Assembly: GCA_949398305.1 (NCBI GenBank)
Contig: CASLVD010000007.1
Span: 1-47,527, forward strand
DNA from: an uncultured Candidatus Melainabacteria bacterium
GTDB taxonomy: Bacteria; Cyanobacteriota; Vampirovibrionia; Gastranaerophilales; Gastranaerophilaceae
Direction of reading: 5' to 3'
Length of the DNA stretch: 47,527 nt
Shown here: one piece after another, positions 1-47,527 of the stretch
Numbering within the stretch: the first letter of the stretch is position 1
Layout: each line of letters starts with the position of its first letter
Translations under genes and position numbers: made by a program
The notes under the pieces: model-generated
What the model saw: only the letters and a program-made list of their open reading frames with translations
Databases searched by the model: none
Told to the model about the DNA's origin: nothing

Positions 1-81
1 TCCTTTTTTAATTCTAAGTTCTTTAATGTAAGAACCTAAAACAACTGCTAAATGTAAATTTTTTTCAGAAATCTCTTGCAT
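1..81 (-). CDS. XRE-type regulator N-terminus, cut by window edge
   Basis: The first 27 codons of a minus-strand gene run off the left edge. The visible protein ends in LGSYIKELRIKKG, which resembles helix 1 of Cro/C1-type helix-turn-helix repressors just before the usual LSQ. The ATG at 81 is chosen because an in-frame TGA lies about 27 nt upstream. There is no Shine-Dalgarno, but TATTAT (93-88) lies 6 nt before the ATG, the same spacing as at several other genes here. The HTH family is inferred from a short stretch only. Confidence 0.5.
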   Translation of the reverse strand, partial: MQEISEKNLHLAVVLGSYIKELRIKKG

Positions 82-87
82 TTGTAC

Positions 88-93
88 ATAATA
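88..93 (-). promoter_or_regulatory. -10 element TATTAT, possible leaderless start
   Basis: TGT-TATTAT resembles an extended -10 and ends 6 nt before the ATG at 81. That would place transcription start at or next to the start codon. Confidence 0.35.
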
Positions 94-154
94 ACAGAAT
101 ATATATCAAAAAGAAACTACTAAAATATTTTTTTTATTTATCTGAGAATAAATT

Positions 155-343
155 TTATTTAAATAAATCTGTACCATTACAATTTAAACTCTTGCATAAT
201 TTATTTAAAGTTTCAAAGTGTATTATACGTATTTTATTTTGACAATATTTTTCTATTGTAGCTATTGATAATCCTGTAAGTTTAGATAATTCCTGTGTCG
301 TTATATTAGATTGTTCCATTATTTTTTGTAAATTGCATTTCAT
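155..343 (-). CDS. Small XRE-family HTH regulator
   Basis: 62 residues, essentially one Cro/C1-type DNA-binding domain. TTQELSKLTGLSIATIEKYC (about 15-34) has the helix-turn-helix layout, and the domain closes with FETLNKLCKSLNC. No effector or oligomerisation domain is present. GAGG lies 7 nt before the ATG. Two inverted repeats upstream (354-374 and 395-418) are candidate operators, so autoregulation is plausible. A second XRE-like gene begins 74 bp downstream on the same strand. Target unknown; stand-alone regulators of this size occur in antitoxin, phage and core contexts, and nothing here decides which. Confidence 0.75.
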   Translation of the reverse strand: MKCNLQKIMEQSNITTQELSKLTGLSIATIEKYCQNKIRIIHFETLNKLCKSLNCNGTDLFK

Positions 344-352
344 ACTTAAACC

Positions 353-375
353 TCATTTAAATTATTTTTAAATGA
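353..375. promoter_or_regulatory. Inverted repeat, candidate operator
   Basis: TCATTTAAA and TTTAAATGA form a perfect 9-bp inverted repeat around a 5-nt spacer, immediately upstream of the Shine-Dalgarno of the 155-343 regulator. Confidence 0.4.
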
Positions 376-394
376 TACTTAAGATGTTATACAA

Positions 395-418
395 AATCAT
401 TACACATATGTAATGATT
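395..418. promoter_or_regulatory. Inverted repeat, candidate operator
   Basis: AATCATTAC and GTAATGATT form a perfect 9-bp inverted repeat with a 6-nt spacer, between the end of ruvC and the XRE gene. It lacks a U-run, so an operator fits better than a ruvC terminator, but this is not certain. Confidence 0.4.
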
Positions 419-424
419 AAATAA

Positions 425-895
425 TCACACATGACTGCGGGTATATGATATAGCAATAGCTATAGAATCCACGGTATCATCAAGTTTTGGAAGTTTATCA
501 GTGCCAAGCGCGATTTTTACCATCTGTTCAACTTCTTTTTTATCCGCGCGCCCGTAACCCGTTAAAATCTGTTTAACCTCCATCGGCGTGTATTCAAAAA
601 TCGGCACTCCAAACTTTTCTAAAACAGTTAAAATAACTCCTCTTGCATGTGCTACAGGCATTACAGTCGTTTGGTTTCGGAAGAAAAACAGTTTTTCTAT
701 CGCGCAGACATCAGGCCGGTATTTTTCAACAATATAATTCATATCGTTAAAAATCTCCAAAAGTCTTGCGGATTCTCTTTCTCCCTTTTTGGTTTGAATC
801 GAACCGGAATGTAAAAGTTCTATGTTTTTCCCGTCAAAATCCAGAATACTGTATCCGACTATCGCCATTCCCGGATCTATGCCTAAAATCTTCAT
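425..895 (-). CDS. ruvC: Holliday junction endonuclease RuvC
   Basis: 156 residues, normal RuvC length. RuvC resolves four-way junctions made during recombinational repair, working with the RuvAB branch-migration motor. The expected acidic active site is present: D7 in ILGIDPG, E67 in CAIEKLFF, and D140/D143 in LDDTVDSIAIAISY. The following FFRNQTT segment is also typical. ruvA and ruvB are not nearby. No Shine-Dalgarno is visible; an extended -10 (TGCTAAAAT) ends 6 nt before the ATG, so the mRNA may be leaderless. The promoter sits directly after the terminator of the upstream Hsp20-like gene, so ruvC is probably its own unit. Confidence 0.95.
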   Translation of the reverse strand: MKILGIDPGMAIVGYSILDFDGKNIELLHSGSIQTKKGERESARLLEIFNDMNYIVEKYRPDVCAIEKLFFFRNQTTVMPVAHARGVILTVLEKFGVPIFEYTPMEVKQILTGYGRADKKEVEQMVKIALGTDKLPKLDDTVDSIAIAISYTRSHV

Positions 896-901
896 AAATA
901 T

Positions 902-910
902 ATTTTAGCA
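902..910 (-). promoter_or_regulatory. Extended -10 of ruvC, possible leaderless start
   Basis: TGC-TAAAAT on the minus strand, with 6 nt between the hexamer and the ruvC ATG at 895. No Shine-Dalgarno lies in between. Confidence 0.4.
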
Positions 911-938
911 AAAAATAAGGGATAAATAAATATCCCTT
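911..938 (-). terminator. Terminator of the Hsp20-like gene
   Basis: AAGGGATA/TATCCCTT (917-924 and 931-938) forms an 8-bp stem with a 6-nt loop, followed on the minus strand by ATTTTTTG. Confidence 0.8.
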
Positions 939-946
939 ACTTTTAA

Positions 947-1501
947 TTAATCTTCTGATTTTTCTTTATCAATCGGAATTGTTATTACATAATAATTTCC
1001 GTTTGTTTCTTTTGTCAAATCGTTCAATTTAACATTGTTTCCGAACATATAATTCTGTTGGAATTCAGAAATTTGTTCATTGTATTTTGATTTTCTGATT
1101 GAGCGGCCGTTAATCGTTAAAATATTACCGTTTGATGAAACCTGAACATTGTTTTCATTATTGTCAAACGCTCTCAAGTCGATAATAATTTTGTAAACAT
1201 CTCCCATTTGTTCAAGGTGAATAATGTTTGCGGCTTTTCTTGCAAATCCTCTTTCAGCTTTACCAAACATTTTTTCCATAGATTGCATTTCTCGTTCAGC
1301 CATACGCTCCATTCTATCAGCATACGGGTTATGCATAGAATTTTTAAAATGCCAGTCAGCTACAACATAAAATGCACAAAACGCACCCAAAAATGTTAAC
1401 AAACCTGTCATTAAAGCCTTCATCAAAGGGTGGTTTGAACACATTGGACGGTATTCCTCTTTAACTCTTACTGTTTCTTCTGTTCTGTTATTTTCTTCCA
1501 T
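947..1501 (-). CDS. Membrane-anchored Hsp20-like protein
   Basis: 184 residues. A short N-terminal segment (1-26) is followed by one probable membrane helix (about 27-48, LMKALMTGLLTFLGAFCAFYVV). Next comes a charged Met/Glu/Arg-rich stretch (56-85) that could be a coiled coil, then a C-terminal beta-rich part from about 100. There, YKIIIDLRAFDNNENNVQVS and ILTINGRS look like the strands of an alpha-crystallin/Hsp20 fold. The last conserved I-x-I tail motif is only weakly represented (VITIPI). Hsp20 proteins hold unfolding clients, and the anchor suggests service at the membrane. AAGGAG precedes the ATG. The family call rests on pattern alone. Confidence 0.65.
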   Translation of the reverse strand: MEENNRTEETVRVKEEYRPMCSNHPLMKALMTGLLTFLGAFCAFYVVADWHFKNSMHNPYADRMERMAEREMQSMEKMFGKAERGFARKAANIIHLEQMGDVYKIIIDLRAFDNNENNVQVSSNGNILTINGRSIRKSKYNEQISEFQQNYMFGNNVKLNDLTKETNGNYYVITIPIDKEKSED

Positions 1502-1583
1502 AATTGCTCCTTTCGATTTAATTTTATTTATTTAACAACTTTTAACAATGTCAACTTAGAGATACCTGATAGGATAGTTTTAC

Positions 1584-1612
1584 TTGATTAAAGATTATTC
1601 GTGTGTTATAAT
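1584..1612 (+). promoter_or_regulatory. Sigma-70-type promoter
   Basis: TTGATT (1584-1589), 17-nt spacer, TATAAT (1607-1612). Expected transcription start is near 1619. This excludes an in-frame ATG-like start at 1601 and supports the start at 1634 for the next gene. Confidence 0.75.
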
Positions 1613-1633
1613 CCTGTCAGAAAGGGTATCTAT

Positions 1634-1822
1634 ATGGCTAAAATTTTAGTAACCATGCCTGACGAGTTTTTAAACAAAGTTGACGGGCTGGCAGATAAGG
1701 AAAGTTGTTCAAGAAGCGAACTAATCAGAGAAGCGCTTAGAAATTACATGCGCAGAATCTCAAAACAACAGCTTCAAAATGCTTCCCGCAATGCTGAAAT
1801 TTTAGAAGATATACTCAGTTAG
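1634..1822 (+). CDS. Ribbon-helix-helix (CopG-like) regulator
   Basis: 62 residues from the ATG at 1634, with AGAAAGGG 7 nt upstream. MAKILVTMPDEFLNKVDGLA gives the beta strand and first helix of a ribbon-helix-helix fold, and SRSELIREALRNYM is the classic second helix. The remaining 20 residues (QLQNASRNAEILEDILS) are helical. Such proteins bind DNA as dimers and often repress their own promoter or act as antitoxins. No toxin-like partner follows; the next gene, 26 bp on, is an L,D-transpeptidase. A longer reading from 1601 is possible in frame but would begin upstream of the predicted transcription start. Confidence 0.8.
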   Translation: MAKILVTMPDEFLNKVDGLADKESCSRSELIREALRNYMRRISKQQLQNASRNAEILEDILS

Positions 1823-1848
1823 TTTATACATATTATTCACATTAACTT

Positions 1849-2508
1849 ATGAAAATACCAGTAATTCAGGGGATTAGAACCGGCTTAGGAATTACGGCAA
1901 TTGCAGGAACTTTTTTATTTGCAGCCCCAAAAGCAAAGGCTAATACATTTACCCGCCAAAAACCGGATACTTTTGAATATACCCAAGTTAAAGACACCAC
2001 AGTAGTTGATGTCTTACCATCTATTCACGGAACAAATGATTCTTTAGTACTTTCAAAAGCACCAAGTCCGGCGCTTACCGTTCAAGGCGAAAAGAAAAAT
2101 GCCGCAATTGTTGTAGATGTTTCAAAAAATATTCTATATCACTATGATATTAACGGAAAACCAACAATGGCATATCTTGTTGCGTCAGGAAAACCTAAAA
2201 CCCCGACAAAAGAAATCATAAGTATCGTTTCACATGTTGAAACTTACCCTTATAAATCTGCACCTCCGCACACAAAAAGACGCAGAAGTCCCGGAAGTTT
2301 TGGACCTAAAGCAATTATTCTTGATAAATTAGATACACTTAAAAATGAAAGAATTAATTCAGGTCAATTTATCCACGGCAATAATGATTTTTCAAGTCTT
2401 GGTAAATACGTATCCGGCGGCTGTATTAGAATGGATAACGAAGTTATCAAACAACTTGCAAAAATCGTTAAGCGTGGTGATCTTGTGATTTTTAGAAAAA
2501 TAAAATAG
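1849..2508 (+). CDS. L,D-transpeptidase (YkuD family)
   Basis: 219 residues. The N-terminus carries a signal sequence (about 1-32, ending AAPKAKANT). The YkuD catalytic domain spans about 83-216 and keeps its signature: H176 in FIHGNND and C192 in SGGCIRM. The Cys attacks a tetrapeptide stem and forms 3-3 cross-links in peptidoglycan, or attaches a protein to it. It is probably periplasmic. No Shine-Dalgarno is visible before the ATG. A TATTAT about 12 nt upstream would give only a very short leader. It may also be read through from the upstream regulator. It ends 3 bp from the convergent pseudopilin gene. Confidence 0.85.
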   Translation: MKIPVIQGIRTGLGITAIAGTFLFAAPKAKANTFTRQKPDTFEYTQVKDTTVVDVLPSIHGTNDSLVLSKAPSPALTVQGEKKNAAIVVDVSKNILYHYDINGKPTMAYLVASGKPKTPTKEIISIVSHVETYPYKSAPPHTKRRRSPGSFGPKAIILDKLDTLKNERINSGQFIHGNNDFSSLGKYVSGGCIRMDNEVIKQLAKIVKRGDLVIFRKIK

Positions 2509-2511
2509 TAA

Positions 2512-3285
2512 TTAGCGTTTTACTTTCATCCTCCAAACATCACTCGGGATTTCCCAGCCGTTATTTTTAACCCGTGTTAAACAAAAATATCCGGCATTAT
2601 TACCACTTGTAAGTTTGCTGCAATTTTTATTAACATCTTCATTTGTCATACTGTTTCCTGCAGGAACTACCCCGTCAGATGTAAAAACAGCAGCATAAAT
2701 ATCTTGCCCGATAATATTAGGCGGTCTATCTCCATTTCCATCAATGAATAATATAATAGAAGATGGATCAGATATCTTTACACCAAAATAATTATATATA
2801 CTACCTGCACTATATCCATCCACAATTAAGTTTGAACCATTTGTAAGTTTAATTATAATAATATCTGAACCGATACCAATTTGAGAACGATAAGTATAAG
2901 GTACTCCACCTGACAAAGTTCTTGTTAAACCTTTATCATTCCAGCAACCGGATTTATTATAACAAACCGTTGAATATTTCATATGCGGAGCTAAATATGT
3001 TTCAAACCATTTTTTAGAACTTTCCATATTATCAGGCAATTCCATTTCAAACGAAACATCATCATATTCCGTAAACTTCAATGTCTGCTGCAAAATTGAG
3101 TATGTTTCCTTAAGATTTGATTCAACAATATGTTTACTATAATTACTAATCAAATTTGGGATAGTCATCGCTGCAACTACACCAATGATACCAAGGGTTA
3201 TTAGAACTTCAGCTAATGTAAAACCTGCTTTTTTACCCCTCGTCCCTTTGGCCTCCGAGCCGGAGTCTGTTCGGCTTTTCAACAC
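2512..3285 (-). CDS. Pseudopilin-like protein, 5' end interrupted
   Basis: 257 residues from a GTG at 3285. KKAGFTLAEVLITLGIIGVV (about 19-38) is a type IV prepilin cleavage and methylation site (G|FTLAE, Glu at +5) followed by the hydrophobic assembly helix. The Cys-containing remainder resembles a minor pilin head. The GTG lacks a good Shine-Dalgarno. A strong AAGGAG plus ATG lies at 3407, but its frame closes after 15 codons because of a nine-G tract. With 7 or 10 Gs the frame would be open from 3407 through the pilin. The N-terminal residues before KKAG are encoded by a palindromic, repeat-like stretch. It is either a phase-variable gene, a frameshifted gene or a sequence error. Confidence 0.75.
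   Translation of the reverse strand: MLKSRTDSGSEAKGTRGKKAGFTLAEVLITLGIIGVVAAMTIPNLISNYSKHIVESNLKETYSILQQTLKFTEYDDVSFEMELPDNMESSKKWFETYLAPHMKYSTVCYNKSGCWNDKGLTRTLSGGVPYTYRSQIGIGSDIIIIKLTNGSNLIVDGYSAGSIYNYFGVKISDPSSIILFIDGNGDRPPNIIGQDIYAAVFTSDGVVPAGNSMTNEDVNKNCSKLTSGNNAGYFCLTRVKNNGWEIPSDVWRMKVKR
3253..3265. repeat. Short inverted repeat in the pilin leader
   Basis: CTCCG-AGC-CGGAG, a 5-bp inverted repeat. It is GC-rich compared with its surroundings and lies next to the larger palindrome at 3292-3312. Confidence 0.5.
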
Positions 3286-3291
3286 AGATAG

Positions 3292-3312
3292 ATTCCGGAT
3301 CGAATCCGGAAT
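3292..3312. repeat. REP-like palindrome inside reading frame
   Basis: ATTCCGGAT-CGA-ATCCGGAAT, a perfect 9-bp inverted repeat with a 3-nt loop. It lies in the open frame that leads into the pseudopilin. Sequences of this kind are known as dispersed palindromic repeats in other bacteria; copy number here is unknown. Confidence 0.6.
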
Positions 3313-3359
3313 GACAATACTTTTGAAAGGAGATAACTGAAACCCGCTTGAATTAAGCT

Positions 3360-3407
3360 TTAAGCAAGTACCCCCCCCCGATTTTCTAATTTTAATCTGT
3401 TTTTCAT
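3360..3407 (-). other. Start fragment of pseudopilin gene with G9 tract
   Basis: ATG at 3407 has AAGGAG 7 nt upstream, the best start signal for the pilin gene. The frame reads MKNRLKLENRGGVLA and stops. The nine-base homopolymer is at 3371-3379 (C on the plus strand). Confidence 0.6.
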
Positions 3408-3461
3408 ACTTAATCTCCTTTTCAATATTATTAATTATAACAATTTATAATCATTTTTGCA

Positions 3462-3491
3462 ATAAAAAAACTCCTTAGATTTAAGGAGTTT
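3462..3491 (-). terminator. Terminator of rpoD
   Basis: AAACTCCTTA/TAAGGAGTTT (3468-3477 and 3482-3491), a 10-bp stem with a 4-nt loop. T-rich flanks on both sides mean it may work in both directions. Confidence 0.85.
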
Positions 3492-3499
3492 TTTATAAA

Positions 3500-4597
3500 T
3501 TATTCAACGTATTCTTCTAAGCGTTTTTTACGATTCGGATGACGTAATTTTCTCAAAGCTTTTGCTTCAATTTGTCTGATACGTTCACGTGTAACACCGA
3601 ACAATTGACCAACTTCTTCCAGAGTTCTCTGGCGGCCGTCATCCATACCGAAACGTAATCTCAATACATCACGTTCACGAGGAGATAATGTACAAAGAAC
3701 TTCAGCTAAATCTTCTTTTAATAATTCAGAAGCAACCATTTTTACAGGAGCATCAGCTTCTTTATCTTCGATAAAATCACCTAAACGAGAATCTTCTTCT
3801 TTACCGATTGGAGTTTCAAGAGATAAAGGTTCTTGAGCAATTTTGATAATTTCGCGAAGTTTTGGAATAGAAACATTCATTTCTGCTGCCAATTCATCTT
3901 CGGTTGGTTTTCTTGACAAATCTTGAGCCAATTTTCTTGTAACTTTTTTAAGTTTATTGATTGTTTCTACCATGTGAACAGGAATTCTGATTGTTCTTGC
4001 CTGATCAGCAATAGCACGAGTAATTGCTTGTCTGATCCACCATGTTGCATAAGTTGAGAATTTGAAACCTCTTTCGTGGTCAAATTTTTCAGCCGCACGG
4101 ATTAAACCAAGGTTGCCTTCTTGAATTAAGTCTAAGAAAAGCATTCCGCGTCCTACATATTTTTTAGCAATACTTACAACTAAACGTAAGTTAGCTTGAA
4201 CAAGTTTTCTTTTTGCAATAGCGCCAGGTGTACCGCCTTCGAGAATTTTTCTTGCTAATTCGATTTCTTCATTAGCAGATAAAAGTTTAATTCTGCCGAT
4301 TTCGCGCAAGTATAATCTTACAGGGTCATCTATTGCTACATTTTTCGGAAGTTCTAAATCATTCGGGTCCGGTTCATCAGAACTATGCATCATGTAGATA
4401 TCTTCTGCGTTAACCTTATCACCCATTTTTGATGTAACAATATCTTCAATGTTGTCAGTTGAAATGTCAACATTCATATAATTAATCGCATCATGTTCAG
4501 AGTCTAAAACTGAATCCTCGTTAATATCTTGCAAATCAAGTGTATCTTCTTCCATAACACTGACTACAGAGGAGCTTGCTTGTCTTTTTTTTGTCAT
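3500..4597 (-). CDS. rpoD: Primary sigma factor (sigma-70/SigA)
   Basis: 365 residues. After an acidic N-terminal part (1-88), all sigma-70 regions are visible. Region 1.2 is at about 90-125. Region 2 is at 130-205, with [20 protein letters not shown] and [14 protein letters not shown] for core binding, -10 recognition and melting. Region 3 follows at about 210-285. Region 4 is at 295-360, with RLRFG and the helix-turn-helix [20 protein letters not shown] for the -35 element. It directs RNA polymerase to housekeeping promoters. Its ATG touches the dnaG stop codon (TAGATG), and its GGAG lies inside dnaG, so the two are coupled like the classic macromolecular-synthesis operon. Confidence 0.97.
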
Positions 4598-6487
4598 CTA
4601 AAATTTCTCCGATTTTTGTCTTATTTTCTTTATTTTATCTCTTAGTTGTATTTGAATTTTCAGGGCTTCGGGATCATCATCTTTTATCCCTTTATACAAA
4701 CTTTTAATGTGTTCGGTTTCTTTGACGTGTCTGCAATGATTAATTTTGTTGATTGTTTCTTTAATCACACTTCCAAAATCTTCTTCATTGAGACCTTTAT
4801 ATACCTCCGATGTCGCAATCAACTCCGGTAAAATCGCCTGAGCTTCAGGGTTTTCAACAAATTCAGTATATAAATGTTCAATTAATTCCTTCACATTATT
4901 TACGCTACATATCAGTTTGTCAATTGTAGTTTTTACATTTGTTAATATTTGATCATCGAATGTAACGTCACCTATCATTTCATTTATTTGAGTAAATGTT
5001 AAAGGACTGTCGGGTACTAAAAAAACACTCAATAAATTTTTTTGCGCTTTTTGTAAAACTGATGAACTTTTTGTTACATTTTTAATAATTCTTTCTGCCT
5101 GCGGCAGGTTTGCACGTTCAAAAACCCTCATTTCAGTACGGATTGCGCCTGCATTTATATTTAAAGTTTGGGCTACCATATCAATATATTCAGAACGGAT
5201 TATTCTATTTTTAATCTCAGAAAGCACAGGTATAATTTGTTTTACATATTGGGCTTTTTCCTGCGGTGTGTTGTATTTATCTTTTTCTCTCAAAATATTT
5301 TCCAATTGAAAATCGATAAATAACGGTGCATTTTCCATATACATTTTGTAAGCATCAGCCCCGACAGAACGTACAAATTCATCCGGGTCTTTACCCTCTG
5401 GAGGTGCAATTACACGAATCTCACAGGCGTATTTGTCTTTATCAGATGCAACATAGCTTTCATCAAACTGTCTTATATCGCCAAGCCCTGCAAAAACATC
5501 TTTAATAACCGCCGCTCCGCGCGCTGTAGCTTTTTGTCCGGCTGAATCCGTATCAAAAGACAAATAAATCCTTCTTGATTTTGTATAGCGGGAAAGAAGT
5601 TTTACGTGTTCTGCAGTTAAAGATGTTCCACAAGATGCCACACAGTTTTCAATCCCGTGAGCCTGAGAAGAAATTACATCAAAATAACCTTCCATCAGGA
5701 TTACAGAATCATTTTCTTTGATAGCATCTTTTGCTGTATAAAGCCCATATAGAAGTCGGCTCTTATTATATATTAATGAATCAGAAGAGTTTAAATATTT
5801 TGGAGTCTGGTCTTTTTCCAAAGCTCTTGCGCCAAAAGCTACAAACTCCCCGTTTTCGTTTTGAATCGGAATAATTACACGATTTCTGAATCGATCAATA
5901 TATCCACCTCTTTCGCTTTTCATAATCAAACCGGATTTTTCCAAAACATCATTCGAAAAATCTTTTCTAAGTTCATCATACAAAGTTGTATAAGTTTTCG
6001 GTGCAATCCCGATGTGGAATTTTTTAATAATATCAGTTCCTATTCCGCGTTTTGTAAGATATTTCAATGCAATATCCGCATTAGAGTCTTTAGCGCGAAT
6101 TAATAAATCGTGATAGAATTCTGCCGCAACCATGGTTGCAGTCGCCATTTGTTCTTTTAACTCTCGTGATGAACCGCTTGCAGATTTGTGAGATTGCGGA
6201 ACTTCCAACCCGAATTTTTCGGCAAGCTCAATAATTAAATCCTTAAATTCAATATTGCGGGTTTTCATGATGAACTTTAAGGTATCACCGGCTTCACCGC
6301 AGCTAAAACATTTGTAAATCCCCAAATGCGGAGTAACACAAAATGACGGATTTTTATCTTTGTGAAACGGGCAAAGACCCCAGTAATTGTTGCCTTTTTT
6401 CTTCAGCACAACTTCCTGGGATACCACATCAACGATATCCAAACGTTCCTTAATCTGTTGTACTAATTCATCCCACGTACCAGCCAT
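4598..6487 (-). CDS. dnaG: DNA primase DnaG
   Basis: 629 residues. DnaG makes the RNA primers for the replication fork. The CHC2 zinc-binding domain is at the N-terminus (C39, H42, C60, C63). The catalytic TOPRIM domain follows, with E266 in LMEGYFD and D312/D314 in SFDTDSAG as metal ligands. The last 150 or so residues form a helical region where DnaB helicase would bind. rpoD follows directly with no gap. No Shine-Dalgarno is present; TGT-TACAAT ends 6 nt before the ATG, another possible leaderless start. Confidence 0.97.
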   Translation of the reverse strand: MAGTWDELVQQIKERLDIVDVVSQEVVLKKKGNNYWGLCPFHKDKNPSFCVTPHLGIYKCFSCGEAGDTLKFIMKTRNIEFKDLIIELAEKFGLEVPQSHKSASGSSRELKEQMATATMVAAEFYHDLLIRAKDSNADIALKYLTKRGIGTDIIKKFHIGIAPKTYTTLYDELRKDFSNDVLEKSGLIMKSERGGYIDRFRNRVIIPIQNENGEFVAFGARALEKDQTPKYLNSSDSLIYNKSRLLYGLYTAKDAIKENDSVILMEGYFDVISSQAHGIENCVASCGTSLTAEHVKLLSRYTKSRRIYLSFDTDSAGQKATARGAAVIKDVFAGLGDIRQFDESYVASDKDKYACEIRVIAPPEGKDPDEFVRSVGADAYKMYMENAPLFIDFQLENILREKDKYNTPQEKAQYVKQIIPVLSEIKNRIIRSEYIDMVAQTLNINAGAIRTEMRVFERANLPQAERIIKNVTKSSSVLQKAQKNLLSVFLVPDSPLTFTQINEMIGDVTFDDQILTNVKTTIDKLICSVNNVKELIEHLYTEFVENPEAQAILPELIATSEVYKGLNEEDFGSVIKETINKINHCRHVKETEHIKSLYKGIKDDDPEALKIQIQLRDKIKKIRQKSEKF

Positions 6488-6493
6488 AATAAA

Positions 6494-6502
6494 ATTGTAA
6501 CA
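6494..6502 (-). promoter_or_regulatory. Extended -10 of dnaG, possible leaderless start
   Basis: TGT-TACAAT on the minus strand, with 6 nt to the dnaG ATG at 6487. There is no good -35 and no Shine-Dalgarno. Confidence 0.35.
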
Positions 6503-6596
6503 TCAACATGTTTTTTGAGAAAATTTTTATAAAAAATTTCCTCCTCATATATTACAAATGTTCATTATTTTTGAAAAACAGTAAATCCCACCCCAT

Positions 6597-6621
6597 AACA
6601 AAAAGACCGGGGGTACCGGTC
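6597..6621 (-). terminator. Terminator of the 6660-7070 gene
   Basis: GACCGG/CCGGTC (6605-6610 and 6616-6621) followed on the minus strand by TTTTTGTTA. The same core stem is used by the terminator at 7183-7206. Confidence 0.75.
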
Positions 6622-6626
6622 AAAAG

Positions 6627-6635
6627 TGTGAGTAA
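6627..6635. repeat. Flanking inverted repeat, 3' copy of unit A
   Basis: TGTGAGTAA, the exact reverse complement of 7089-7097. It lies in the 3' UTR of the 6660-7070 gene, just before the terminator. Confidence 0.5.
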
Positions 6636-6659
6636 GTATTAGTAGTATATTTATAAGTC

Positions 6660-7070
6660 TTATGCAAATAATTCTGCAAATGGTCCATTTGGATCCATTA
6701 TATGTGCTTCTACAGCTCCGTCTTCTGCAAGTTTCAAGCCCGGTTCAACAACTGTTTTTACTCCGTTTGTTACGCTTGCAACTTGTGCAGCTGAGACTTT
6801 GTAGTCGTAGCCTAAACTTTTTAAAATAGCGTTTGTGCTTTCTGCCAATTCTTTATCAGCAGCTGTGTATTTCCCTAATCTTGCACCATACAAGTACTGT
6901 GCATTTTTTGTCAAAAGGTCTGTTTCATTTTTCAAACCTTTAAACTCAACATCAGCTTTTACAGCTTCTTTTGTTTCGTCAGCTTTTTTTACTTCCTTTT
7001 CTACATTTTTACCGATTACAAAGTTATAATTGTTATAACCATTGTTGAAATCATTAAACTTGATTGTCAT
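6660..7070 (-). CDS. Unknown protein, unit A
   Basis: 136 residues, not recognised. There is no signal peptide or membrane helix. The first 20 residues are Asn/Tyr/Phe-rich, then a Lys/Glu-rich helix (about 23-45), then a mixed region with AAQVASVTNGVKTVV, and an acidic end, GPFAELFA. The gene has its own AGGAGA Shine-Dalgarno and its own terminator. Its 5' UTR carries TATGTGAGTAAAA, almost identical to that of the next unknown gene upstream (7238-7708), and the 3' UTR carries the complement. The stop codon lies within a 19-nt stretch that matches a candidate small RNA at 34568-34586. Expression as a small monocistronic unit is inferred. Confidence 0.7.
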   Translation of the reverse strand: MTIKFNDFNNGYNNYNFVIGKNVEKEVKKADETKEAVKADVEFKGLKNETDLLTKNAQYLYGARLGKYTAADKELAESTNAILKSLGYDYKVSAAQVASVTNGVKTVVEPGLKLAEDGAVEAHIMDPNGPFAELFA

Positions 7071-7088
7071 TTCGGTTCTCCTTATCTT

Positions 7089-7097
7089 TTACTCACA
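7089..7097. repeat. Flanking inverted repeat, 5' copy of unit A
   Basis: TTACTCACA on the plus strand; on the mRNA it reads TGTGAGTAA, just upstream of the Shine-Dalgarno. It pairs with 6627-6635. Confidence 0.5.
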
Positions 7098-7177
7098 TAA
7101 TAAGATACGGCATGTTTTTTAATAATCTTTAGGATTTTGGCTAAATTTGTAAAGAAATTGTTACAATTAAAAACACA

Positions 7178-7206
7178 ATAAAAAGACCGGTTCATTGACC
7201 GGTCTT
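7178..7206 (-). terminator. Terminator of the 7238-7708 gene
   Basis: AAGACCGGT/ACCGGTCTT (7183-7191 and 7198-7206), a 9-bp stem with a 6-nt loop, followed on the minus strand by TTTATTG. Confidence 0.85.
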
Positions 7207-7211
7207 AGAAT

Positions 7212-7221
7212 GTATGTGAGT
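7212..7221. repeat. Flanking inverted repeat, 3' copy of unit B
   Basis: GTATGTGAGT, the exact reverse complement of 7728-7737. It lies between the stop codon of the 7238-7708 gene and its terminator. Confidence 0.5.
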
Positions 7222-7237
7222 TAAGTTTTGATTCGTA

Positions 7238-7708
7238 TTAAGCAGCATCTGTGGTAAACAAGTCTAAGAATTCACCTGTAAATGCTCTCGGGCTTTCGTT
7301 TCTTTGACTAAAGCCTGCGATTACCTGCTCTTGTCTTTCAGGTGTAAATGTTCTCAATACTGTTGCATTAGCATCAAAATCTACTGATGATGTCACAGCG
7401 GCATCACGTACCTCCGGTGAAGCATATTTTGCAGCAAATGCAATTGGATCTTTTGCAAATTCTTTATCAATTTTTGCATAATTTGTTTCCTGCGAAGGTG
7501 CTTGTTTTACAAACCCTAAAGCCTTATTCATTTCGGCTTTTACTTCCAGTTCACTCATATCCACAGTAAAATCTGTTTTAGTTTCTTTTGCTCCCTGAGC
7601 CGGATTAGCATTTTTAGGTGCTTGAGTCTTTTCAGTTTTTCCAGTTCCGTCAAGCTTTCCGGCTTGTGAAGCGAAAATTTTTCTAAGTCCATGTAAATAA
7701 TCACCCAT
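7238..7708 (-). CDS. Unknown protein, unit B
   Basis: 156 residues, not recognised, with no signal peptide or membrane helix. A polar Lys/Gln/Asn/Pro-rich stretch (about 18-45) precedes a mostly helical remainder. The C-terminus, GEFLDLFTTDAA, resembles the GPFAELFA end of the neighbouring 6660-7070 protein, although the rest of the two proteins shows no clear similarity. AGGAG lies about 9 nt before the ATG. Leader, 3' UTR and terminator closely match those of the neighbour, so the two look like parallel single-gene units under similar control. A role as a secreted or surface-associated protein cannot be argued from sequence. Confidence 0.7.
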   Translation of the reverse strand: MGDYLHGLRKIFASQAGKLDGTGKTEKTQAPKNANPAQGAKETKTDFTVDMSELEVKAEMNKALGFVKQAPSQETNYAKIDKEFAKDPIAFAAKYASPEVRDAAVTSSVDFDANATVLRTFTPERQEQVIAGFSQRNESPRAFTGEFLDLFTTDAA

Positions 7709-7727
7709 TTGTCGAATCTCCTTTTTT

Positions 7728-7737
7728 ACTCACATAC
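7728..7737. repeat. Flanking inverted repeat, 5' copy of unit B
   Basis: ACTCACATAC on the plus strand, pairing perfectly with 7212-7221. It is in the leader just upstream of the Shine-Dalgarno. Confidence 0.5.
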
Positions 7738-7895
7738 TCTCTTATGAGTCTTTACTATTAATCATCCTATCGTTTTCGATTTTCATCTTACGTATATATA
7801 AAGTATTTAAGTTTTCAATAATTGCGTTAAAAGATTCAAATATTACAAAATGTTAACATGTCAAATTCCATGAGGGATGCGGGTTTGAACAAGAA

Positions 7896-7913
7896 ATTAG
7901 CCGAATGGCTAAT
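7896..7913. promoter_or_regulatory. Inverted repeat upstream of the LuxR-type gene
   Basis: ATTAGCC-GAAT-GGCTAAT, a perfect 7-bp inverted repeat about 60 nt before the ATG at 7974. It could be an operator or a leader hairpin. The rest of 7738-7973 is AT-rich; I see no further gene in it. Confidence 0.35.
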
Positions 7914-7973
7914 ATGACAGTATTTTATTTTGTGTTTAAGATTAAACATTGGAATGAGTATTTATAAGGAATT

Positions 7974-8201
7974 ATGAATAAGATGAAAAATCAAAATTAT
8001 ACTGAAAGAGAATTGGAAGTATTGAAATATTTAATGCAGGGAATGACAAATAAAGAAATTGCAGAAATTTTAATGATAACTCATCACACAGTAAAAGCAC
8101 ATGTTGCAGCAATTATCAGAAAATCAGATGGTGCTAAAAACAGACTCGATGCGGCAATGATAGCTAATGCTAAAGGTTTTGCTAATCCTCGTCTAGACTA
8201 A
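7974..8201 (+). CDS. LuxR-type (GerE) HTH protein, DNA-binding domain only
   Basis: 75 residues containing little beyond a LuxR/GerE domain. [20 protein letters not shown], then [20 protein letters not shown], matches the family's four-helix pattern including the TVKxH recognition helix. There is no receiver, PAS or autoinducer-binding domain, so it must be controlled by abundance or a partner. AAGGA precedes the ATG at close spacing. Its 3' end overlaps the convergent lepA 3' end by 20 bp, so each transcript must stop inside or run through the other. Target genes unknown. Confidence 0.85.
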
Positions 8202-9984
8202 GAACTGCCATAAATGCTTCTTGCGGAACTTCCACACTTCCGACAGATTTCATACGTTTTTTACCTTTTTTCTGTTTTTCAAGAAGTTTACGTTTACGTG
8301 AAATATCACCGCCATAACATTTAGCAAGAACGTTTTTGCGCATTGCCTTAATTGTAGTTCTTGCAATGACTCTGCCGCCAACAGCCGCTTGAACCGGAAC
8401 TTCAAACAGTTGACGCGGAATAATTTCTTTTAATTTTGTAGTTAATTTTTGACCGATATAAAACGCACTGTCCTCGTGACAAATTACAGACAAAGCATCG
8501 ACAACTTCACCTGATAACATAATATCGAGTTTTACAAGTTTTGAACGTTTGTATTCACTGAATTCATAATCCAAACTTGCATAACCTTTGGTTCTTGATT
8601 TTAACTGATCATAAAAATCAGTAATGACTTCGCTTAACGGAATTTCATACGCTAAATCAACACGAACTTTATCAAGATAAGTCATATTAATAAATATGCC
8701 GCGTTTTGTTTGAGCTAAATCCATTAACGTACCGACATATTCATTCGGAGTAATTATTTGAACTTTTACATAAGGTTCTTCAATAAATTCTCTATATTGT
8801 GCGCCGGGAAGATTTGCAGGGTTATCAATTTCAACAACTTCACCATTTGTTTTATGAACCTTGTAAACTACAGACGGTGCTGTAGTTACTAGCGATAAGT
8901 CATATTCTCGCTCAAGTCGTTCCTGCGCGATCTCCATATGAAGCATTCCCAAAAATCCGCATCGAAAACCAAAACCTAATGCGCTTGAGGTTTCCGGTTC
9001 AAATGTAATACTACTGTCATTAAGTTTAAGTTTTTCAAGAGCTTCTTTAAGGTCGCTATAATCCTCGTTATCAACAGGATATAGCCCCGAAAATACCATT
9101 GGTAAAGCTTCTTTATAACCCGGAAGTGCTTCTTGTGCCGGTCTTTCAACATTTGTAATAGTATCACCGACAAAACGGGTTAATTCTTTAATAGACCCCG
9201 CGAAATAACCTACATCACCGCAGGTAAGTTTTTTAACAGGCATTCTGGCAGGAGTTTGATAACCCAGTTCAACAACTTCATATTCTTTATTTGAAGCCAT
9301 AAAACGAATTTTATCACCAATAGAAATTGTTCCATCAACAACTTTAAAATAACAAACAGTTCCCAGATATTGATCATAAACACTGTCAAAAACAAGTGCT
9401 CTTAAGGGTTTATCTGAATTATCATCAGGCGCAGGCACATAGTTTACAACAGCTTCCAAAACTTCATCAATTCCTACACCGGTTTTGGCACTTACAGGAA
9501 TTGCCATAGAAGCATCAATTCCTAATATTTCTTCAATTTCTTGTCTTACACGTTCGACATCAGCTGAAGGAAGATCGATTTTATTAATTACCGGAATAAT
9601 TTCCAGATTTTGTTCGATTGCAAGATAAACATTTGCAAGTGTTTGCGCTTCAACACCCTGAGTCGCATCAACAATCAAAAGCGCGCCTTCACAAGCCGCT
9701 AATGAACGGGAAACCTCGTAAGAAAAATCCACGTGCCCCGGGGTATCAATCAAATTAAGCTCGTAACTTTTACCGTCAGATGCAATATAATTCATTCTTG
9801 CTGCGTTTAACTTGATAGTAATACCGCGTTCGCGTTCAATATCCATTGAATCTAAAAGCTGTTCCTGCATATCACGCTGTGCAACAGTACCTGTTTTTTC
9901 TAATAATCTGTCAGCTAATGTTGATTTTCCGTGGTCAATATGGGCAATTATACAAAAATTTCTTACATTTTCTCTGGTTTTCAT
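8182..9984 (-). CDS. lepA: Elongation factor 4 (LepA)
   Basis: 600 residues from the ATG at 9984. LepA is a translational GTPase of the 70S ribosome, thought to remodel or back-translocate stalled elongation complexes. The P-loop AHIDHGKST (14-22), DTPGH and NKID motifs are intact. The C-terminal LepA-specific region ends with the family's [20 protein letters not shown] stretch. A longer frame from 10023 adds 13 hydrophobic residues. I reject it because a good promoter (TTTACA-16-TATAAT) overlaps that stretch, and transcription would start at or beside the ATG at 9984. No Shine-Dalgarno is present, so translation is probably leaderless. Confidence 0.96.
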
Positions 9985-9991
9985 ACTTTTG

Positions 9992-10019
9992 ATTATATAT
10001 GAAAAAAATCTATTGTAAA
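9992..10019 (-). promoter_or_regulatory. lepA promoter, probable leaderless start
   Basis: TTTACA (10019-10014), 16-nt spacer, TATAAT (9997-9992), then 7 nt to the ATG. Confidence 0.55.
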
Positions 10020-10035
10020 ACAAGATTATACTGCA

Positions 10036-10065
10036 TTAAAAAAGGAGGCTTTATTTACCTCCTTT
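10036..10065 (-). terminator. Terminator of the 52-residue gene
   Basis: AAAGGAGG/CCTCCTTT (10041-10048 and 10058-10065), followed on the minus strand by TTTAATG. Confidence 0.75.
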
Positions 10066-10080
10066 AATTTCTTTTTATAA

Positions 10081-10155
10081 ATTCAAGCTGTTCCTGGTTT
10101 TAAACCTTAGAGAACAATCCCTCCGATAAGCAGTTTTCCCTTACCGGACTTGAAT
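10081..10155 (-). ncRNA. Structured 3' UTR or RNA, three-way junction
   Basis: The minus strand folds into a closed three-way junction. P1 is ATTCAAG/CTTGAAT (10155-10149 with 10087-10081). P2 is TCCGGTAAG/CTTATCGGA (10148-10140 with 10130-10122), stacked directly on P1. P3 begins with GTTC/GAAC (10115-10112 with 10093-10090) and contains an inner GGTTT/AAACC. One P2 pair is G-U on the minus strand but A-C on the plus strand, which supports minus-strand transcription. It lies between the 52-codon gene and its terminator. I could not match it to a known RNA class. Confidence 0.5.
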
Positions 10156-10182
10156 AGTTCCGGTACATTCCGGGTTAAGATT

Positions 10183-10341
10183 TTAAGCTAAACCCAACAC
10201 TTTTTTGTACCAAGAGAAAGATTCCAGCTCAGTACCATTAAATGTTGTTTTAGTACATTGAGTTTTCAAATAATTTTCAAACTCATCAGTGAATTTTGAT
10301 TTCACTTTTTTTGTTTCTTTTTCAGAAATTGATGTTGACAT
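10183..10341 (-). CDS. 52-residue unknown small protein
   Basis: Small gene reading MSTSISEKETKKVKSKFTDE at its start and SWYKKVLGLA at its end. It is basic and helical in its first half, with a single Cys and no signal peptide or membrane helix. Support for being real: AAAGGAG 8 nt before the ATG, an extended -10 TGG-TATAAT about 46 nt upstream, and an intrinsic terminator downstream. It thus forms a complete monocistronic unit of about 340 nt. Unusually, about 110 nt of folded 3' UTR separates the stop from the terminator. Function unknown. Confidence 0.7.
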   Translation of the reverse strand: MSTSISEKETKKVKSKFTDEFENYLKTQCTKTTFNGTELESFSWYKKVLGLA

Positions 10342-10386
10342 AGAACCTACTCCTTTTTACACTTTTATAAGTTGAGAACCTGTCAT

Positions 10387-10395
10387 ATTATACCA
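10387..10395 (-). promoter_or_regulatory. Extended -10 of the 52-residue gene
   Basis: TGG-TATAAT on the minus strand. Expected start near 10380 gives a leader of about 39 nt. Between here and 10602 the DNA is AT-rich and should hold the promoter of the TPR gene at 10603; no confident -35/-10 pair was found. Confidence 0.5.
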
Positions 10396-10602
10396 TGAAA
10401 ATCATGATATTTCTAGTATTAAACCCGATTACGAGAATTTTTTGTTAGTATGAGAGAGTTTTAATTGTAAATTTTTATTAAGCGGGTTTGTTTTTATAAA
10501 AATTTAGATATTAACCGGAGCGTTTTGTTAAAATTTTGTCAAAAATATTACCCGATTGAACGTTTTTATGATAAAATTTTGGTGTAAAGTTTTTGAGGCG
10601 CT

Positions 10603-12696
10603 ATGAAAATTAAAAAGTCATTATTAACAACTATTTTAGTTTCTACATTGATATTTAGCAGTACACCTGTTATGACACAAATGTCACCTGAAGCAAGCGT
10701 TTTGTATCAGGAAGCTTGCAGTGCAGAACATCAGCAGGATTTAAAAGAAGCAATTTCAAAGCTTGAACAGGCAATAAAACTCTCAGGCGGAGATTCTATG
10801 CTTTATACAAAACTTGCCGGTTTATATTCTGAAATTGATGACTCTGAAAAAGCCCTCGCAACTTACAAAAAAGTTATCGAACTTAAACCGGATGATGCTT
10901 TTGTTTATATCAGTATCGGAAGTATTTACGAAAACCAGGGTAAATATAAAGAAGCTTTGCAGGCTTATGAAAAAGCTCTGGATATATTTCCTGAATACAA
11001 ATACAACTATTACAATATTGCAAATGCTCAATATCAATTGAGAGATTACAATAACGCAATCAAAAACTATAATACTTTCCTTGAAACATACGCTCAGCAC
11101 GCCGAATCAAGAGAAAACCTTGCATCATCATATCTTTCAATAAAGGATTATAATAACGCTTCAAAACAGTTTAAAAGAATTTATGACAGAAATCCTGAAT
11201 CATTCAAAAACTTTTCAGAATACGGAATTGCACTGTTAAACACCAACGATTCCGAAAAAGCCGCAGAAATGCTTGAAAAAGCAATCGAAATTGATCCTGA
11301 GAACAATTCTGCACACCTTGGACTTGCACAGGCTTACCAGGATTTAGGCAAGAATGATATGTCATACGAACAGTATCAAGTTGTTTTGGCAAAAGTTCCA
11401 AACCTGAATACAGTAAGACTTGATTATGCTAATCTTCTTGCTGATATGGATAAAAATACAGAAGCTATTGCCCAATACAATATGTATATTAAAGCATTTC
11501 CGAATGATATTAACGGATATATCAGAATTGCTGATGTCTATAAAGAAATGAATATTTTCGATAAAGCTCTGGAAAATTATTTAATTGCAGAAGAAAAAGA
11601 TAATACAAACCTTGGCTTAAAGAAAAATATAGCGCTATGCTATCACAACAGAAAAGATTTCAACAACGCAATCAAGTACTACGATGAAATCTTATCAGCA
11701 GAATCAGATAATTACGAAGCTAAAGTAAATAAAGCTCTTGCGCTTCACGCACTTCACAGATACGAAGATGCTATAACTCTTTACCGTGAATCTTTAGCAA
11801 TTAAAAATGATAAAACCATTAAGGATAATTTAAATAACGCACTTGTTGCAAGAGGACATGAATTACTTGAAATCGAAAAATACGACAGTGCTATGACTAA
11901 CTTTAAAACTGCAATCAAAGAAGGTTACTCAGACGGTTTTGCATATTACGGAATGGCTAAAGTCTACAGAGCTCAGGGCAATAACACAAAAGCTTCCGAA
12001 AATTATGAAAAAGCAATTTCACTTGATCCTGATAAAACACAGTATTCAGCAGAATACAGTGATTTTATTTCATCATTGTATAAACCAAAAACAACTTATG
12101 ACGATACTTCCACATCTGAAATTGCAATTGTAAATATTACTCTTGACAACCTTGAGGAAAACAACGTAAGTAATGCTAAAACAACAGAAACTGCTTCCGG
12201 ACCTATTGTTAAAACATCTTCTATAACAATGAAACAAAATGAAGATTTAATCCTTGAAGGAGATAAAAATCTTAAAAACAACAACTTAGATGCCGCTGTA
12301 AGAAATTACCAAGACGCATTGCAGCTTGTACCTAATGATGCAGTGACACTGCTAAAAATCGGTAATATATATAATACAAAAAATGAAAATACAAAAGCTA
12401 TAAATTATTATCAGAAATCAATTATAGTAAACCCTGATTATACAGACGGCTGGTTTAATTTAGGTTTAGGCTACATAAACGAAAACAACCTCATAGAAGC
12501 CCAAAAAAGTTTTGAAAGAGTAATTTCACTGGATTCTGATTATAATGTCGGATATGCGTATTACGCTCTTGGCAGAACTTTTGAACATCAGGGAAAAACA
12601 GCAGAAGCTATAAAAAATTACAAATTATTTATCAAACACAACAACGATAAAGAAATGATTAATTCTGTTCAGGAACAAATTAAACAATTGCAATAA
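10603..12696 (+). CDS. Secreted TPR-repeat protein
   Basis: 697 residues. An N-terminal signal sequence (about 1-26, ending STPVMTQ) is followed by tandem tetratricopeptide repeats along nearly the full length. They show the usual A-xx-Y-xx-L and P-spacing patterns, for example AIELDPENNSAHLGLAQAYQ. A repeat-poor linker at about 497-550 separates the main array from a C-terminal set of three or four repeats. TPR arrays are protein-protein scaffolds, and the signal sequence places this one in the periplasm or on the envelope. GAGG lies 6 nt before the ATG. Only 2 bp separate it from the next gene, a probable lipoprotein, suggesting a shared complex. Confidence 0.85.
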   Translation: MKIKKSLLTTILVSTLIFSSTPVMTQMSPEASVLYQEACSAEHQQDLKEAISKLEQAIKLSGGDSMLYTKLAGLYSEIDDSEKALATYKKVIELKPDDAFVYISIGSIYENQGKYKEALQAYEKALDIFPEYKYNYYNIANAQYQLRDYNNAIKNYNTFLETYAQHAESRENLASSYLSIKDYNNASKQFKRIYDRNPESFKNFSEYGIALLNTNDSEKAAEMLEKAIEIDPENNSAHLGLAQAYQDLGKNDMSYEQYQVVLAKVPNLNTVRLDYANLLADMDKNTEAIAQYNMYIKAFPNDINGYIRIADVYKEMNIFDKALENYLIAEEKDNTNLGLKKNIALCYHNRKDFNNAIKYYDEILSAESDNYEAKVNKALALHALHRYEDAITLYRESLAIKNDKTIKDNLNNALVARGHELLEIEKYDSAMTNFKTAIKEGYSDGFAYYGMAKVYRAQGNNTKASENYEKAISLDPDKTQYSAEYSDFISSLYKPKTTYDDTSTSEIAIVNITLDNLEENNVSNAKTTETASGPIVKTSSITMKQNEDLILEGDKNLKNNNLDAAVRNYQDALQLVPNDAVTLLKIGNIYNTKNENTKAINYYQKSIIVNPDYTDGWFNLGLGYINENNLIEAQKSFERVISLDSDYNVGYAYYALGRTFEHQGKTAEAIKNYKLFIKHNNDKEMINSVQEQIKQLQ

Positions 12697-12698
12697 CT

Positions 12699-13115
12699 AT
12701 GAAAAAGTTTTTATTATTTTTAGTAACAGTATTTTTTGTAATATTTACCTGCGGCTGTGATAATGAACAGTCATTGATATTGTTTAACAAGTACAAATTC
12801 ACTCCTGACACTATAAATTCGCCAAGTAATACCAATGTTTTCAAGCCAAATGAACGGATTTATTATCTTGTTACTCTGCCAAAACCTGTTGAATCAAAGT
12901 TTTTAATGATTCAAATCGTCAAAGTCGGCGGAGACAAAGACGAAAGACTCGGTTATGACCTTGTCTGGGGTAAAAAAGTTAAACTAAGAGATGAACAAAA
13001 GCATTATTACACGGATTACGTTGTCTTAAACGGAACAGGCGCGTACATTATGAAGGTTTATTCCCGCGATAATCCGACCAAAATTTTAACAACCGGTAAT
13101 TTTTACGTGAAGTAA
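12699..13115 (+). CDS. Probable lipoprotein, unknown function
   Basis: 138 residues. A hydrophobic N-terminal segment (4-17) runs into TCGCDN. This could be a lipoprotein signal, although the residues before each Cys do not match a canonical lipobox well. The rest looks beta-rich (RIYYLVTLPKP, KFLMIQIVKV, AYIMKVYSRD), as in a small immunoglobulin-like domain. The start follows the TPR stop by 2 bp with no separate Shine-Dalgarno, so translation is probably coupled. Confidence 0.65.
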   Translation: MKKFLLFLVTVFFVIFTCGCDNEQSLILFNKYKFTPDTINSPSNTNVFKPNERIYYLVTLPKPVESKFLMIQIVKVGGDKDERLGYDLVWGKKVKLRDEQKHYYTDYVVLNGTGAYIMKVYSRDNPTKILTTGNFYVK

Positions 13116-13155
13116 TTTTATTTTTCTTTTATAATGTATAAAAAAGGGGATAGTT

Positions 13156-13554
13156 ATGTTAAAAGATAAAGCAGCACAGTATTATAACAGCGGATTTTCA
13201 TGTTCTGAAAGTATCATAAAAGCTTGTATTGACGAGGGTTTATGTCCTGAGGAATTTTTACCTTTGGCAACATCATTCTCAGCAGGAATGTCATCAGGAT
13301 GTCTTTGCGGTGCAGTTGCGGCTTCTCAAATGGTATCAGGATATCATTTTGGCAGAGATAATAAATTTGGAAATTCTGTTATTGCAAGAGAAAAAGCCGC
13401 AGAATTTGTAAAAGCTTTTAAAGAAAGAAATAAAGTTACCTGCTGCAAGGTTTTATCATCAAAACTTGAAGGTGCAGCTAAAAAAGAACATTGTACAAAA
13501 CTTGTTACCGATGCTGCTGAAATTTTAGAAGAACTAATTAAGGTAAAAGTATAA
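13156..13554 (+). CDS. C_GCAxxG_C_C family redox-type protein
   Basis: 132 residues with the Cys pattern of this family: FSCSES near residue 15, GCLCGA near 54-59, and TCCKVL and EHCTKL in the second half. The fold is helical, and the cysteines are believed to hold a metal or take part in redox chemistry; the reaction is not known. GGGG precedes the ATG. Its stop codon overlaps the start of the next gene (TAATG), so it is co-translated with the endonuclease IV-like protein. Confidence 0.8.
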   Translation: MLKDKAAQYYNSGFSCSESIIKACIDEGLCPEEFLPLATSFSAGMSSGCLCGAVAASQMVSGYHFGRDNKFGNSVIAREKAAEFVKAFKERNKVTCCKVLSSKLEGAAKKEHCTKLVTDAAEILEELIKVKV

Positions 13555-14393
13555 TGCCAAATTTAGATAAATTAAACTTTTTAACAGCCGGAATGCCTTT
13601 ATCAACAGGAAAAGGCGGATATCCGAGAGCTTTTGAAATTATAGAAGAAATGGGACTTGACGGTTTGGAAGTTGAATTTGTTCACGGTGTTAGAATGTCA
13701 GATGAAACCCGTGCACTTTTAAACAAAATCCAGCAAGAAAAAAATCTTATTTTAACCGCTCATGGTCCGTTTTATATTAACTTAAATTCAAAAGAAGAAG
13801 ATAAAGTGGAAGCAAGCGTTCAAAGAATCATAGATACAGCTCAGGCAGCATCTGATTTTGGCGGATACAGTATAACATATCACGCGGCATTTTATATGGG
13901 GAAAGACAAGGAAACTGTCTACCAACAGGTCAGAACTCAAACCCAAAAGATTATTGAAACTCTTAAAAAACAAAATATTAAAATGTGGATTCGTCCTGAA
14001 ACTACAGGCAAAGCAACCCAGTGGGGAGATTATGAGGAAATCATAAGACTTTCAAAAGAATTTGAACAGGTTTTACCTTGTATAGATTTTTCGCATATTC
14101 ATGCCCGTACAGCCGGAGAATACAATACATACGATGAGTTTTGCAAAGTCTTAGACAGAATCGGAACAGAGCTTGGTGATTTTGCTTTGAATAATTTCCA
14201 CGCACATTTAGCCGGAATAGATTATTCTTCAAAAGGCGAAAAGCGCCACCTTATTTTAGAAGAATCCGATATGAACTATAAAGACTTGTTAAAAGCTTTA
14301 AAAGAATTCCACGTTAAAGGAGCGCTTGTCTGCGAAAGCCCGAATATTGAAACAGATACTAAAATCTTAAAAGATTATTATATGAGTTTGTAA
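13554..14393 (+). CDS. Endonuclease IV-like TIM-barrel protein
   Basis: 279 residues, matching the AP endonuclease 2 / Nfo family. Probable metal ligands appear in order: H in LTAHGPFYINL, H in ITYHAAF, E in IRPETTGK, D and H in CIDFSHIHA, H in NNFHAHLAG, RH in GEKRHLIL, and E in VCESPN. Endonuclease IV cuts DNA 5' of abasic sites with a trinuclear zinc centre. The pattern is well kept, so DNA repair is the likely role. A sugar isomerase of the same fold is the alternative. Confidence 0.85.
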   Translation: MPNLDKLNFLTAGMPLSTGKGGYPRAFEIIEEMGLDGLEVEFVHGVRMSDETRALLNKIQQEKNLILTAHGPFYINLNSKEEDKVEASVQRIIDTAQAASDFGGYSITYHAAFYMGKDKETVYQQVRTQTQKIIETLKKQNIKMWIRPETTGKATQWGDYEEIIRLSKEFEQVLPCIDFSHIHARTAGEYNTYDEFCKVLDRIGTELGDFALNNFHAHLAGIDYSSKGEKRHLILEESDMNYKDLLKALKEFHVKGALVCESPNIETDTKILKDYYMSL

Positions 14394-14411
14394 TTAAAGT
14401 TTTTCCGTATT

Positions 14412-14440
14412 TTGCCGTAATTCATGATGCAACTTATAAC
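14412..14440 (+). promoter_or_regulatory. Promoter of the 14456 gene
   Basis: TTGCCG (14412-14417), 17-nt spacer, TATAAC (14435-14440). Predicted start near 14447 lies after the first in-frame ATG (14444) and so supports translation from 14456. Confidence 0.6.
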
Positions 14441-14455
14441 ATTATGAGGCATGGT

Positions 14456-14824
14456 ATGTTTAATTCTGTAAATAATCCTTTTGGTCAACGTATTGAATCC
14501 GCGAAATCTACAGGTCAGGATAAGCAGCAAAAAGGTCAAGAACAACAAAAAGATGAAGAAAAAAGATATCTCGAAAATGATGAAAAAGATGAGGTAAAAC
14601 TTGGCGGATTACCAATTTTAACAGAAGATGAAGTTTTATCAATGACCAAAAGTTACATTGAACGGTTAAAATCAGAAAACGATACCCGTGAAAAAGTTAT
14701 CCAAAAACTTGACAAATTCTTAGCAAAATTTGACGTGAAAAAATTTATGAAACAGAACCCTAATATGACAAGTGCTGATTTTCATATGATAATGTATAAT
14801 GAAACTGCGGATTTGGTAAACTAA
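14456..14824 (+). CDS. Unknown charged helical protein
   Basis: 122 residues from the ATG at 14456, preceded by GAGG at 6 nt. The first part (10-45) is Gln/Lys/Glu/Asp-rich and probably disordered. The second part (about 50-118) is predicted helical and coiled-coil-like (EVLSMTKSYIERLKSE, VIQKLDKFLAKF). There is no signal peptide. I do not recognise the family. Its stop overlaps the stop region of the convergent pseudopilin gene by 4 bp. Confidence 0.65.
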   Translation: MFNSVNNPFGQRIESAKSTGQDKQQKGQEQQKDEEKRYLENDEKDEVKLGGLPILTEDEVLSMTKSYIERLKSENDTREKVIQKLDKFLAKFDVKKFMKQNPNMTSADFHMIMYNETADLVN

Positions 14825-15546
14825 TTCTTTTTATCTTTTATAATAATTCCGGCAGATTCTTTCATCATTCTGGCTGTTGTTTTTCCTGCACTGCCAATAT
14901 CAAACGTACATCCACAGCCTGTTTCAGGCATGATACCTAATTGAGTAACACTTATATTACCATTTGAAAGAACTGATTCTGTAGCCTTTACTGAAAACGG
15001 AAAAATATCCTGCCCCCATTTATTAGGACCTTTTCGTCCGTTTACATCAATTGCAGCTATTTTCAAACTTCCTGCAGAATCAGTAAGTATTATCATACTA
15101 TTATCAAGAACATATGCACCGACATTATCATAACTTACAAAACAGCCGTTCGCTGTCGGATAATTTTCCGGAACACATCCTAAATCAACAGCATCTCCTT
15201 CACAAATTTTTGTTACACCCATTGCACGGAGAAAACTGTCTGTAAGCACCCGACAACCACCGTTATCTGAAACTGTAGTTCCTGCTGCTATATTTAAACC
15301 AAATTCTTTTTTTTCATCATCTGTTGGCAATAAATAACATTGATAAATCTTACCTTCATCGATAGTAATTGTTTTTAACGCAGAATTCATTTTGGAATAA
15401 GCAGTTCTAAATTCTGCAAGTCTTGCCCTTTGCTGAACAGAAGCACCAACTGTTGACAGCGTCATTGTTGCAAGTGCCCCTAAAAGTGCTATTGTTAATA
15501 AAACTTCAGATAGTGTATACGCAAATTTTTTATTCATCAAACTCAT
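14821..15546 (-). CDS. Pseudopilin-like protein
   Basis: 241 residues. A short basic leader (MSLMNKKFA) precedes YTLSEVLLTIALLGALATMT, which resembles a prepilin N-terminal helix with Glu at the +5 equivalent, but the usual Gly before the cleavage point is Ala. A C-terminal head with several Cys follows (for example CGCTFDIG), probably disulfide-bonded. It may be processed by a prepilin peptidase and assembled as a minor pilin. The alternative Met at residue 4 is possible. It lacks the repeat-encoded leader of the 2512-3285 gene. Confidence 0.8.
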   Translation of the reverse strand: MSLMNKKFAYTLSEVLLTIALLGALATMTLSTVGASVQQRARLAEFRTAYSKMNSALKTITIDEGKIYQCYLLPTDDEKKEFGLNIAAGTTVSDNGGCRVLTDSFLRAMGVTKICEGDAVDLGCVPENYPTANGCFVSYDNVGAYVLDNSMIILTDSAGSLKIAAIDVNGRKGPNKWGQDIFPFSVKATESVLSNGNISVTQLGIMPETGCGCTFDIGSAGKTTARMMKESAGIIIKDKKN

Positions 15547-15622
15547 ACTTATAAAACCCCGCTTAGGCTATATACTAATTTTACCACATTAATCACTTAC
15601 AGTCAATGGAAAAGGGCTGAAA

Positions 15623-16537
15623 CTAAGCTCTAGGGTGGGTTTCATTGTAAACCTCTTTCATATGCTGCATAGAAATATGTGTATAAATCTGGGTATTTGA
15701 TATACTTGCATGTCCTAAAAGTTCCTGAACAACCCTTAAATCCGCTCCGTTTTCAATTAAATGAGTCGCAAAACTGTGTCTGAACATGTGCGGTGTAACT
15801 TTTTTAGGCAGTTCAATTTTATCAACAATATCATTTATAACATTTCTAATCATCTTAGTCTGAAGTCTGTAGCCTGTTTTGTTGATAAAAACAGGAGTTG
15901 TATCTGTTATTGGTTCTAAAGGAAAACCTTTTGCAACAAGTGGTCTTGCAAAATCAATATACCCTTGTAAATAACTTTTTGCTCTGTCTGTCACAAGAAT
16001 AATTCTTTCTTTTGACCCCTTACCAAAAACAGTAATTTCATTATTTTCAAGGTTAAGATTTCCGAAATTCAAACCGCTGAGTTCAGAAACACGCATTCCA
16101 CTAGCCCAGAGAAGTTCTAAAATCGCACGGTTTCTATATCCTGCAGGAGTATCGATATTTATATTACTCAAAATCTGTTCTATCTCATCCGTTGTTAGGA
16201 ATTTTGGCAGCGACTTCGGTCGTTTGGGGGATATTAAACTTTCAGCAGGATTATTGTCAACTTTTTTCTCTCTATGCAAGTATTTATAAAAGGTTCGGAT
16301 GGATGCAATCTTTCTCGCGACTGTCGTTTTTTTGTAATCAAATATCTTTAAAAAATGCAAATATTCTCTTACTTTTGCGAATTTTACCTCCTCACACACC
16401 TCATCATCAAGCCATATTAAATATGCTAAAATATCCGCATAGTAAGCTTTTGCAGTGTGCTGTGAAAAATTTTTTTCTACCAAAATGTATGATCTGAAAT
16501 CCTCTAAATCCTGTTTTGATCTTGCGTTTAATGCCAT
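15623..16537 (-). CDS. Tyrosine recombinase XerC/XerD-type
   Basis: 304 residues, typical Xer length. The N-terminal SAM-like DNA-clamp domain is at about 8-95. The catalytic domain has the full residue set: R149 (ASGMRVSEL), K173 (GKGSKER), H250 and R253 (HMFRHSFATHL), H276 (LGHASISNTQ) and Y285 (IYTH). Xer proteins resolve chromosome dimers at dif during division. Whether this is XerC or XerD cannot be decided here; no dif-like site was identified. AAGG precedes the ATG. It is unlikely to be a phage integrase, because there is no adjacent att or phage gene. Confidence 0.9.
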   Translation of the reverse strand: MALNARSKQDLEDFRSYILVEKNFSQHTAKAYYADILAYLIWLDDEVCEEVKFAKVREYLHFLKIFDYKKTTVARKIASIRTFYKYLHREKKVDNNPAESLISPKRPKSLPKFLTTDEIEQILSNINIDTPAGYRNRAILELLWASGMRVSELSGLNFGNLNLENNEITVFGKGSKERIILVTDRAKSYLQGYIDFARPLVAKGFPLEPITDTTPVFINKTGYRLQTKMIRNVINDIVDKIELPKKVTPHMFRHSFATHLIENGADLRVVQELLGHASISNTQIYTHISMQHMKEVYNETHPRA

Positions 16538-16626
16538 ATGTTAACCTTATTGCTTTTTTCTGATAACTATTATACAATATTTTCATAAGATTTAGAATAG
16601 TTATAAGTAAAAAAGTAGGTGAAAAC

Positions 16627-18429
16627 ATGAATTGTAAAAAATTATTAGTTACTTCAATGATTTTAACATCTTGTATTCTTTGTGCACCTAATGTGTTTGC
16701 TGCTCAACCTATAAAAGTTCAGGTATCTAAAAGTTACGTTGATATAAGCAAATTAATTGAATATAACAATTATGAAGATGCCGATCAACGTCTGAAAGCA
16801 ATATTGAGTAAAAACCCTAACGATTTGGATGCTAAAGCATTACAGCTGATTTCTCAGGCTAAACAATGGAAATTAGCACCTGCACAGGCAGAACTTGATA
16901 AATTATTGAAAAAATATCCGAATAAACCGGAATTCCACTATGCTCAAGGTCTTGTTTACTTAATGAGAGAAACATCATCTGACGTTGAGTATATCAAAAA
17001 TATTGCAAACCTTTCAGATGCTGCAATTAAAGAATTCAATACAGCAGTAAGTTTAGACAGCACATATTATCAGGCATATAACGCTATGGGTGTTGCAAAC
17101 CTTAAATTAGGCAACAAAAATGATGCTCAAACTTTATTCAAAACTGCATTAAAAAATAACCCTAATTTTGCACCTGCTTACGACAACCTTGGTAATGTTG
17201 CAATGCTTGACGGCGATTTAGATCAAGCTGAAAAATATTACTTACAAGCAATCAAATGTAATTCACACAACCCGACTTCTATGTATCATATGGGTCAAGT
17301 TGAAGCAAGACGCGGTGATTACACAAAAGCTTTAACCTGGTTAAACCACTCACTTCACATCAACCCGAATTCATCTCCGGGATGGAATCTTCAAGGTGAA
17401 TTGTACCTAAAACAAGGTAACCAGGCTGCAGCTATAAATTCTTTCAAAAAAGCTATCCACGTAAAACCTGAAAATATACGTCCGTATATCAATCTTGCTG
17501 GCGTTTACGAAAGAAGAGCAGACCACGAGTTTGCTATGGAAGAACTTAAAACAGCTATTATCTTAAATCCTAACTATAAAGAAGGTATTTATAGAGTTGC
17601 TAATATGTCATTAGAAACTAAAAAATACCAGCAGGCTCTTGAATACTATTCAAGATTGTTAGGTGACAGAACATACAACAACAATGCTATTATCGGTTTG
17701 GCAAATACATACTATGAAATGTCAAAAGATACAGCAGACAGCAGAGATTTCACAACAAATAAAGACGTATATCTTGCTTATGATTATGTAAATGAAGCAA
17801 TTCAAAGAACTCCAAATGATTTGAAACTTCACCTTGCAAAAATCAAATTAGGCAAGCTTACACACCAGATGGAATTAACTCAGGATAATCTGAATTACAT
17901 TGTACAATCAGCAAGCAACAGCTTAATGGATACAGTAATCAAAGGTGAAGCATTCCTTTCTCTAGGACGTGAAAAAGATGCTGTATACACATTTGAAAAC
18001 GCAATTAACTTTGCAAACAGTGTTGATGATGAATTATACTTAGCTGAAATCCTCGTTCAGCATAAACAGTTCAGAACAGCAAGAAAAGCACTTCAAAAAG
18101 TCTTGATGGCTGATCCTGATAACAGAATTGCAGAAAACGGTATTCACTATATCAACTTATGCGAAATGAAATCAAACGAATTCTTTGAAATTGCACTTCG
18201 TCAATACAAAGAAGGCAACTACGCATCTGCTATCGAATACTGTAACAGAGCAATCGACTTTTATCACAACGCACCGTCAATTGCTAAGTTAAAAGCTCAA
18301 TCTTACGAAGCTGAAGGAAACTATCAGGGCGCAGTTAAGTACTATACACAATATTTAGCATTAGCACCTAATGCTTCTGATAAAAACGCTGTTCTTCAAA
18401 GAATCGCAGTATTCCAGCAAAAAATCTAG
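16627..18429 (+). CDS. Secreted TPR-repeat protein
   Basis: 600 residues. A signal sequence (about 1-25, ending NVFAAQ) precedes a long tetratricopeptide array, for example AYNAMGVANLKLGNKNDA and AYDNLGNVAMLDGDLDQA. The array thins at about 375-490 and picks up again at the C-terminus. It is likely periplasmic or envelope-bound and acts as a binding scaffold. AGGTG lies 6 nt before the ATG. It runs into the small gene at 18451 and engB, probably one transcript. It is similar in kind, but not clearly in sequence, to the TPR protein at 10603. Confidence 0.85.
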   Translation: MNCKKLLVTSMILTSCILCAPNVFAAQPIKVQVSKSYVDISKLIEYNNYEDADQRLKAILSKNPNDLDAKALQLISQAKQWKLAPAQAELDKLLKKYPNKPEFHYAQGLVYLMRETSSDVEYIKNIANLSDAAIKEFNTAVSLDSTYYQAYNAMGVANLKLGNKNDAQTLFKTALKNNPNFAPAYDNLGNVAMLDGDLDQAEKYYLQAIKCNSHNPTSMYHMGQVEARRGDYTKALTWLNHSLHINPNSSPGWNLQGELYLKQGNQAAAINSFKKAIHVKPENIRPYINLAGVYERRADHEFAMEELKTAIILNPNYKEGIYRVANMSLETKKYQQALEYYSRLLGDRTYNNNAIIGLANTYYEMSKDTADSRDFTTNKDVYLAYDYVNEAIQRTPNDLKLHLAKIKLGKLTHQMELTQDNLNYIVQSASNSLMDTVIKGEAFLSLGREKDAVYTFENAINFANSVDDELYLAEILVQHKQFRTARKALQKVLMADPDNRIAENGIHYINLCEMKSNEFFEIALRQYKEGNYASAIEYCNRAIDFYHNAPSIAKLKAQSYEAEGNYQGAVKYYTQYLALAPNASDKNAVLQRIAVFQQKI

Positions 18430-18450
18430 CGGATTTTGCATAAGAAAACT

Positions 18451-18711
18451 ATGAAGAAAAAATTCGACATACGAAAAACATTTGAAACATTTTTGAGAGA
18501 GCCTCTTAGTATTTTAACTGAGGGGCTGTTTCAAATAGTAAATATTCAAGCAAATATTTTCAATCAAGAATCCTCTTTCAGCATTGATTTTATAAAAAAT
18601 AAAACCCAATTAACCGTGGTAAATAATGAAAAGATGGCGAATTTGTTCCAAACAGTTTTATACAAAAGCAAAGTTAAAGAAGTAAAAGAAAAAGCGGCAG
18701 CATCAAAATGA
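18451..18711 (+). CDS. Unknown small protein upstream of engB
   Basis: 86 residues from the ATG at 18451; a TTG five codons upstream is a weaker alternative. It is basic with no signal peptide. The middle (REPLSILTEGLFQIVNIQANI) is amphipathic, and the tail (KSKVKEVKEKAAASK) is Lys-rich. The last codons overlap the engB start (ATGA), so the two are translationally coupled. Not recognised. Confidence 0.6.
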   Translation: MKKKFDIRKTFETFLREPLSILTEGLFQIVNIQANIFNQESSFSIDFIKNKTQLTVVNNEKMANLFQTVLYKSKVKEVKEKAAASK

Positions 18712-19289
18712 AATCATATTTAAACGCAAAATTTTTAATAAGTGCAGAAAAATTAAGTCAGTGTCCTGATTATACATTGCCTGAGTTTCCGCTTTTGGGC
18801 AGATCAAATGTCGGTAAATCATCATTTATCAACGGACTTGCAAATAATAAAAAACTTGCCAAAACCTCAAATGTACCTGGCAAAACAAGGCTTATTAACT
18901 TTTTTAATTTTTCTGATGAATTTATGATTGCGGATTTACCGGGATACGGCTATGCTAAGGTTTCTATTGAAGCAAGAAATAAATGGCAGAAGTATTTGGA
19001 AGAATATCTTTTAAAGCGTGAACAAATTCAAACTCTTGTTCAGCTTGTTGATGCGCGTCACGAGATACAAAAAAACGATTTCCAAATGCGTGAATGGGTA
19101 TTGGCTTATGATTTACCTGTTATAACAGTTGTCACAAAAATAGATTGTATTTCAAAAAACAAAATTCAGAGTGCATTAGCACATGTTCGCAAAGAATTTG
19201 GCGGGGAAATTTTTCCGTTCAGCGCAGTAGACAACAGATACAACGAAAAAATACTGGAATTCTTTACATCAAAGGAGAAAAGTTTATGA
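18708..19289 (+). CDS. engB: Ribosome-biogenesis GTPase EngB/YsxC
   Basis: 193 residues. EngB is an essential GTPase that assists late large-subunit assembly. All G motifs are present: G1 GRSNVGKS (31-38), a Thr-containing G2 (SNVPGKTRLINFF), G3 DLPGYGYAKV (from 75), and G4 TKID in the last third, with FSAVD as the G5-like segment. Length is normal. The start overlaps the stop of the preceding small gene by 4 bp (ATGA). A new strong Shine-Dalgarno near its end serves only a 12-codon frame. Confidence 0.95.
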   Translation: MKSYLNAKFLISAEKLSQCPDYTLPEFPLLGRSNVGKSSFINGLANNKKLAKTSNVPGKTRLINFFNFSDEFMIADLPGYGYAKVSIEARNKWQKYLEEYLLKREQIQTLVQLVDARHEIQKNDFQMREWVLAYDLPVITVVTKIDCISKNKIQSALAHVRKEFGGEIFPFSAVDNRYNEKILEFFTSKEKSL

Positions 19290-19324
19290 AAAAATCAGAA
19301 CTTGACTTAACCGATTATACCTAA
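19286..19324 (+). pseudogene. 12-codon frame with strong Shine-Dalgarno, likely gene remnant
   Basis: ATG at 19286 overlaps the engB stop (ATGA) and has AAAGGAG at 8-9 nt, yet the frame MKKSELDLTDYT stops after 12 codons. The start signals look like those of a third gene of the engB operon whose body has been lost. A regulatory mini-peptide is the alternative. Confidence 0.4.
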
Positions 19325-19678
19325 ATTTAAGAGTTTTTAATAAATAATCTTGAATTACAATTACAATCAATTTAATTATAAATATAATAGATGAATTTCC
19401 AAAGCAATAAAAATGCCTGAGTCTTTTTAACATACATCCAGGCAATAATATTTGTTCTCTTTTTCATACAATAATGCATTAAAACATTCTATGTCTTTAT
19501 GCTTAAATTCTATTTTTATTTATAATTTATCTGGTCATTTAAATCCCTAGCTTGTTTATATAGAATATTAAACATGAAGATATTTTTCTATTAGACAGTC
19601 GGGTAATTATAATTTTACAATATAGTGATAACCATTTCCATTTTTATAATATAATGAAGAAAAAAGATTGGAGAGAAA
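19325..19678. other. AT-rich intergenic region, no clear gene
   Basis: About 350 bp, very AT-rich, with stops in all frames. TGCCTG/CAGGCA forms a 6-bp stem near 19411-19444 with a T-rich tail on the minus strand. A minus-strand stretch near 19430-19530 stays open for about 33 codons without a start codon, possibly a decayed gene. The promoter of the flavodiiron gene should lie near the TATAAT-like sequences around 19645-19655. Confidence 0.4.
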
Positions 19679-20884
19679 ATGTACAATACGAAAAAAATAA
19701 CCGAAGATTTATTCTGGGTTGGTGCAAATGACAGAAGAATTTCACTTTTTGAAAGTGTTTATCCCGTACCAACCGGCGTTTCATATAACTCATACCTTTT
19801 AATGGATGAAAAAACAGTTTTGCTTGATACTGTTGATAAATCAGTTAATCACCAATTTTTGGAAAATGTTGCACATGTTTTGAACGGTAAAAATCTTGAT
19901 TATCTGATAATCAACCATATGGAACCGGATCATTGTGCTGAAATTCCGACAATTGTTGCTAAATATCCGAATGTTAAAATTGTATGCAATGCAAAAATTC
20001 AAACAATGATTAAACAATTCTTTGATTTTGAACTTCCTGAAGAACAATATATGATTGTAAAAGAAGGCGACAGTTTAAATACAGGCAGACACAATTTAAC
20101 ATTTGTATTTGCTCCGATGGTTCATTGGCCGGAAGTTATGGTAACTTACGATACTGTTGATAAAATTTTATTTTCAGCTGATGCTTTTGGCAGCTTTGGT
20201 GCAATTGACGGTAATATTTTTGCTGATGAAGTTGATTTTGACCACAGATACATGGATGAAGCAAGACGTTATTATACAAATATTGTCGGTAAATACGGCC
20301 AGCAGGTTCAAATGTTATTGAAAAAAGCCGCAAATATTGATATTCAAATGATTTGTCCGCTTCATGGATATGTTTGGCGCAAAGATTTAGACAAATTCAT
20401 TGATAAATACGTAAAATGGTCAACTTATACACCGGAAATAAATTCTGTTATGATAGCTTACGCTTCAGTTTATGGCGGAACACAAAACGCAGCAGAAATT
20501 TTAGCAGGTAAATTAGCCCAAAACGGTGTAAAAGATATTAAAATGTATGATGTTTCAGTAACACATCCATCTTATATTTTATCAGATGCATTTAAATATT
20601 CTCATATTGTATTTGCTTCAACCACATACAATAACGGGATTTTTGTTAATATGGAAAATCTTTTACATGATGTCGTTGCCCATAATCTTCAAAATCGTAA
20701 AATTGCGATTTTAGAAAATGGTTCTTGGGCACCTGTTTCCGGTAAATTAATGACAGAAGTTTTATCGGGGCTTAAAAACACCGAAATAATTGAATCTAAG
20801 GTTTCATTGAAATCTTCTGTTAAATCAGACAAATACGAAGAATTAGAAAATCTTGCAAAAGAAATTATAGAAAGTATGAAATAA
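19679..20884 (+). CDS. Flavodiiron protein (A-type flavoprotein)
   Basis: 401 residues. The metallo-beta-lactamase-like domain has the di-iron ligands H80-x-E82-x-D84-H85 (NHMEPDHCAEIP), H149, D168 and H229. The flavodoxin domain for FMN begins near 255 (MIAYASVYGGTQNAAEILA). Such proteins reduce O2 to water or NO to N2O in the cytoplasm of anaerobes, taking electrons from rubredoxin or a similar partner. No rubredoxin or reductase domain is fused. GGAG lies about 5 nt before the ATG. Ferritin follows 12 bp later, so the pair looks like an oxygen and iron stress operon. Confidence 0.95.
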   Translation: MYNTKKITEDLFWVGANDRRISLFESVYPVPTGVSYNSYLLMDEKTVLLDTVDKSVNHQFLENVAHVLNGKNLDYLIINHMEPDHCAEIPTIVAKYPNVKIVCNAKIQTMIKQFFDFELPEEQYMIVKEGDSLNTGRHNLTFVFAPMVHWPEVMVTYDTVDKILFSADAFGSFGAIDGNIFADEVDFDHRYMDEARRYYTNIVGKYGQQVQMLLKKAANIDIQMICPLHGYVWRKDLDKFIDKYVKWSTYTPEINSVMIAYASVYGGTQNAAEILAGKLAQNGVKDIKMYDVSVTHPSYILSDAFKYSHIVFASTTYNNGIFVNMENLLHDVVAHNLQNRKIAILENGSWAPVSGKLMTEVLSGLKNTEIIESKVSLKSSVKSDKYEELENLAKEIIESMK

Positions 20885-20896
20885 AGGAGAAAAATT

Positions 20897-21406
20897 ATGT
20901 TAGACAAAAAATTAGAAAACGCTTTTAACGATCAAATTAACAAAGAACTTTACTCAGAATACCTATACCTTGGTATGAAAGCAATTTTTGCAGACCTAAA
21001 TTTACCGGGATTTGTAAACTGGTTTGATGTTCAGGTTCAGGAAGAAAGAGCTCACGCTATGGGGATGTTTGATTACGTATTTGAACGCAACGGAAAAGTT
21101 GAATTAGCTGCAATCGACAAACCAGAAATCAAAGGTTCAACACCATTAGAAATATTTGAACAAGTTTTGGAACACGAAGAATTTGTAACATCACGTATTA
21201 ATGCTTTGATGGATGTGGCAGAAGAAGTTAAAGACCGTGCAGCTTTATCTTTCTTAGATTGGTACTTAAAAGAACAGGTTGAAGAAGAATCAAATGTTGG
21301 CGGAGTTTTAGCTAACTTAAGACTAATTGGCGATGATAAAAAAGCATTATTTATGCTTGATAAAGAATTAGCCGCAAGAGTATTTAATCCTCCTGTTATT
21401 GGCTAG
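20897..21406 (+). CDS. Non-haem ferritin
   Basis: 169 residues, normal length for bacterial ferritin (FtnA type). Ferroxidase-centre residues are in place: E17, E50, H53, E94 and E126/Q127. There is no haem-binding Met pattern, so bacterioferritin is less likely. It oxidises Fe(II) and stores the mineral in a 24-mer shell, also removing oxidants. AAAGGAG precedes the ATG. Linked to the flavodiiron gene upstream. Confidence 0.95.
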   Translation: MLDKKLENAFNDQINKELYSEYLYLGMKAIFADLNLPGFVNWFDVQVQEERAHAMGMFDYVFERNGKVELAAIDKPEIKGSTPLEIFEQVLEHEEFVTSRINALMDVAEEVKDRAALSFLDWYLKEQVEEESNVGGVLANLRLIGDDKKALFMLDKELAARVFNPPVIG

Positions 21407-21429
21407 GTCCTCAGTTTTCAATATTATAT

Positions 21430-21460
21430 GGCGCGGCTCAAAATTGAGCCGCGCCGCTTT
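21430..21460 (+). terminator. Strong terminator after ferritin
   Basis: GGCGCGGCTC/GAGCCGCGCC (21430-21439 and 21446-21455), a 10-bp GC-rich stem with a 6-nt loop, then GCTTTT. It overlaps the 3' end of the convergent aminotransferase region and may act both ways. Confidence 0.9.
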
Positions 21461-22569
21461 TATAACCATTCTGAAAAAATATTTAGTGCTTTTTTTAGTT
21501 GTTCAAAATTATTTCCATAACCAATTCTTAGATATTTATCCATTTCAAGCGTTTCACCGGGCAGTATCATTACCCCCGTTTCTTCTTGCAATCGCTTACA
21601 AAGTTCAACAGAGCTCAACGGCGCATCATAATAAACAAATGCTGTAGTTCCGCCTTGCGGTGTAACAAGACGAACTTTAGGCTCTGATTTTACCCAATCT
21701 GTCAGAATCTTTTTACCTGTTGCAATTTTTGCCAGATTTCGCGCAATAATTTTATCCTTATTTTCAATCGCAAGCGCAGCAAAATAATCATCCAGAATTC
21801 CAACACTTATTGTATTATATTCACGCTGGGAATTAATTTGTTCCATTATATTTTGATCAACTGCAATCCAACCTAAGCGCAGACCCGCAAGCGAAAAAAC
21901 TTTTGACATACTACCTGTTGAAATACCTTTATCATAAATATCCACAACAGATTCACAAAATGGATTTCCACTGTGATTTAACCCGCGATAAACTTCATCA
22001 CACAAAATATATGCATTCGCTTTTTTAGCTATTTCTACAATTTTTACCAGCATTTCATCAGGAATCACTGCACCTGTCGGATTATTCGGATTGTTAATAC
22101 AAATAAGTTTTGTATCCTGCCCGACAATTTTTTCAAGTTTTTCTAAATCAGGAAGCCAGTTATTTTTTTCTTCCAGAAAAAACATTTTAACACCAGCACC
22201 AAATGATTTTGGAATTGAATAATGCTGTTGATAAGTCGGAACAATCGATACAACTTTATCTCCCGGTTCAACAAGAGTAAGCATAACAAGATGATTTGCT
22301 CCAATTGCACCATGTGTTATTGTAATATTTTCAGCAGATTGATTTTTATACATTGTACAAATTGCATTTTTAAGTCTTTCACTGCCGTGAATCGCACCGT
22401 AATTCAATTTACGCGAAAAAATTTCATTTATATGACTTTCCCGTCCGCCGACAAGTTCCAAAAGTTCATCTATTGATAAAGACTCAACGCAAGTATCTGC
22501 CAAATCATACACTGCATCTTTTTCATATTTATTAAACCATTTTTCAACTTTAAATTTATCTATTTTCAT
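21460..22569 (-). CDS. PLP-dependent aminotransferase (class I/II)
   Basis: 369 residues, fold-type I. Key segments: VSIVPTYQQHYSIP for the cofactor pocket, INNPNNPTG, the Asp-containing ILCDEVYRGL, the PLP lysine in SMSKVFSLAGLRLGW, and the C-terminal YLRIGYG with its substrate-carboxylate Arg. The amino acid substrate cannot be read from sequence. The gene follows the unknown 22577-23329 gene by 7 bp without its own Shine-Dalgarno, so the two are one operon. Confidence 0.9.
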   Translation of the reverse strand: MKIDKFKVEKWFNKYEKDAVYDLADTCVESLSIDELLELVGGRESHINEIFSRKLNYGAIHGSERLKNAICTMYKNQSAENITITHGAIGANHLVMLTLVEPGDKVVSIVPTYQQHYSIPKSFGAGVKMFFLEEKNNWLPDLEKLEKIVGQDTKLICINNPNNPTGAVIPDEMLVKIVEIAKKANAYILCDEVYRGLNHSGNPFCESVVDIYDKGISTGSMSKVFSLAGLRLGWIAVDQNIMEQINSQREYNTISVGILDDYFAALAIENKDKIIARNLAKIATGKKILTDWVKSEPKVRLVTPQGGTTAFVYYDAPLSSVELCKRLQEETGVMILPGETLEMDKYLRIGYGNNFEQLKKALNIFSEWL

Positions 22570-22576
22570 ACACTAA

Positions 22577-23329
22577 TTAAAGCGGAAACATAGATAATTT
22601 TAAACTGCCTTTAAATAAATACTTCAATTTTGTCATAAATGGAAATGCTTCCAGCGCCATCATAATTGTCTTTTTTTCAATTCCTAAAGCCGACAATTTT
22701 TTAACATCACAATCAAGCCATGATATAAGATAAGTCACGGTTTTAAGATTATAATCACAGCAATATTTTTTATGCGCCGATAACAAAAATTCGTAAATAT
22801 CTTCAAAAGTATAATCCAAATTTTTATTAGTCAAAATAGAACGAATGATATCAACCGTTGTTGAACCGCCGTCATTTTCGTAAAACCTTACACTTTCGCC
22901 CAGCATAAATTCTAAACTTGGAAGATTAGTTATCCCCAGAGTTTTCATTGAATTTTTTGGGACAATCATTTTTTTATTACGATTTTCAAAAACATCCCAA
23001 ACTTCTTTAGCTTTACGGTTTAAGTATTCTTTTGCAGCTTTAAATTCTTTTTCTGCACCGTATTTTGATTTTAAATACTTGATATCATTAACTGAATCTT
23101 TATCAATTGCTTTTGCAAGTTTTACAGCAATCTCCATTGCTTTTTTATCAGGCAGGTCACAATCCAAAACCAATACGCCAAAAGGATTTGTACTAAACGA
23201 ACTTACGCTGGCTGCTAAAGATGCTGTTGGTTTGTTGTTTTGAACAAATGCACAGGAAACATTTTCTTGATTTGAAAATATTTCATCAAAAATATCACAG
23301 TCTTTTTGTGCTGCCAATACTTTTTCCAT
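22577..23329 (-). CDS. Unknown protein upstream of aminotransferase
   Basis: 250 residues, not recognised. There is no signal peptide or membrane helix, and the content is mostly helical with several Cys (for example KKYCCDYN). The N-terminal part (50-110) has a Rossmann-like look (GVLVLDCDLPDKKAMEIAVK), but no nucleotide-binding motif is complete. AGGGG lies 8 nt before the ATG. Tight linkage to the aminotransferase suggests a common pathway. Confidence 0.65.
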   Translation of the reverse strand: MEKVLAAQKDCDIFDEIFSNQENVSCAFVQNNKPTASLAASVSSFSTNPFGVLVLDCDLPDKKAMEIAVKLAKAIDKDSVNDIKYLKSKYGAEKEFKAAKEYLNRKAKEVWDVFENRNKKMIVPKNSMKTLGITNLPSLEFMLGESVRFYENDGGSTTVDIIRSILTNKNLDYTFEDIYEFLLSAHKKYCCDYNLKTVTYLISWLDCDVKKLSALGIEKKTIMMALEAFPFMTKLKYLFKGSLKLSMFPL

Positions 23330-23392
23330 GTAAATTTCCCCTATATATTAATAAAGGATTTTTTATCGAAAAAATTGACTGATTGTAACAGT

Positions 23393-23815
23393 TTAATTTA
23401 CAATTTTGCAAATTCCATGTGATTTTGAATGCCTTGTTCCAAAAACAGGATTATCGTAAGTTATTTCGCCAACTGATGAATTTTCGCCATTTGCTCTGTT
23501 AATCACAACATGCGACATCATAATAAAATCATCCGTCATAGATTGGAAATCAAATTCAATTTTATCTGATTCGTAGTAAGTTACATTTGCTATGGGTTGT
23601 TTTTGCAGATAAATTTTTTTGTAAGGTTCATCAATCATAAAAACTCTAAATTGTTTGTTTTTAGTAACAATAGAATTATCAGAATTGTAGATTGTTTCTT
23701 CAAAATCGCATCTAAGCTTTTGCATAGTATTAAACTCGGGAACAAAGGCATCAGCAAAAACCGCACAAACAGTTAATGAAATAAATAAAAAAAGTAAAAA
23801 AAGCTTCGTCTTCAT
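23393..23815 (-). CDS. Exported protein of unknown function
   Basis: 140 residues from the ATG at 23815. It begins MKTKLFLLFLFISLTVCAVF, a clear signal peptide with cleavage likely after VFADA. The mature part is beta-rich with two Cys (KLRCDFEE and HGICKIVN) that could form a disulfide. A Met six codons upstream is possible, but TATTAT (23827-23822) ends 6 nt before the ATG at 23815 and would put transcription start at that codon. Not recognised. Confidence 0.65.
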   Translation of the reverse strand: MKTKLFLLFLFISLTVCAVFADAFVPEFNTMQKLRCDFEETIYNSDNSIVTKNKQFRVFMIDEPYKKIYLQKQPIANVTYYESDKIEFDFQSMTDDFIMMSHVVINRANGENSSVGEITYDNPVFGTRHSKSHGICKIVN

Positions 23816-23821
23816 AACAAA

Positions 23822-23827
23822 ATAATA
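23822..23827 (-). promoter_or_regulatory. -10 element TATTAT, possible leaderless start
   Basis: Six nt separate this hexamer from the ATG at 23815. No Shine-Dalgarno is present. Confidence 0.3.
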
Positions 23828-23855
23828 CAACAAATAAAAATTTTTATGATATCAT

Positions 23856-23861
23856 TATAAT
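23856..23861 (+). promoter_or_regulatory. -10 element TATAAT of RNA candidate
   Basis: TATAAT with expected start near G23868, which is also the first base of the closing helix of the RNA candidate. No -35 consensus is visible. Confidence 0.35.
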
Positions 23862-23867
23862 AATCTT

Positions 23868-23956
23868 GTCATAGTGGCACTCTGCCGCAGGAAAAGTTGA
23901 CTAAATGTCAAGTTTTCCGAGAGGGTTCTCCTTGAGAGAACTTCCGCCACGTAGAC
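23868..23956 (+). ncRNA. Structured RNA candidate upstream of tRNA-Leu
   Basis: About 89 nt folding into a compact shape. P1 is GTC/GAC and GTGGC/GCCAC (23868-23870 with 23954-23956; 23874-23878 with 23946-23950). P2 is CTCT/AGAG (23880-23883 with 23920-23923). P3 is GGAAAA/TTTTCC plus TTGAC/GTCAA (23890-23901 with 23907-23918). P4 is GTTCTC/GAGAAC (23925-23930 with 23936-23941). No terminator follows before the tRNA, so it may be cut out by processing of a common precursor. It lacks the marks of SRP RNA, 6S RNA and tmRNA. Confidence 0.5.
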
Positions 23957-23995
23957 TAACAAAAATTTGACAATTTAATATAAAATAATACATAG

Positions 23996-24079
23996 GTCGT
24001 AGTGGCGGAATGGTAGACGCGCACGCTTGAGGGGCGTGTGGAGAGATCTGTGGGGGTTCGAGTCCCCCCTACGACACCA
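23996..24079 (+). tRNA. tRNA-Leu (GAG)
   Basis: 84 nt including the encoded CCA. The acceptor stem GTCGTAG/CTACGAC closes perfectly. The anticodon arm is CACGC-TTGAGGG-GCGTG with anticodon GAG. A long variable arm (class II) and a GTTCGAG T-loop follow. Discriminator A, then CCA (24077-24079). The 3' 17 nt are repeated at 24238-24254. Confidence 0.95.
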
Positions 24080-24254
24080 TAAAGAAAATTTAGGACAAAA
24101 AGTCCAAATTTTCTTTTTTGTATCAGGGTGCTCTCACATGAATTTTTCTTTTTATGAAAAATTCATGGTTTCAACCGATAAATCGGCATACCTTCGCGGT
24201 AAAGTTCGGGTTTCATACCCTCACTAACGCTCAGGCAGAGTCCCCCCTACGACA
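24060..24254 (+). repeat. 17-bp direct repeat of the tRNA-Leu 3' end
   Basis: GAGTCCCCCCTACGACA occurs at 24060-24076 (inside the tRNA) and again, perfectly, at 24238-24254. The 161 bp between hold the tRNA terminator, a 12-bp hairpin (24137-24148 with 24156-24167) and short palindromes, but no gene. The layout resembles an attachment-site scar. Confidence 0.65.
24082..24119 (+). terminator. Terminator of tRNA-Leu
   Basis: AAGAAAATTT/AAATTTTCTT (24082-24091 and 24106-24115) extended by GGAC/GTCC, loop AAAAA, then a T-run to 24119. Confidence 0.85.
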
Positions 24255-24270
24255 ATTTTCCAGAGGAGAG

Positions 24271-24834
24271 ATGAATACAAAAAATCGTAACCGTTGTTTT
24301 TGGGTAAATATGAAAAATCCGCTCTATATTGATTATCACGACAAAGAATGGGGTGTTCCTGAGCATTCAGATAAAAAGCTTTTCGAAATGTTAATACTGG
24401 AGAGTTTTCAAGCCGGTTTAACCTGGGAATGTATTTTAAATAAACGTGAAAATTTTAGAAAAGCTTTTGACAATTTTGATATTGAAAAAATAAGTCATTA
24501 TAATACTGAAAAATGTGCTCAATTACTCACTGATACAGGCATAATCAGAAACAAACTTAAAATAAACGGAGCTGTTACCAACAGTTTAATATTTAAACAA
24601 ATTCAAAAAGAATATGGTTCATTTGATAAATATATTTGGGGATTTACTGACGGTAAAGTGATTTTTGAACCTTGTGATATTCGCACAACTTCTCCATTGT
24701 CAGACGCAATTTCAAAAGATCTTAAAAAACGTGGTATGAAATTTGTAGGCTCTACCATAATTTATTCATATTTACAAGCAATCGGTATTATTAATGGACA
24801 TTTAAAAAACTGTTATTTATATAAACAAGAGTAA
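24271..24834 (+). CDS. tag: DNA-3-methyladenine glycosylase I
   Basis: 187 residues from the ATG at 24271, preceded by GAGGAG. Tag removes 3-methyladenine from alkylated DNA in base excision repair. The four zinc ligands of the family are in place: C9 (RCFWV), H23 (DYHDKEWG), H177 and C181 (GHLKNCYLY). The LFEMLILESFQAGLTWECIL block holds the substrate pocket and catalytic Glu. A longer frame from 24154 adds 39 residues encoded by the tRNA repeat region; I reject it, since family members begin near RCFW. Confidence 0.95.
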   Translation: MNTKNRNRCFWVNMKNPLYIDYHDKEWGVPEHSDKKLFEMLILESFQAGLTWECILNKRENFRKAFDNFDIEKISHYNTEKCAQLLTDTGIIRNKLKINGAVTNSLIFKQIQKEYGSFDKYIWGFTDGKVIFEPCDIRTTSPLSDAISKDLKKRGMKFVGSTIIYSYLQAIGIINGHLKNCYLYKQE

Positions 24835-24838
24835 ACAT

Positions 24839-25276
24839 TTACAATTTCATCTCTACATATGGAAGTTCTTTAAATCCTTTTTTCTTATAAACGTGAACAG
24901 CGTGAGTATTTTCTTTTTCAACTTCTAATTTAAATATATTATCAGGATATTTTTGTTTAATATATTCAACAAATTCAGGAATAATTCCGTTTCCTCGATA
25001 TTCAGGTTTTACATATAAATCTTCAAACCAAAGGCAAGGTTTTCCAAATTCAGTTGAAAAACTTTTCGCAATCATTGAATAGCCTAAAATGTTTACACCC
25101 GAACAGAACACATAACCTTCTAAGTATGGACTGCTATTTAGACAATTTAAAAAATCATTTTCAAAAATCTCTTCAGAACCATTTGTAAACACTGCATCTG
25201 ATGAATAAAATGTTTTCATCATTGCAATGATTTCTTTTTTATCATTTATATGTATTTGTCTGATTTCAAAATCCAT
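24839..25276 (-). CDS. GNAT-family N-acetyltransferase
   Basis: 145 residues. FEIRQIHINDKKEIIAMM starts the fold. LWFEDLYVKPEYRGNGIIPE is motif A, with RGNGI as the acetyl-CoA pyrophosphate loop. HAVHVYKKKGFKELPYVEM is the C-terminal motif B. The acceptor, a small molecule or a protein N-terminus, cannot be told. It is convergent with tag, 4 bp apart. TAAAAT lies 6 nt before the ATG; an AGGGAT further up is too distant to be a good Shine-Dalgarno. Confidence 0.88.
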   Translation of the reverse strand: MDFEIRQIHINDKKEIIAMMKTFYSSDAVFTNGSEEIFENDFLNCLNSSPYLEGYVFCSGVNILGYSMIAKSFSTEFGKPCLWFEDLYVKPEYRGNGIIPEFVEYIKQKYPDNIFKLEVEKENTHAVHVYKKKGFKELPYVEMKL

Positions 25277-25282
25277 AATATT

Positions 25283-25312
25283 ATTTTATCCCTAAAATAT
25301 ACAATTGTACAA
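25283..25312 (-). promoter_or_regulatory. GNAT promoter, possible leaderless start
   Basis: TTGTAC, about 18-nt spacer, TAAAAT (25288-25283), then 6 nt to the ATG at 25276. It abuts the divergent tRNA-Cys promoter. Confidence 0.4.
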
Positions 25313-25314
25313 TC

Positions 25315-25343
25315 TTGACAATACAGTTTGTCTTGCGTATATT
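25315..25343 (+). promoter_or_regulatory. tRNA-Cys promoter
   Basis: TTGACA (25315-25320), 17-nt spacer, TATATT (25338-25343). Start expected near 25350. Confidence 0.85.
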
Positions 25344-25357
25344 ATATATACAAAGGT

Positions 25358-25429
25358 GGCGACATGGCCAAGTGGTAAGGCAGAAGCCTGCAAAGCTTTT
25401 ATCCCCCAGTTCGAATCTGGGTGTCGCCT
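25358..25429 (+). tRNA. tRNA-Cys (GCA)
   Basis: Acceptor GGCGACA/TGTCGCC. The anticodon arm has loop CTGCAAA, giving anticodon GCA. T-loop GTTCGAATC. Discriminator U, the usual cysteinyl-tRNA synthetase identity base. CCA is not encoded, unlike the nearby tRNA-Leu. Confidence 0.95.
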
Positions 25430-25442
25430 TTTTAATTCATAT

Positions 25443-25470
25443 AAACCGACCAGTAAGGTCGGTTTTTTAT
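25443..25470 (+). terminator. Terminator of tRNA-Cys
   Basis: AAACCGACC/GGTCGGTTT (25443-25451 and 25457-25465), 9-bp stem, 5-nt loop, then TTTATT. Confidence 0.9.
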
Positions 25471-25604
25471 TATCGTTGACTTTTATTCATTTATCCTTAT
25501 AACCATGCAAGATGTCATATATTTGGAGGATTTTTGCCAAAAACATTGAGGAATTTCTTTAAATATTCGACAATATTAATAATATAACATGTAGAGGTAG
25601 AACT

Positions 25605-26297
25605 ATGAGATTAAACAGCGGTATTCAGTTTAATGACAGCGGATTGACAGCATCAATTCGTGCCATGCATCTGGATAGTGAAATAATTGGTATAAGCAAC
25701 GAAAACATTAGCGGTTTTGATAAAGTCGGTTATCAGAGAAAAGAAGCTGTTGTATCTTCATTTGCAGAATATCTCGGGGTTCACGCCCTATCTACAACAA
25801 GAGATGATAAAGTCGGTCGTATTGCTGTTTCAGATAAACCGCTTGATATTGCAATTGCAAATAAAGGTTATTTCCAAACTAAAAATGAATACGGTGTAAA
25901 ACTTACCCGTGACGGACGTTTTCAGATAGGTAAAGACGGAACTCTTTTAACTTTGGAAAATGCGCAAGTTTTATCAAATGCCGGTGTTCCGATTAAATTT
26001 CCGTTCATTCCGCAGGATTTAAAACAAATAAAAATCGACAAAACAGGTAAAATTACTATGTTTAACCCTGATACACATAAATTAACCTTAATCGGTCAAA
26101 TCGGAGTTGTCGACAGCAGCGGAATAGCTGTTATGGAACCTAATGTTAAGCAAGGATATAACGAATATTCTAACGTTGCATTACAGCAGGAATTTTTATC
26201 AATGATGCCTGTTATTAAAAATTTTGATGCTAACAGACAATTATTTATGCTTCAAAATTCTGTTTTAGGCAAGACTATTTCACAATTAAGTCAATAA
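25605..26297 (+). CDS. Flagellar basal-body rod protein, FlgF/FlgG-like
   Basis: 230 residues. The protein begins with a rod-family helix (AMHLDSEIIGISNENISGFD, the counterpart of the N-x-A-N-x-x-T-x-G-Y motif). It continues with the FlgE/F/G core (PLDIAIANKGYF, then VKLTRDGRFQIGKDGTLLT) and ends in a C-terminal rod helix. It probably forms part of the distal or proximal rod. Good AGAGGT Shine-Dalgarno; 13 bp to the next rod gene. FlgF versus FlgG cannot be fixed, but its weaker N-terminal motif and position suggest FlgF. Confidence 0.85.
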   Translation: MRLNSGIQFNDSGLTASIRAMHLDSEIIGISNENISGFDKVGYQRKEAVVSSFAEYLGVHALSTTRDDKVGRIAVSDKPLDIAIANKGYFQTKNEYGVKLTRDGRFQIGKDGTLLTLENAQVLSNAGVPIKFPFIPQDLKQIKIDKTGKITMFNPDTHKLTLIGQIGVVDSSGIAVMEPNVKQGYNEYSNVALQQEFLSMMPVIKNFDANRQLFMLQNSVLGKTISQLSQ

Positions 26298-26310
26298 AGA
26301 GGTTTGATAG

Positions 26311-27027
26311 ATGTATAATTTACAAGCAATAATTTCAAAAGGTACAAATAACGCACTTATTCAATTTGACAAATTCGGTCAAATTGCAAATAACCTGTCT
26401 AATTTCCAAACTACAGGTTACAAAGATGTATCTTTTGAACAGATTTTAAGAGAGGACGGATACTTAACCGGTGCTGTCAGAACAAATTATACACAAGGTT
26501 CAATAAGAATTACAAGCAATCCTTATGATGTCGCAATTGATGGAGCGGGATATATTCCTGTAGTATCTCCACAAGGTGAAATTCAATACACACGTGACGG
26601 GGCTTTCCGCCAGGGGAAAGATGGTTATCTGACAACCCGTGACGGTTGGATTGTAGGCGAAGGTATTCAAATTCCTTCAAATTGTTTTAAATTTGAAATT
26701 AAACAAAACGGAGATGTTTTAGCATACGATTCAAGAGGAGCTAAAGCCAAAAAAGTCGGAACAATTCCGCTTGTAAGGTTTGATAATCCTGCGGGCATGG
26801 AATCAACCGATATGAATAGACTTAAACCGACTGATGATGCCGGAGAAGCAAGACTTGTAAAAAATCATGACTGTATTAAACAAAATAATCTTGAAGCATC
26901 AAACGTCAGCATTTATCGTTCAGCAACAGATTTATTAAGACTAAATGCTTCAATGCTTGCAAGTATGCAGATGATGAAACTTGCAGATTCAATGTACAAT
27001 AAAGCAATTAATATAAGAGAGGCTTAG
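26311..27027 (+). CDS. Flagellar rod protein, FlgG-like
   Basis: 238 residues. N-terminal QFGQIANNLSNFQTTGYKD-type rod motif, core PYDVAIDGAGYIPV and IQYTRDGAFRQGKDGYLTT, then the C-terminal NNLEASNVSIYRSATDLLRL block typical of FlgG/FlgF. It polymerises in the periplasm as rod after export by the flagellar type III system. AGAGGT lies 7 nt before the ATG. Confidence 0.87.
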   Translation: MYNLQAIISKGTNNALIQFDKFGQIANNLSNFQTTGYKDVSFEQILREDGYLTGAVRTNYTQGSIRITSNPYDVAIDGAGYIPVVSPQGEIQYTRDGAFRQGKDGYLTTRDGWIVGEGIQIPSNCFKFEIKQNGDVLAYDSRGAKAKKVGTIPLVRFDNPAGMESTDMNRLKPTDDAGEARLVKNHDCIKQNNLEASNVSIYRSATDLLRLNASMLASMQMMKLADSMYNKAINIREA

Positions 27028-27041
27028 GATAGAGGTTAATT

Positions 27042-27389
27042 ATGTATACATCACTTGATAGTATGGGCAAAGTATCCTTAATGATGGATTTGATTTCTCA
27101 AAGACAACGTGCTTTGGGTTCAAACATCGCTAACGTGCATACACCCGGTTACATAAGACAAGATATTGAGTTCGGACAATACTTAAGCACTATGAACAGC
27201 CCTCTGGAAACAAGATTATCCGAAAAACTTGGTCCTTCTGCAATTGCAACTGACAGATCAGAAGAACCTGTTAATGCTGCTAACGAGCTTTTAAAAATTC
27301 AAGAAAACTCAATTCTTTATTCAATGGCTACAAGAAGAATGTCAAACATAGTTACAGAAATGAAAACCGTAATAAATGTCGGTAAATAA
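27042..27389 (+). CDS. flgB: Flagellar rod protein FlgB
   Basis: 115 residues. RQRALGSNIANVHTPGYIRQ is the rod signature near the N-terminus, and the helical end IQENSILYSMATRRMSNIVT matches FlgB. FlgB is the proximal rod subunit nearest the MS ring. GAGG precedes the ATG. flgC follows after 21 bp, the usual flgBC order; fliE, which normally comes next, is absent. Confidence 0.9.
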   Translation: MYTSLDSMGKVSLMMDLISQRQRALGSNIANVHTPGYIRQDIEFGQYLSTMNSPLETRLSEKLGPSAIATDRSEEPVNAANELLKIQENSILYSMATRRMSNIVTEMKTVINVGK

Positions 27390-27410
27390 TAAGTAAGGTA
27401 AGGTGATAAA

Positions 27411-27854
27411 ATGGGTATAATGGATTCAATAGATATCGGTGCAAAAGCGCTTCAAGTTCACGGAAAGCGTATTGATATCCACGCAAAAAATATCGCAAAC
27501 CTTGATACTCCAAATTACGTGAGAAAAATTCCGGTATTAACAGCCGTTGATGATATTTCTTTCCACGGACTTATGAACAATATGAAAGAAGATGTTTTCG
27601 GTGTAGGAACTTTACCGTATCTTCAAGGCGGTGTAAATTTTTCAGGTGTAGTAGAAGACCCGACACTCGGTCACAAAATCTACAAACCCGGTCATCCTGA
27701 TGCAGATGAAAACGGTTATATAAGAGCATCAAATGTTAACGCAATGGTTGATATCGCAGACGCACTTGTAGCTCAAAGAGCATACGAAGCTAACCTTGCA
27801 CTGGTGAATATTTCAAAATCAATGGCACAACGAGCTTTAGAAATAGGTAAGTAG
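27411..27854 (+). CDS. flgC: Flagellar rod protein FlgC
   Basis: 147 residues. VHGKRIDIHAKNIANLDTPN (rod motif), the FlgC-type P-x-G-HPDADENGYIRASNVN block, and the C-terminal VDIADALVAQRAYEANLALV are all clear. Proximal rod component. AAGGTG precedes the ATG. Last of the four rod genes; the next gene is unrelated to flagella. Confidence 0.93.
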   Translation: MGIMDSIDIGAKALQVHGKRIDIHAKNIANLDTPNYVRKIPVLTAVDDISFHGLMNNMKEDVFGVGTLPYLQGGVNFSGVVEDPTLGHKIYKPGHPDADENGYIRASNVNAMVDIADALVAQRAYEANLALVNISKSMAQRALEIGK

Positions 27855-27914
27855 TCCTCAGCCGGATGTAACTTCCAAACACGAATAGAGTTATATTAGG
27901 AAAAAGAGAATAAA

Positions 27915-28889
27915 ATGTCATCTTCAATGAACAGATATAAAAATGATTTTTCAATAAGATTCGCGCAATTAATGCAAGAACGACTTCCTGTATGGAAAAA
28001 AATGCAAAAGGAAGAAAGAAGCAGTTTATATAGTTTACCATCCATTGGAGGTTATTTACTTGTTTCACTGTTTGGCTTTATACCCGGTAAAAATGAAACT
28101 AATTATGATTTAAATTTCCACATCTTTATAGCTGTAATTTGTTTTATTGGTGCTGTTATTTTTAATATTCAAAACACTAATAAAACATATCAAAATCGAG
28201 TTAAAGGAACATTTTTCAGCGAATTATTACACGTTTTTGATAAAAATATAAAATATGCAAAAAACCGAAAAATCCCATCTTCATATTTTGAAAACAGCAA
28301 ATTATATAACCACACAATTGAAATAAGAACTGATGATGATATATTTTACGGAAACTATAAAGATGTAGATTTCACCATTAATGAAACGGATTTTGGCTAT
28401 GAAACAAGAGATTCCAAAGGCAGAAGACATTATCACTGTATGTTTAAAGGTGCAGCAATGCATTTTCAAATGAATAAACAAATTAAATCACGTGTTCTTA
28501 TCAAATCAAAAACTCTTTTAAACTTTGCACCGCAAAACTTTGAAAAAGTAGAACTTGAATCCTGTGATTTTGCAAAAAAATATAATGTTTTTGTTGAAAA
28601 AAATATTGCCGGCGGAAGCGGTCAAATTGAAGCAAGATATCTTTTAAATACAGCATTTATGGATAGATTAATGCAAATTCAGACAAGTTTTAAAGTAAGC
28701 AAAATGGATTGTTCAATTTACGGTAACGAAATGCTTGTAATGCTTTCAACAAACAAAGATTTATTTGAAATGAATCATTTGTTAGGTAAAATTGATGATA
28801 TAAAACAATATAATCATTTATTTGATGAGTTTGCATCTGTTTTATCATTTATTGAAGTCTTAAATCTTTCAAGCAGAACAAAATTATAG
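27915..28889 (+). CDS. DUF3137-type membrane protein
   Basis: 324 residues. Two membrane helices near the N-terminus (about 40-60 and 70-90) form a hairpin, followed by a large soluble domain. The domain contains FYGNYKDVDFTINETDF, RRHYHCMFKGAAMHFQM and a late KMDCSIYGNEMLVML strand. This agrees with the DUF3137 family, whose function is not established. The stop codon is the first triplet of a tandem repeat that carries the next gene's ribosome-binding sites. Confidence 0.75.
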   Translation: MSSSMNRYKNDFSIRFAQLMQERLPVWKKMQKEERSSLYSLPSIGGYLLVSLFGFIPGKNETNYDLNFHIFIAVICFIGAVIFNIQNTNKTYQNRVKGTFFSELLHVFDKNIKYAKNRKIPSSYFENSKLYNHTIEIRTDDDIFYGNYKDVDFTINETDFGYETRDSKGRRHYHCMFKGAAMHFQMNKQIKSRVLIKSKTLLNFAPQNFEKVELESCDFAKKYNVFVEKNIAGGSGQIEARYLLNTAFMDRLMQIQTSFKVSKMDCSIYGNEMLVMLSTNKDLFEMNHLLGKIDDIKQYNHLFDEFASVLSFIEVLNLSSRTKL

Positions 28890-28926
28890 GGGTAAATAGG
28901 GGTAAATAGGGGTAAATAGGGGAAAA
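28887..28926 (+). repeat. Tandem 10-bp repeat carrying Shine-Dalgarno copies
   Basis: Three exact copies of TAGGGGTAAA (28887-28916) and a fourth variant TAGGGGAAAA (28917-28926) lie directly before the ATG at 28928. Each copy has an AGGGG core. Confidence 0.9.
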
Positions 28927-28927
28927 T

Positions 28928-29335
28928 ATGAATATAAAAAATATTAAAAATTTAATAAGCTGGAATATAATATCTGCTATTGGATATTTGAGTTTATTAA
29001 TGACAGCCGTATTTTTAATTATGTACTCCCTTGGAGCATCCGGAATAAATGTACAGGCAGATTCAAACGAATATTTTTATGATTATTTAGAAAAATATGT
29101 AATCGCACCATACTTTGGAATTTACAAGTTTCAGATTCTGGTAATTATTTTGCTGATTATAGGTTCAGTTTACGAAAAGAAAAAATACTTAGAAAACAAT
29201 GAACCCGGATTTATTTTATTTCCGGAAAGAGAAAAGATATACTCAATACTTTTTTTAAGCGGAATATACTTAAATGTTTTACCATTAATTTTGTTATTGA
29301 TAACCTTTATTCCTGTTCATTTCAGACTTTTGTAA
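28928..29335 (+). CDS. Small membrane protein, unknown
   Basis: 135 residues with three probable membrane helices (about 10-35, 63-82 and 106-130) and a short extracytoplasmic loop after the first. Not recognised. Its only ribosome-binding site is the repeated AGGGG tract, so expression may vary with copy number. It probably works with the DUF3137 membrane protein upstream. It ends 1 bp from the convergent ctpA gene. Confidence 0.7.
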   Translation: MNIKNIKNLISWNIISAIGYLSLLMTAVFLIMYSLGASGINVQADSNEYFYDYLEKYVIAPYFGIYKFQILVIILLIIGSVYEKKKYLENNEPGFILFPEREKIYSILFLSGIYLNVLPLILLLITFIPVHFRLL

Positions 29336-29336
29336 A

Positions 29337-30623
29337 CTAGCGTGAGCTAATCATTTGTTCCATCATGTTTTTTGCAGTTTCAAGCTGGGTATCTTTGCGT
29401 TCAATTATATCTTCACGTTTCAGCGGTAAAATCACATCCGGATTTATTCCTTGTTTATTAATATCTTTACCTTTAGGAGTAAGATATTTTGCGATAGTAA
29501 GATTTATTCCTGTTTCATTCGGCATAGATATAATTTTTTGCACCATACCTTTGCCGTAGGTTTTTGTTCCAATAAGTTTGGCTCTGTGATAATCTTTCAT
29601 TGCGCCGGAAAATATTTCACTTGCACTGGCACTTGCCCCATCTACAAGGATTATAACAGGTTTTTCGATATTTACATTGTTATCCTGTGCCATAATATCG
29701 TAATGATAATTATTTCTGCCTACAATACTTACAATTTTGCCTTTTGGAATAAATAAATTTGTCACAAAGACCGCGTTTGGTAATAATCCACCGGTATTTC
29801 CGCGAATATCAATAATCAAACCCTCAGTACTGTCAGTATTTTCCAGAGCTTCAAGAAACTCATTAGGTGTAGAGTTACTGATAAAACTTAAAATCTGAAT
29901 ATATCCGATATTTTTATCAACAGAACTTTTAACGGTTTTTATTGCAATTTCTTTTCTTATAATTTTTTTCTTAATAAGTTCCTGATTACGCAAAACATCA
30001 ATATTAACGAAGGTATTTACAGGCCCTTTAACAAGATTAGAAACTTCAGCCAGAGATAAACCGCTGACTTTTTTACCATCAATTGATAAAATTGTATCGT
30101 TAATTTTTAAATCCGCGAATTGTGCAGGTGTGTTTTCGATTACACTAATAATTTTTATTTTTCCGGAATCGTTAATTATATTAACTCCGATACCTGAAAT
30201 TTTTGATGCGATAGAAATATTTTGTTCTGCGAATTCTTCTTTAGTCAGAAACCTTGAATAAGGGTCATCAAGACTTGCAAGCATAGTTTCTATTGCGACT
30301 TTGGCATCATCGGCAGTTTTAATCTTACCGCGGTAATGATTTTTCCAGCGAATCCAATATTGTCTGTTAAAATTCGGATCATAGTATTCATTTTTCACAA
30401 CCTGCCAGGTGTGTTCAAAAAGTTTCTGTGGAGAAAGCTGTGAAGTATTTACCTTCTGTTCTTCAACATTAAGCATAGGGTTGTGATTATTGAGGAAAAA
30501 AGCATTAACGGCAAATAGTGTAATTGCTGCTGCTACAAAAAATATAACTGCTTTTATCCTTCTTCTCATAGTCCTATTTAACATCAAGGATTTTTTAGAA
30601 TCAATATACTTTTTCTCTAACAC
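29337..30623 (-). CDS. ctpA: C-terminal processing protease (S41, CtpA type)
   Basis: 428 residues from a GTG at 30623. One signal-anchor helix (about 23-43), an N-terminal helical domain, a PDZ domain (about 145-215, ISGIGVNII and DLKINDTILSIDGKKV), then the S41 protease core. The core has the catalytic Ser in VDGASASASEIFSGA (331-335) and K358 in TYGKGMVQ. It trims or degrades periplasmic proteins from their C-termini. The start is uncertain: ATGs at codons 14 and 19 are alternatives, and none has a strong Shine-Dalgarno. Confidence 0.92.
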   Translation of the reverse strand: MLEKKYIDSKKSLMLNRTMRRRIKAVIFFVAAAITLFAVNAFFLNNHNPMLNVEEQKVNTSQLSPQKLFEHTWQVVKNEYYDPNFNRQYWIRWKNHYRGKIKTADDAKVAIETMLASLDDPYSRFLTKEEFAEQNISIASKISGIGVNIINDSGKIKIISVIENTPAQFADLKINDTILSIDGKKVSGLSLAEVSNLVKGPVNTFVNIDVLRNQELIKKKIIRKEIAIKTVKSSVDKNIGYIQILSFISNSTPNEFLEALENTDSTEGLIIDIRGNTGGLLPNAVFVTNLFIPKGKIVSIVGRNNYHYDIMAQDNNVNIEKPVIILVDGASASASEIFSGAMKDYHRAKLIGTKTYGKGMVQKIISMPNETGINLTIAKYLTPKGKDINKQGINPDVILPLKREDIIERKDTQLETAKNMMEQMISSR

Positions 30624-30657
30624 AGGTAATTATTCAAAAATCTTTATAAATTTTACA

Positions 30658-31344
30658 CTACAGCTTGTCAAACCCCGGAGAATATGATGGTAGGTTTTTA
30701 TATCCCGCATTTTGTAAAACTGCTTTTTTAATATATTTGTTTGTATAATTTCCTTTTTCTAAAAGTTTTTTCAAAGTATTCTCGCGTTTTACAAGCGCAT
30801 GAGCTTCTTGATTACTCTCCGGGTATGTTTTTAAAATATCATCCCATACAAAGGCTTCCATTGTCCAGGCATAAGTTTCTTCAGCAAGTGAGTTAAATTC
30901 ATCTTGATGAAGCGCTTCATGTGCAAGTAATGCCGCAAGCGCACCTGCAGGTGCACTTTTGTGACGGTTGCTTATATAAATATATAAATTTTTACCTTTT
31001 TTCCAACCTAAAGCATCAAATGTCGCATATTCCTGATTAATTTGACCAAGATCTCTAAATTCAATTTTTACAGGTTTTTGAGAAAGATTGTTTCCTAAAA
31101 TCGCGTTTCTGGAAAACATTCCTTCGGTATCTTTTAACATATCAAGCGCGACATAAAAAACTTCATCTTTTCCAACATCTTTATAGCTTGGAGTAATTTG
31201 TTTTATATACTCAGGGGTATATTTTGCAGGGTACTGGTGCGGTACTGTTGTTTCCGGCATTTTTGCTGCTGACACACTTCCTGCCCCAACCAGTAACATC
31301 GTTGATAATACTAACAGCTTTTGTATAAATCTTTTAACTTCCAT
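30658..31344 (-). CDS. Exported HExxH protein, putative zinc peptidase
   Basis: 228 residues from the ATG at 31344, which has GGGAG 8 nt upstream. An ATG at 31371 lacks one. Signal peptide about 1-26 (LLVGAGSVSAAK). HEALH at 142-146 fits the HExxH zinc-binding motif, and an acidic pair follows nearby in LAEETYAW (E155/E156), as in gluzincin-like peptidases. The spacing is short, so the third ligand is uncertain. It probably acts in the periplasm. It is followed by ctpA on the same strand, 34 bp on, so both may belong to envelope proteolysis. Confidence 0.7.
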   Translation of the reverse strand: MEVKRFIQKLLVLSTMLLVGAGSVSAAKMPETTVPHQYPAKYTPEYIKQITPSYKDVGKDEVFYVALDMLKDTEGMFSRNAILGNNLSQKPVKIEFRDLGQINQEYATFDALGWKKGKNLYIYISNRHKSAPAGALAALLAHEALHQDEFNSLAEETYAWTMEAFVWDDILKTYPESNQEAHALVKRENTLKKLLEKGNYTNKYIKKAVLQNAGYKNLPSYSPGFDKL

Positions 31345-31435
31345 CTTTCTGTCTCCCGTTAAATCCTTCATATAATCGTATTATATTTATCTTTTTTACA
31401 AAGGCAAAAGATTTTAGACTTAACTTATTAATTGT

Positions 31436-33004
31436 TTACTTTTTTCTGTTTAATTTTACAAGTTCTGAATACATAACCTTGTATTCAATTGAATCTTCAA
31501 TACTTACAGCTTCTGACATATATTCTAAAGCTGTTTTGTAATCCTGTTTTAATTTATAAAACTTGCTCATTTCTGTATAATATTTCGGATTATTCAAATC
31601 ATATAAAATTGCACGTTTCATACATTCGATTGCTTCTTCTAAATCATCTGATTTTTCCCGGACAAGAGCAAGATAATAATATCCCTCCGAACAATTGATA
31701 TCAAGTGATATAGCTTCTTGAGCATAACCTTTTGCTAGCTCGTAATCTTCTTTTAAAAATGCACTTTTTGCGCCTAAAATATTTCCTAATATGTAATTTG
31801 GATTAATTTCAAGAATTTTATCAGATAATTCAATTGCTTTATCGTAATTTTTTTCTTTAATATAAATTTCAATTAAATCACTTAAATAGTTAAGATTTTC
31901 AGGATTTTTCGCAATCATTTCATTAACAATTTCTTCTGCTTTAGAAAAAATATTCAATTCCGTATAAATTTTACTCAGAGCACTTTTGGTGAAATCATCA
32001 TCAAAACCTTTTTTAATATTTTCTTCCAATATTTTTTGCGCACCAATAAAATCATTATTTTTAGCCAAAAGCATTGCTCTTAATACACGCGCTCCGGAAT
32101 GTTCAGGACAAATATCCAAAATCGCATCTATTTCTTTTTTGGTTTTTACAAAATCTTTCATATCATAAAATAAATATGCAAGAGAATATCTGTAATCCAC
32201 ATTATCAGGATTGATATACAAAGCTTTTTGGTATGCTTTTTGAGCTTCTTCTATCCAGCCGTTGTAAAAATAAGCGTTTCCAAGATTGTAATAATATTTT
32301 GAATTGGATTTATCAAGATTTGCAGCTTTTGAAAAACTTTTTATTGCTTCTACAAAATTCATATTTTCTAAATCAAATAGTCCTAAATAATTCAAAATTT
32401 CAGGATTTTGAGAGGTTTTGCCGATTTTTGAGAAAATTTCTTTTGCCTGTTCAAAATTATTTTCGTCAAATTTTATTCTGCCATCAAGCAGTAAAACTCT
32501 TTCATCATCAAAATCGCATGATGAGAGAAGTTCTTTAGCTTTTTCTTTTTCGCCGTTTGAATAAAATGCCGATGCGCATTCAATTTTTACATCTGAATTA
32601 AAAAATTCAGATTCTTTATATTTATCTATCTCGCAAAATAATTTTAGTTTCACAAGAATTTTCATTAAATCTTTCAAACTATCATTACAAGGATTTATTT
32701 CGAAAAGTTTTGTTGAAATTTCCAAAACACTGTCAGAATCTCCCTGACGCTCTTTTATTGTTCTGGTAAGTTTTAAAGCGCTAATATGATTCGGATTTAA
32801 TTGGAAGATTTTTTCCAGATAATGAGAAGCTCTTGAATAATTATTCAATAGAAAATACAACTCTGCAATCTGATAAAGGATTTCTACATTATCATTTTCC
32901 AATTCAAGTGCTTTATAAAGCATTTCAATTGCCGGTTTGAAGTTTTGTGTTTCTTTTAATTCAAATGCTTGTTTAATATAATCAATAGTTTGAGTATCTT
33001 CCAT
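31436..33004 (-). CDS. Cytoplasmic TPR-repeat protein
   Basis: 522 residues without signal peptide. Tetratricopeptide repeats fill the protein, for example YYYNLGNAYFYNGWIEEAQK and YRYSLAYLFYDMKDFVKTKK. The middle (about 100-200) is more divergent. A protein-binding scaffold, partner unknown. It begins 14 bp after the FtsB/DivIC-like gene, so it could work with a membrane-bound division protein. AGGATT precedes the ATG. Confidence 0.85.
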   Translation of the reverse strand: MEDTQTIDYIKQAFELKETQNFKPAIEMLYKALELENDNVEILYQIAELYFLLNNYSRASHYLEKIFQLNPNHISALKLTRTIKERQGDSDSVLEISTKLFEINPCNDSLKDLMKILVKLKLFCEIDKYKESEFFNSDVKIECASAFYSNGEKEKAKELLSSCDFDDERVLLLDGRIKFDENNFEQAKEIFSKIGKTSQNPEILNYLGLFDLENMNFVEAIKSFSKAANLDKSNSKYYYNLGNAYFYNGWIEEAQKAYQKALYINPDNVDYRYSLAYLFYDMKDFVKTKKEIDAILDICPEHSGARVLRAMLLAKNNDFIGAQKILEENIKKGFDDDFTKSALSKIYTELNIFSKAEEIVNEMIAKNPENLNYLSDLIEIYIKEKNYDKAIELSDKILEINPNYILGNILGAKSAFLKEDYELAKGYAQEAISLDINCSEGYYYLALVREKSDDLEEAIECMKRAILYDLNNPKYYTEMSKFYKLKQDYKTALEYMSEAVSIEDSIEYKVMYSELVKLNRKK

Positions 33005-33018
33005 AATCCTATCCGTTT

Positions 33019-33489
33019 CTATTCTTCAACCACTTCTTGCGGGATATAAATTTCACCTGCCGGTTCAACCGGTTTTTCTTTTTTCTTGAAATTGAAGCTT
33101 TTAAATTTCCATTTATTTTTCTTTTTTTTAGGTTCTTCAACTTTTTGATTTATAATAATCAAAACTTCATCTTCCCCAGCCATTTTAAGGTTATTTCTTG
33201 CTATTCCTTCAAGGCTGTTGTCTGATGTTACAACTTTTTTTTCTGATTTTAAATCTTCATTACGCATTTTTGCTTTTTTCAAAAGATTTTCAAGAGTAAC
33301 CATTTTTCCTTGATAAGAAATGATTTTACCAACATTCAATATTGCACCGTAACCTATTTGAATCAAACAAAAAATCAAAACAATAGTAAAAAAAGAATAG
33401 TAAAAACCGGTTTTACGACTATGTTTGCGGCTTTTCTTTTTTTCAGATTCATTCGGATTATTTTGTTGTTCGAAATTTTCGTCCGGCAA
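33019..33489 (-). CDS. FtsB/DivIC-like division protein
   Basis: 156 residues from a TTG start with AGGGGG about 8 nt upstream. A basic cytoplasmic tail (1-28), one membrane helix (about 29-52), a coiled coil (KMVTLENLLKKAKMRNEDLK) and a short segment (SLEGIARNNLKMAGEDEVLI) match the septum-initiator family. Members link FtsL and FtsQ in the divisome. The Lys/Pro-rich C-terminal 40 residues are an extra. Confidence 0.8.
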   Translation of the reverse strand: MPDENFEQQNNPNESEKKKSRKHSRKTGFYYSFFTIVLIFCLIQIGYGAILNVGKIISYQGKMVTLENLLKKAKMRNEDLKSEKKVVTSDNSLEGIARNNLKMAGEDEVLIIINQKVEEPKKKKNKWKFKSFNFKKKEKPVEPAGEIYIPQEVVEE

Positions 33490-33553
33490 TATTAAATCCC
33501 CCTCACATCAATTATATCAGAATTTTTTCATCAAACAAATTGTATGTATAAAT

Positions 33554-34462
33554 TTACAATTTGAAATTAGTTGTAACTTTAAACCTGTTTTTTACAAGTG
33601 AATTGTTTTCATCAAAAATTGAACTTGTACCAAGCTCTATGTTGAATCTATCTATATCTTTTTTCCCAAACGGATTTATAGATAGGACAAACTCTGCGAT
33701 TTTAATATTTTTTGCAAAATTTGCCGAAACAGTTTCTTTTAATGACAGATATTGACCAAGTTTCAATTCCGGTGCGAATGAAAAATAATCATTAAAATCA
33801 CCGTTTGTAGAGTTTACGGTTTTAGAAAATTCTGTGTTAAAAGCCATATATTTCGTGTCATATCGTGAATACAGCACTGTAGACTGTCTGAATTCCGCGT
33901 AATCAATTTTTTGCTTATACTGCGTTCCTGCTGAAAACTTCCCAAATGTTTGTTCTGTATCATACGAAGTTTGTTCAATAGTATATTCCATATTATTGAG
34001 TTTTGAGTAAAGATTGGTTGGCAATACGGTTGATTTATTAGCAGAGTACTTGCCGCCTTTAACTTTTACAGGCTTTTTGATTTTAACCATTTGGAATTCA
34101 TCCAGCTCATCTTCTAATGAAATTGCATCCTCTTCCTCATCATAAACAGCATACCCTTGTAAAACATCAGAATACATATCATCTATTTTATAAACTTCGT
34201 CAACAGGATTGTATTCTTCTTCCTGCTCTACAACACCGGAAGTATCTGCTGTAATATCATCTGATACAATATCATCAGATACTTTTTCATCTTTTTTATC
34301 AGAAGAAGACACATTTGTATCCTCTTTGACAACATCGTCCGGAATATGATAGATAAACACCTTTGGCGCATCTTCATTTACTTTTTCAGGGACAGTCGTT
34401 TTTGCCATAGAGGGTAAAAATGTCAACATGAAAGATATTAACAATAAGCTAACCTTCTTCAT
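33554..34462 (-). CDS. Exported acidic protein, possible outer-membrane beta protein
   Basis: 302 residues. Signal peptide about 1-20 (FLPSMAKT). Residues 40-115 are very acidic and Ser/Thr-rich, probably a disordered linker. From about 150, alternating strands such as YDTKYMAFNTEF and LSLKETVSANF, and the final RFKVTTNFKL with an aromatic near the C-terminus, suggest an outer-membrane beta structure. Not recognised. The promoter is TTGCTG-17-TAAAAT with 6 nt to the ATG, so the mRNA is probably leaderless. Confidence 0.65.
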   Translation of the reverse strand: MKKVSLLLISFMLTFLPSMAKTTVPEKVNEDAPKVFIYHIPDDVVKEDTNVSSSDKKDEKVSDDIVSDDITADTSGVVEQEEEYNPVDEVYKIDDMYSDVLQGYAVYDEEEDAISLEDELDEFQMVKIKKPVKVKGGKYSANKSTVLPTNLYSKLNNMEYTIEQTSYDTEQTFGKFSAGTQYKQKIDYAEFRQSTVLYSRYDTKYMAFNTEFSKTVNSTNGDFNDYFSFAPELKLGQYLSLKETVSANFAKNIKIAEFVLSINPFGKKDIDRFNIELGTSSIFDENNSLVKNRFKVTTNFKL

Positions 34463-34468
34463 ATGATT

Positions 34469-34497
34469 ATTTTACATCATTTTTTTAATTTCAGCAA
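34469..34497 (-). promoter_or_regulatory. Promoter of 33554-34462, probable leaderless start
   Basis: TTGCTG (34497-34492), 17-nt spacer, TAAAAT (34474-34469), then AATCAT and the ATG. One of the clearest leaderless layouts in the window. Confidence 0.6.
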
Positions 34498-34523
34498 CGA
34501 TTTTTGTAAAAAAACTATACGAC

Positions 34524-34552
34524 TTGACAAATATATTTTTACATGTTAATAT
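34524..34552 (+). promoter_or_regulatory. Orphan consensus promoter
   Basis: TTGACA (34524-34529), 17-nt spacer, TAATAT (34547-34552). No plus-strand protein gene follows. Confidence 0.75.
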
Positions 34553-34558
34553 GTGTGT

Positions 34559-34608
34559 GGGGTAAATGTATATTTATAAGTCTTATCATTTGATGAGACT
34601 TTCTTTTT
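34559..34608 (+). ncRNA. Candidate small RNA, about 50 nt
   Basis: It starts about 7 nt after a near-consensus promoter. It ends at a terminator whose stem AAGTCTTATCA/GATGAGACTT (34578-34588 with 34592-34601, one G-U pair) is followed by TCTTTTT. The G-U becomes A-C on the other strand, which favours plus-strand use. Residues 34568-34586 are perfectly complementary to the mRNA end of the 6660-7070 gene. Confidence 0.6.
34578..34608 (+). terminator. Terminator of the candidate small RNA
   Basis: 11-bp stem with a small T-rich loop and a TCTTTTT tail. The downstream TGAGAC/GTCTCA could form an alternative hairpin with the 3' arm. Confidence 0.65.
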
Positions 34609-34621
34609 GTCTCAGAGGTAT

Positions 34622-35431
34622 TTAATATACAACCATAAATGATTTAAGCATTCTTCCGCCGCCATCACCTTTTGAAACAACTTCAATTTTGTCTTTGTAA
34701 TTCATAGAAGTTGAGCTTCCGCCGTCAAATGCCATTGCCCTGTCTAGTTTTAACTCATTGCAAAGCTTTTGAACATCATATAAATCCATCGGATTTTCAT
34801 CTGTGATAATTAAAATATGACATTCATCTGTTCCTTTTAAACCAATAATTGTTCTTGATGTTTTATGTAAAACAGAAGCTGATTCCCTGATAACTTCACC
34901 GGCTTCATTTTTAACAATAAAACCTTCTTCTTCCATTTTTAATTCAGGCAGAATAAGCGGCCCGCCTTGAGCTGATGTTACAAGTGCACAACCAAACGGA
35001 ACTTCTGATTTATGAGAAACAATTGAATACTCAAACTTATTTCCGCATTGCATTACTCTAAATTCACTGCGGTTTAGGATTTTATTCATATTTTTTCTGA
35101 AAAACGGATTCAAAAGAAGCGAATTGTTAAACATTGGATCAGCTGATGTGATTCTGTCTGTAACAACATAAGATATTGTTTTACCGTTTTTCGGGTCAAA
35201 GAAACCTGCATTTACAGTAAGCGTTGCTTTCGCTTTTTGGTGCGCTTCTCTGTTTGTAATCAAATCCTCAGATGTTACAAATTTGATTTTCTTTTTAATT
35301 TTTTCACCCTTCAAAATAATATGATAAATCCCGTTATCTTTATCAATTGACATTTCGCCTGCTGCAAAAACAGGTGAAAATACAGCTGAAAAAGTTATAA
35401 CTAAAGTCAAAAATAGTTTCATTAATTTCAT
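34622..35431 (-). CDS. Phosphodiester glycosidase family protein (NAGPA-like)
   Basis: 269 residues from the ATG at 35431, with AAGGAT upstream. Signal peptide about 1-24 (FSPVFAAG). The NAGPA-type domain shows VNAGFFDPKNG, GGPLI, RTIIGLKG and a C-terminal MAFDGGSSTSM with GGGRML. Relatives uncover or cleave sugar phosphodiesters, or act in exopolysaccharide metabolism. It is probably periplasmic. Only 1 bp follows the lptF/G stop, so it is part of that operon and may act on envelope glycans. Confidence 0.85.
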   Translation of the reverse strand: MKLMKLFLTLVITFSAVFSPVFAAGEMSIDKDNGIYHIILKGEKIKKKIKFVTSEDLITNREAHQKAKATLTVNAGFFDPKNGKTISYVVTDRITSADPMFNNSLLLNPFFRKNMNKILNRSEFRVMQCGNKFEYSIVSHKSEVPFGCALVTSAQGGPLILPELKMEEEGFIVKNEAGEVIRESASVLHKTSRTIIGLKGTDECHILIITDENPMDLYDVQKLCNELKLDRAMAFDGGSSTSMNYKDKIEVVSKGDGGGRMLKSFMVVY

Positions 35432-35432
35432 A

Positions 35433-36551
35433 TTATAAATCCTTAGACTTGTAGAATCCGCAAATAGCAATTGTAAATGCTATAGTTGGAAGCGTTGATG
35501 TAATAAACGGTGATAAAATTTCTTTTTCTGCCAGCAAATCAAAAAACGGCAGAGTAATATAATAAACAAATATAAATCCGATTGCAATAGTAAACCCGAT
35601 AAGTCTTTGTTCACGAGGTTTGCTAAATCCTAACAAACATCCCAATATTGCAAGCAAAATACAAATTAACGGATGGAAAAATCTTTGGAGATATTTGTTT
35701 AAAGTTCCGTGATATTCTTCAGATAAACCTTCTCTTTTTAGAAGTTTTACATAATTTTTCAAGTCTTTATTATTGATTTCACGTTCTTTCATTGTTGAAT
35801 ACGTCATCAGTGTAAAGGCATCTTTTGCTGATTGTCCTTCCAAAACTTTTAATTTATCAATATGCTTAATATCAATATAAATTCCGTCAGGAGAAATCTT
35901 ATAATTTGAAACATCTTCAAGTTCCCACCTGTCATCATATGCATAACCGCGTTTAGCAGAATAAATATTTGTAAGCTGGTGAACATCCTGATAAACATGG
36001 CTGTCAAAATCAAGCACTATAACATTATTCAATTCTCTGTCATAAGATTTTGACACAATAACAGCCGCAAGCGGATGGCCTGTTTCATCTTTTTGCGTAT
36101 AAATATATTGAGTTGAACGGATACTACCTTTAATTGCCATAATTTTAGCAGCAGCAGTCGGAGTTCCCTTATCGCCTGTCAAGAAACAAAGGAATGTAAA
36201 AATTACACTAAGCACAACAACAGGTGCAATAATTCGCGGAAAAGACATTCCGACAGCTCTAAAAATAGTAATTTCAGAATCCTTACTCATTTTATCAAAT
36301 GTGAATAAAGTTCCTAAAAGCAATCCTACAGGAAAAGCTTTATCCAAAATCTTCGGCAGTTCATAAAACAATAAAAGTATAGCTGTTTTTAGCCCATATT
36401 CGCCTGCTAATGCTCCTTTAATTGTGTTTAAAAGAATTTCCGGCGCAATCCAGACAATAGTAAACAGCAAAATAGCAACCAAAGATGCTAAGCTTACCTG
36501 TTTAAACATATATCTGTCATAAATAGTTATTTTAGGAAACTTGAAATTCAT
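35433..36551 (-). CDS. LPS export permease, LptF/LptG family
   Basis: 372 residues. YDRYMFKQVSLASLVAILLF starts the first of about six membrane helices. The region FDKMSKDSEITIFRAVGMSF is the cytoplasmic coupling segment, and a periplasmic beta-jellyroll-like domain (about 145-265) lies between helices 3 and 4. With LptB it lifts lipopolysaccharide out of the inner membrane. Only one permease gene is present here; LptF and LptG cannot be told apart. Its ATG overlaps the lptB stop by 1 bp (TAATG). Confidence 0.9.
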   Translation of the reverse strand: MNFKFPKITIYDRYMFKQVSLASLVAILLFTIVWIAPEILLNTIKGALAGEYGLKTAILLLFYELPKILDKAFPVGLLLGTLFTFDKMSKDSEITIFRAVGMSFPRIIAPVVVLSVIFTFLCFLTGDKGTPTAAAKIMAIKGSIRSTQYIYTQKDETGHPLAAVIVSKSYDRELNNVIVLDFDSHVYQDVHQLTNIYSAKRGYAYDDRWELEDVSNYKISPDGIYIDIKHIDKLKVLEGQSAKDAFTLMTYSTMKEREINNKDLKNYVKLLKREGLSEEYHGTLNKYLQRFFHPLICILLAILGCLLGFSKPREQRLIGFTIAIGFIFVYYITLPFFDLLAEKEILSPFITSTLPTIAFTIAICGFYKSKDL

Positions 36552-37276
36552 TATAATGAGAAATCCTTTCCTAAGTAAAACTCTTTAGCAACAGGGTTAA
36601 CAGCAACTTCTTCACTTTTACCCTGAATTTTAATTTTACCGTCAAAAATAACATATGCTCTATCTGTAATTGATAATGTCGCTTTCGGGTTGTGGTCTGT
36701 AATTAATACACCCAAACCTTTATCTTCAGAAAGTTTTCTGATATTGTCTTTAATTTCACCGATTGCAATCGGGTCAATACCTGTAAACGGTTCATCTAGC
36801 AAAATAAAATCAGGACTTGCAGCCAACGCTCTTGCAAGCTCTACACGGCGTCTTTCACCGCCTGATAAAGAAATAGCTGAAGCCTTACGAAGTCTTGCAA
36901 CACCGAATTCGGCAAGTAATTCTTCCAATTTTGCTTTCTTTTCACATTCAGTAAGTTTATCATTCATCTCAAGAACAAGTTTGATATTATCCTCAACAGA
37001 CAAACTTCTAAAACTTGATGCTTCCTGAGGCAAATATCCGATTCCGGCTCTTGCTCTGATATGCATAGGCCATGATGAAATCTCCTGACCGTCAAGTGTA
37101 ATACTTCCCTTATTAGGTTTTACAAGCCCTACAACCATATAAAATGTTGTGGTTTTACCTGCACCGTTCGGTCCTAAAAGACAAACAACTTCACCTTTAT
37201 TAATACTGAAAGAAACATCATTAACAACGCTTCTGTCACCGTAAATCTTTATTAAATTCTTCGCCTCAATTCTCAT
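36551..37276 (-). CDS. lptB: LPS export ATPase LptB
   Basis: 241 residues from the ATG at 37276, with GGGGAT close upstream. ABC ATPase with Walker A GPNGAGKTT (35-43), Q-loop LPQEASSF, signature LSGGERRRVELARAL, Walker B FILLDEPFTGID and the His of TDHNPKATL. It powers the LptF/LptG transporter. An in-frame ATG at 37300 lies only 3 nt after the -10, before the expected transcription start, so it is rejected. Confidence 0.95.
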   Translation of the reverse strand: MRIEAKNLIKIYGDRSVVNDVSFSINKGEVVCLLGPNGAGKTTTFYMVVGLVKPNKGSITLDGQEISSWPMHIRARAGIGYLPQEASSFRSLSVEDNIKLVLEMNDKLTECEKKAKLEELLAEFGVARLRKASAISLSGGERRRVELARALAASPDFILLDEPFTGIDPIAIGEIKDNIRKLSEDKGLGVLITDHNPKATLSITDRAYVIFDGKIKIQGKSEEVAVNPVAKEFYLGKDFSL

Positions 37277-37299
37277 TTTATCCCCTTTATTTACATACA

Positions 37300-37339
37300 A
37301 TTTTACTGAAAAAATAACCGAAATGCAAACATTCAGTAA
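37300..37339 (-). promoter_or_regulatory. lptB promoter inside an inverted repeat
   Basis: TTGCAT (37328-37323), 17-nt spacer, TAAAAT (37305-37300). TTACTGAA (37303-37310) and TTCAGTAA (37332-37339) form an 8-bp inverted repeat that brackets the spacer and -35 and overlaps the -10, a likely operator. Confidence 0.55.
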
Positions 37340-37579
37340 AAATTTTAAATGTTTTATTTTTACAAAAACATTAAGAATTGTAAAAATCAGCAGGATAATA
37401 TGTTACTTTTCAAAAAATATCGGGAATATAACATGTACACAGACCATTTTCTTTTTCTTTATTTTCTCCTACACAAAACATTTTACCGAAAAAAGCCGTA
37501 ACAACGGCTGTTTTTCTTTGGAAAAGGATACAAAAAAAGCCCAAAAATTGACAAATTTTTGAGGTTTTTCAAATCCGAC
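37340..37579. other. Intergenic region, orphan hairpins
   Basis: AT-rich stretch with no convincing gene. AGCCGT/ACGGCT (37494-37499 and 37504-37509) has T-runs on both sides and looks like a bidirectional terminator with no obvious transcript to serve. CAAAAATT/AATTTTTG-type pairing lies near 37543-37562. A 79-codon frame at 37323-37562 is composition-driven and lacks a ribosome-binding site. Confidence 0.4.
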
Positions 37580-37645
37580 CTTAGGTGTGTGAACATCAGG
37601 TCGTGTGCGGGATAGCATATAACCTGATGTGAAACTGTACCCTAG
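37580..37645 (+). ncRNA. Rod-like structured RNA candidate upstream of the GGDEF gene
   Basis: ACATCAGGT/ACCTGATGT (37593-37601 and 37622-37630) is a perfect 9-bp helix. A 2x2 internal loop leads to TGTGC/GCATA with loop GGGATA. Outer flanks (TTAGGTGTG with TGTACCCTAG) can extend the rod. A G-U pair would be A-C on the minus strand, favouring plus-strand transcription. It is not a c-di-GMP riboswitch of class I or II as far as I can judge. Confidence 0.4.
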
Positions 37646-37681
37646 AATTTGCAGAAAAATAAAAATTTTTCTCGCAAATTC
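37645..37681 (+). other. 16-bp AT-rich hairpin
   Basis: GAATTTGC/GCAAATTC (37645-37652 and 37674-37681) plus AGAAAAAT/ATTTTTCT (37653-37660 and 37665-37672), with one bulged C. It directly follows the rod-like RNA. There is no proper U-run; it is possibly a boundary or attenuator hairpin in the GGDEF leader. Confidence 0.45.
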
Positions 37682-37795
37682 ATAAGTTTAGTTTTGTAAA
37701 CATATTTGTAAACTGTTAAAGTTTTTATTTAACACGGTCGAATATAAATTTGTAGAAAGAATCTTTTATGCTAAAGTAACAATAAGAGGAGCTTT

Positions 37796-38458
37796 ATGGT
37801 TGAGAATTTAGAAGATATGGAATTTGCAATCCCTGACGGACTTTTAGACGAAATTCAACAGAATATTGAAAATATTATCCGCGATTTTGATGTACCGGAA
37901 GAAAATAAAAATGAAGTTATAAAACAAATTAACTATATTTATACAAGAACAAAATATTTATCCATAACTGATGAATTAACCGGACTTTCTAACAGAAGAT
38001 GTTTTGACAGTACTTTTGAAAAAGAATTTTTAAGGGCGCAAAGATACAATAATAAGCTTACTCTTGTAATGTTTGATATTGATTTTTTCAAAAAAGTTAA
38101 TGACACATACGGTCATCAGTGCGGAGATTATATTTTGAAACAGGTTTCAAATGCTGCACTACAAACATTTAGAAAAACAGATACCGTATTTCGTTTTGGC
38201 GGGGAAGAATTTGTCGTAATCCTTACAGAAACAGATATCGAGCAATCAATTATACCGCTTGAAAGATTTAGAAAAACTGTTGAAACCCTTGATTTAAATT
38301 ACCAGAACCAAAAACTAAATATCACAGTAAGTATCGGAGCATGCCAGCTTACTCCTGAAATTCATACAGCAGAAGAATTTCTTCATCAAACAGATAATGC
38401 GCTTTACGAAGCTAAAAATTCCGGCAGAAACAAAACCGTTCTTAGTAATTATCAGTAA
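37796..38458 (+). CDS. Diguanylate cyclase (GGDEF domain)
   Basis: 220 residues. A short helical N-terminus (1-52), without membrane helix or known sensor, leads into a complete GGDEF domain: DELTGLSNRR (59-68), FDIDFFKKVND, and GGEEF at 135-139, an active-site variant. RKTD at 126-129 is placed like the inhibitory I-site (RxxD, five residues before GGEEF). It makes the second messenger c-di-GMP, probably as a dimer. AGAGGAG precedes the ATG. Its end overlaps the convergent toroid gene by 17 bp. Confidence 0.93.
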   Translation: MVENLEDMEFAIPDGLLDEIQQNIENIIRDFDVPEENKNEVIKQINYIYTRTKYLSITDELTGLSNRRCFDSTFEKEFLRAQRYNNKLTLVMFDIDFFKKVNDTYGHQCGDYILKQVSNAALQTFRKTDTVFRFGGEEFVVILTETDIEQSIIPLERFRKTVETLDLNYQNQKLNITVSIGACQLTPEIHTAEEFLHQTDNALYEAKNSGRNKTVLSNYQ

Positions 38459-39656
38459 TTTTTAAGATATTTTGGAACTTCAACCAGCCTGTTACAACAT
38501 GCTGTACGTTATCAATTCTTATAACACTGGCGTTTGACGTAACACCCGGTTTAACCCAGTTAGCGGAGTTTGGCAGACCGCCCGCCTGTTCGCCTGTTTT
38601 CACCTGAACTTTACTTAAAAACATACAGCCGATTGATAATGATTTAAAAATAACTTTTCTAAGATTTTCGTTATCAGTACAAAAATAAATTGATGCCAAG
38701 CCTTCCATAATTGTACCCAGACTGCAAGGCATAATATTATTTTTGAATGCTCCAAAATAGCTGTTATTTTGATTTGTAATTTGATCGCTTAAGGTTGGTA
38801 TAGCCATTTGTTCCGCATACATTCTGTATGTATTTTTTTCTTCCGGTGTAACAAGATTGGCTTTAAATAATTTTTCTACAACAAGTACAGACCAATGGTC
38901 AAACGGAATATCAAGTTCTAAAGATTTTCTTGTTTTTACAAGATAATCCATAATTTTTTTAACTCCAGCAAGCCATTTTTCCTGAGGATCAACTTCGTAC
39001 AAATACAAAAGCCCCGCAGCAGCTTCAGCAGGATAATAAATAGCTTCGGCTTGCTTATTGATAATCCCTGTTGTCATATCGTAATATGCGTAAATATTAC
39101 CGTCTTCACTTTGCATAGACAATAAAAATTCACCCAATCCCTGCAAAACCTCTAACTCAATAGCATTTTCGGAATACAAATTTGCTAAAGCACACAAAGC
39201 AACACCTGCTGCACCTGATTTTGCAATCGGAAATTTAATCCCTTCTTCTTCCGGAATTGATATTACTACGTTTTTTCCATCCCCAATACTTTTGATATAT
39301 CTGTCAACAAAATATTTTGATGATTTAATTCTTTCTTCTTTATATTTACTTACTAAACCGTATTTTTCATACATATACATAGAATACAAAACACCGGCAT
39401 GGCGGAGTGAATTGTACGTATTATTTTCATAAGTTATTTCAGAATCTATATTTTTGCGATATTGAAATCTGCCGTTTTCTAAAATATTTCTGCCAATATA
39501 TCCCATAGAAACAGAAATTTCCTGAAAATACGGTAAGTCTTTTGTATGTTCATGGGTATTTTTTTTCGCGTCTTTATAAAGTATAGATACGAACACCGCA
39601 ACTATAGTTAAAAATATAACAGGAATTAATACTGTTGGTGATGATATATCAAACAT
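38442..39656 (-). CDS. Membrane-anchored alpha/alpha-toroid protein
   Basis: 404 residues. One N-terminal membrane helix (about 8-27) is followed by a helical repeat domain with GVLYSMYMYEKYG, SGAAGVALCALANLY, YYPAEAAAGLLYLYE and ASIYFCTDNENL. This is the alternating helix pattern of six-hairpin glycosidases and related toroids. Glycan processing on the outer side of the membrane is a guess; catalytic residues were not identified. TGG-TATAAT ends 6 nt before the ATG, another leaderless candidate. Overlap with the c-di-GMP synthase gene is convergent. Confidence 0.65.
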   Translation of the reverse strand: MFDISSPTVLIPVIFLTIVAVFVSILYKDAKKNTHEHTKDLPYFQEISVSMGYIGRNILENGRFQYRKNIDSEITYENNTYNSLRHAGVLYSMYMYEKYGLVSKYKEERIKSSKYFVDRYIKSIGDGKNVVISIPEEEGIKFPIAKSGAAGVALCALANLYSENAIELEVLQGLGEFLLSMQSEDGNIYAYYDMTTGIINKQAEAIYYPAEAAAGLLYLYEVDPQEKWLAGVKKIMDYLVKTRKSLELDIPFDHWSVLVVEKLFKANLVTPEEKNTYRMYAEQMAIPTLSDQITNQNNSYFGAFKNNIMPCSLGTIMEGLASIYFCTDNENLRKVIFKSLSIGCMFLSKVQVKTGEQAGGLPNSANWVKPGVTSNASVIRIDNVQHVVTGWLKFQNILKITDNY

Positions 39657-39662
39657 ATGATT

Positions 39663-39671
39663 ATTATACCA
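39663..39671 (-). promoter_or_regulatory. Extended -10, possible leaderless start
   Basis: TGG-TATAAT (39671-39663) with AATCAT between it and the ATG at 39656. Confidence 0.5.
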
Positions 39672-39708
39672 AAGTTAAATTAAAATATAATAAAGCATTT
39701 GTATGATA

Positions 39709-40968
39709 TTATAGAACTTTAACCAAGTTTCCTTGTTTATCAAAACTCATTGCAATTCTATCATCGTCAGAGTTGCTTTCTGTGTAGAAAACTAATTTAT
39801 CATCTTTATAAACAGCAGTTTTAGAAGTGTTATTTGCAAGGTTATTTATATAAACTTCTTTTTCTCCGTCATTGTTATACATTGTTGTTTTGGTAACTTT
39901 TTCACCTAATTGTTCAACAATAGAATAGCCTTGATATTTAACATCCGGATTGTTGTTAAAGATAATTGATTTTACATTGTTTTTATCTTTTGCATCTTCA
40001 ATACCGGTTAGTCTTCCTGTAACATCAAACATATGAATTACTTCACCATTGCCTGTATTTGTCGTGATTGAATGTAAAACACCGTTTGAATAGTATTTCT
40101 TTTCACCTTCTATAGATTTAGGATCATATCCTAAAATATAAGGCTGAGCAGGAACTAAATCTTTATCAGCAAACGGATTTATACCTGTATTGTTTGCAAT
40201 CGGTTCTTCTGAAGAATGTTTAATGCCTGAAGGAATTCCGTTTTTATATGTAACTTTTTCTGATTTACGATTTTCTCTGTCTATTGTCTCAACAGATACA
40301 ATTTGTCCTTTTGCATCAAATTGTGTTCTTTTTGAAGTAATACTACTCATTGTATTACCTTGTATTGGAGTTTCGGTACTTTCTTCAATAGCAGATGTTC
40401 CGTCAGCATAAATAATAGTTGCTTTTTCATAACCGTTCGGACCATATTCGATTTCAGCAACATTATCTAATTTTCCGTGGGAATAAACAGTGGTTTTTGT
40501 AATTCTTCCTTCTGAATCTCTTTCATTGATTTCTGTTAAAAATGATGACGGCATTTTACCAGGTTTAATATCATTAAAATTTTCCTGTTCACGAATCAAT
40601 TTACCTGTCGTATTGTCATAAACTTCGATTTTTCTGATTGCATCGTTCGGCGTTGCGATATCCATTTTATAAATCACAGTAGTTTTGCCATTACGTTTGA
40701 TAATAGAATCAAGCGCACCGTTTGGTGCTGTAACTCTTTCACCTTCAATAACTTTTATAGCTTCCGGCTGCAACACTGTCGGTAATGCCGGAGTAATTGT
40801 TTTTGGCGCGGTTTTAGCCGGTTGGTTATATGATGCTAAAGCATTAACTCCATTTAAATTCGGGTTTTGTACCTTTTGATTTATAGGTTGAGATACAGGC
40901 TGCTGTATTTGATATTGACCTGCTTGAACATTTTGAACACCCATTAACGGATTTATTGAATTAATCAT
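39709..40968 (-). CDS. Unknown repeat protein, YD/MORN-like motifs
   Basis: 419 residues without signal peptide or membrane helix. The first 75 residues are Gln/Asn/Pro-rich. The rest is a run of beta-hairpin-like repeats of the kind I-x-x-Y-D-x-x-G-K-L-x-x, for example IEVYDNTTGKLI, VYSHGKLDNVAEIEYGPNG and FDKQGNLVKVL, resembling YD-type or antitoxin-like hairpin repeats. GGAAGG lies 4-5 nt before the ATG. Function unknown. Confidence 0.7.
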   Translation of the reverse strand: MINSINPLMGVQNVQAGQYQIQQPVSQPINQKVQNPNLNGVNALASYNQPAKTAPKTITPALPTVLQPEAIKVIEGERVTAPNGALDSIIKRNGKTTVIYKMDIATPNDAIRKIEVYDNTTGKLIREQENFNDIKPGKMPSSFLTEINERDSEGRITKTTVYSHGKLDNVAEIEYGPNGYEKATIIYADGTSAIEESTETPIQGNTMSSITSKRTQFDAKGQIVSVETIDRENRKSEKVTYKNGIPSGIKHSSEEPIANNTGINPFADKDLVPAQPYILGYDPKSIEGEKKYYSNGVLHSITTNTGNGEVIHMFDVTGRLTGIEDAKDKNNVKSIIFNNNPDVKYQGYSIVEQLGEKVTKTTMYNNDGEKEVYINNLANNTSKTAVYKDDKLVFYTESNSDDDRIAMSFDKQGNLVKVL

Positions 40969-41083
40969 ATTACCTTCCTTTAAAAATTTTCACACTACAC
41001 TTATTAGAGTAATAACACATAAACAAAATTAATTGCTTGTATGTAACATAATGTAAATGAATTAAAAATCTTCAAAAGTATTA

Positions 41084-41089
41084 TATAAT
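41084..41089 (+). promoter_or_regulatory. mfd -10, possible leaderless start
   Basis: TATAAT followed by 7 nt and the mfd ATG at 41097. No clear -35 and no Shine-Dalgarno. Confidence 0.4.
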
Positions 41090-41096
41090 ATTAAAT

Positions 41097-44000
41097 ATGC
41101 TAGAGATAAATGTTGATGATATTTCAAGAAGTTACGAAGAATTCAGACAGAACGTAAAAAATGGTAAAACATTTGCTGTTACAGGACTTACATCTGTACT
41201 GCGTTTGTTTTTATTATCTAAAATTAAAGCATATTCAAAGAAAAAAGTTTTATTTATAACTTCAACCGAGCAAAATGCACTAAAATATCAAAGTGATTTA
41301 TCAAGCGGATTTAATATTCAAACTGAAGTTATGCCGTTTCAAAATATTTCAATGTATGACACGGTTTCGCCTAATTTATATGATTACGCACAGCAAATAA
41401 AAATTCTCCAAACCAAACCGGATATCGTAATCTGTCCTGTAAAATCACTTTTAGAAAAATTCCCGAATAAAGAATTTTTCAAAAAAAATAGTTTTAAAAT
41501 CAAAGTTGGCGATAATATAGATTTAAAAGAACTTGCCCAAAGACTTGTGGAGCTTGGTTACAAAAAATCCACAATGGTTAATGATATTTCTGAATTCAGT
41601 ATAAGAGGAGATATCGCGGATATCTTTTCACCTGACAATAACCCTGTAAGAATTGAACTCTGGGGAGACGAAGTTGTTGATATTAGATACTTTAACAACG
41701 AAACCCAAAAATCTATTGAAAAAATAAAAGAAATAAATATTTTACCGGTTTATAAATTTATTCTTGAAGGTAAAGAAAATCTTTTAAAAGAACTTCAAGC
41801 AGGAGAAGATGAAATTCCTGATGAATCCTATTTTGACGGTATTGAAGTTTATCAGAACTATTTTAATAAAAATCTTGTTAGTATTTTAGATTATTTTGAA
41901 GATTATATTTTAGTTTTTGACGAAACAACAGAAATTTACTCAAAATTTGAGTTTTTAGATGATAACTTTAATAAACAACTGGAAGAAAATCTAAAATTAA
42001 ACCTTATCAAACCGATTGAAGGTAAAAATCATTTTACATACGAAGAATTTTTGAGAAAAACATCTTATTTTACTAAAGTCGGATTTAATAATTTTATAGA
42101 CAGCGGAATGGGTGATTTGATAGAATTTAACTCCCAGCCTTTGCGAAATTTTGAAGCTGACTTAGATTTAATCACTGATTTCATATTAGATGCCCTCGCC
42201 CCTAGCGGGCGAGGGGAAGGGAGAGGGGGCTATAAAATCATAATAGCCACAGATTACCCCGAACGTGTAAAAGAAATCCTTAAAGAAAAAGAAATTTTTG
42301 CAGTAAATTTTACTGAAAGTATTGTTCTTGGCGGATGTATATTAGAAGACTTTAAAACAATTGTTATGACAGACAGAGAGCTGTTTAACAAACGTTCAAA
42401 AGAAATTACATCGTCTAAAAAATCTTATTTTAAAGAAAAACCTGAATTTATTGAAAATATCAATGATATCAAACCCGGTGAATTTGTAGTTCATACAATT
42501 CACGGGTTAGGGATTTATAAAGGACTTTCAAAACAAGAAATTGACGGGCAATTAAAAGATTATTTAACAATTGAATACGCAAATAAAGACAGACTTCATA
42601 TTCCGGCAGAACAAATTAACTTGCTTTGCCGATATCGCGGCTCAGGAACTATTAAACCAAAGCTTTCAAAAATGGGCGGCAGAGATTGGGAAAATACCAA
42701 AGCCAAAGTCAAAAAAGAAGTCGAAGTTATCGCTTATGACCTTTTAAGACTTTATGCAAGAAGAAAAATGCAGCAGGGAATTCAATTTTTACCTGATACA
42801 ACATGGCAGGTTGAAATGGAAGAAGCTTTTGAATTTGTGGAAACTCCTGACCAACTCAAAGCAATCTCTCAGGTTAAATACGATATGGAATCCGAGCAGC
42901 CGATGGATAGACTTATTTGCGGTGATGTAGGTTTTGGGAAAACAGAAGTTGCAATGCGTGCAATATTTAAAGCAGTAACATCAGGAAAACAGGCTGCTGT
43001 TGTTGTACCGACAACTATTTTGGCACTACAACATTATCAAACAATTGCCGAAAGATTTAAACCTTTCGGAGTCAACGTTGAACTTCTTTCAAGATTTAGA
43101 ACAAGGAAAGAACAAACCGAAACAGTAAAAAATCTTGCAACAGGAAAATGTGACGTTGTTGTCGGAACTCACAGGCTTTTACAAGAAGGTATTGTATTTA
43201 AGGATTTAGGCTTACTTGTAATTGATGAAGAACACAGATTCGGAGTTCGTCATAAGGAAAAATTAAAACAACTTCGTGAAAATATTGATATTCTTTCAAT
43301 GTCAGCAACACCTATTCCGCGAACATTGTATATGTCTTTATCCGGAATAAAAGATATGTCCGTAATTAATACCCCGCCTAAAAACAGACTTCCGATAAAA
43401 ACATTTGTCGGCGAATGGAATGAAAATATGGTGAAAAATGCCATAATACACGAACTTGATAGAGAAGGTCAGGTTTTCTATCTTTACAACCGCGTTGAAA
43501 CTATACAGGAATTTAAAGCCCAATTGCAAAGAATCATTCCAAATGCCAGAATCGCAATCGGACACGGGCAAATGGATGAAAAAGAACTTGAACAGGTAAT
43601 TATAGATTTTGCAAACCGCGAATATGACATTTTGCTTGCAACAACAATTATCGAAAACGGTATTGATATTCCAAATGCAAACACAATGATAATACATGAT
43701 GCCGATAGGTTCGGACTGGCTCAGCTTTATCAGCTGCGCGGACGTGTCGGACGTTCACAGCGACAGGCTTATTGTTATTGTTTATACAAAAAATCAAAAG
43801 AACTTAAAGAAGATGCAACTAATCGGCTTAAAGCAATAAAAGAATTCACAACCCTTGGCAGCGGATATCAAATAGCCTTACGAGATGTTGAAATCCGCGG
43901 TGTCGGCAATATTTTAGGAACAAAACAGCACGGTCATATGATAAATGTAGGGTTTGATACATACTGCGAACTTTTAGAAGAAACCGTTCAGGAACTTCAA

Positions 44001-44498
44001 GGAGAAAAAGTTAATAAATCAACTCCAACCATTGTTGATATTAACGTTACAGCCTATATTCCCGATGAATGGGTAGGTTCTACCGAACAAAAAATGATTG
44101 AATATAAACGTTTAGCGGATGTAAAAAATTCTGTTGAACTGGATTATATTGTTGAAGAATGGGTAGACAGGTTTGCTAAACCACCTGAAAGCGTTGAAAA
44201 TTTAATAAAATTAATAAGATTAAGACTATCAGCTACAGAGGTAAAAATTTCTGCCATTCGCGAAGTGCAAGATTGCATTCGCATTTACACACCATACTCA
44301 AAACCGGAGTGGAATATTATTCAAAAAACTTTACCGCATAATATTGCTAAAAAAATTAAATTTACACTTGCTCCAAAAACTTGTACAGAAGGTTCATCAA
44401 TATTGATTTTAGATACTTCGTATGTAAATTTTAATGAAGTATTTAACATTTTAACTGATTTGTTCTATTATATATACAAAGTTAGTCACGAATACTAA
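41097..44498 (+). CDS. mfd: Transcription-repair coupling factor Mfd
   Basis: 1133 residues. Mfd removes stalled RNA polymerase and recruits UvrA. The N-terminal UvrB-like region is followed by the RNAP-interacting domain (GEFVVHTIHGLGIYKGL), the RecG-like translocase and the C-terminal TRCF domain. The translocase carries Walker A GDVGFGKT (609-616), DEEH (710-713), SATPIPRTL, TIIENGIDIPNANT and QLRGRVGRSQR. Residues 366-378 are encoded by a GC-rich palindromic element, in frame and with no effect on the downstream domains. No Shine-Dalgarno; possible leaderless start. Confidence 0.97.
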   Translation: MLEINVDDISRSYEEFRQNVKNGKTFAVTGLTSVLRLFLLSKIKAYSKKKVLFITSTEQNALKYQSDLSSGFNIQTEVMPFQNISMYDTVSPNLYDYAQQIKILQTKPDIVICPVKSLLEKFPNKEFFKKNSFKIKVGDNIDLKELAQRLVELGYKKSTMVNDISEFSIRGDIADIFSPDNNPVRIELWGDEVVDIRYFNNETQKSIEKIKEINILPVYKFILEGKENLLKELQAGEDEIPDESYFDGIEVYQNYFNKNLVSILDYFEDYILVFDETTEIYSKFEFLDDNFNKQLEENLKLNLIKPIEGKNHFTYEEFLRKTSYFTKVGFNNFIDSGMGDLIEFNSQPLRNFEADLDLITDFILDALAPSGRGEGRGGYKIIIATDYPERVKEILKEKEIFAVNFTESIVLGGCILEDFKTIVMTDRELFNKRSKEITSSKKSYFKEKPEFIENINDIKPGEFVVHTIHGLGIYKGLSKQEIDGQLKDYLTIEYANKDRLHIPAEQINLLCRYRGSGTIKPKLSKMGGRDWENTKAKVKKEVEVIAYDLLRLYARRKMQQGIQFLPDTTWQVEMEEAFEFVETPDQLKAISQVKYDMESEQPMDRLICGDVGFGKTEVAMRAIFKAVTSGKQAAVVVPTTILALQHYQTIAERFKPFGVNVELLSRFRTRKEQTETVKNLATGKCDVVVGTHRLLQEGIVFKDLGLLVIDEEHRFGVRHKEKLKQLRENIDILSMSATPIPRTLYMSLSGIKDMSVINTPPKNRLPIKTFVGEWNENMVKNAIIHELDREGQVFYLYNRVETIQEFKAQLQRIIPNARIAIGHGQMDEKELEQVIIDFANREYDILLATTIIENGIDIPNANTMIIHDADRFGLAQLYQLRGRVGRSQRQAYCYCLYKKSKELKEDATNRLKAIKEFTTLGSGYQIALRDVEIRGVGNILGTKQHGHMINVGFDTYCELLEETVQELQGEKVNKSTPTIVDINVTAYIPDEWVGSTEQKMIEYKRLADVKNSVELDYIVEEWVDRFAKPPESVENLIKLIRLRLSATEVKISAIREVQDCIRIYTPYSKPEWNIIQKTLPHNIAKKIKFTLAPKTCTEGSSILILDTSYVNFNEVFNILTDLFYYIYKVSHEY
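42192..42230. repeat. GC-rich palindromic element inside mfd
   Basis: CCCTCGCCC/GGGCGAGGG (42193-42201 and 42207-42215) with loop CTAGC, followed by a G/A-rich tail to 42230. It adds exactly 13 codons (366-378), rich in Gly, Arg, Ala and Pro, to an otherwise AT-rich gene. Confidence 0.75.
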
Positions 44499-44514
44499 AA
44501 GAAAGAGAGAGTTT

Positions 44515-45657
44515 ATGAAAGTATCTAAGTTATTGACAACTTTAGCATTGGCGGCAGTTTTAACTACAGGCTGCGGTGTTAAAAATCAAAACGCTATTAT
44601 TAAAATTAATGACAAAGCCATTACACAAGCTCAATATGATAAACTTATTGATCAAAGTATTTCTCAATCACCATTTGGCAAATTAGGTGATTTAAAAGGT
44701 AATAAAGATGGCTTTTTATATCTAATGATGGAACAAAGAATTGTAAATCAATTAATTATTCAGGAATTATTAGATCAAGAAGCTGACGCTCGTGGTATTA
44801 AAGTTGAAAATAAAGATGTAGATGAAGCTTTAAAAGAAACTATGGACCAAATGGGCGGCAGAGATCAACTTATGGAAGTTCTAAAAGCTAACGGAATCAG
44901 TGTTAATGATTTTAAAAATGATTTAAGAACTCAGGTTAAAATGCGTAAACTTGCTGATGCCGCAGGTGACAGCAAAGTTACAGAAAAAGAAATTTCTGAT
45001 TTTTATAAGAAAAATCCTGACAAATTCAAAAACCCTGAAAAAGTCAGAGCATCTCACATTTTAATTGCCGCAAACCCTTACGAAATCGGTGAAGATATTA
45101 AATCAAAATCTAAAAAAGAAATTTCTGAAGATGAATTAAAAGCAAAAGTTGATGCTGTTATGGCTGAAAAATTAGCTAAAGCAGAAAAAATTGCAAAAGA
45201 AGCTCAAGCTGATAAAACAAAATTTGCTCAACTTGCTAAAAAATACTCTGAAGATCCAGGTTCTGCAAAACAAGGCGGAGATTTAGGCTTCTTTGCTAAA
45301 GACCAAATGGTACCTGAATTTGCTGAAACAGCATTCAGCGCAAAACCTGACACCGTTTCAAATGTAGTTAAATCTCAATTCGGTTATCATATTATCTATG
45401 TTCAAGACAGACACGCTGCAGGAGTAACTCCTTTTGAAAAAGCTAAAGCCGGTATTGAAGATTACTTAAAAACCCAAAAACAAGTTAAAGCTCTTGATGA
45501 TTTGACAGCTGCAGCTAAGAAAAAAGCTAAAATTGAATTTATGGACGAAAGATACAATCCTGAAGTTATTCAAAAGAAATTATCAAAACAAGTTGATGAT
45601 GCTACAGGCGGTCAAGCAAGTAAAGTTAAAGAAGCAACTAAAAATAACAAAAAATAA
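44515..45657 (+). CDS. PpiC-type peptidyl-prolyl isomerase (PrsA/SurA-like)
   Basis: 380 residues. A signal with a lipobox-like LTTGC (about 16-20) suggests a lipoprotein. An N-terminal SurA/PrsA-type chaperone domain (25-165) is followed by a parvulin domain (about 170-305). The latter shows VRASHILIA, FAQLAKKYSEDPGSAKQGGD, GFFAKDQMVPEFAETAF and FGYHIIYV. It helps secreted proteins fold in the periplasm. A long Lys/Glu helix is inserted in the parvulin domain (195-230), and the C-terminal tail is Lys-rich. GAGAGAG precedes the ATG; 16 bp after mfd. Confidence 0.9.
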   Translation: MKVSKLLTTLALAAVLTTGCGVKNQNAIIKINDKAITQAQYDKLIDQSISQSPFGKLGDLKGNKDGFLYLMMEQRIVNQLIIQELLDQEADARGIKVENKDVDEALKETMDQMGGRDQLMEVLKANGISVNDFKNDLRTQVKMRKLADAAGDSKVTEKEISDFYKKNPDKFKNPEKVRASHILIAANPYEIGEDIKSKSKKEISEDELKAKVDAVMAEKLAKAEKIAKEAQADKTKFAQLAKKYSEDPGSAKQGGDLGFFAKDQMVPEFAETAFSAKPDTVSNVVKSQFGYHIIYVQDRHAAGVTPFEKAKAGIEDYLKTQKQVKALDDLTAAAKKKAKIEFMDERYNPEVIQKKLSKQVDDATGGQASKVKEATKNNKK

Positions 45658-45674
45658 AACTTGAACAATAATGA

Positions 45675-45704
45675 AAGAACTCCGAAAATTCGGAGTTCTT
45701 TTTT
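45675..45704 (+). terminator. Terminator after the foldase gene
   Basis: AAGAACTCCGAA/TTCGGAGTTCTT (45675-45686 and 45689-45700), then TTTT. It may also stop the convergent 45741 transcript. Confidence 0.9.
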
Positions 45705-45740
45705 ACTACTAAACTAACCTTTTTTTACAATACTTTTTAA

Positions 45741-46079
45741 TTAAATCTGTACGTTTTGGCTTTCGTATTCAATGCCCATTTCTCTTAGAGTTTTAATAAA
45801 ATTTTGAGCACAAATTCTTTGAGCTTCCGGCGGTACAATTCTCAAAATTTCAACTGTTCTTGAAATAACAGGGTCTTTGTCATACCAACGGTTATTTGCA
45901 TTAACCGGTTTTACCATCGCATAGAATTTATCAATTGTTTCTTTTGAAACCTTTTCTTCAATTTTTTGCAGGAAAATTTCTGCTTGAGCTCTTAATTCTG
46001 TTTGATAATTTCTTAAAAGCTCAATAACTTCTAATAATAACGGGTCATGATCATACCAACGTTTATAAGTAGGACTCAT
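45741..46079 (-). CDS. Unknown protein with two RWYDxDP repeats
   Basis: 112 residues made of two related halves. KRWYDHDPLLLEVIELLRNY (6-25) and NRWYDKDPVISRTVEILRIV (62-81) align. Each is followed by a helix with a conserved A-x-x-F-x-x-x-x-x-E pattern. It is cytoplasmic by sequence. GGAGGG precedes the ATG, which lies 17 bp inside the end of murA, so it is co-translated with it. Function unknown; a helper in early peptidoglycan synthesis is only a context guess. Confidence 0.75.
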   Translation of the reverse strand: MSPTYKRWYDHDPLLLEVIELLRNYQTELRAQAEIFLQKIEEKVSKETIDKFYAMVKPVNANNRWYDKDPVISRTVEILRIVPPEAQRICAQNFIKTLREMGIEYESQNVQI

Positions 46080-47382
46080 TATGTGTACCCTCCGTTAGGT
46101 TAATTTGGGAATCTTCGTTTCTACGTTCAATTTTCCCTCCTAACAATCTTATCTTATTTTCAAAATTTTCGTATCCTCTATCTATATGATGTAGTTTTTC
46201 GACAATAGAGTTACCTTCAGCCATCAAAGCCGCAACAACTAAAGATGCACCGGCTCTTAAGTCACTTGCTGTCAATGTTGCTCCTGAAAGCTTTTTAACA
46301 CCTTTTATAATAGCGTGGTTTCTATCCTGATGAATATCAGCGCCCATTCTGTTTAAATCAGGCACCTGCATAAATCTGTTTTCGTATAAACTTTCTGTAA
46401 TAATTCCAACACCGTTTGCTGTTGTCAAAAGAGTCATTGCCATTGATTGCAAATCAGTAGGGAATCCCGGATACGGCTGGGTTACAAAGTTTATAGAATT
46501 CAATCGGTTTTTACAGCTTACTTCCATAGATGTCGGGTCTAAAAGCTTGATATTAGCGCCCATTTTTAACAATTTATCAGTGAAAAATGTCAAATGTGCC
46601 GGATAAATATTTTTGATAATACCCTTACCTTTAGTTGCAATAATTGCTGTCATAAAAGTTCCTGCTTCGATTCTGTCAGGAATTGTTGTATATTCAATTG
46701 GATGTAAATCAGTTTGTTTTACACCATTGATAATAATTTCAGAAGTACCTGCACCAACAATATCAGCACCCATTGTATTTAAGAAATTTGCTAAATCAAC
46801 AATTTCCGGTTCTTGAGCCGCGTTTTGAATCTTTGTAGATCCTTCAGCTAAGACTGATGCTAACATAATATTTTCTGTAGCACCAACTGACGGAATATCA
46901 AGATATACATCAGAACCAACAAGTTTGTTAGTTTTAGCGTGCACGTAACCGTTTTCGATTTTAATTTTAGCACCTAATGCTTCAAGTCCTCGAATATGGA
47001 AATCAACACGTCTTTCACCGATAGCGCATCCGCCCGGTAATGCCACACGAGCTTCTTTGCAGCGGGAAACCAATGCTCCTAAAACAATAAAAGATGCTCT
47101 CATTTTACTAACCAATTCATAACTTGCAGTTACACTAGTAATATCAGTCGCATCAATTGTAAGAGATTTTTCTTCTCTATTATAACTTGTTTTACATCCA
47201 AGCTGTGCAATTACGCTAAGCATAATTTCAACATCTGTTAAATCCGGTACATTATAAATTTTGGATTCACCTTTGGCAAGAATTGCTGCTGCCATAAGTT
47301 TTAAAACCGAATTTTTAGCACCGCCTATAGAAACTTCACCTTTTAACGGGGTTCCGCCTTTTATATAAAATCTTTCTACCAA
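46063..47382 (-). CDS. murA: UDP-GlcNAc enolpyruvyl transferase MurA
   Basis: 439 residues from a TTG at 47382 that has a perfect GGAGG 5 nt upstream. MurA makes the first committed step of peptidoglycan synthesis, adding enolpyruvate to UDP-GlcNAc. KNSVLKLMAAAIL near the N-terminus carries the catalytic Lys and Asn. The active-site Cys is C119 in ALPGGCAIGERRVDFHI, the form that fosfomycin can alkylate. The RAGASLVVAALMAEG segment near the C-terminus is typical. The next gene overlaps its end by 17 bp. Confidence 0.96.
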   Translation of the reverse strand: MVERFYIKGGTPLKGEVSIGGAKNSVLKLMAAAILAKGESKIYNVPDLTDVEIMLSVIAQLGCKTSYNREEKSLTIDATDITSVTASYELVSKMRASFIVLGALVSRCKEARVALPGGCAIGERRVDFHIRGLEALGAKIKIENGYVHAKTNKLVGSDVYLDIPSVGATENIMLASVLAEGSTKIQNAAQEPEIVDLANFLNTMGADIVGAGTSEIIINGVKQTDLHPIEYTTIPDRIEAGTFMTAIIATKGKGIIKNIYPAHLTFFTDKLLKMGANIKLLDPTSMEVSCKNRLNSINFVTQPYPGFPTDLQSMAMTLLTTANGVGIITESLYENRFMQVPDLNRMGADIHQDRNHAIIKGVKKLSGATLTASDLRAGASLVVAALMAEGNSIVEKLHHIDRGYENFENKIRLLGGKIERRNEDSQINLTEGTHNESYL

Positions 47383-47527
47383 TTTAGCCTCCGAAAGAAA
47401 TCTTTATCATAACTTACTTATATCATAATACAATGAGGAAATTTTGTTGTAAATAAATTAAAATATGTAAAGATTGTATATACTGACATGCTGATAATTA
47501 TAAATATTTTAAATCATTAAAAAAGGA
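47383..47527. other. Upstream region of murA to window edge
   Basis: 145 bp, AT-rich. Apart from the murA Shine-Dalgarno (GGAGG at 47388-47392) I see no gene or firm promoter. Confidence 0.4.

Follow-up and report, generated by a model that had tools for sequence, protein, structure and literature searches.

A pilin-like gene of an uncultured Candidatus Melainabacteria bacterium (assembly GCA_949398305.1, contig CASLVD010000007.1) is assembled out of frame with its best start codon, and the run of nine guanines lying between the two raises the question of whether the gene is switched by changes in tract length or has simply been misread. The window, meaning the whole stretch of 47,527 nucleotides that was analyzed, carries all elements of the locus on the minus strand. 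The leader ORF has the Shine-Dalgarno stretch AAAGGAGAT (3413..3421, with AAGGAG at 3415-3420), followed by ATTAAGT, the ATG (3405-3407), 25 nt ending in C, the G9 tract proposed as the switch (3371..3379, at a distance of 28 nt from the first ATG base), and TACTTGCTTAA. In the assembled G9 (OFF) state the leader ORF (3360..3407) comprises 15 codons, encodes the peptide MKNRLKLENRGGVLA and is closed by a TAA at 3360-3362; reading the minus strand thus confirmed the sequence-only reading, according to which the tract ends the frame 15 codons beyond this start. A conserved post-tract block (3326..3370) ends in ATCTCCTTT (3326-3334), the 9-nt complement of the Shine-Dalgarno stretch. It is separated by a linker (3226..3325) from the sequence for the pilin-like protein, which extends from the prepilin motif GFTLAEVLITL to the stop codon (2512..3225). 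The linker holds a dispersed palindromic repeat, CATTCCGGATTCGATCCGGAATCT (3290-3313), which the genome matches at 17 places when up to 2 mismatches are allowed.

With 10 Gs the ORF from ATG 3407 runs for 298 codons through the pilin, while it ends after 15 codons with 9 Gs and after 18 with 11. The full protein is therefore read from one length class modulo 3 only and the other classes are truncated; 7 Gs fall into the same class as 10, as had been claimed earlier for both lengths. The linker joins the leader frame only at n = 1 mod 3. No ATG, GTG or TTG occurs in the pilin frame of the G9 sequence upstream of GTG 3285, and there is thus no obvious alternative start that could rescue the pilin. 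The G9 run is the only tract of eight or more Gs (G8+) in the window, and dinucleotide shuffles of the window matched the G8 pattern 0.08 times on average (2 of 100 shuffles reached 2). A simple-sequence tract within a reading frame and longer than expected by chance is one of the features that characterize SSR-mediated translational phase variation.

The encoded protein carries the prepilin N-terminal cleavage/methylation motif, with matches above cut-off to Pfam N_methyl (E 2.5e-6) and NCBIfam TIGR02532. An AlphaFold2 model (mean pLDDT 87) consists of a 51-residue N-terminal helix followed by a mixed alpha/beta domain, and the combination of prepilin motif and hydrophobic helix places the protein in the type IV pilin/pseudopilin superfamily. 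None of the specific NCBIfam pilin families reached its cut-off for the window pilin, and a Foldseek search against the PDB gave no significant match, the top hit being PAK pilin (E 0.69).

The source genome (G000; 1,917,552 bases in 109 contigs, Gastranaerophilales-like) matches the window pilin at about 120 places. It contains 36 G8+ tracts, 28 of which lie in pilin leaders (counting two at contig ends that belong to this type of leader cassette), with lengths across these 28 genes from G8 to G12. The spacing from ATG to tract was 28 nt in all 24 complete leaders, and the leaders follow the rough consensus AAGGAGAGAAATT-ATGAAAAACCTAACAAAATTAGAAAAAC-Gn-TAACTGCTTAAAG-TTAATTTAGGCG..TTTCAG.TATCTCCT. 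Linkers between tract and pilin vary from 19 to 274 nt and often contain dispersed repeats. Four contigs start or end at a tract; the number expected to lie no more than 15 nt from an end is 0.06. The leaders of most remaining pilins are short and ordinary, for example MKKAFTLAEV. Tract-free pilins in which an in-frame insertion duplicates a portion of the prepilin motif (e.g. AFTLAEGATHVAMPPVFSKAGFTLAEVLITL) were seen at L094, L097, L098, L100, L117, L118, L120, L135 and L160, and these insertions resemble small palindromic coding repeats. At L132 (2-811) a G12 at the contig start precedes a protein with a prepilin motif and YadA head repeats. Tracts elsewhere in this genome (L095 near 1112-1121 and 3594-3602; L107 and L125, minus strand) are located at the tails of cytidylyltransferase and acyltransferase genes, between two neighbouring genes that resemble each other and match no Pfam family, and inside a LysM-domain gene; by analogy, these sites may be reminiscent of surface-glycan phase variation.

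Despite their variation in length, the linkers keep their frame: the distance from tract to motif is 145 nt in the window, which is 1 mod 3, and the same remainder was found for 20 of 22 loci of the source genome. In the relative G390 (BRZ_EH__bin71), the most tract-rich genome described here, leader and linker lengths compensate each other modulo 3 in 48 of 48 forward cases. Since these lengths are maintained modulo 3, the fused ORF appears to be under selection that holds leader and pilin in one frame, even where the assembly shows the two out of frame. The stop codons support the same notion. Among 173 non-redundant cassettes from 78 genomes, which are related by descent and hence not independent counts, the OFF frames stop at a median of 3 codons beyond the tract, compared with 11 when the downstream sequence is shuffled, and 79% of them stop within 6 codons (34% in shuffles). 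No stop interrupts the right frame over linkers that span 19-274 nt.

The layout is not confined to one genome. Within the genus, 19 of 46 genomes contain a GGAG-ATG-N-G8 pattern, for which the reversed control gave few matches; within the order, the arrangement G8-N20-50-prepilin motif was found in 87 of 383 genomes (15 of 52 genera), where the reversed pattern gave none. All but two of the 87 layout-bearing genomes belong to one family, that of the source genome; these genomes are drafts, mostly MAGs. Leader sequences vary between genera and the layout persists; leaders also differ within close pairs from separate genomes of the collection, which may belong to different species. The pilins of L286 and L328, from two genomes, are 98.7% identical over 894 nt, and the similarity stops at the G tract, beyond which the leaders differ as if exchanged there. 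In the relative G040 (L184, 1512-3026) the SD-ATG-G10 layout is in frame with a 504-aa hydrophobic protein without a Pfam match. In a scan of about 85,000 species the titles among the matches listed were mostly Gastranaerophilales, Melainabacteria or unnamed bins. A spread to other phyla was discarded after inspection of four clear outsiders among the matches listed (Fibrobacter, Porticoccaceae, Nitrospira and Geomonas), all of which lacked the leader; Muribaculaceae, Rokuibacteriota and unnamed-bin titles also stand among these matches. One cassette in a Muribaculaceae bin, from an automatic count, is perhaps a mis-binned contig, and the single pattern match in a viral collection lay in GC-rich DNA without the layout. 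Recurrence in the source genome, the genus and the order rules out an isolated assembly error: the simple alternative named in the sequence-only reading fails, as one base-calling slip cannot account for 28 tract-bearing pilin genes and 87 genomes, whereas the same recurrence, together with the frame conservation around the tracts, lends support to the phase variation that it had suggested. Loss of mismatch repair was considered and rejected: MutS homologues are present in all 46 genomes of the genus, so that there is no general repair loss.

Most loci are OFF as assembled. The 22 loci of the source genome comprise 16 G9, one G8, four G10 and one G11, and by the conserved ATG only 3 of them (L112, L119 and L127) are in the ON class. 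Across the 173 cassettes, all three classes are present, with 23 ON, 58 one base above and 92 one base below. Because the N20-50 pattern drops short tracts if the linker is below 20 nt, the counts were repeated without short linkers, giving 21 ON, 48 above and 87 below. In a second genome, G001, 3 of 43 pilin cassettes are ON, and in G390 3 of about 58, in both far below one third, a rarity that counts against free switching. Modal tract length differs by genome, being 9 in G000 and CATLLN, 10 in CALUVV (G390), CALUYO and CAG:439, and 11 in G001 and Scatousia, and in the larger cassette sets the mode lies one base off ON. The excess of OFF states suggests that selection favours the expression of few pilins or, alternatively, that there is an RNA-level route.

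Near-identical paralogues differ in tract length in one relative, G013, where tracts range from 6 to 13 and differ in 6 of the 10 pairs whose 50-nt flanks are identical; in one leader family of G001 they do not, all 21 tracts being G11. Such uniformity, like that of G390 contig C1 (396,650 bp), where 45 of 47 tracts are exactly G10, counts against DNA switching, for free switching at each locus predicts a spread, unless the consensus shows the population mode alone. Uniform lengths are compatible with switching, since a metagenome consensus reports the population mode and a narrow mode is normal in phase-variable Campylobacter, in which lengths of 9-10 dominate (PMC6321876). Interrupted tracts (G7-A-G3 and G8-A-G2) occur in typical leaders of G013 and G001 (L354 and L400) and are possibly locked versions.

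G390 contains 179 G8+ tracts. Of 87 analyzed, 53 lie before pilins in the G sense, 14 before opposite-facing pilins, in which the gene reads poly-C, and 20 elsewhere; a tract of n = 11 gives an open frame for the forward set and likewise for 10 of 10 reverse genes for which a leader was found. On contig C1 the G run is on the minus strand in 47 of 47 tracts, while long ORFs are distributed over both strands (147 minus, 137 plus). By analogy with GnT hotspots, cited for leading-strand growth of G runs (PMC12344412), this bias may reflect such growth. Unlike this orientation, the listed tracts of G001 occur on both strands of long contigs. A strand flip on G390 contig C3 (123-163 kb) was considered as a candidate origin or terminus of replication; the stretch is bounded by near-identical inverted pilin genes, so that an inversion or misjoin is also possible.

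Moreover, a sequence complementary to the Shine-Dalgarno stretch of the same cassette often occurs in the post-tract block, as for GGAGGTTAA with TTAACCTCC, TAAGGAGCT with AGCTCCTTA, and the window pair described above. With one cassette per genome, the longest complement to the own Shine-Dalgarno stretch averaged 5.69 nt compared with 5.22 nt for cassettes of other genomes, a value reached in none of 2000 permutations, and the pairing covaries across genomes. The predicted fold of the window cassette forms this SD/anti-SD helix (-21.6 kcal/mol, z -2.1), as do those of four further examples (z -0.7 to -1.8). We infer a regulatory role for the helix, which perhaps shuts the leader upon an early stop of translation.

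Taken together, the window gene is probably a member of a large phase-variable family of type IV pilin-like genes that is switched by slipped-strand mispairing and OFF by default. Every gene of the family would come with a Shine-Dalgarno site and a start codon of its own, followed by a short leader, a run of about 8-13 Gs and a linker that leads into the prepilin motif. In living populations, slippage during DNA replication would alter the tract, and one class modulo 3 (n = 7, 10 or 13 in the window) would fuse leader and pilin into a long-leader prepilin, to which expression would be confined and which would then be exported and assembled. The remaining two classes would run into stop codons, usually just past the tract. 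With OFF lengths at the majority of loci in the assembled consensus, only a small part of the pilin repertoire would be produced at any one time. A broader version, which we regard as possible rather than probable, envisages a genome-wide slippage code along the replication strand in Gastranaerophilaceae, in which the G tracts on one strand lengthen until they reach a species-specific size and are then kept there, pilins are framed one base off and OFF by default, a single-base slip (in DNA, less likely in RNA) turns them ON, and the SD/anti-SD helix tightens the OFF state.

The finding that several genomes have near-uniform lengths, most of them a single base away from ON, together with the presence of MutS, leaves slippage at the RNA level as an alternative: DNA length would be constant, and transcriptional slippage or frameshifting on the homopolymer would yield some full-length prepilin in every cell. 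We consider this unlikely, because lengths differ among the near-identical G013 paralogues and span 8-11 in the source genome, the required shift is opposite in sign between species and concerns poly-G and poly-C sense genes alike, and the strand bias in G390 would be left unexplained. It is less plausible still that the tract is part of a dispersed or mobile element inserted into the leaders of mostly dead genes. Such an element would fit the flanking motif TC-G10-CAAYTTTAARGCTT, which in G390 occurs in both gene orientations and outside pilins, the end of L286/L328 homology at the tract, and the tracts at tails of unrelated genes in G000; dead genes, however, would lose their frame over the linkers and would not confine stops to the wrong frames, and the leaders differ between genera without a common boundary. 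Finally, a true length that is ON everywhere, obscured by homopolymer base-calling or assembly error, is very improbable. Sequencing through G tracts is difficult and their lengths in databases may be in error (PMC9187656), the genomes are drafts, contigs end at tracts and one G001 tract contains an N gap, yet a like error would be needed at most loci in 78 genomes, with opposite sign between species; Zag_111, taken as G001, is Illumina data, and the tracts and stop placement stand at any exact length.

Switching by slipped-strand mispairing, the reading preferred here, has precedents. We found no literature linking Gastranaerophilales with phase variation in a search outside which most subscription journals lay, so that an earlier description is possible, and the paper describing Zag_111 makes no mention of pili. 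In Bifidobacterium breve, G-tract switching of pilus genes has been demonstrated by experiment; as here, the host is a gut commensal, the tract lies between a short start-bearing ORF and the pilin ORF, and a single length class joins the two (PMC9187656). That system comprises two sortase-pilus clusters of a Gram-positive organism, whereas the system proposed here comprises tens of prepilin-type genes in Cyanobacteriota relatives. Contingency loci of Campylobacter and Neisseria likewise have intragenic tracts of 8-12 Gs with a narrow mode and surface functions (PMC6321876, PMC5953494). Phase-variable genes number 5-81 in Campylobacter strains, and the mean count of poly-G tracts in Neisseria species is 15-19 (PMC6321876, PMC5953494), mostly in modifiers and outer membrane proteins, in contrast to up to 179 per genome in this gut Cyanobacteriota lineage, where most tracts examined (67 of 87 in G390) precede pilin structural genes. 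Neisseria pilE/pilS similarly offers many pilin copies of which few are thought to be expressed at once, but changes its pilin by recombination (PMC11868660), while every tract-bearing copy here has its own start site and tract. The dozens of similar tracts before pilin genes of this bacterium and many of its relatives suggest that a whole surface-fibre family may be toggled by DNA-copying slippage in these gut bacteria. If switching is confirmed, large phasomes are no pathogen trait, and a little-studied gut lineage varies its surface fibres cell by cell. The mechanism is thus of the kind known from B. breve and poly-G contingency loci, on an unusual scale; new details are the SD/anti-SD covariation, the near-uniform lengths seen in several genomes and usually a single base away from ON, and the strand fixity in G390, the last two of which bear on the origin of such loci.
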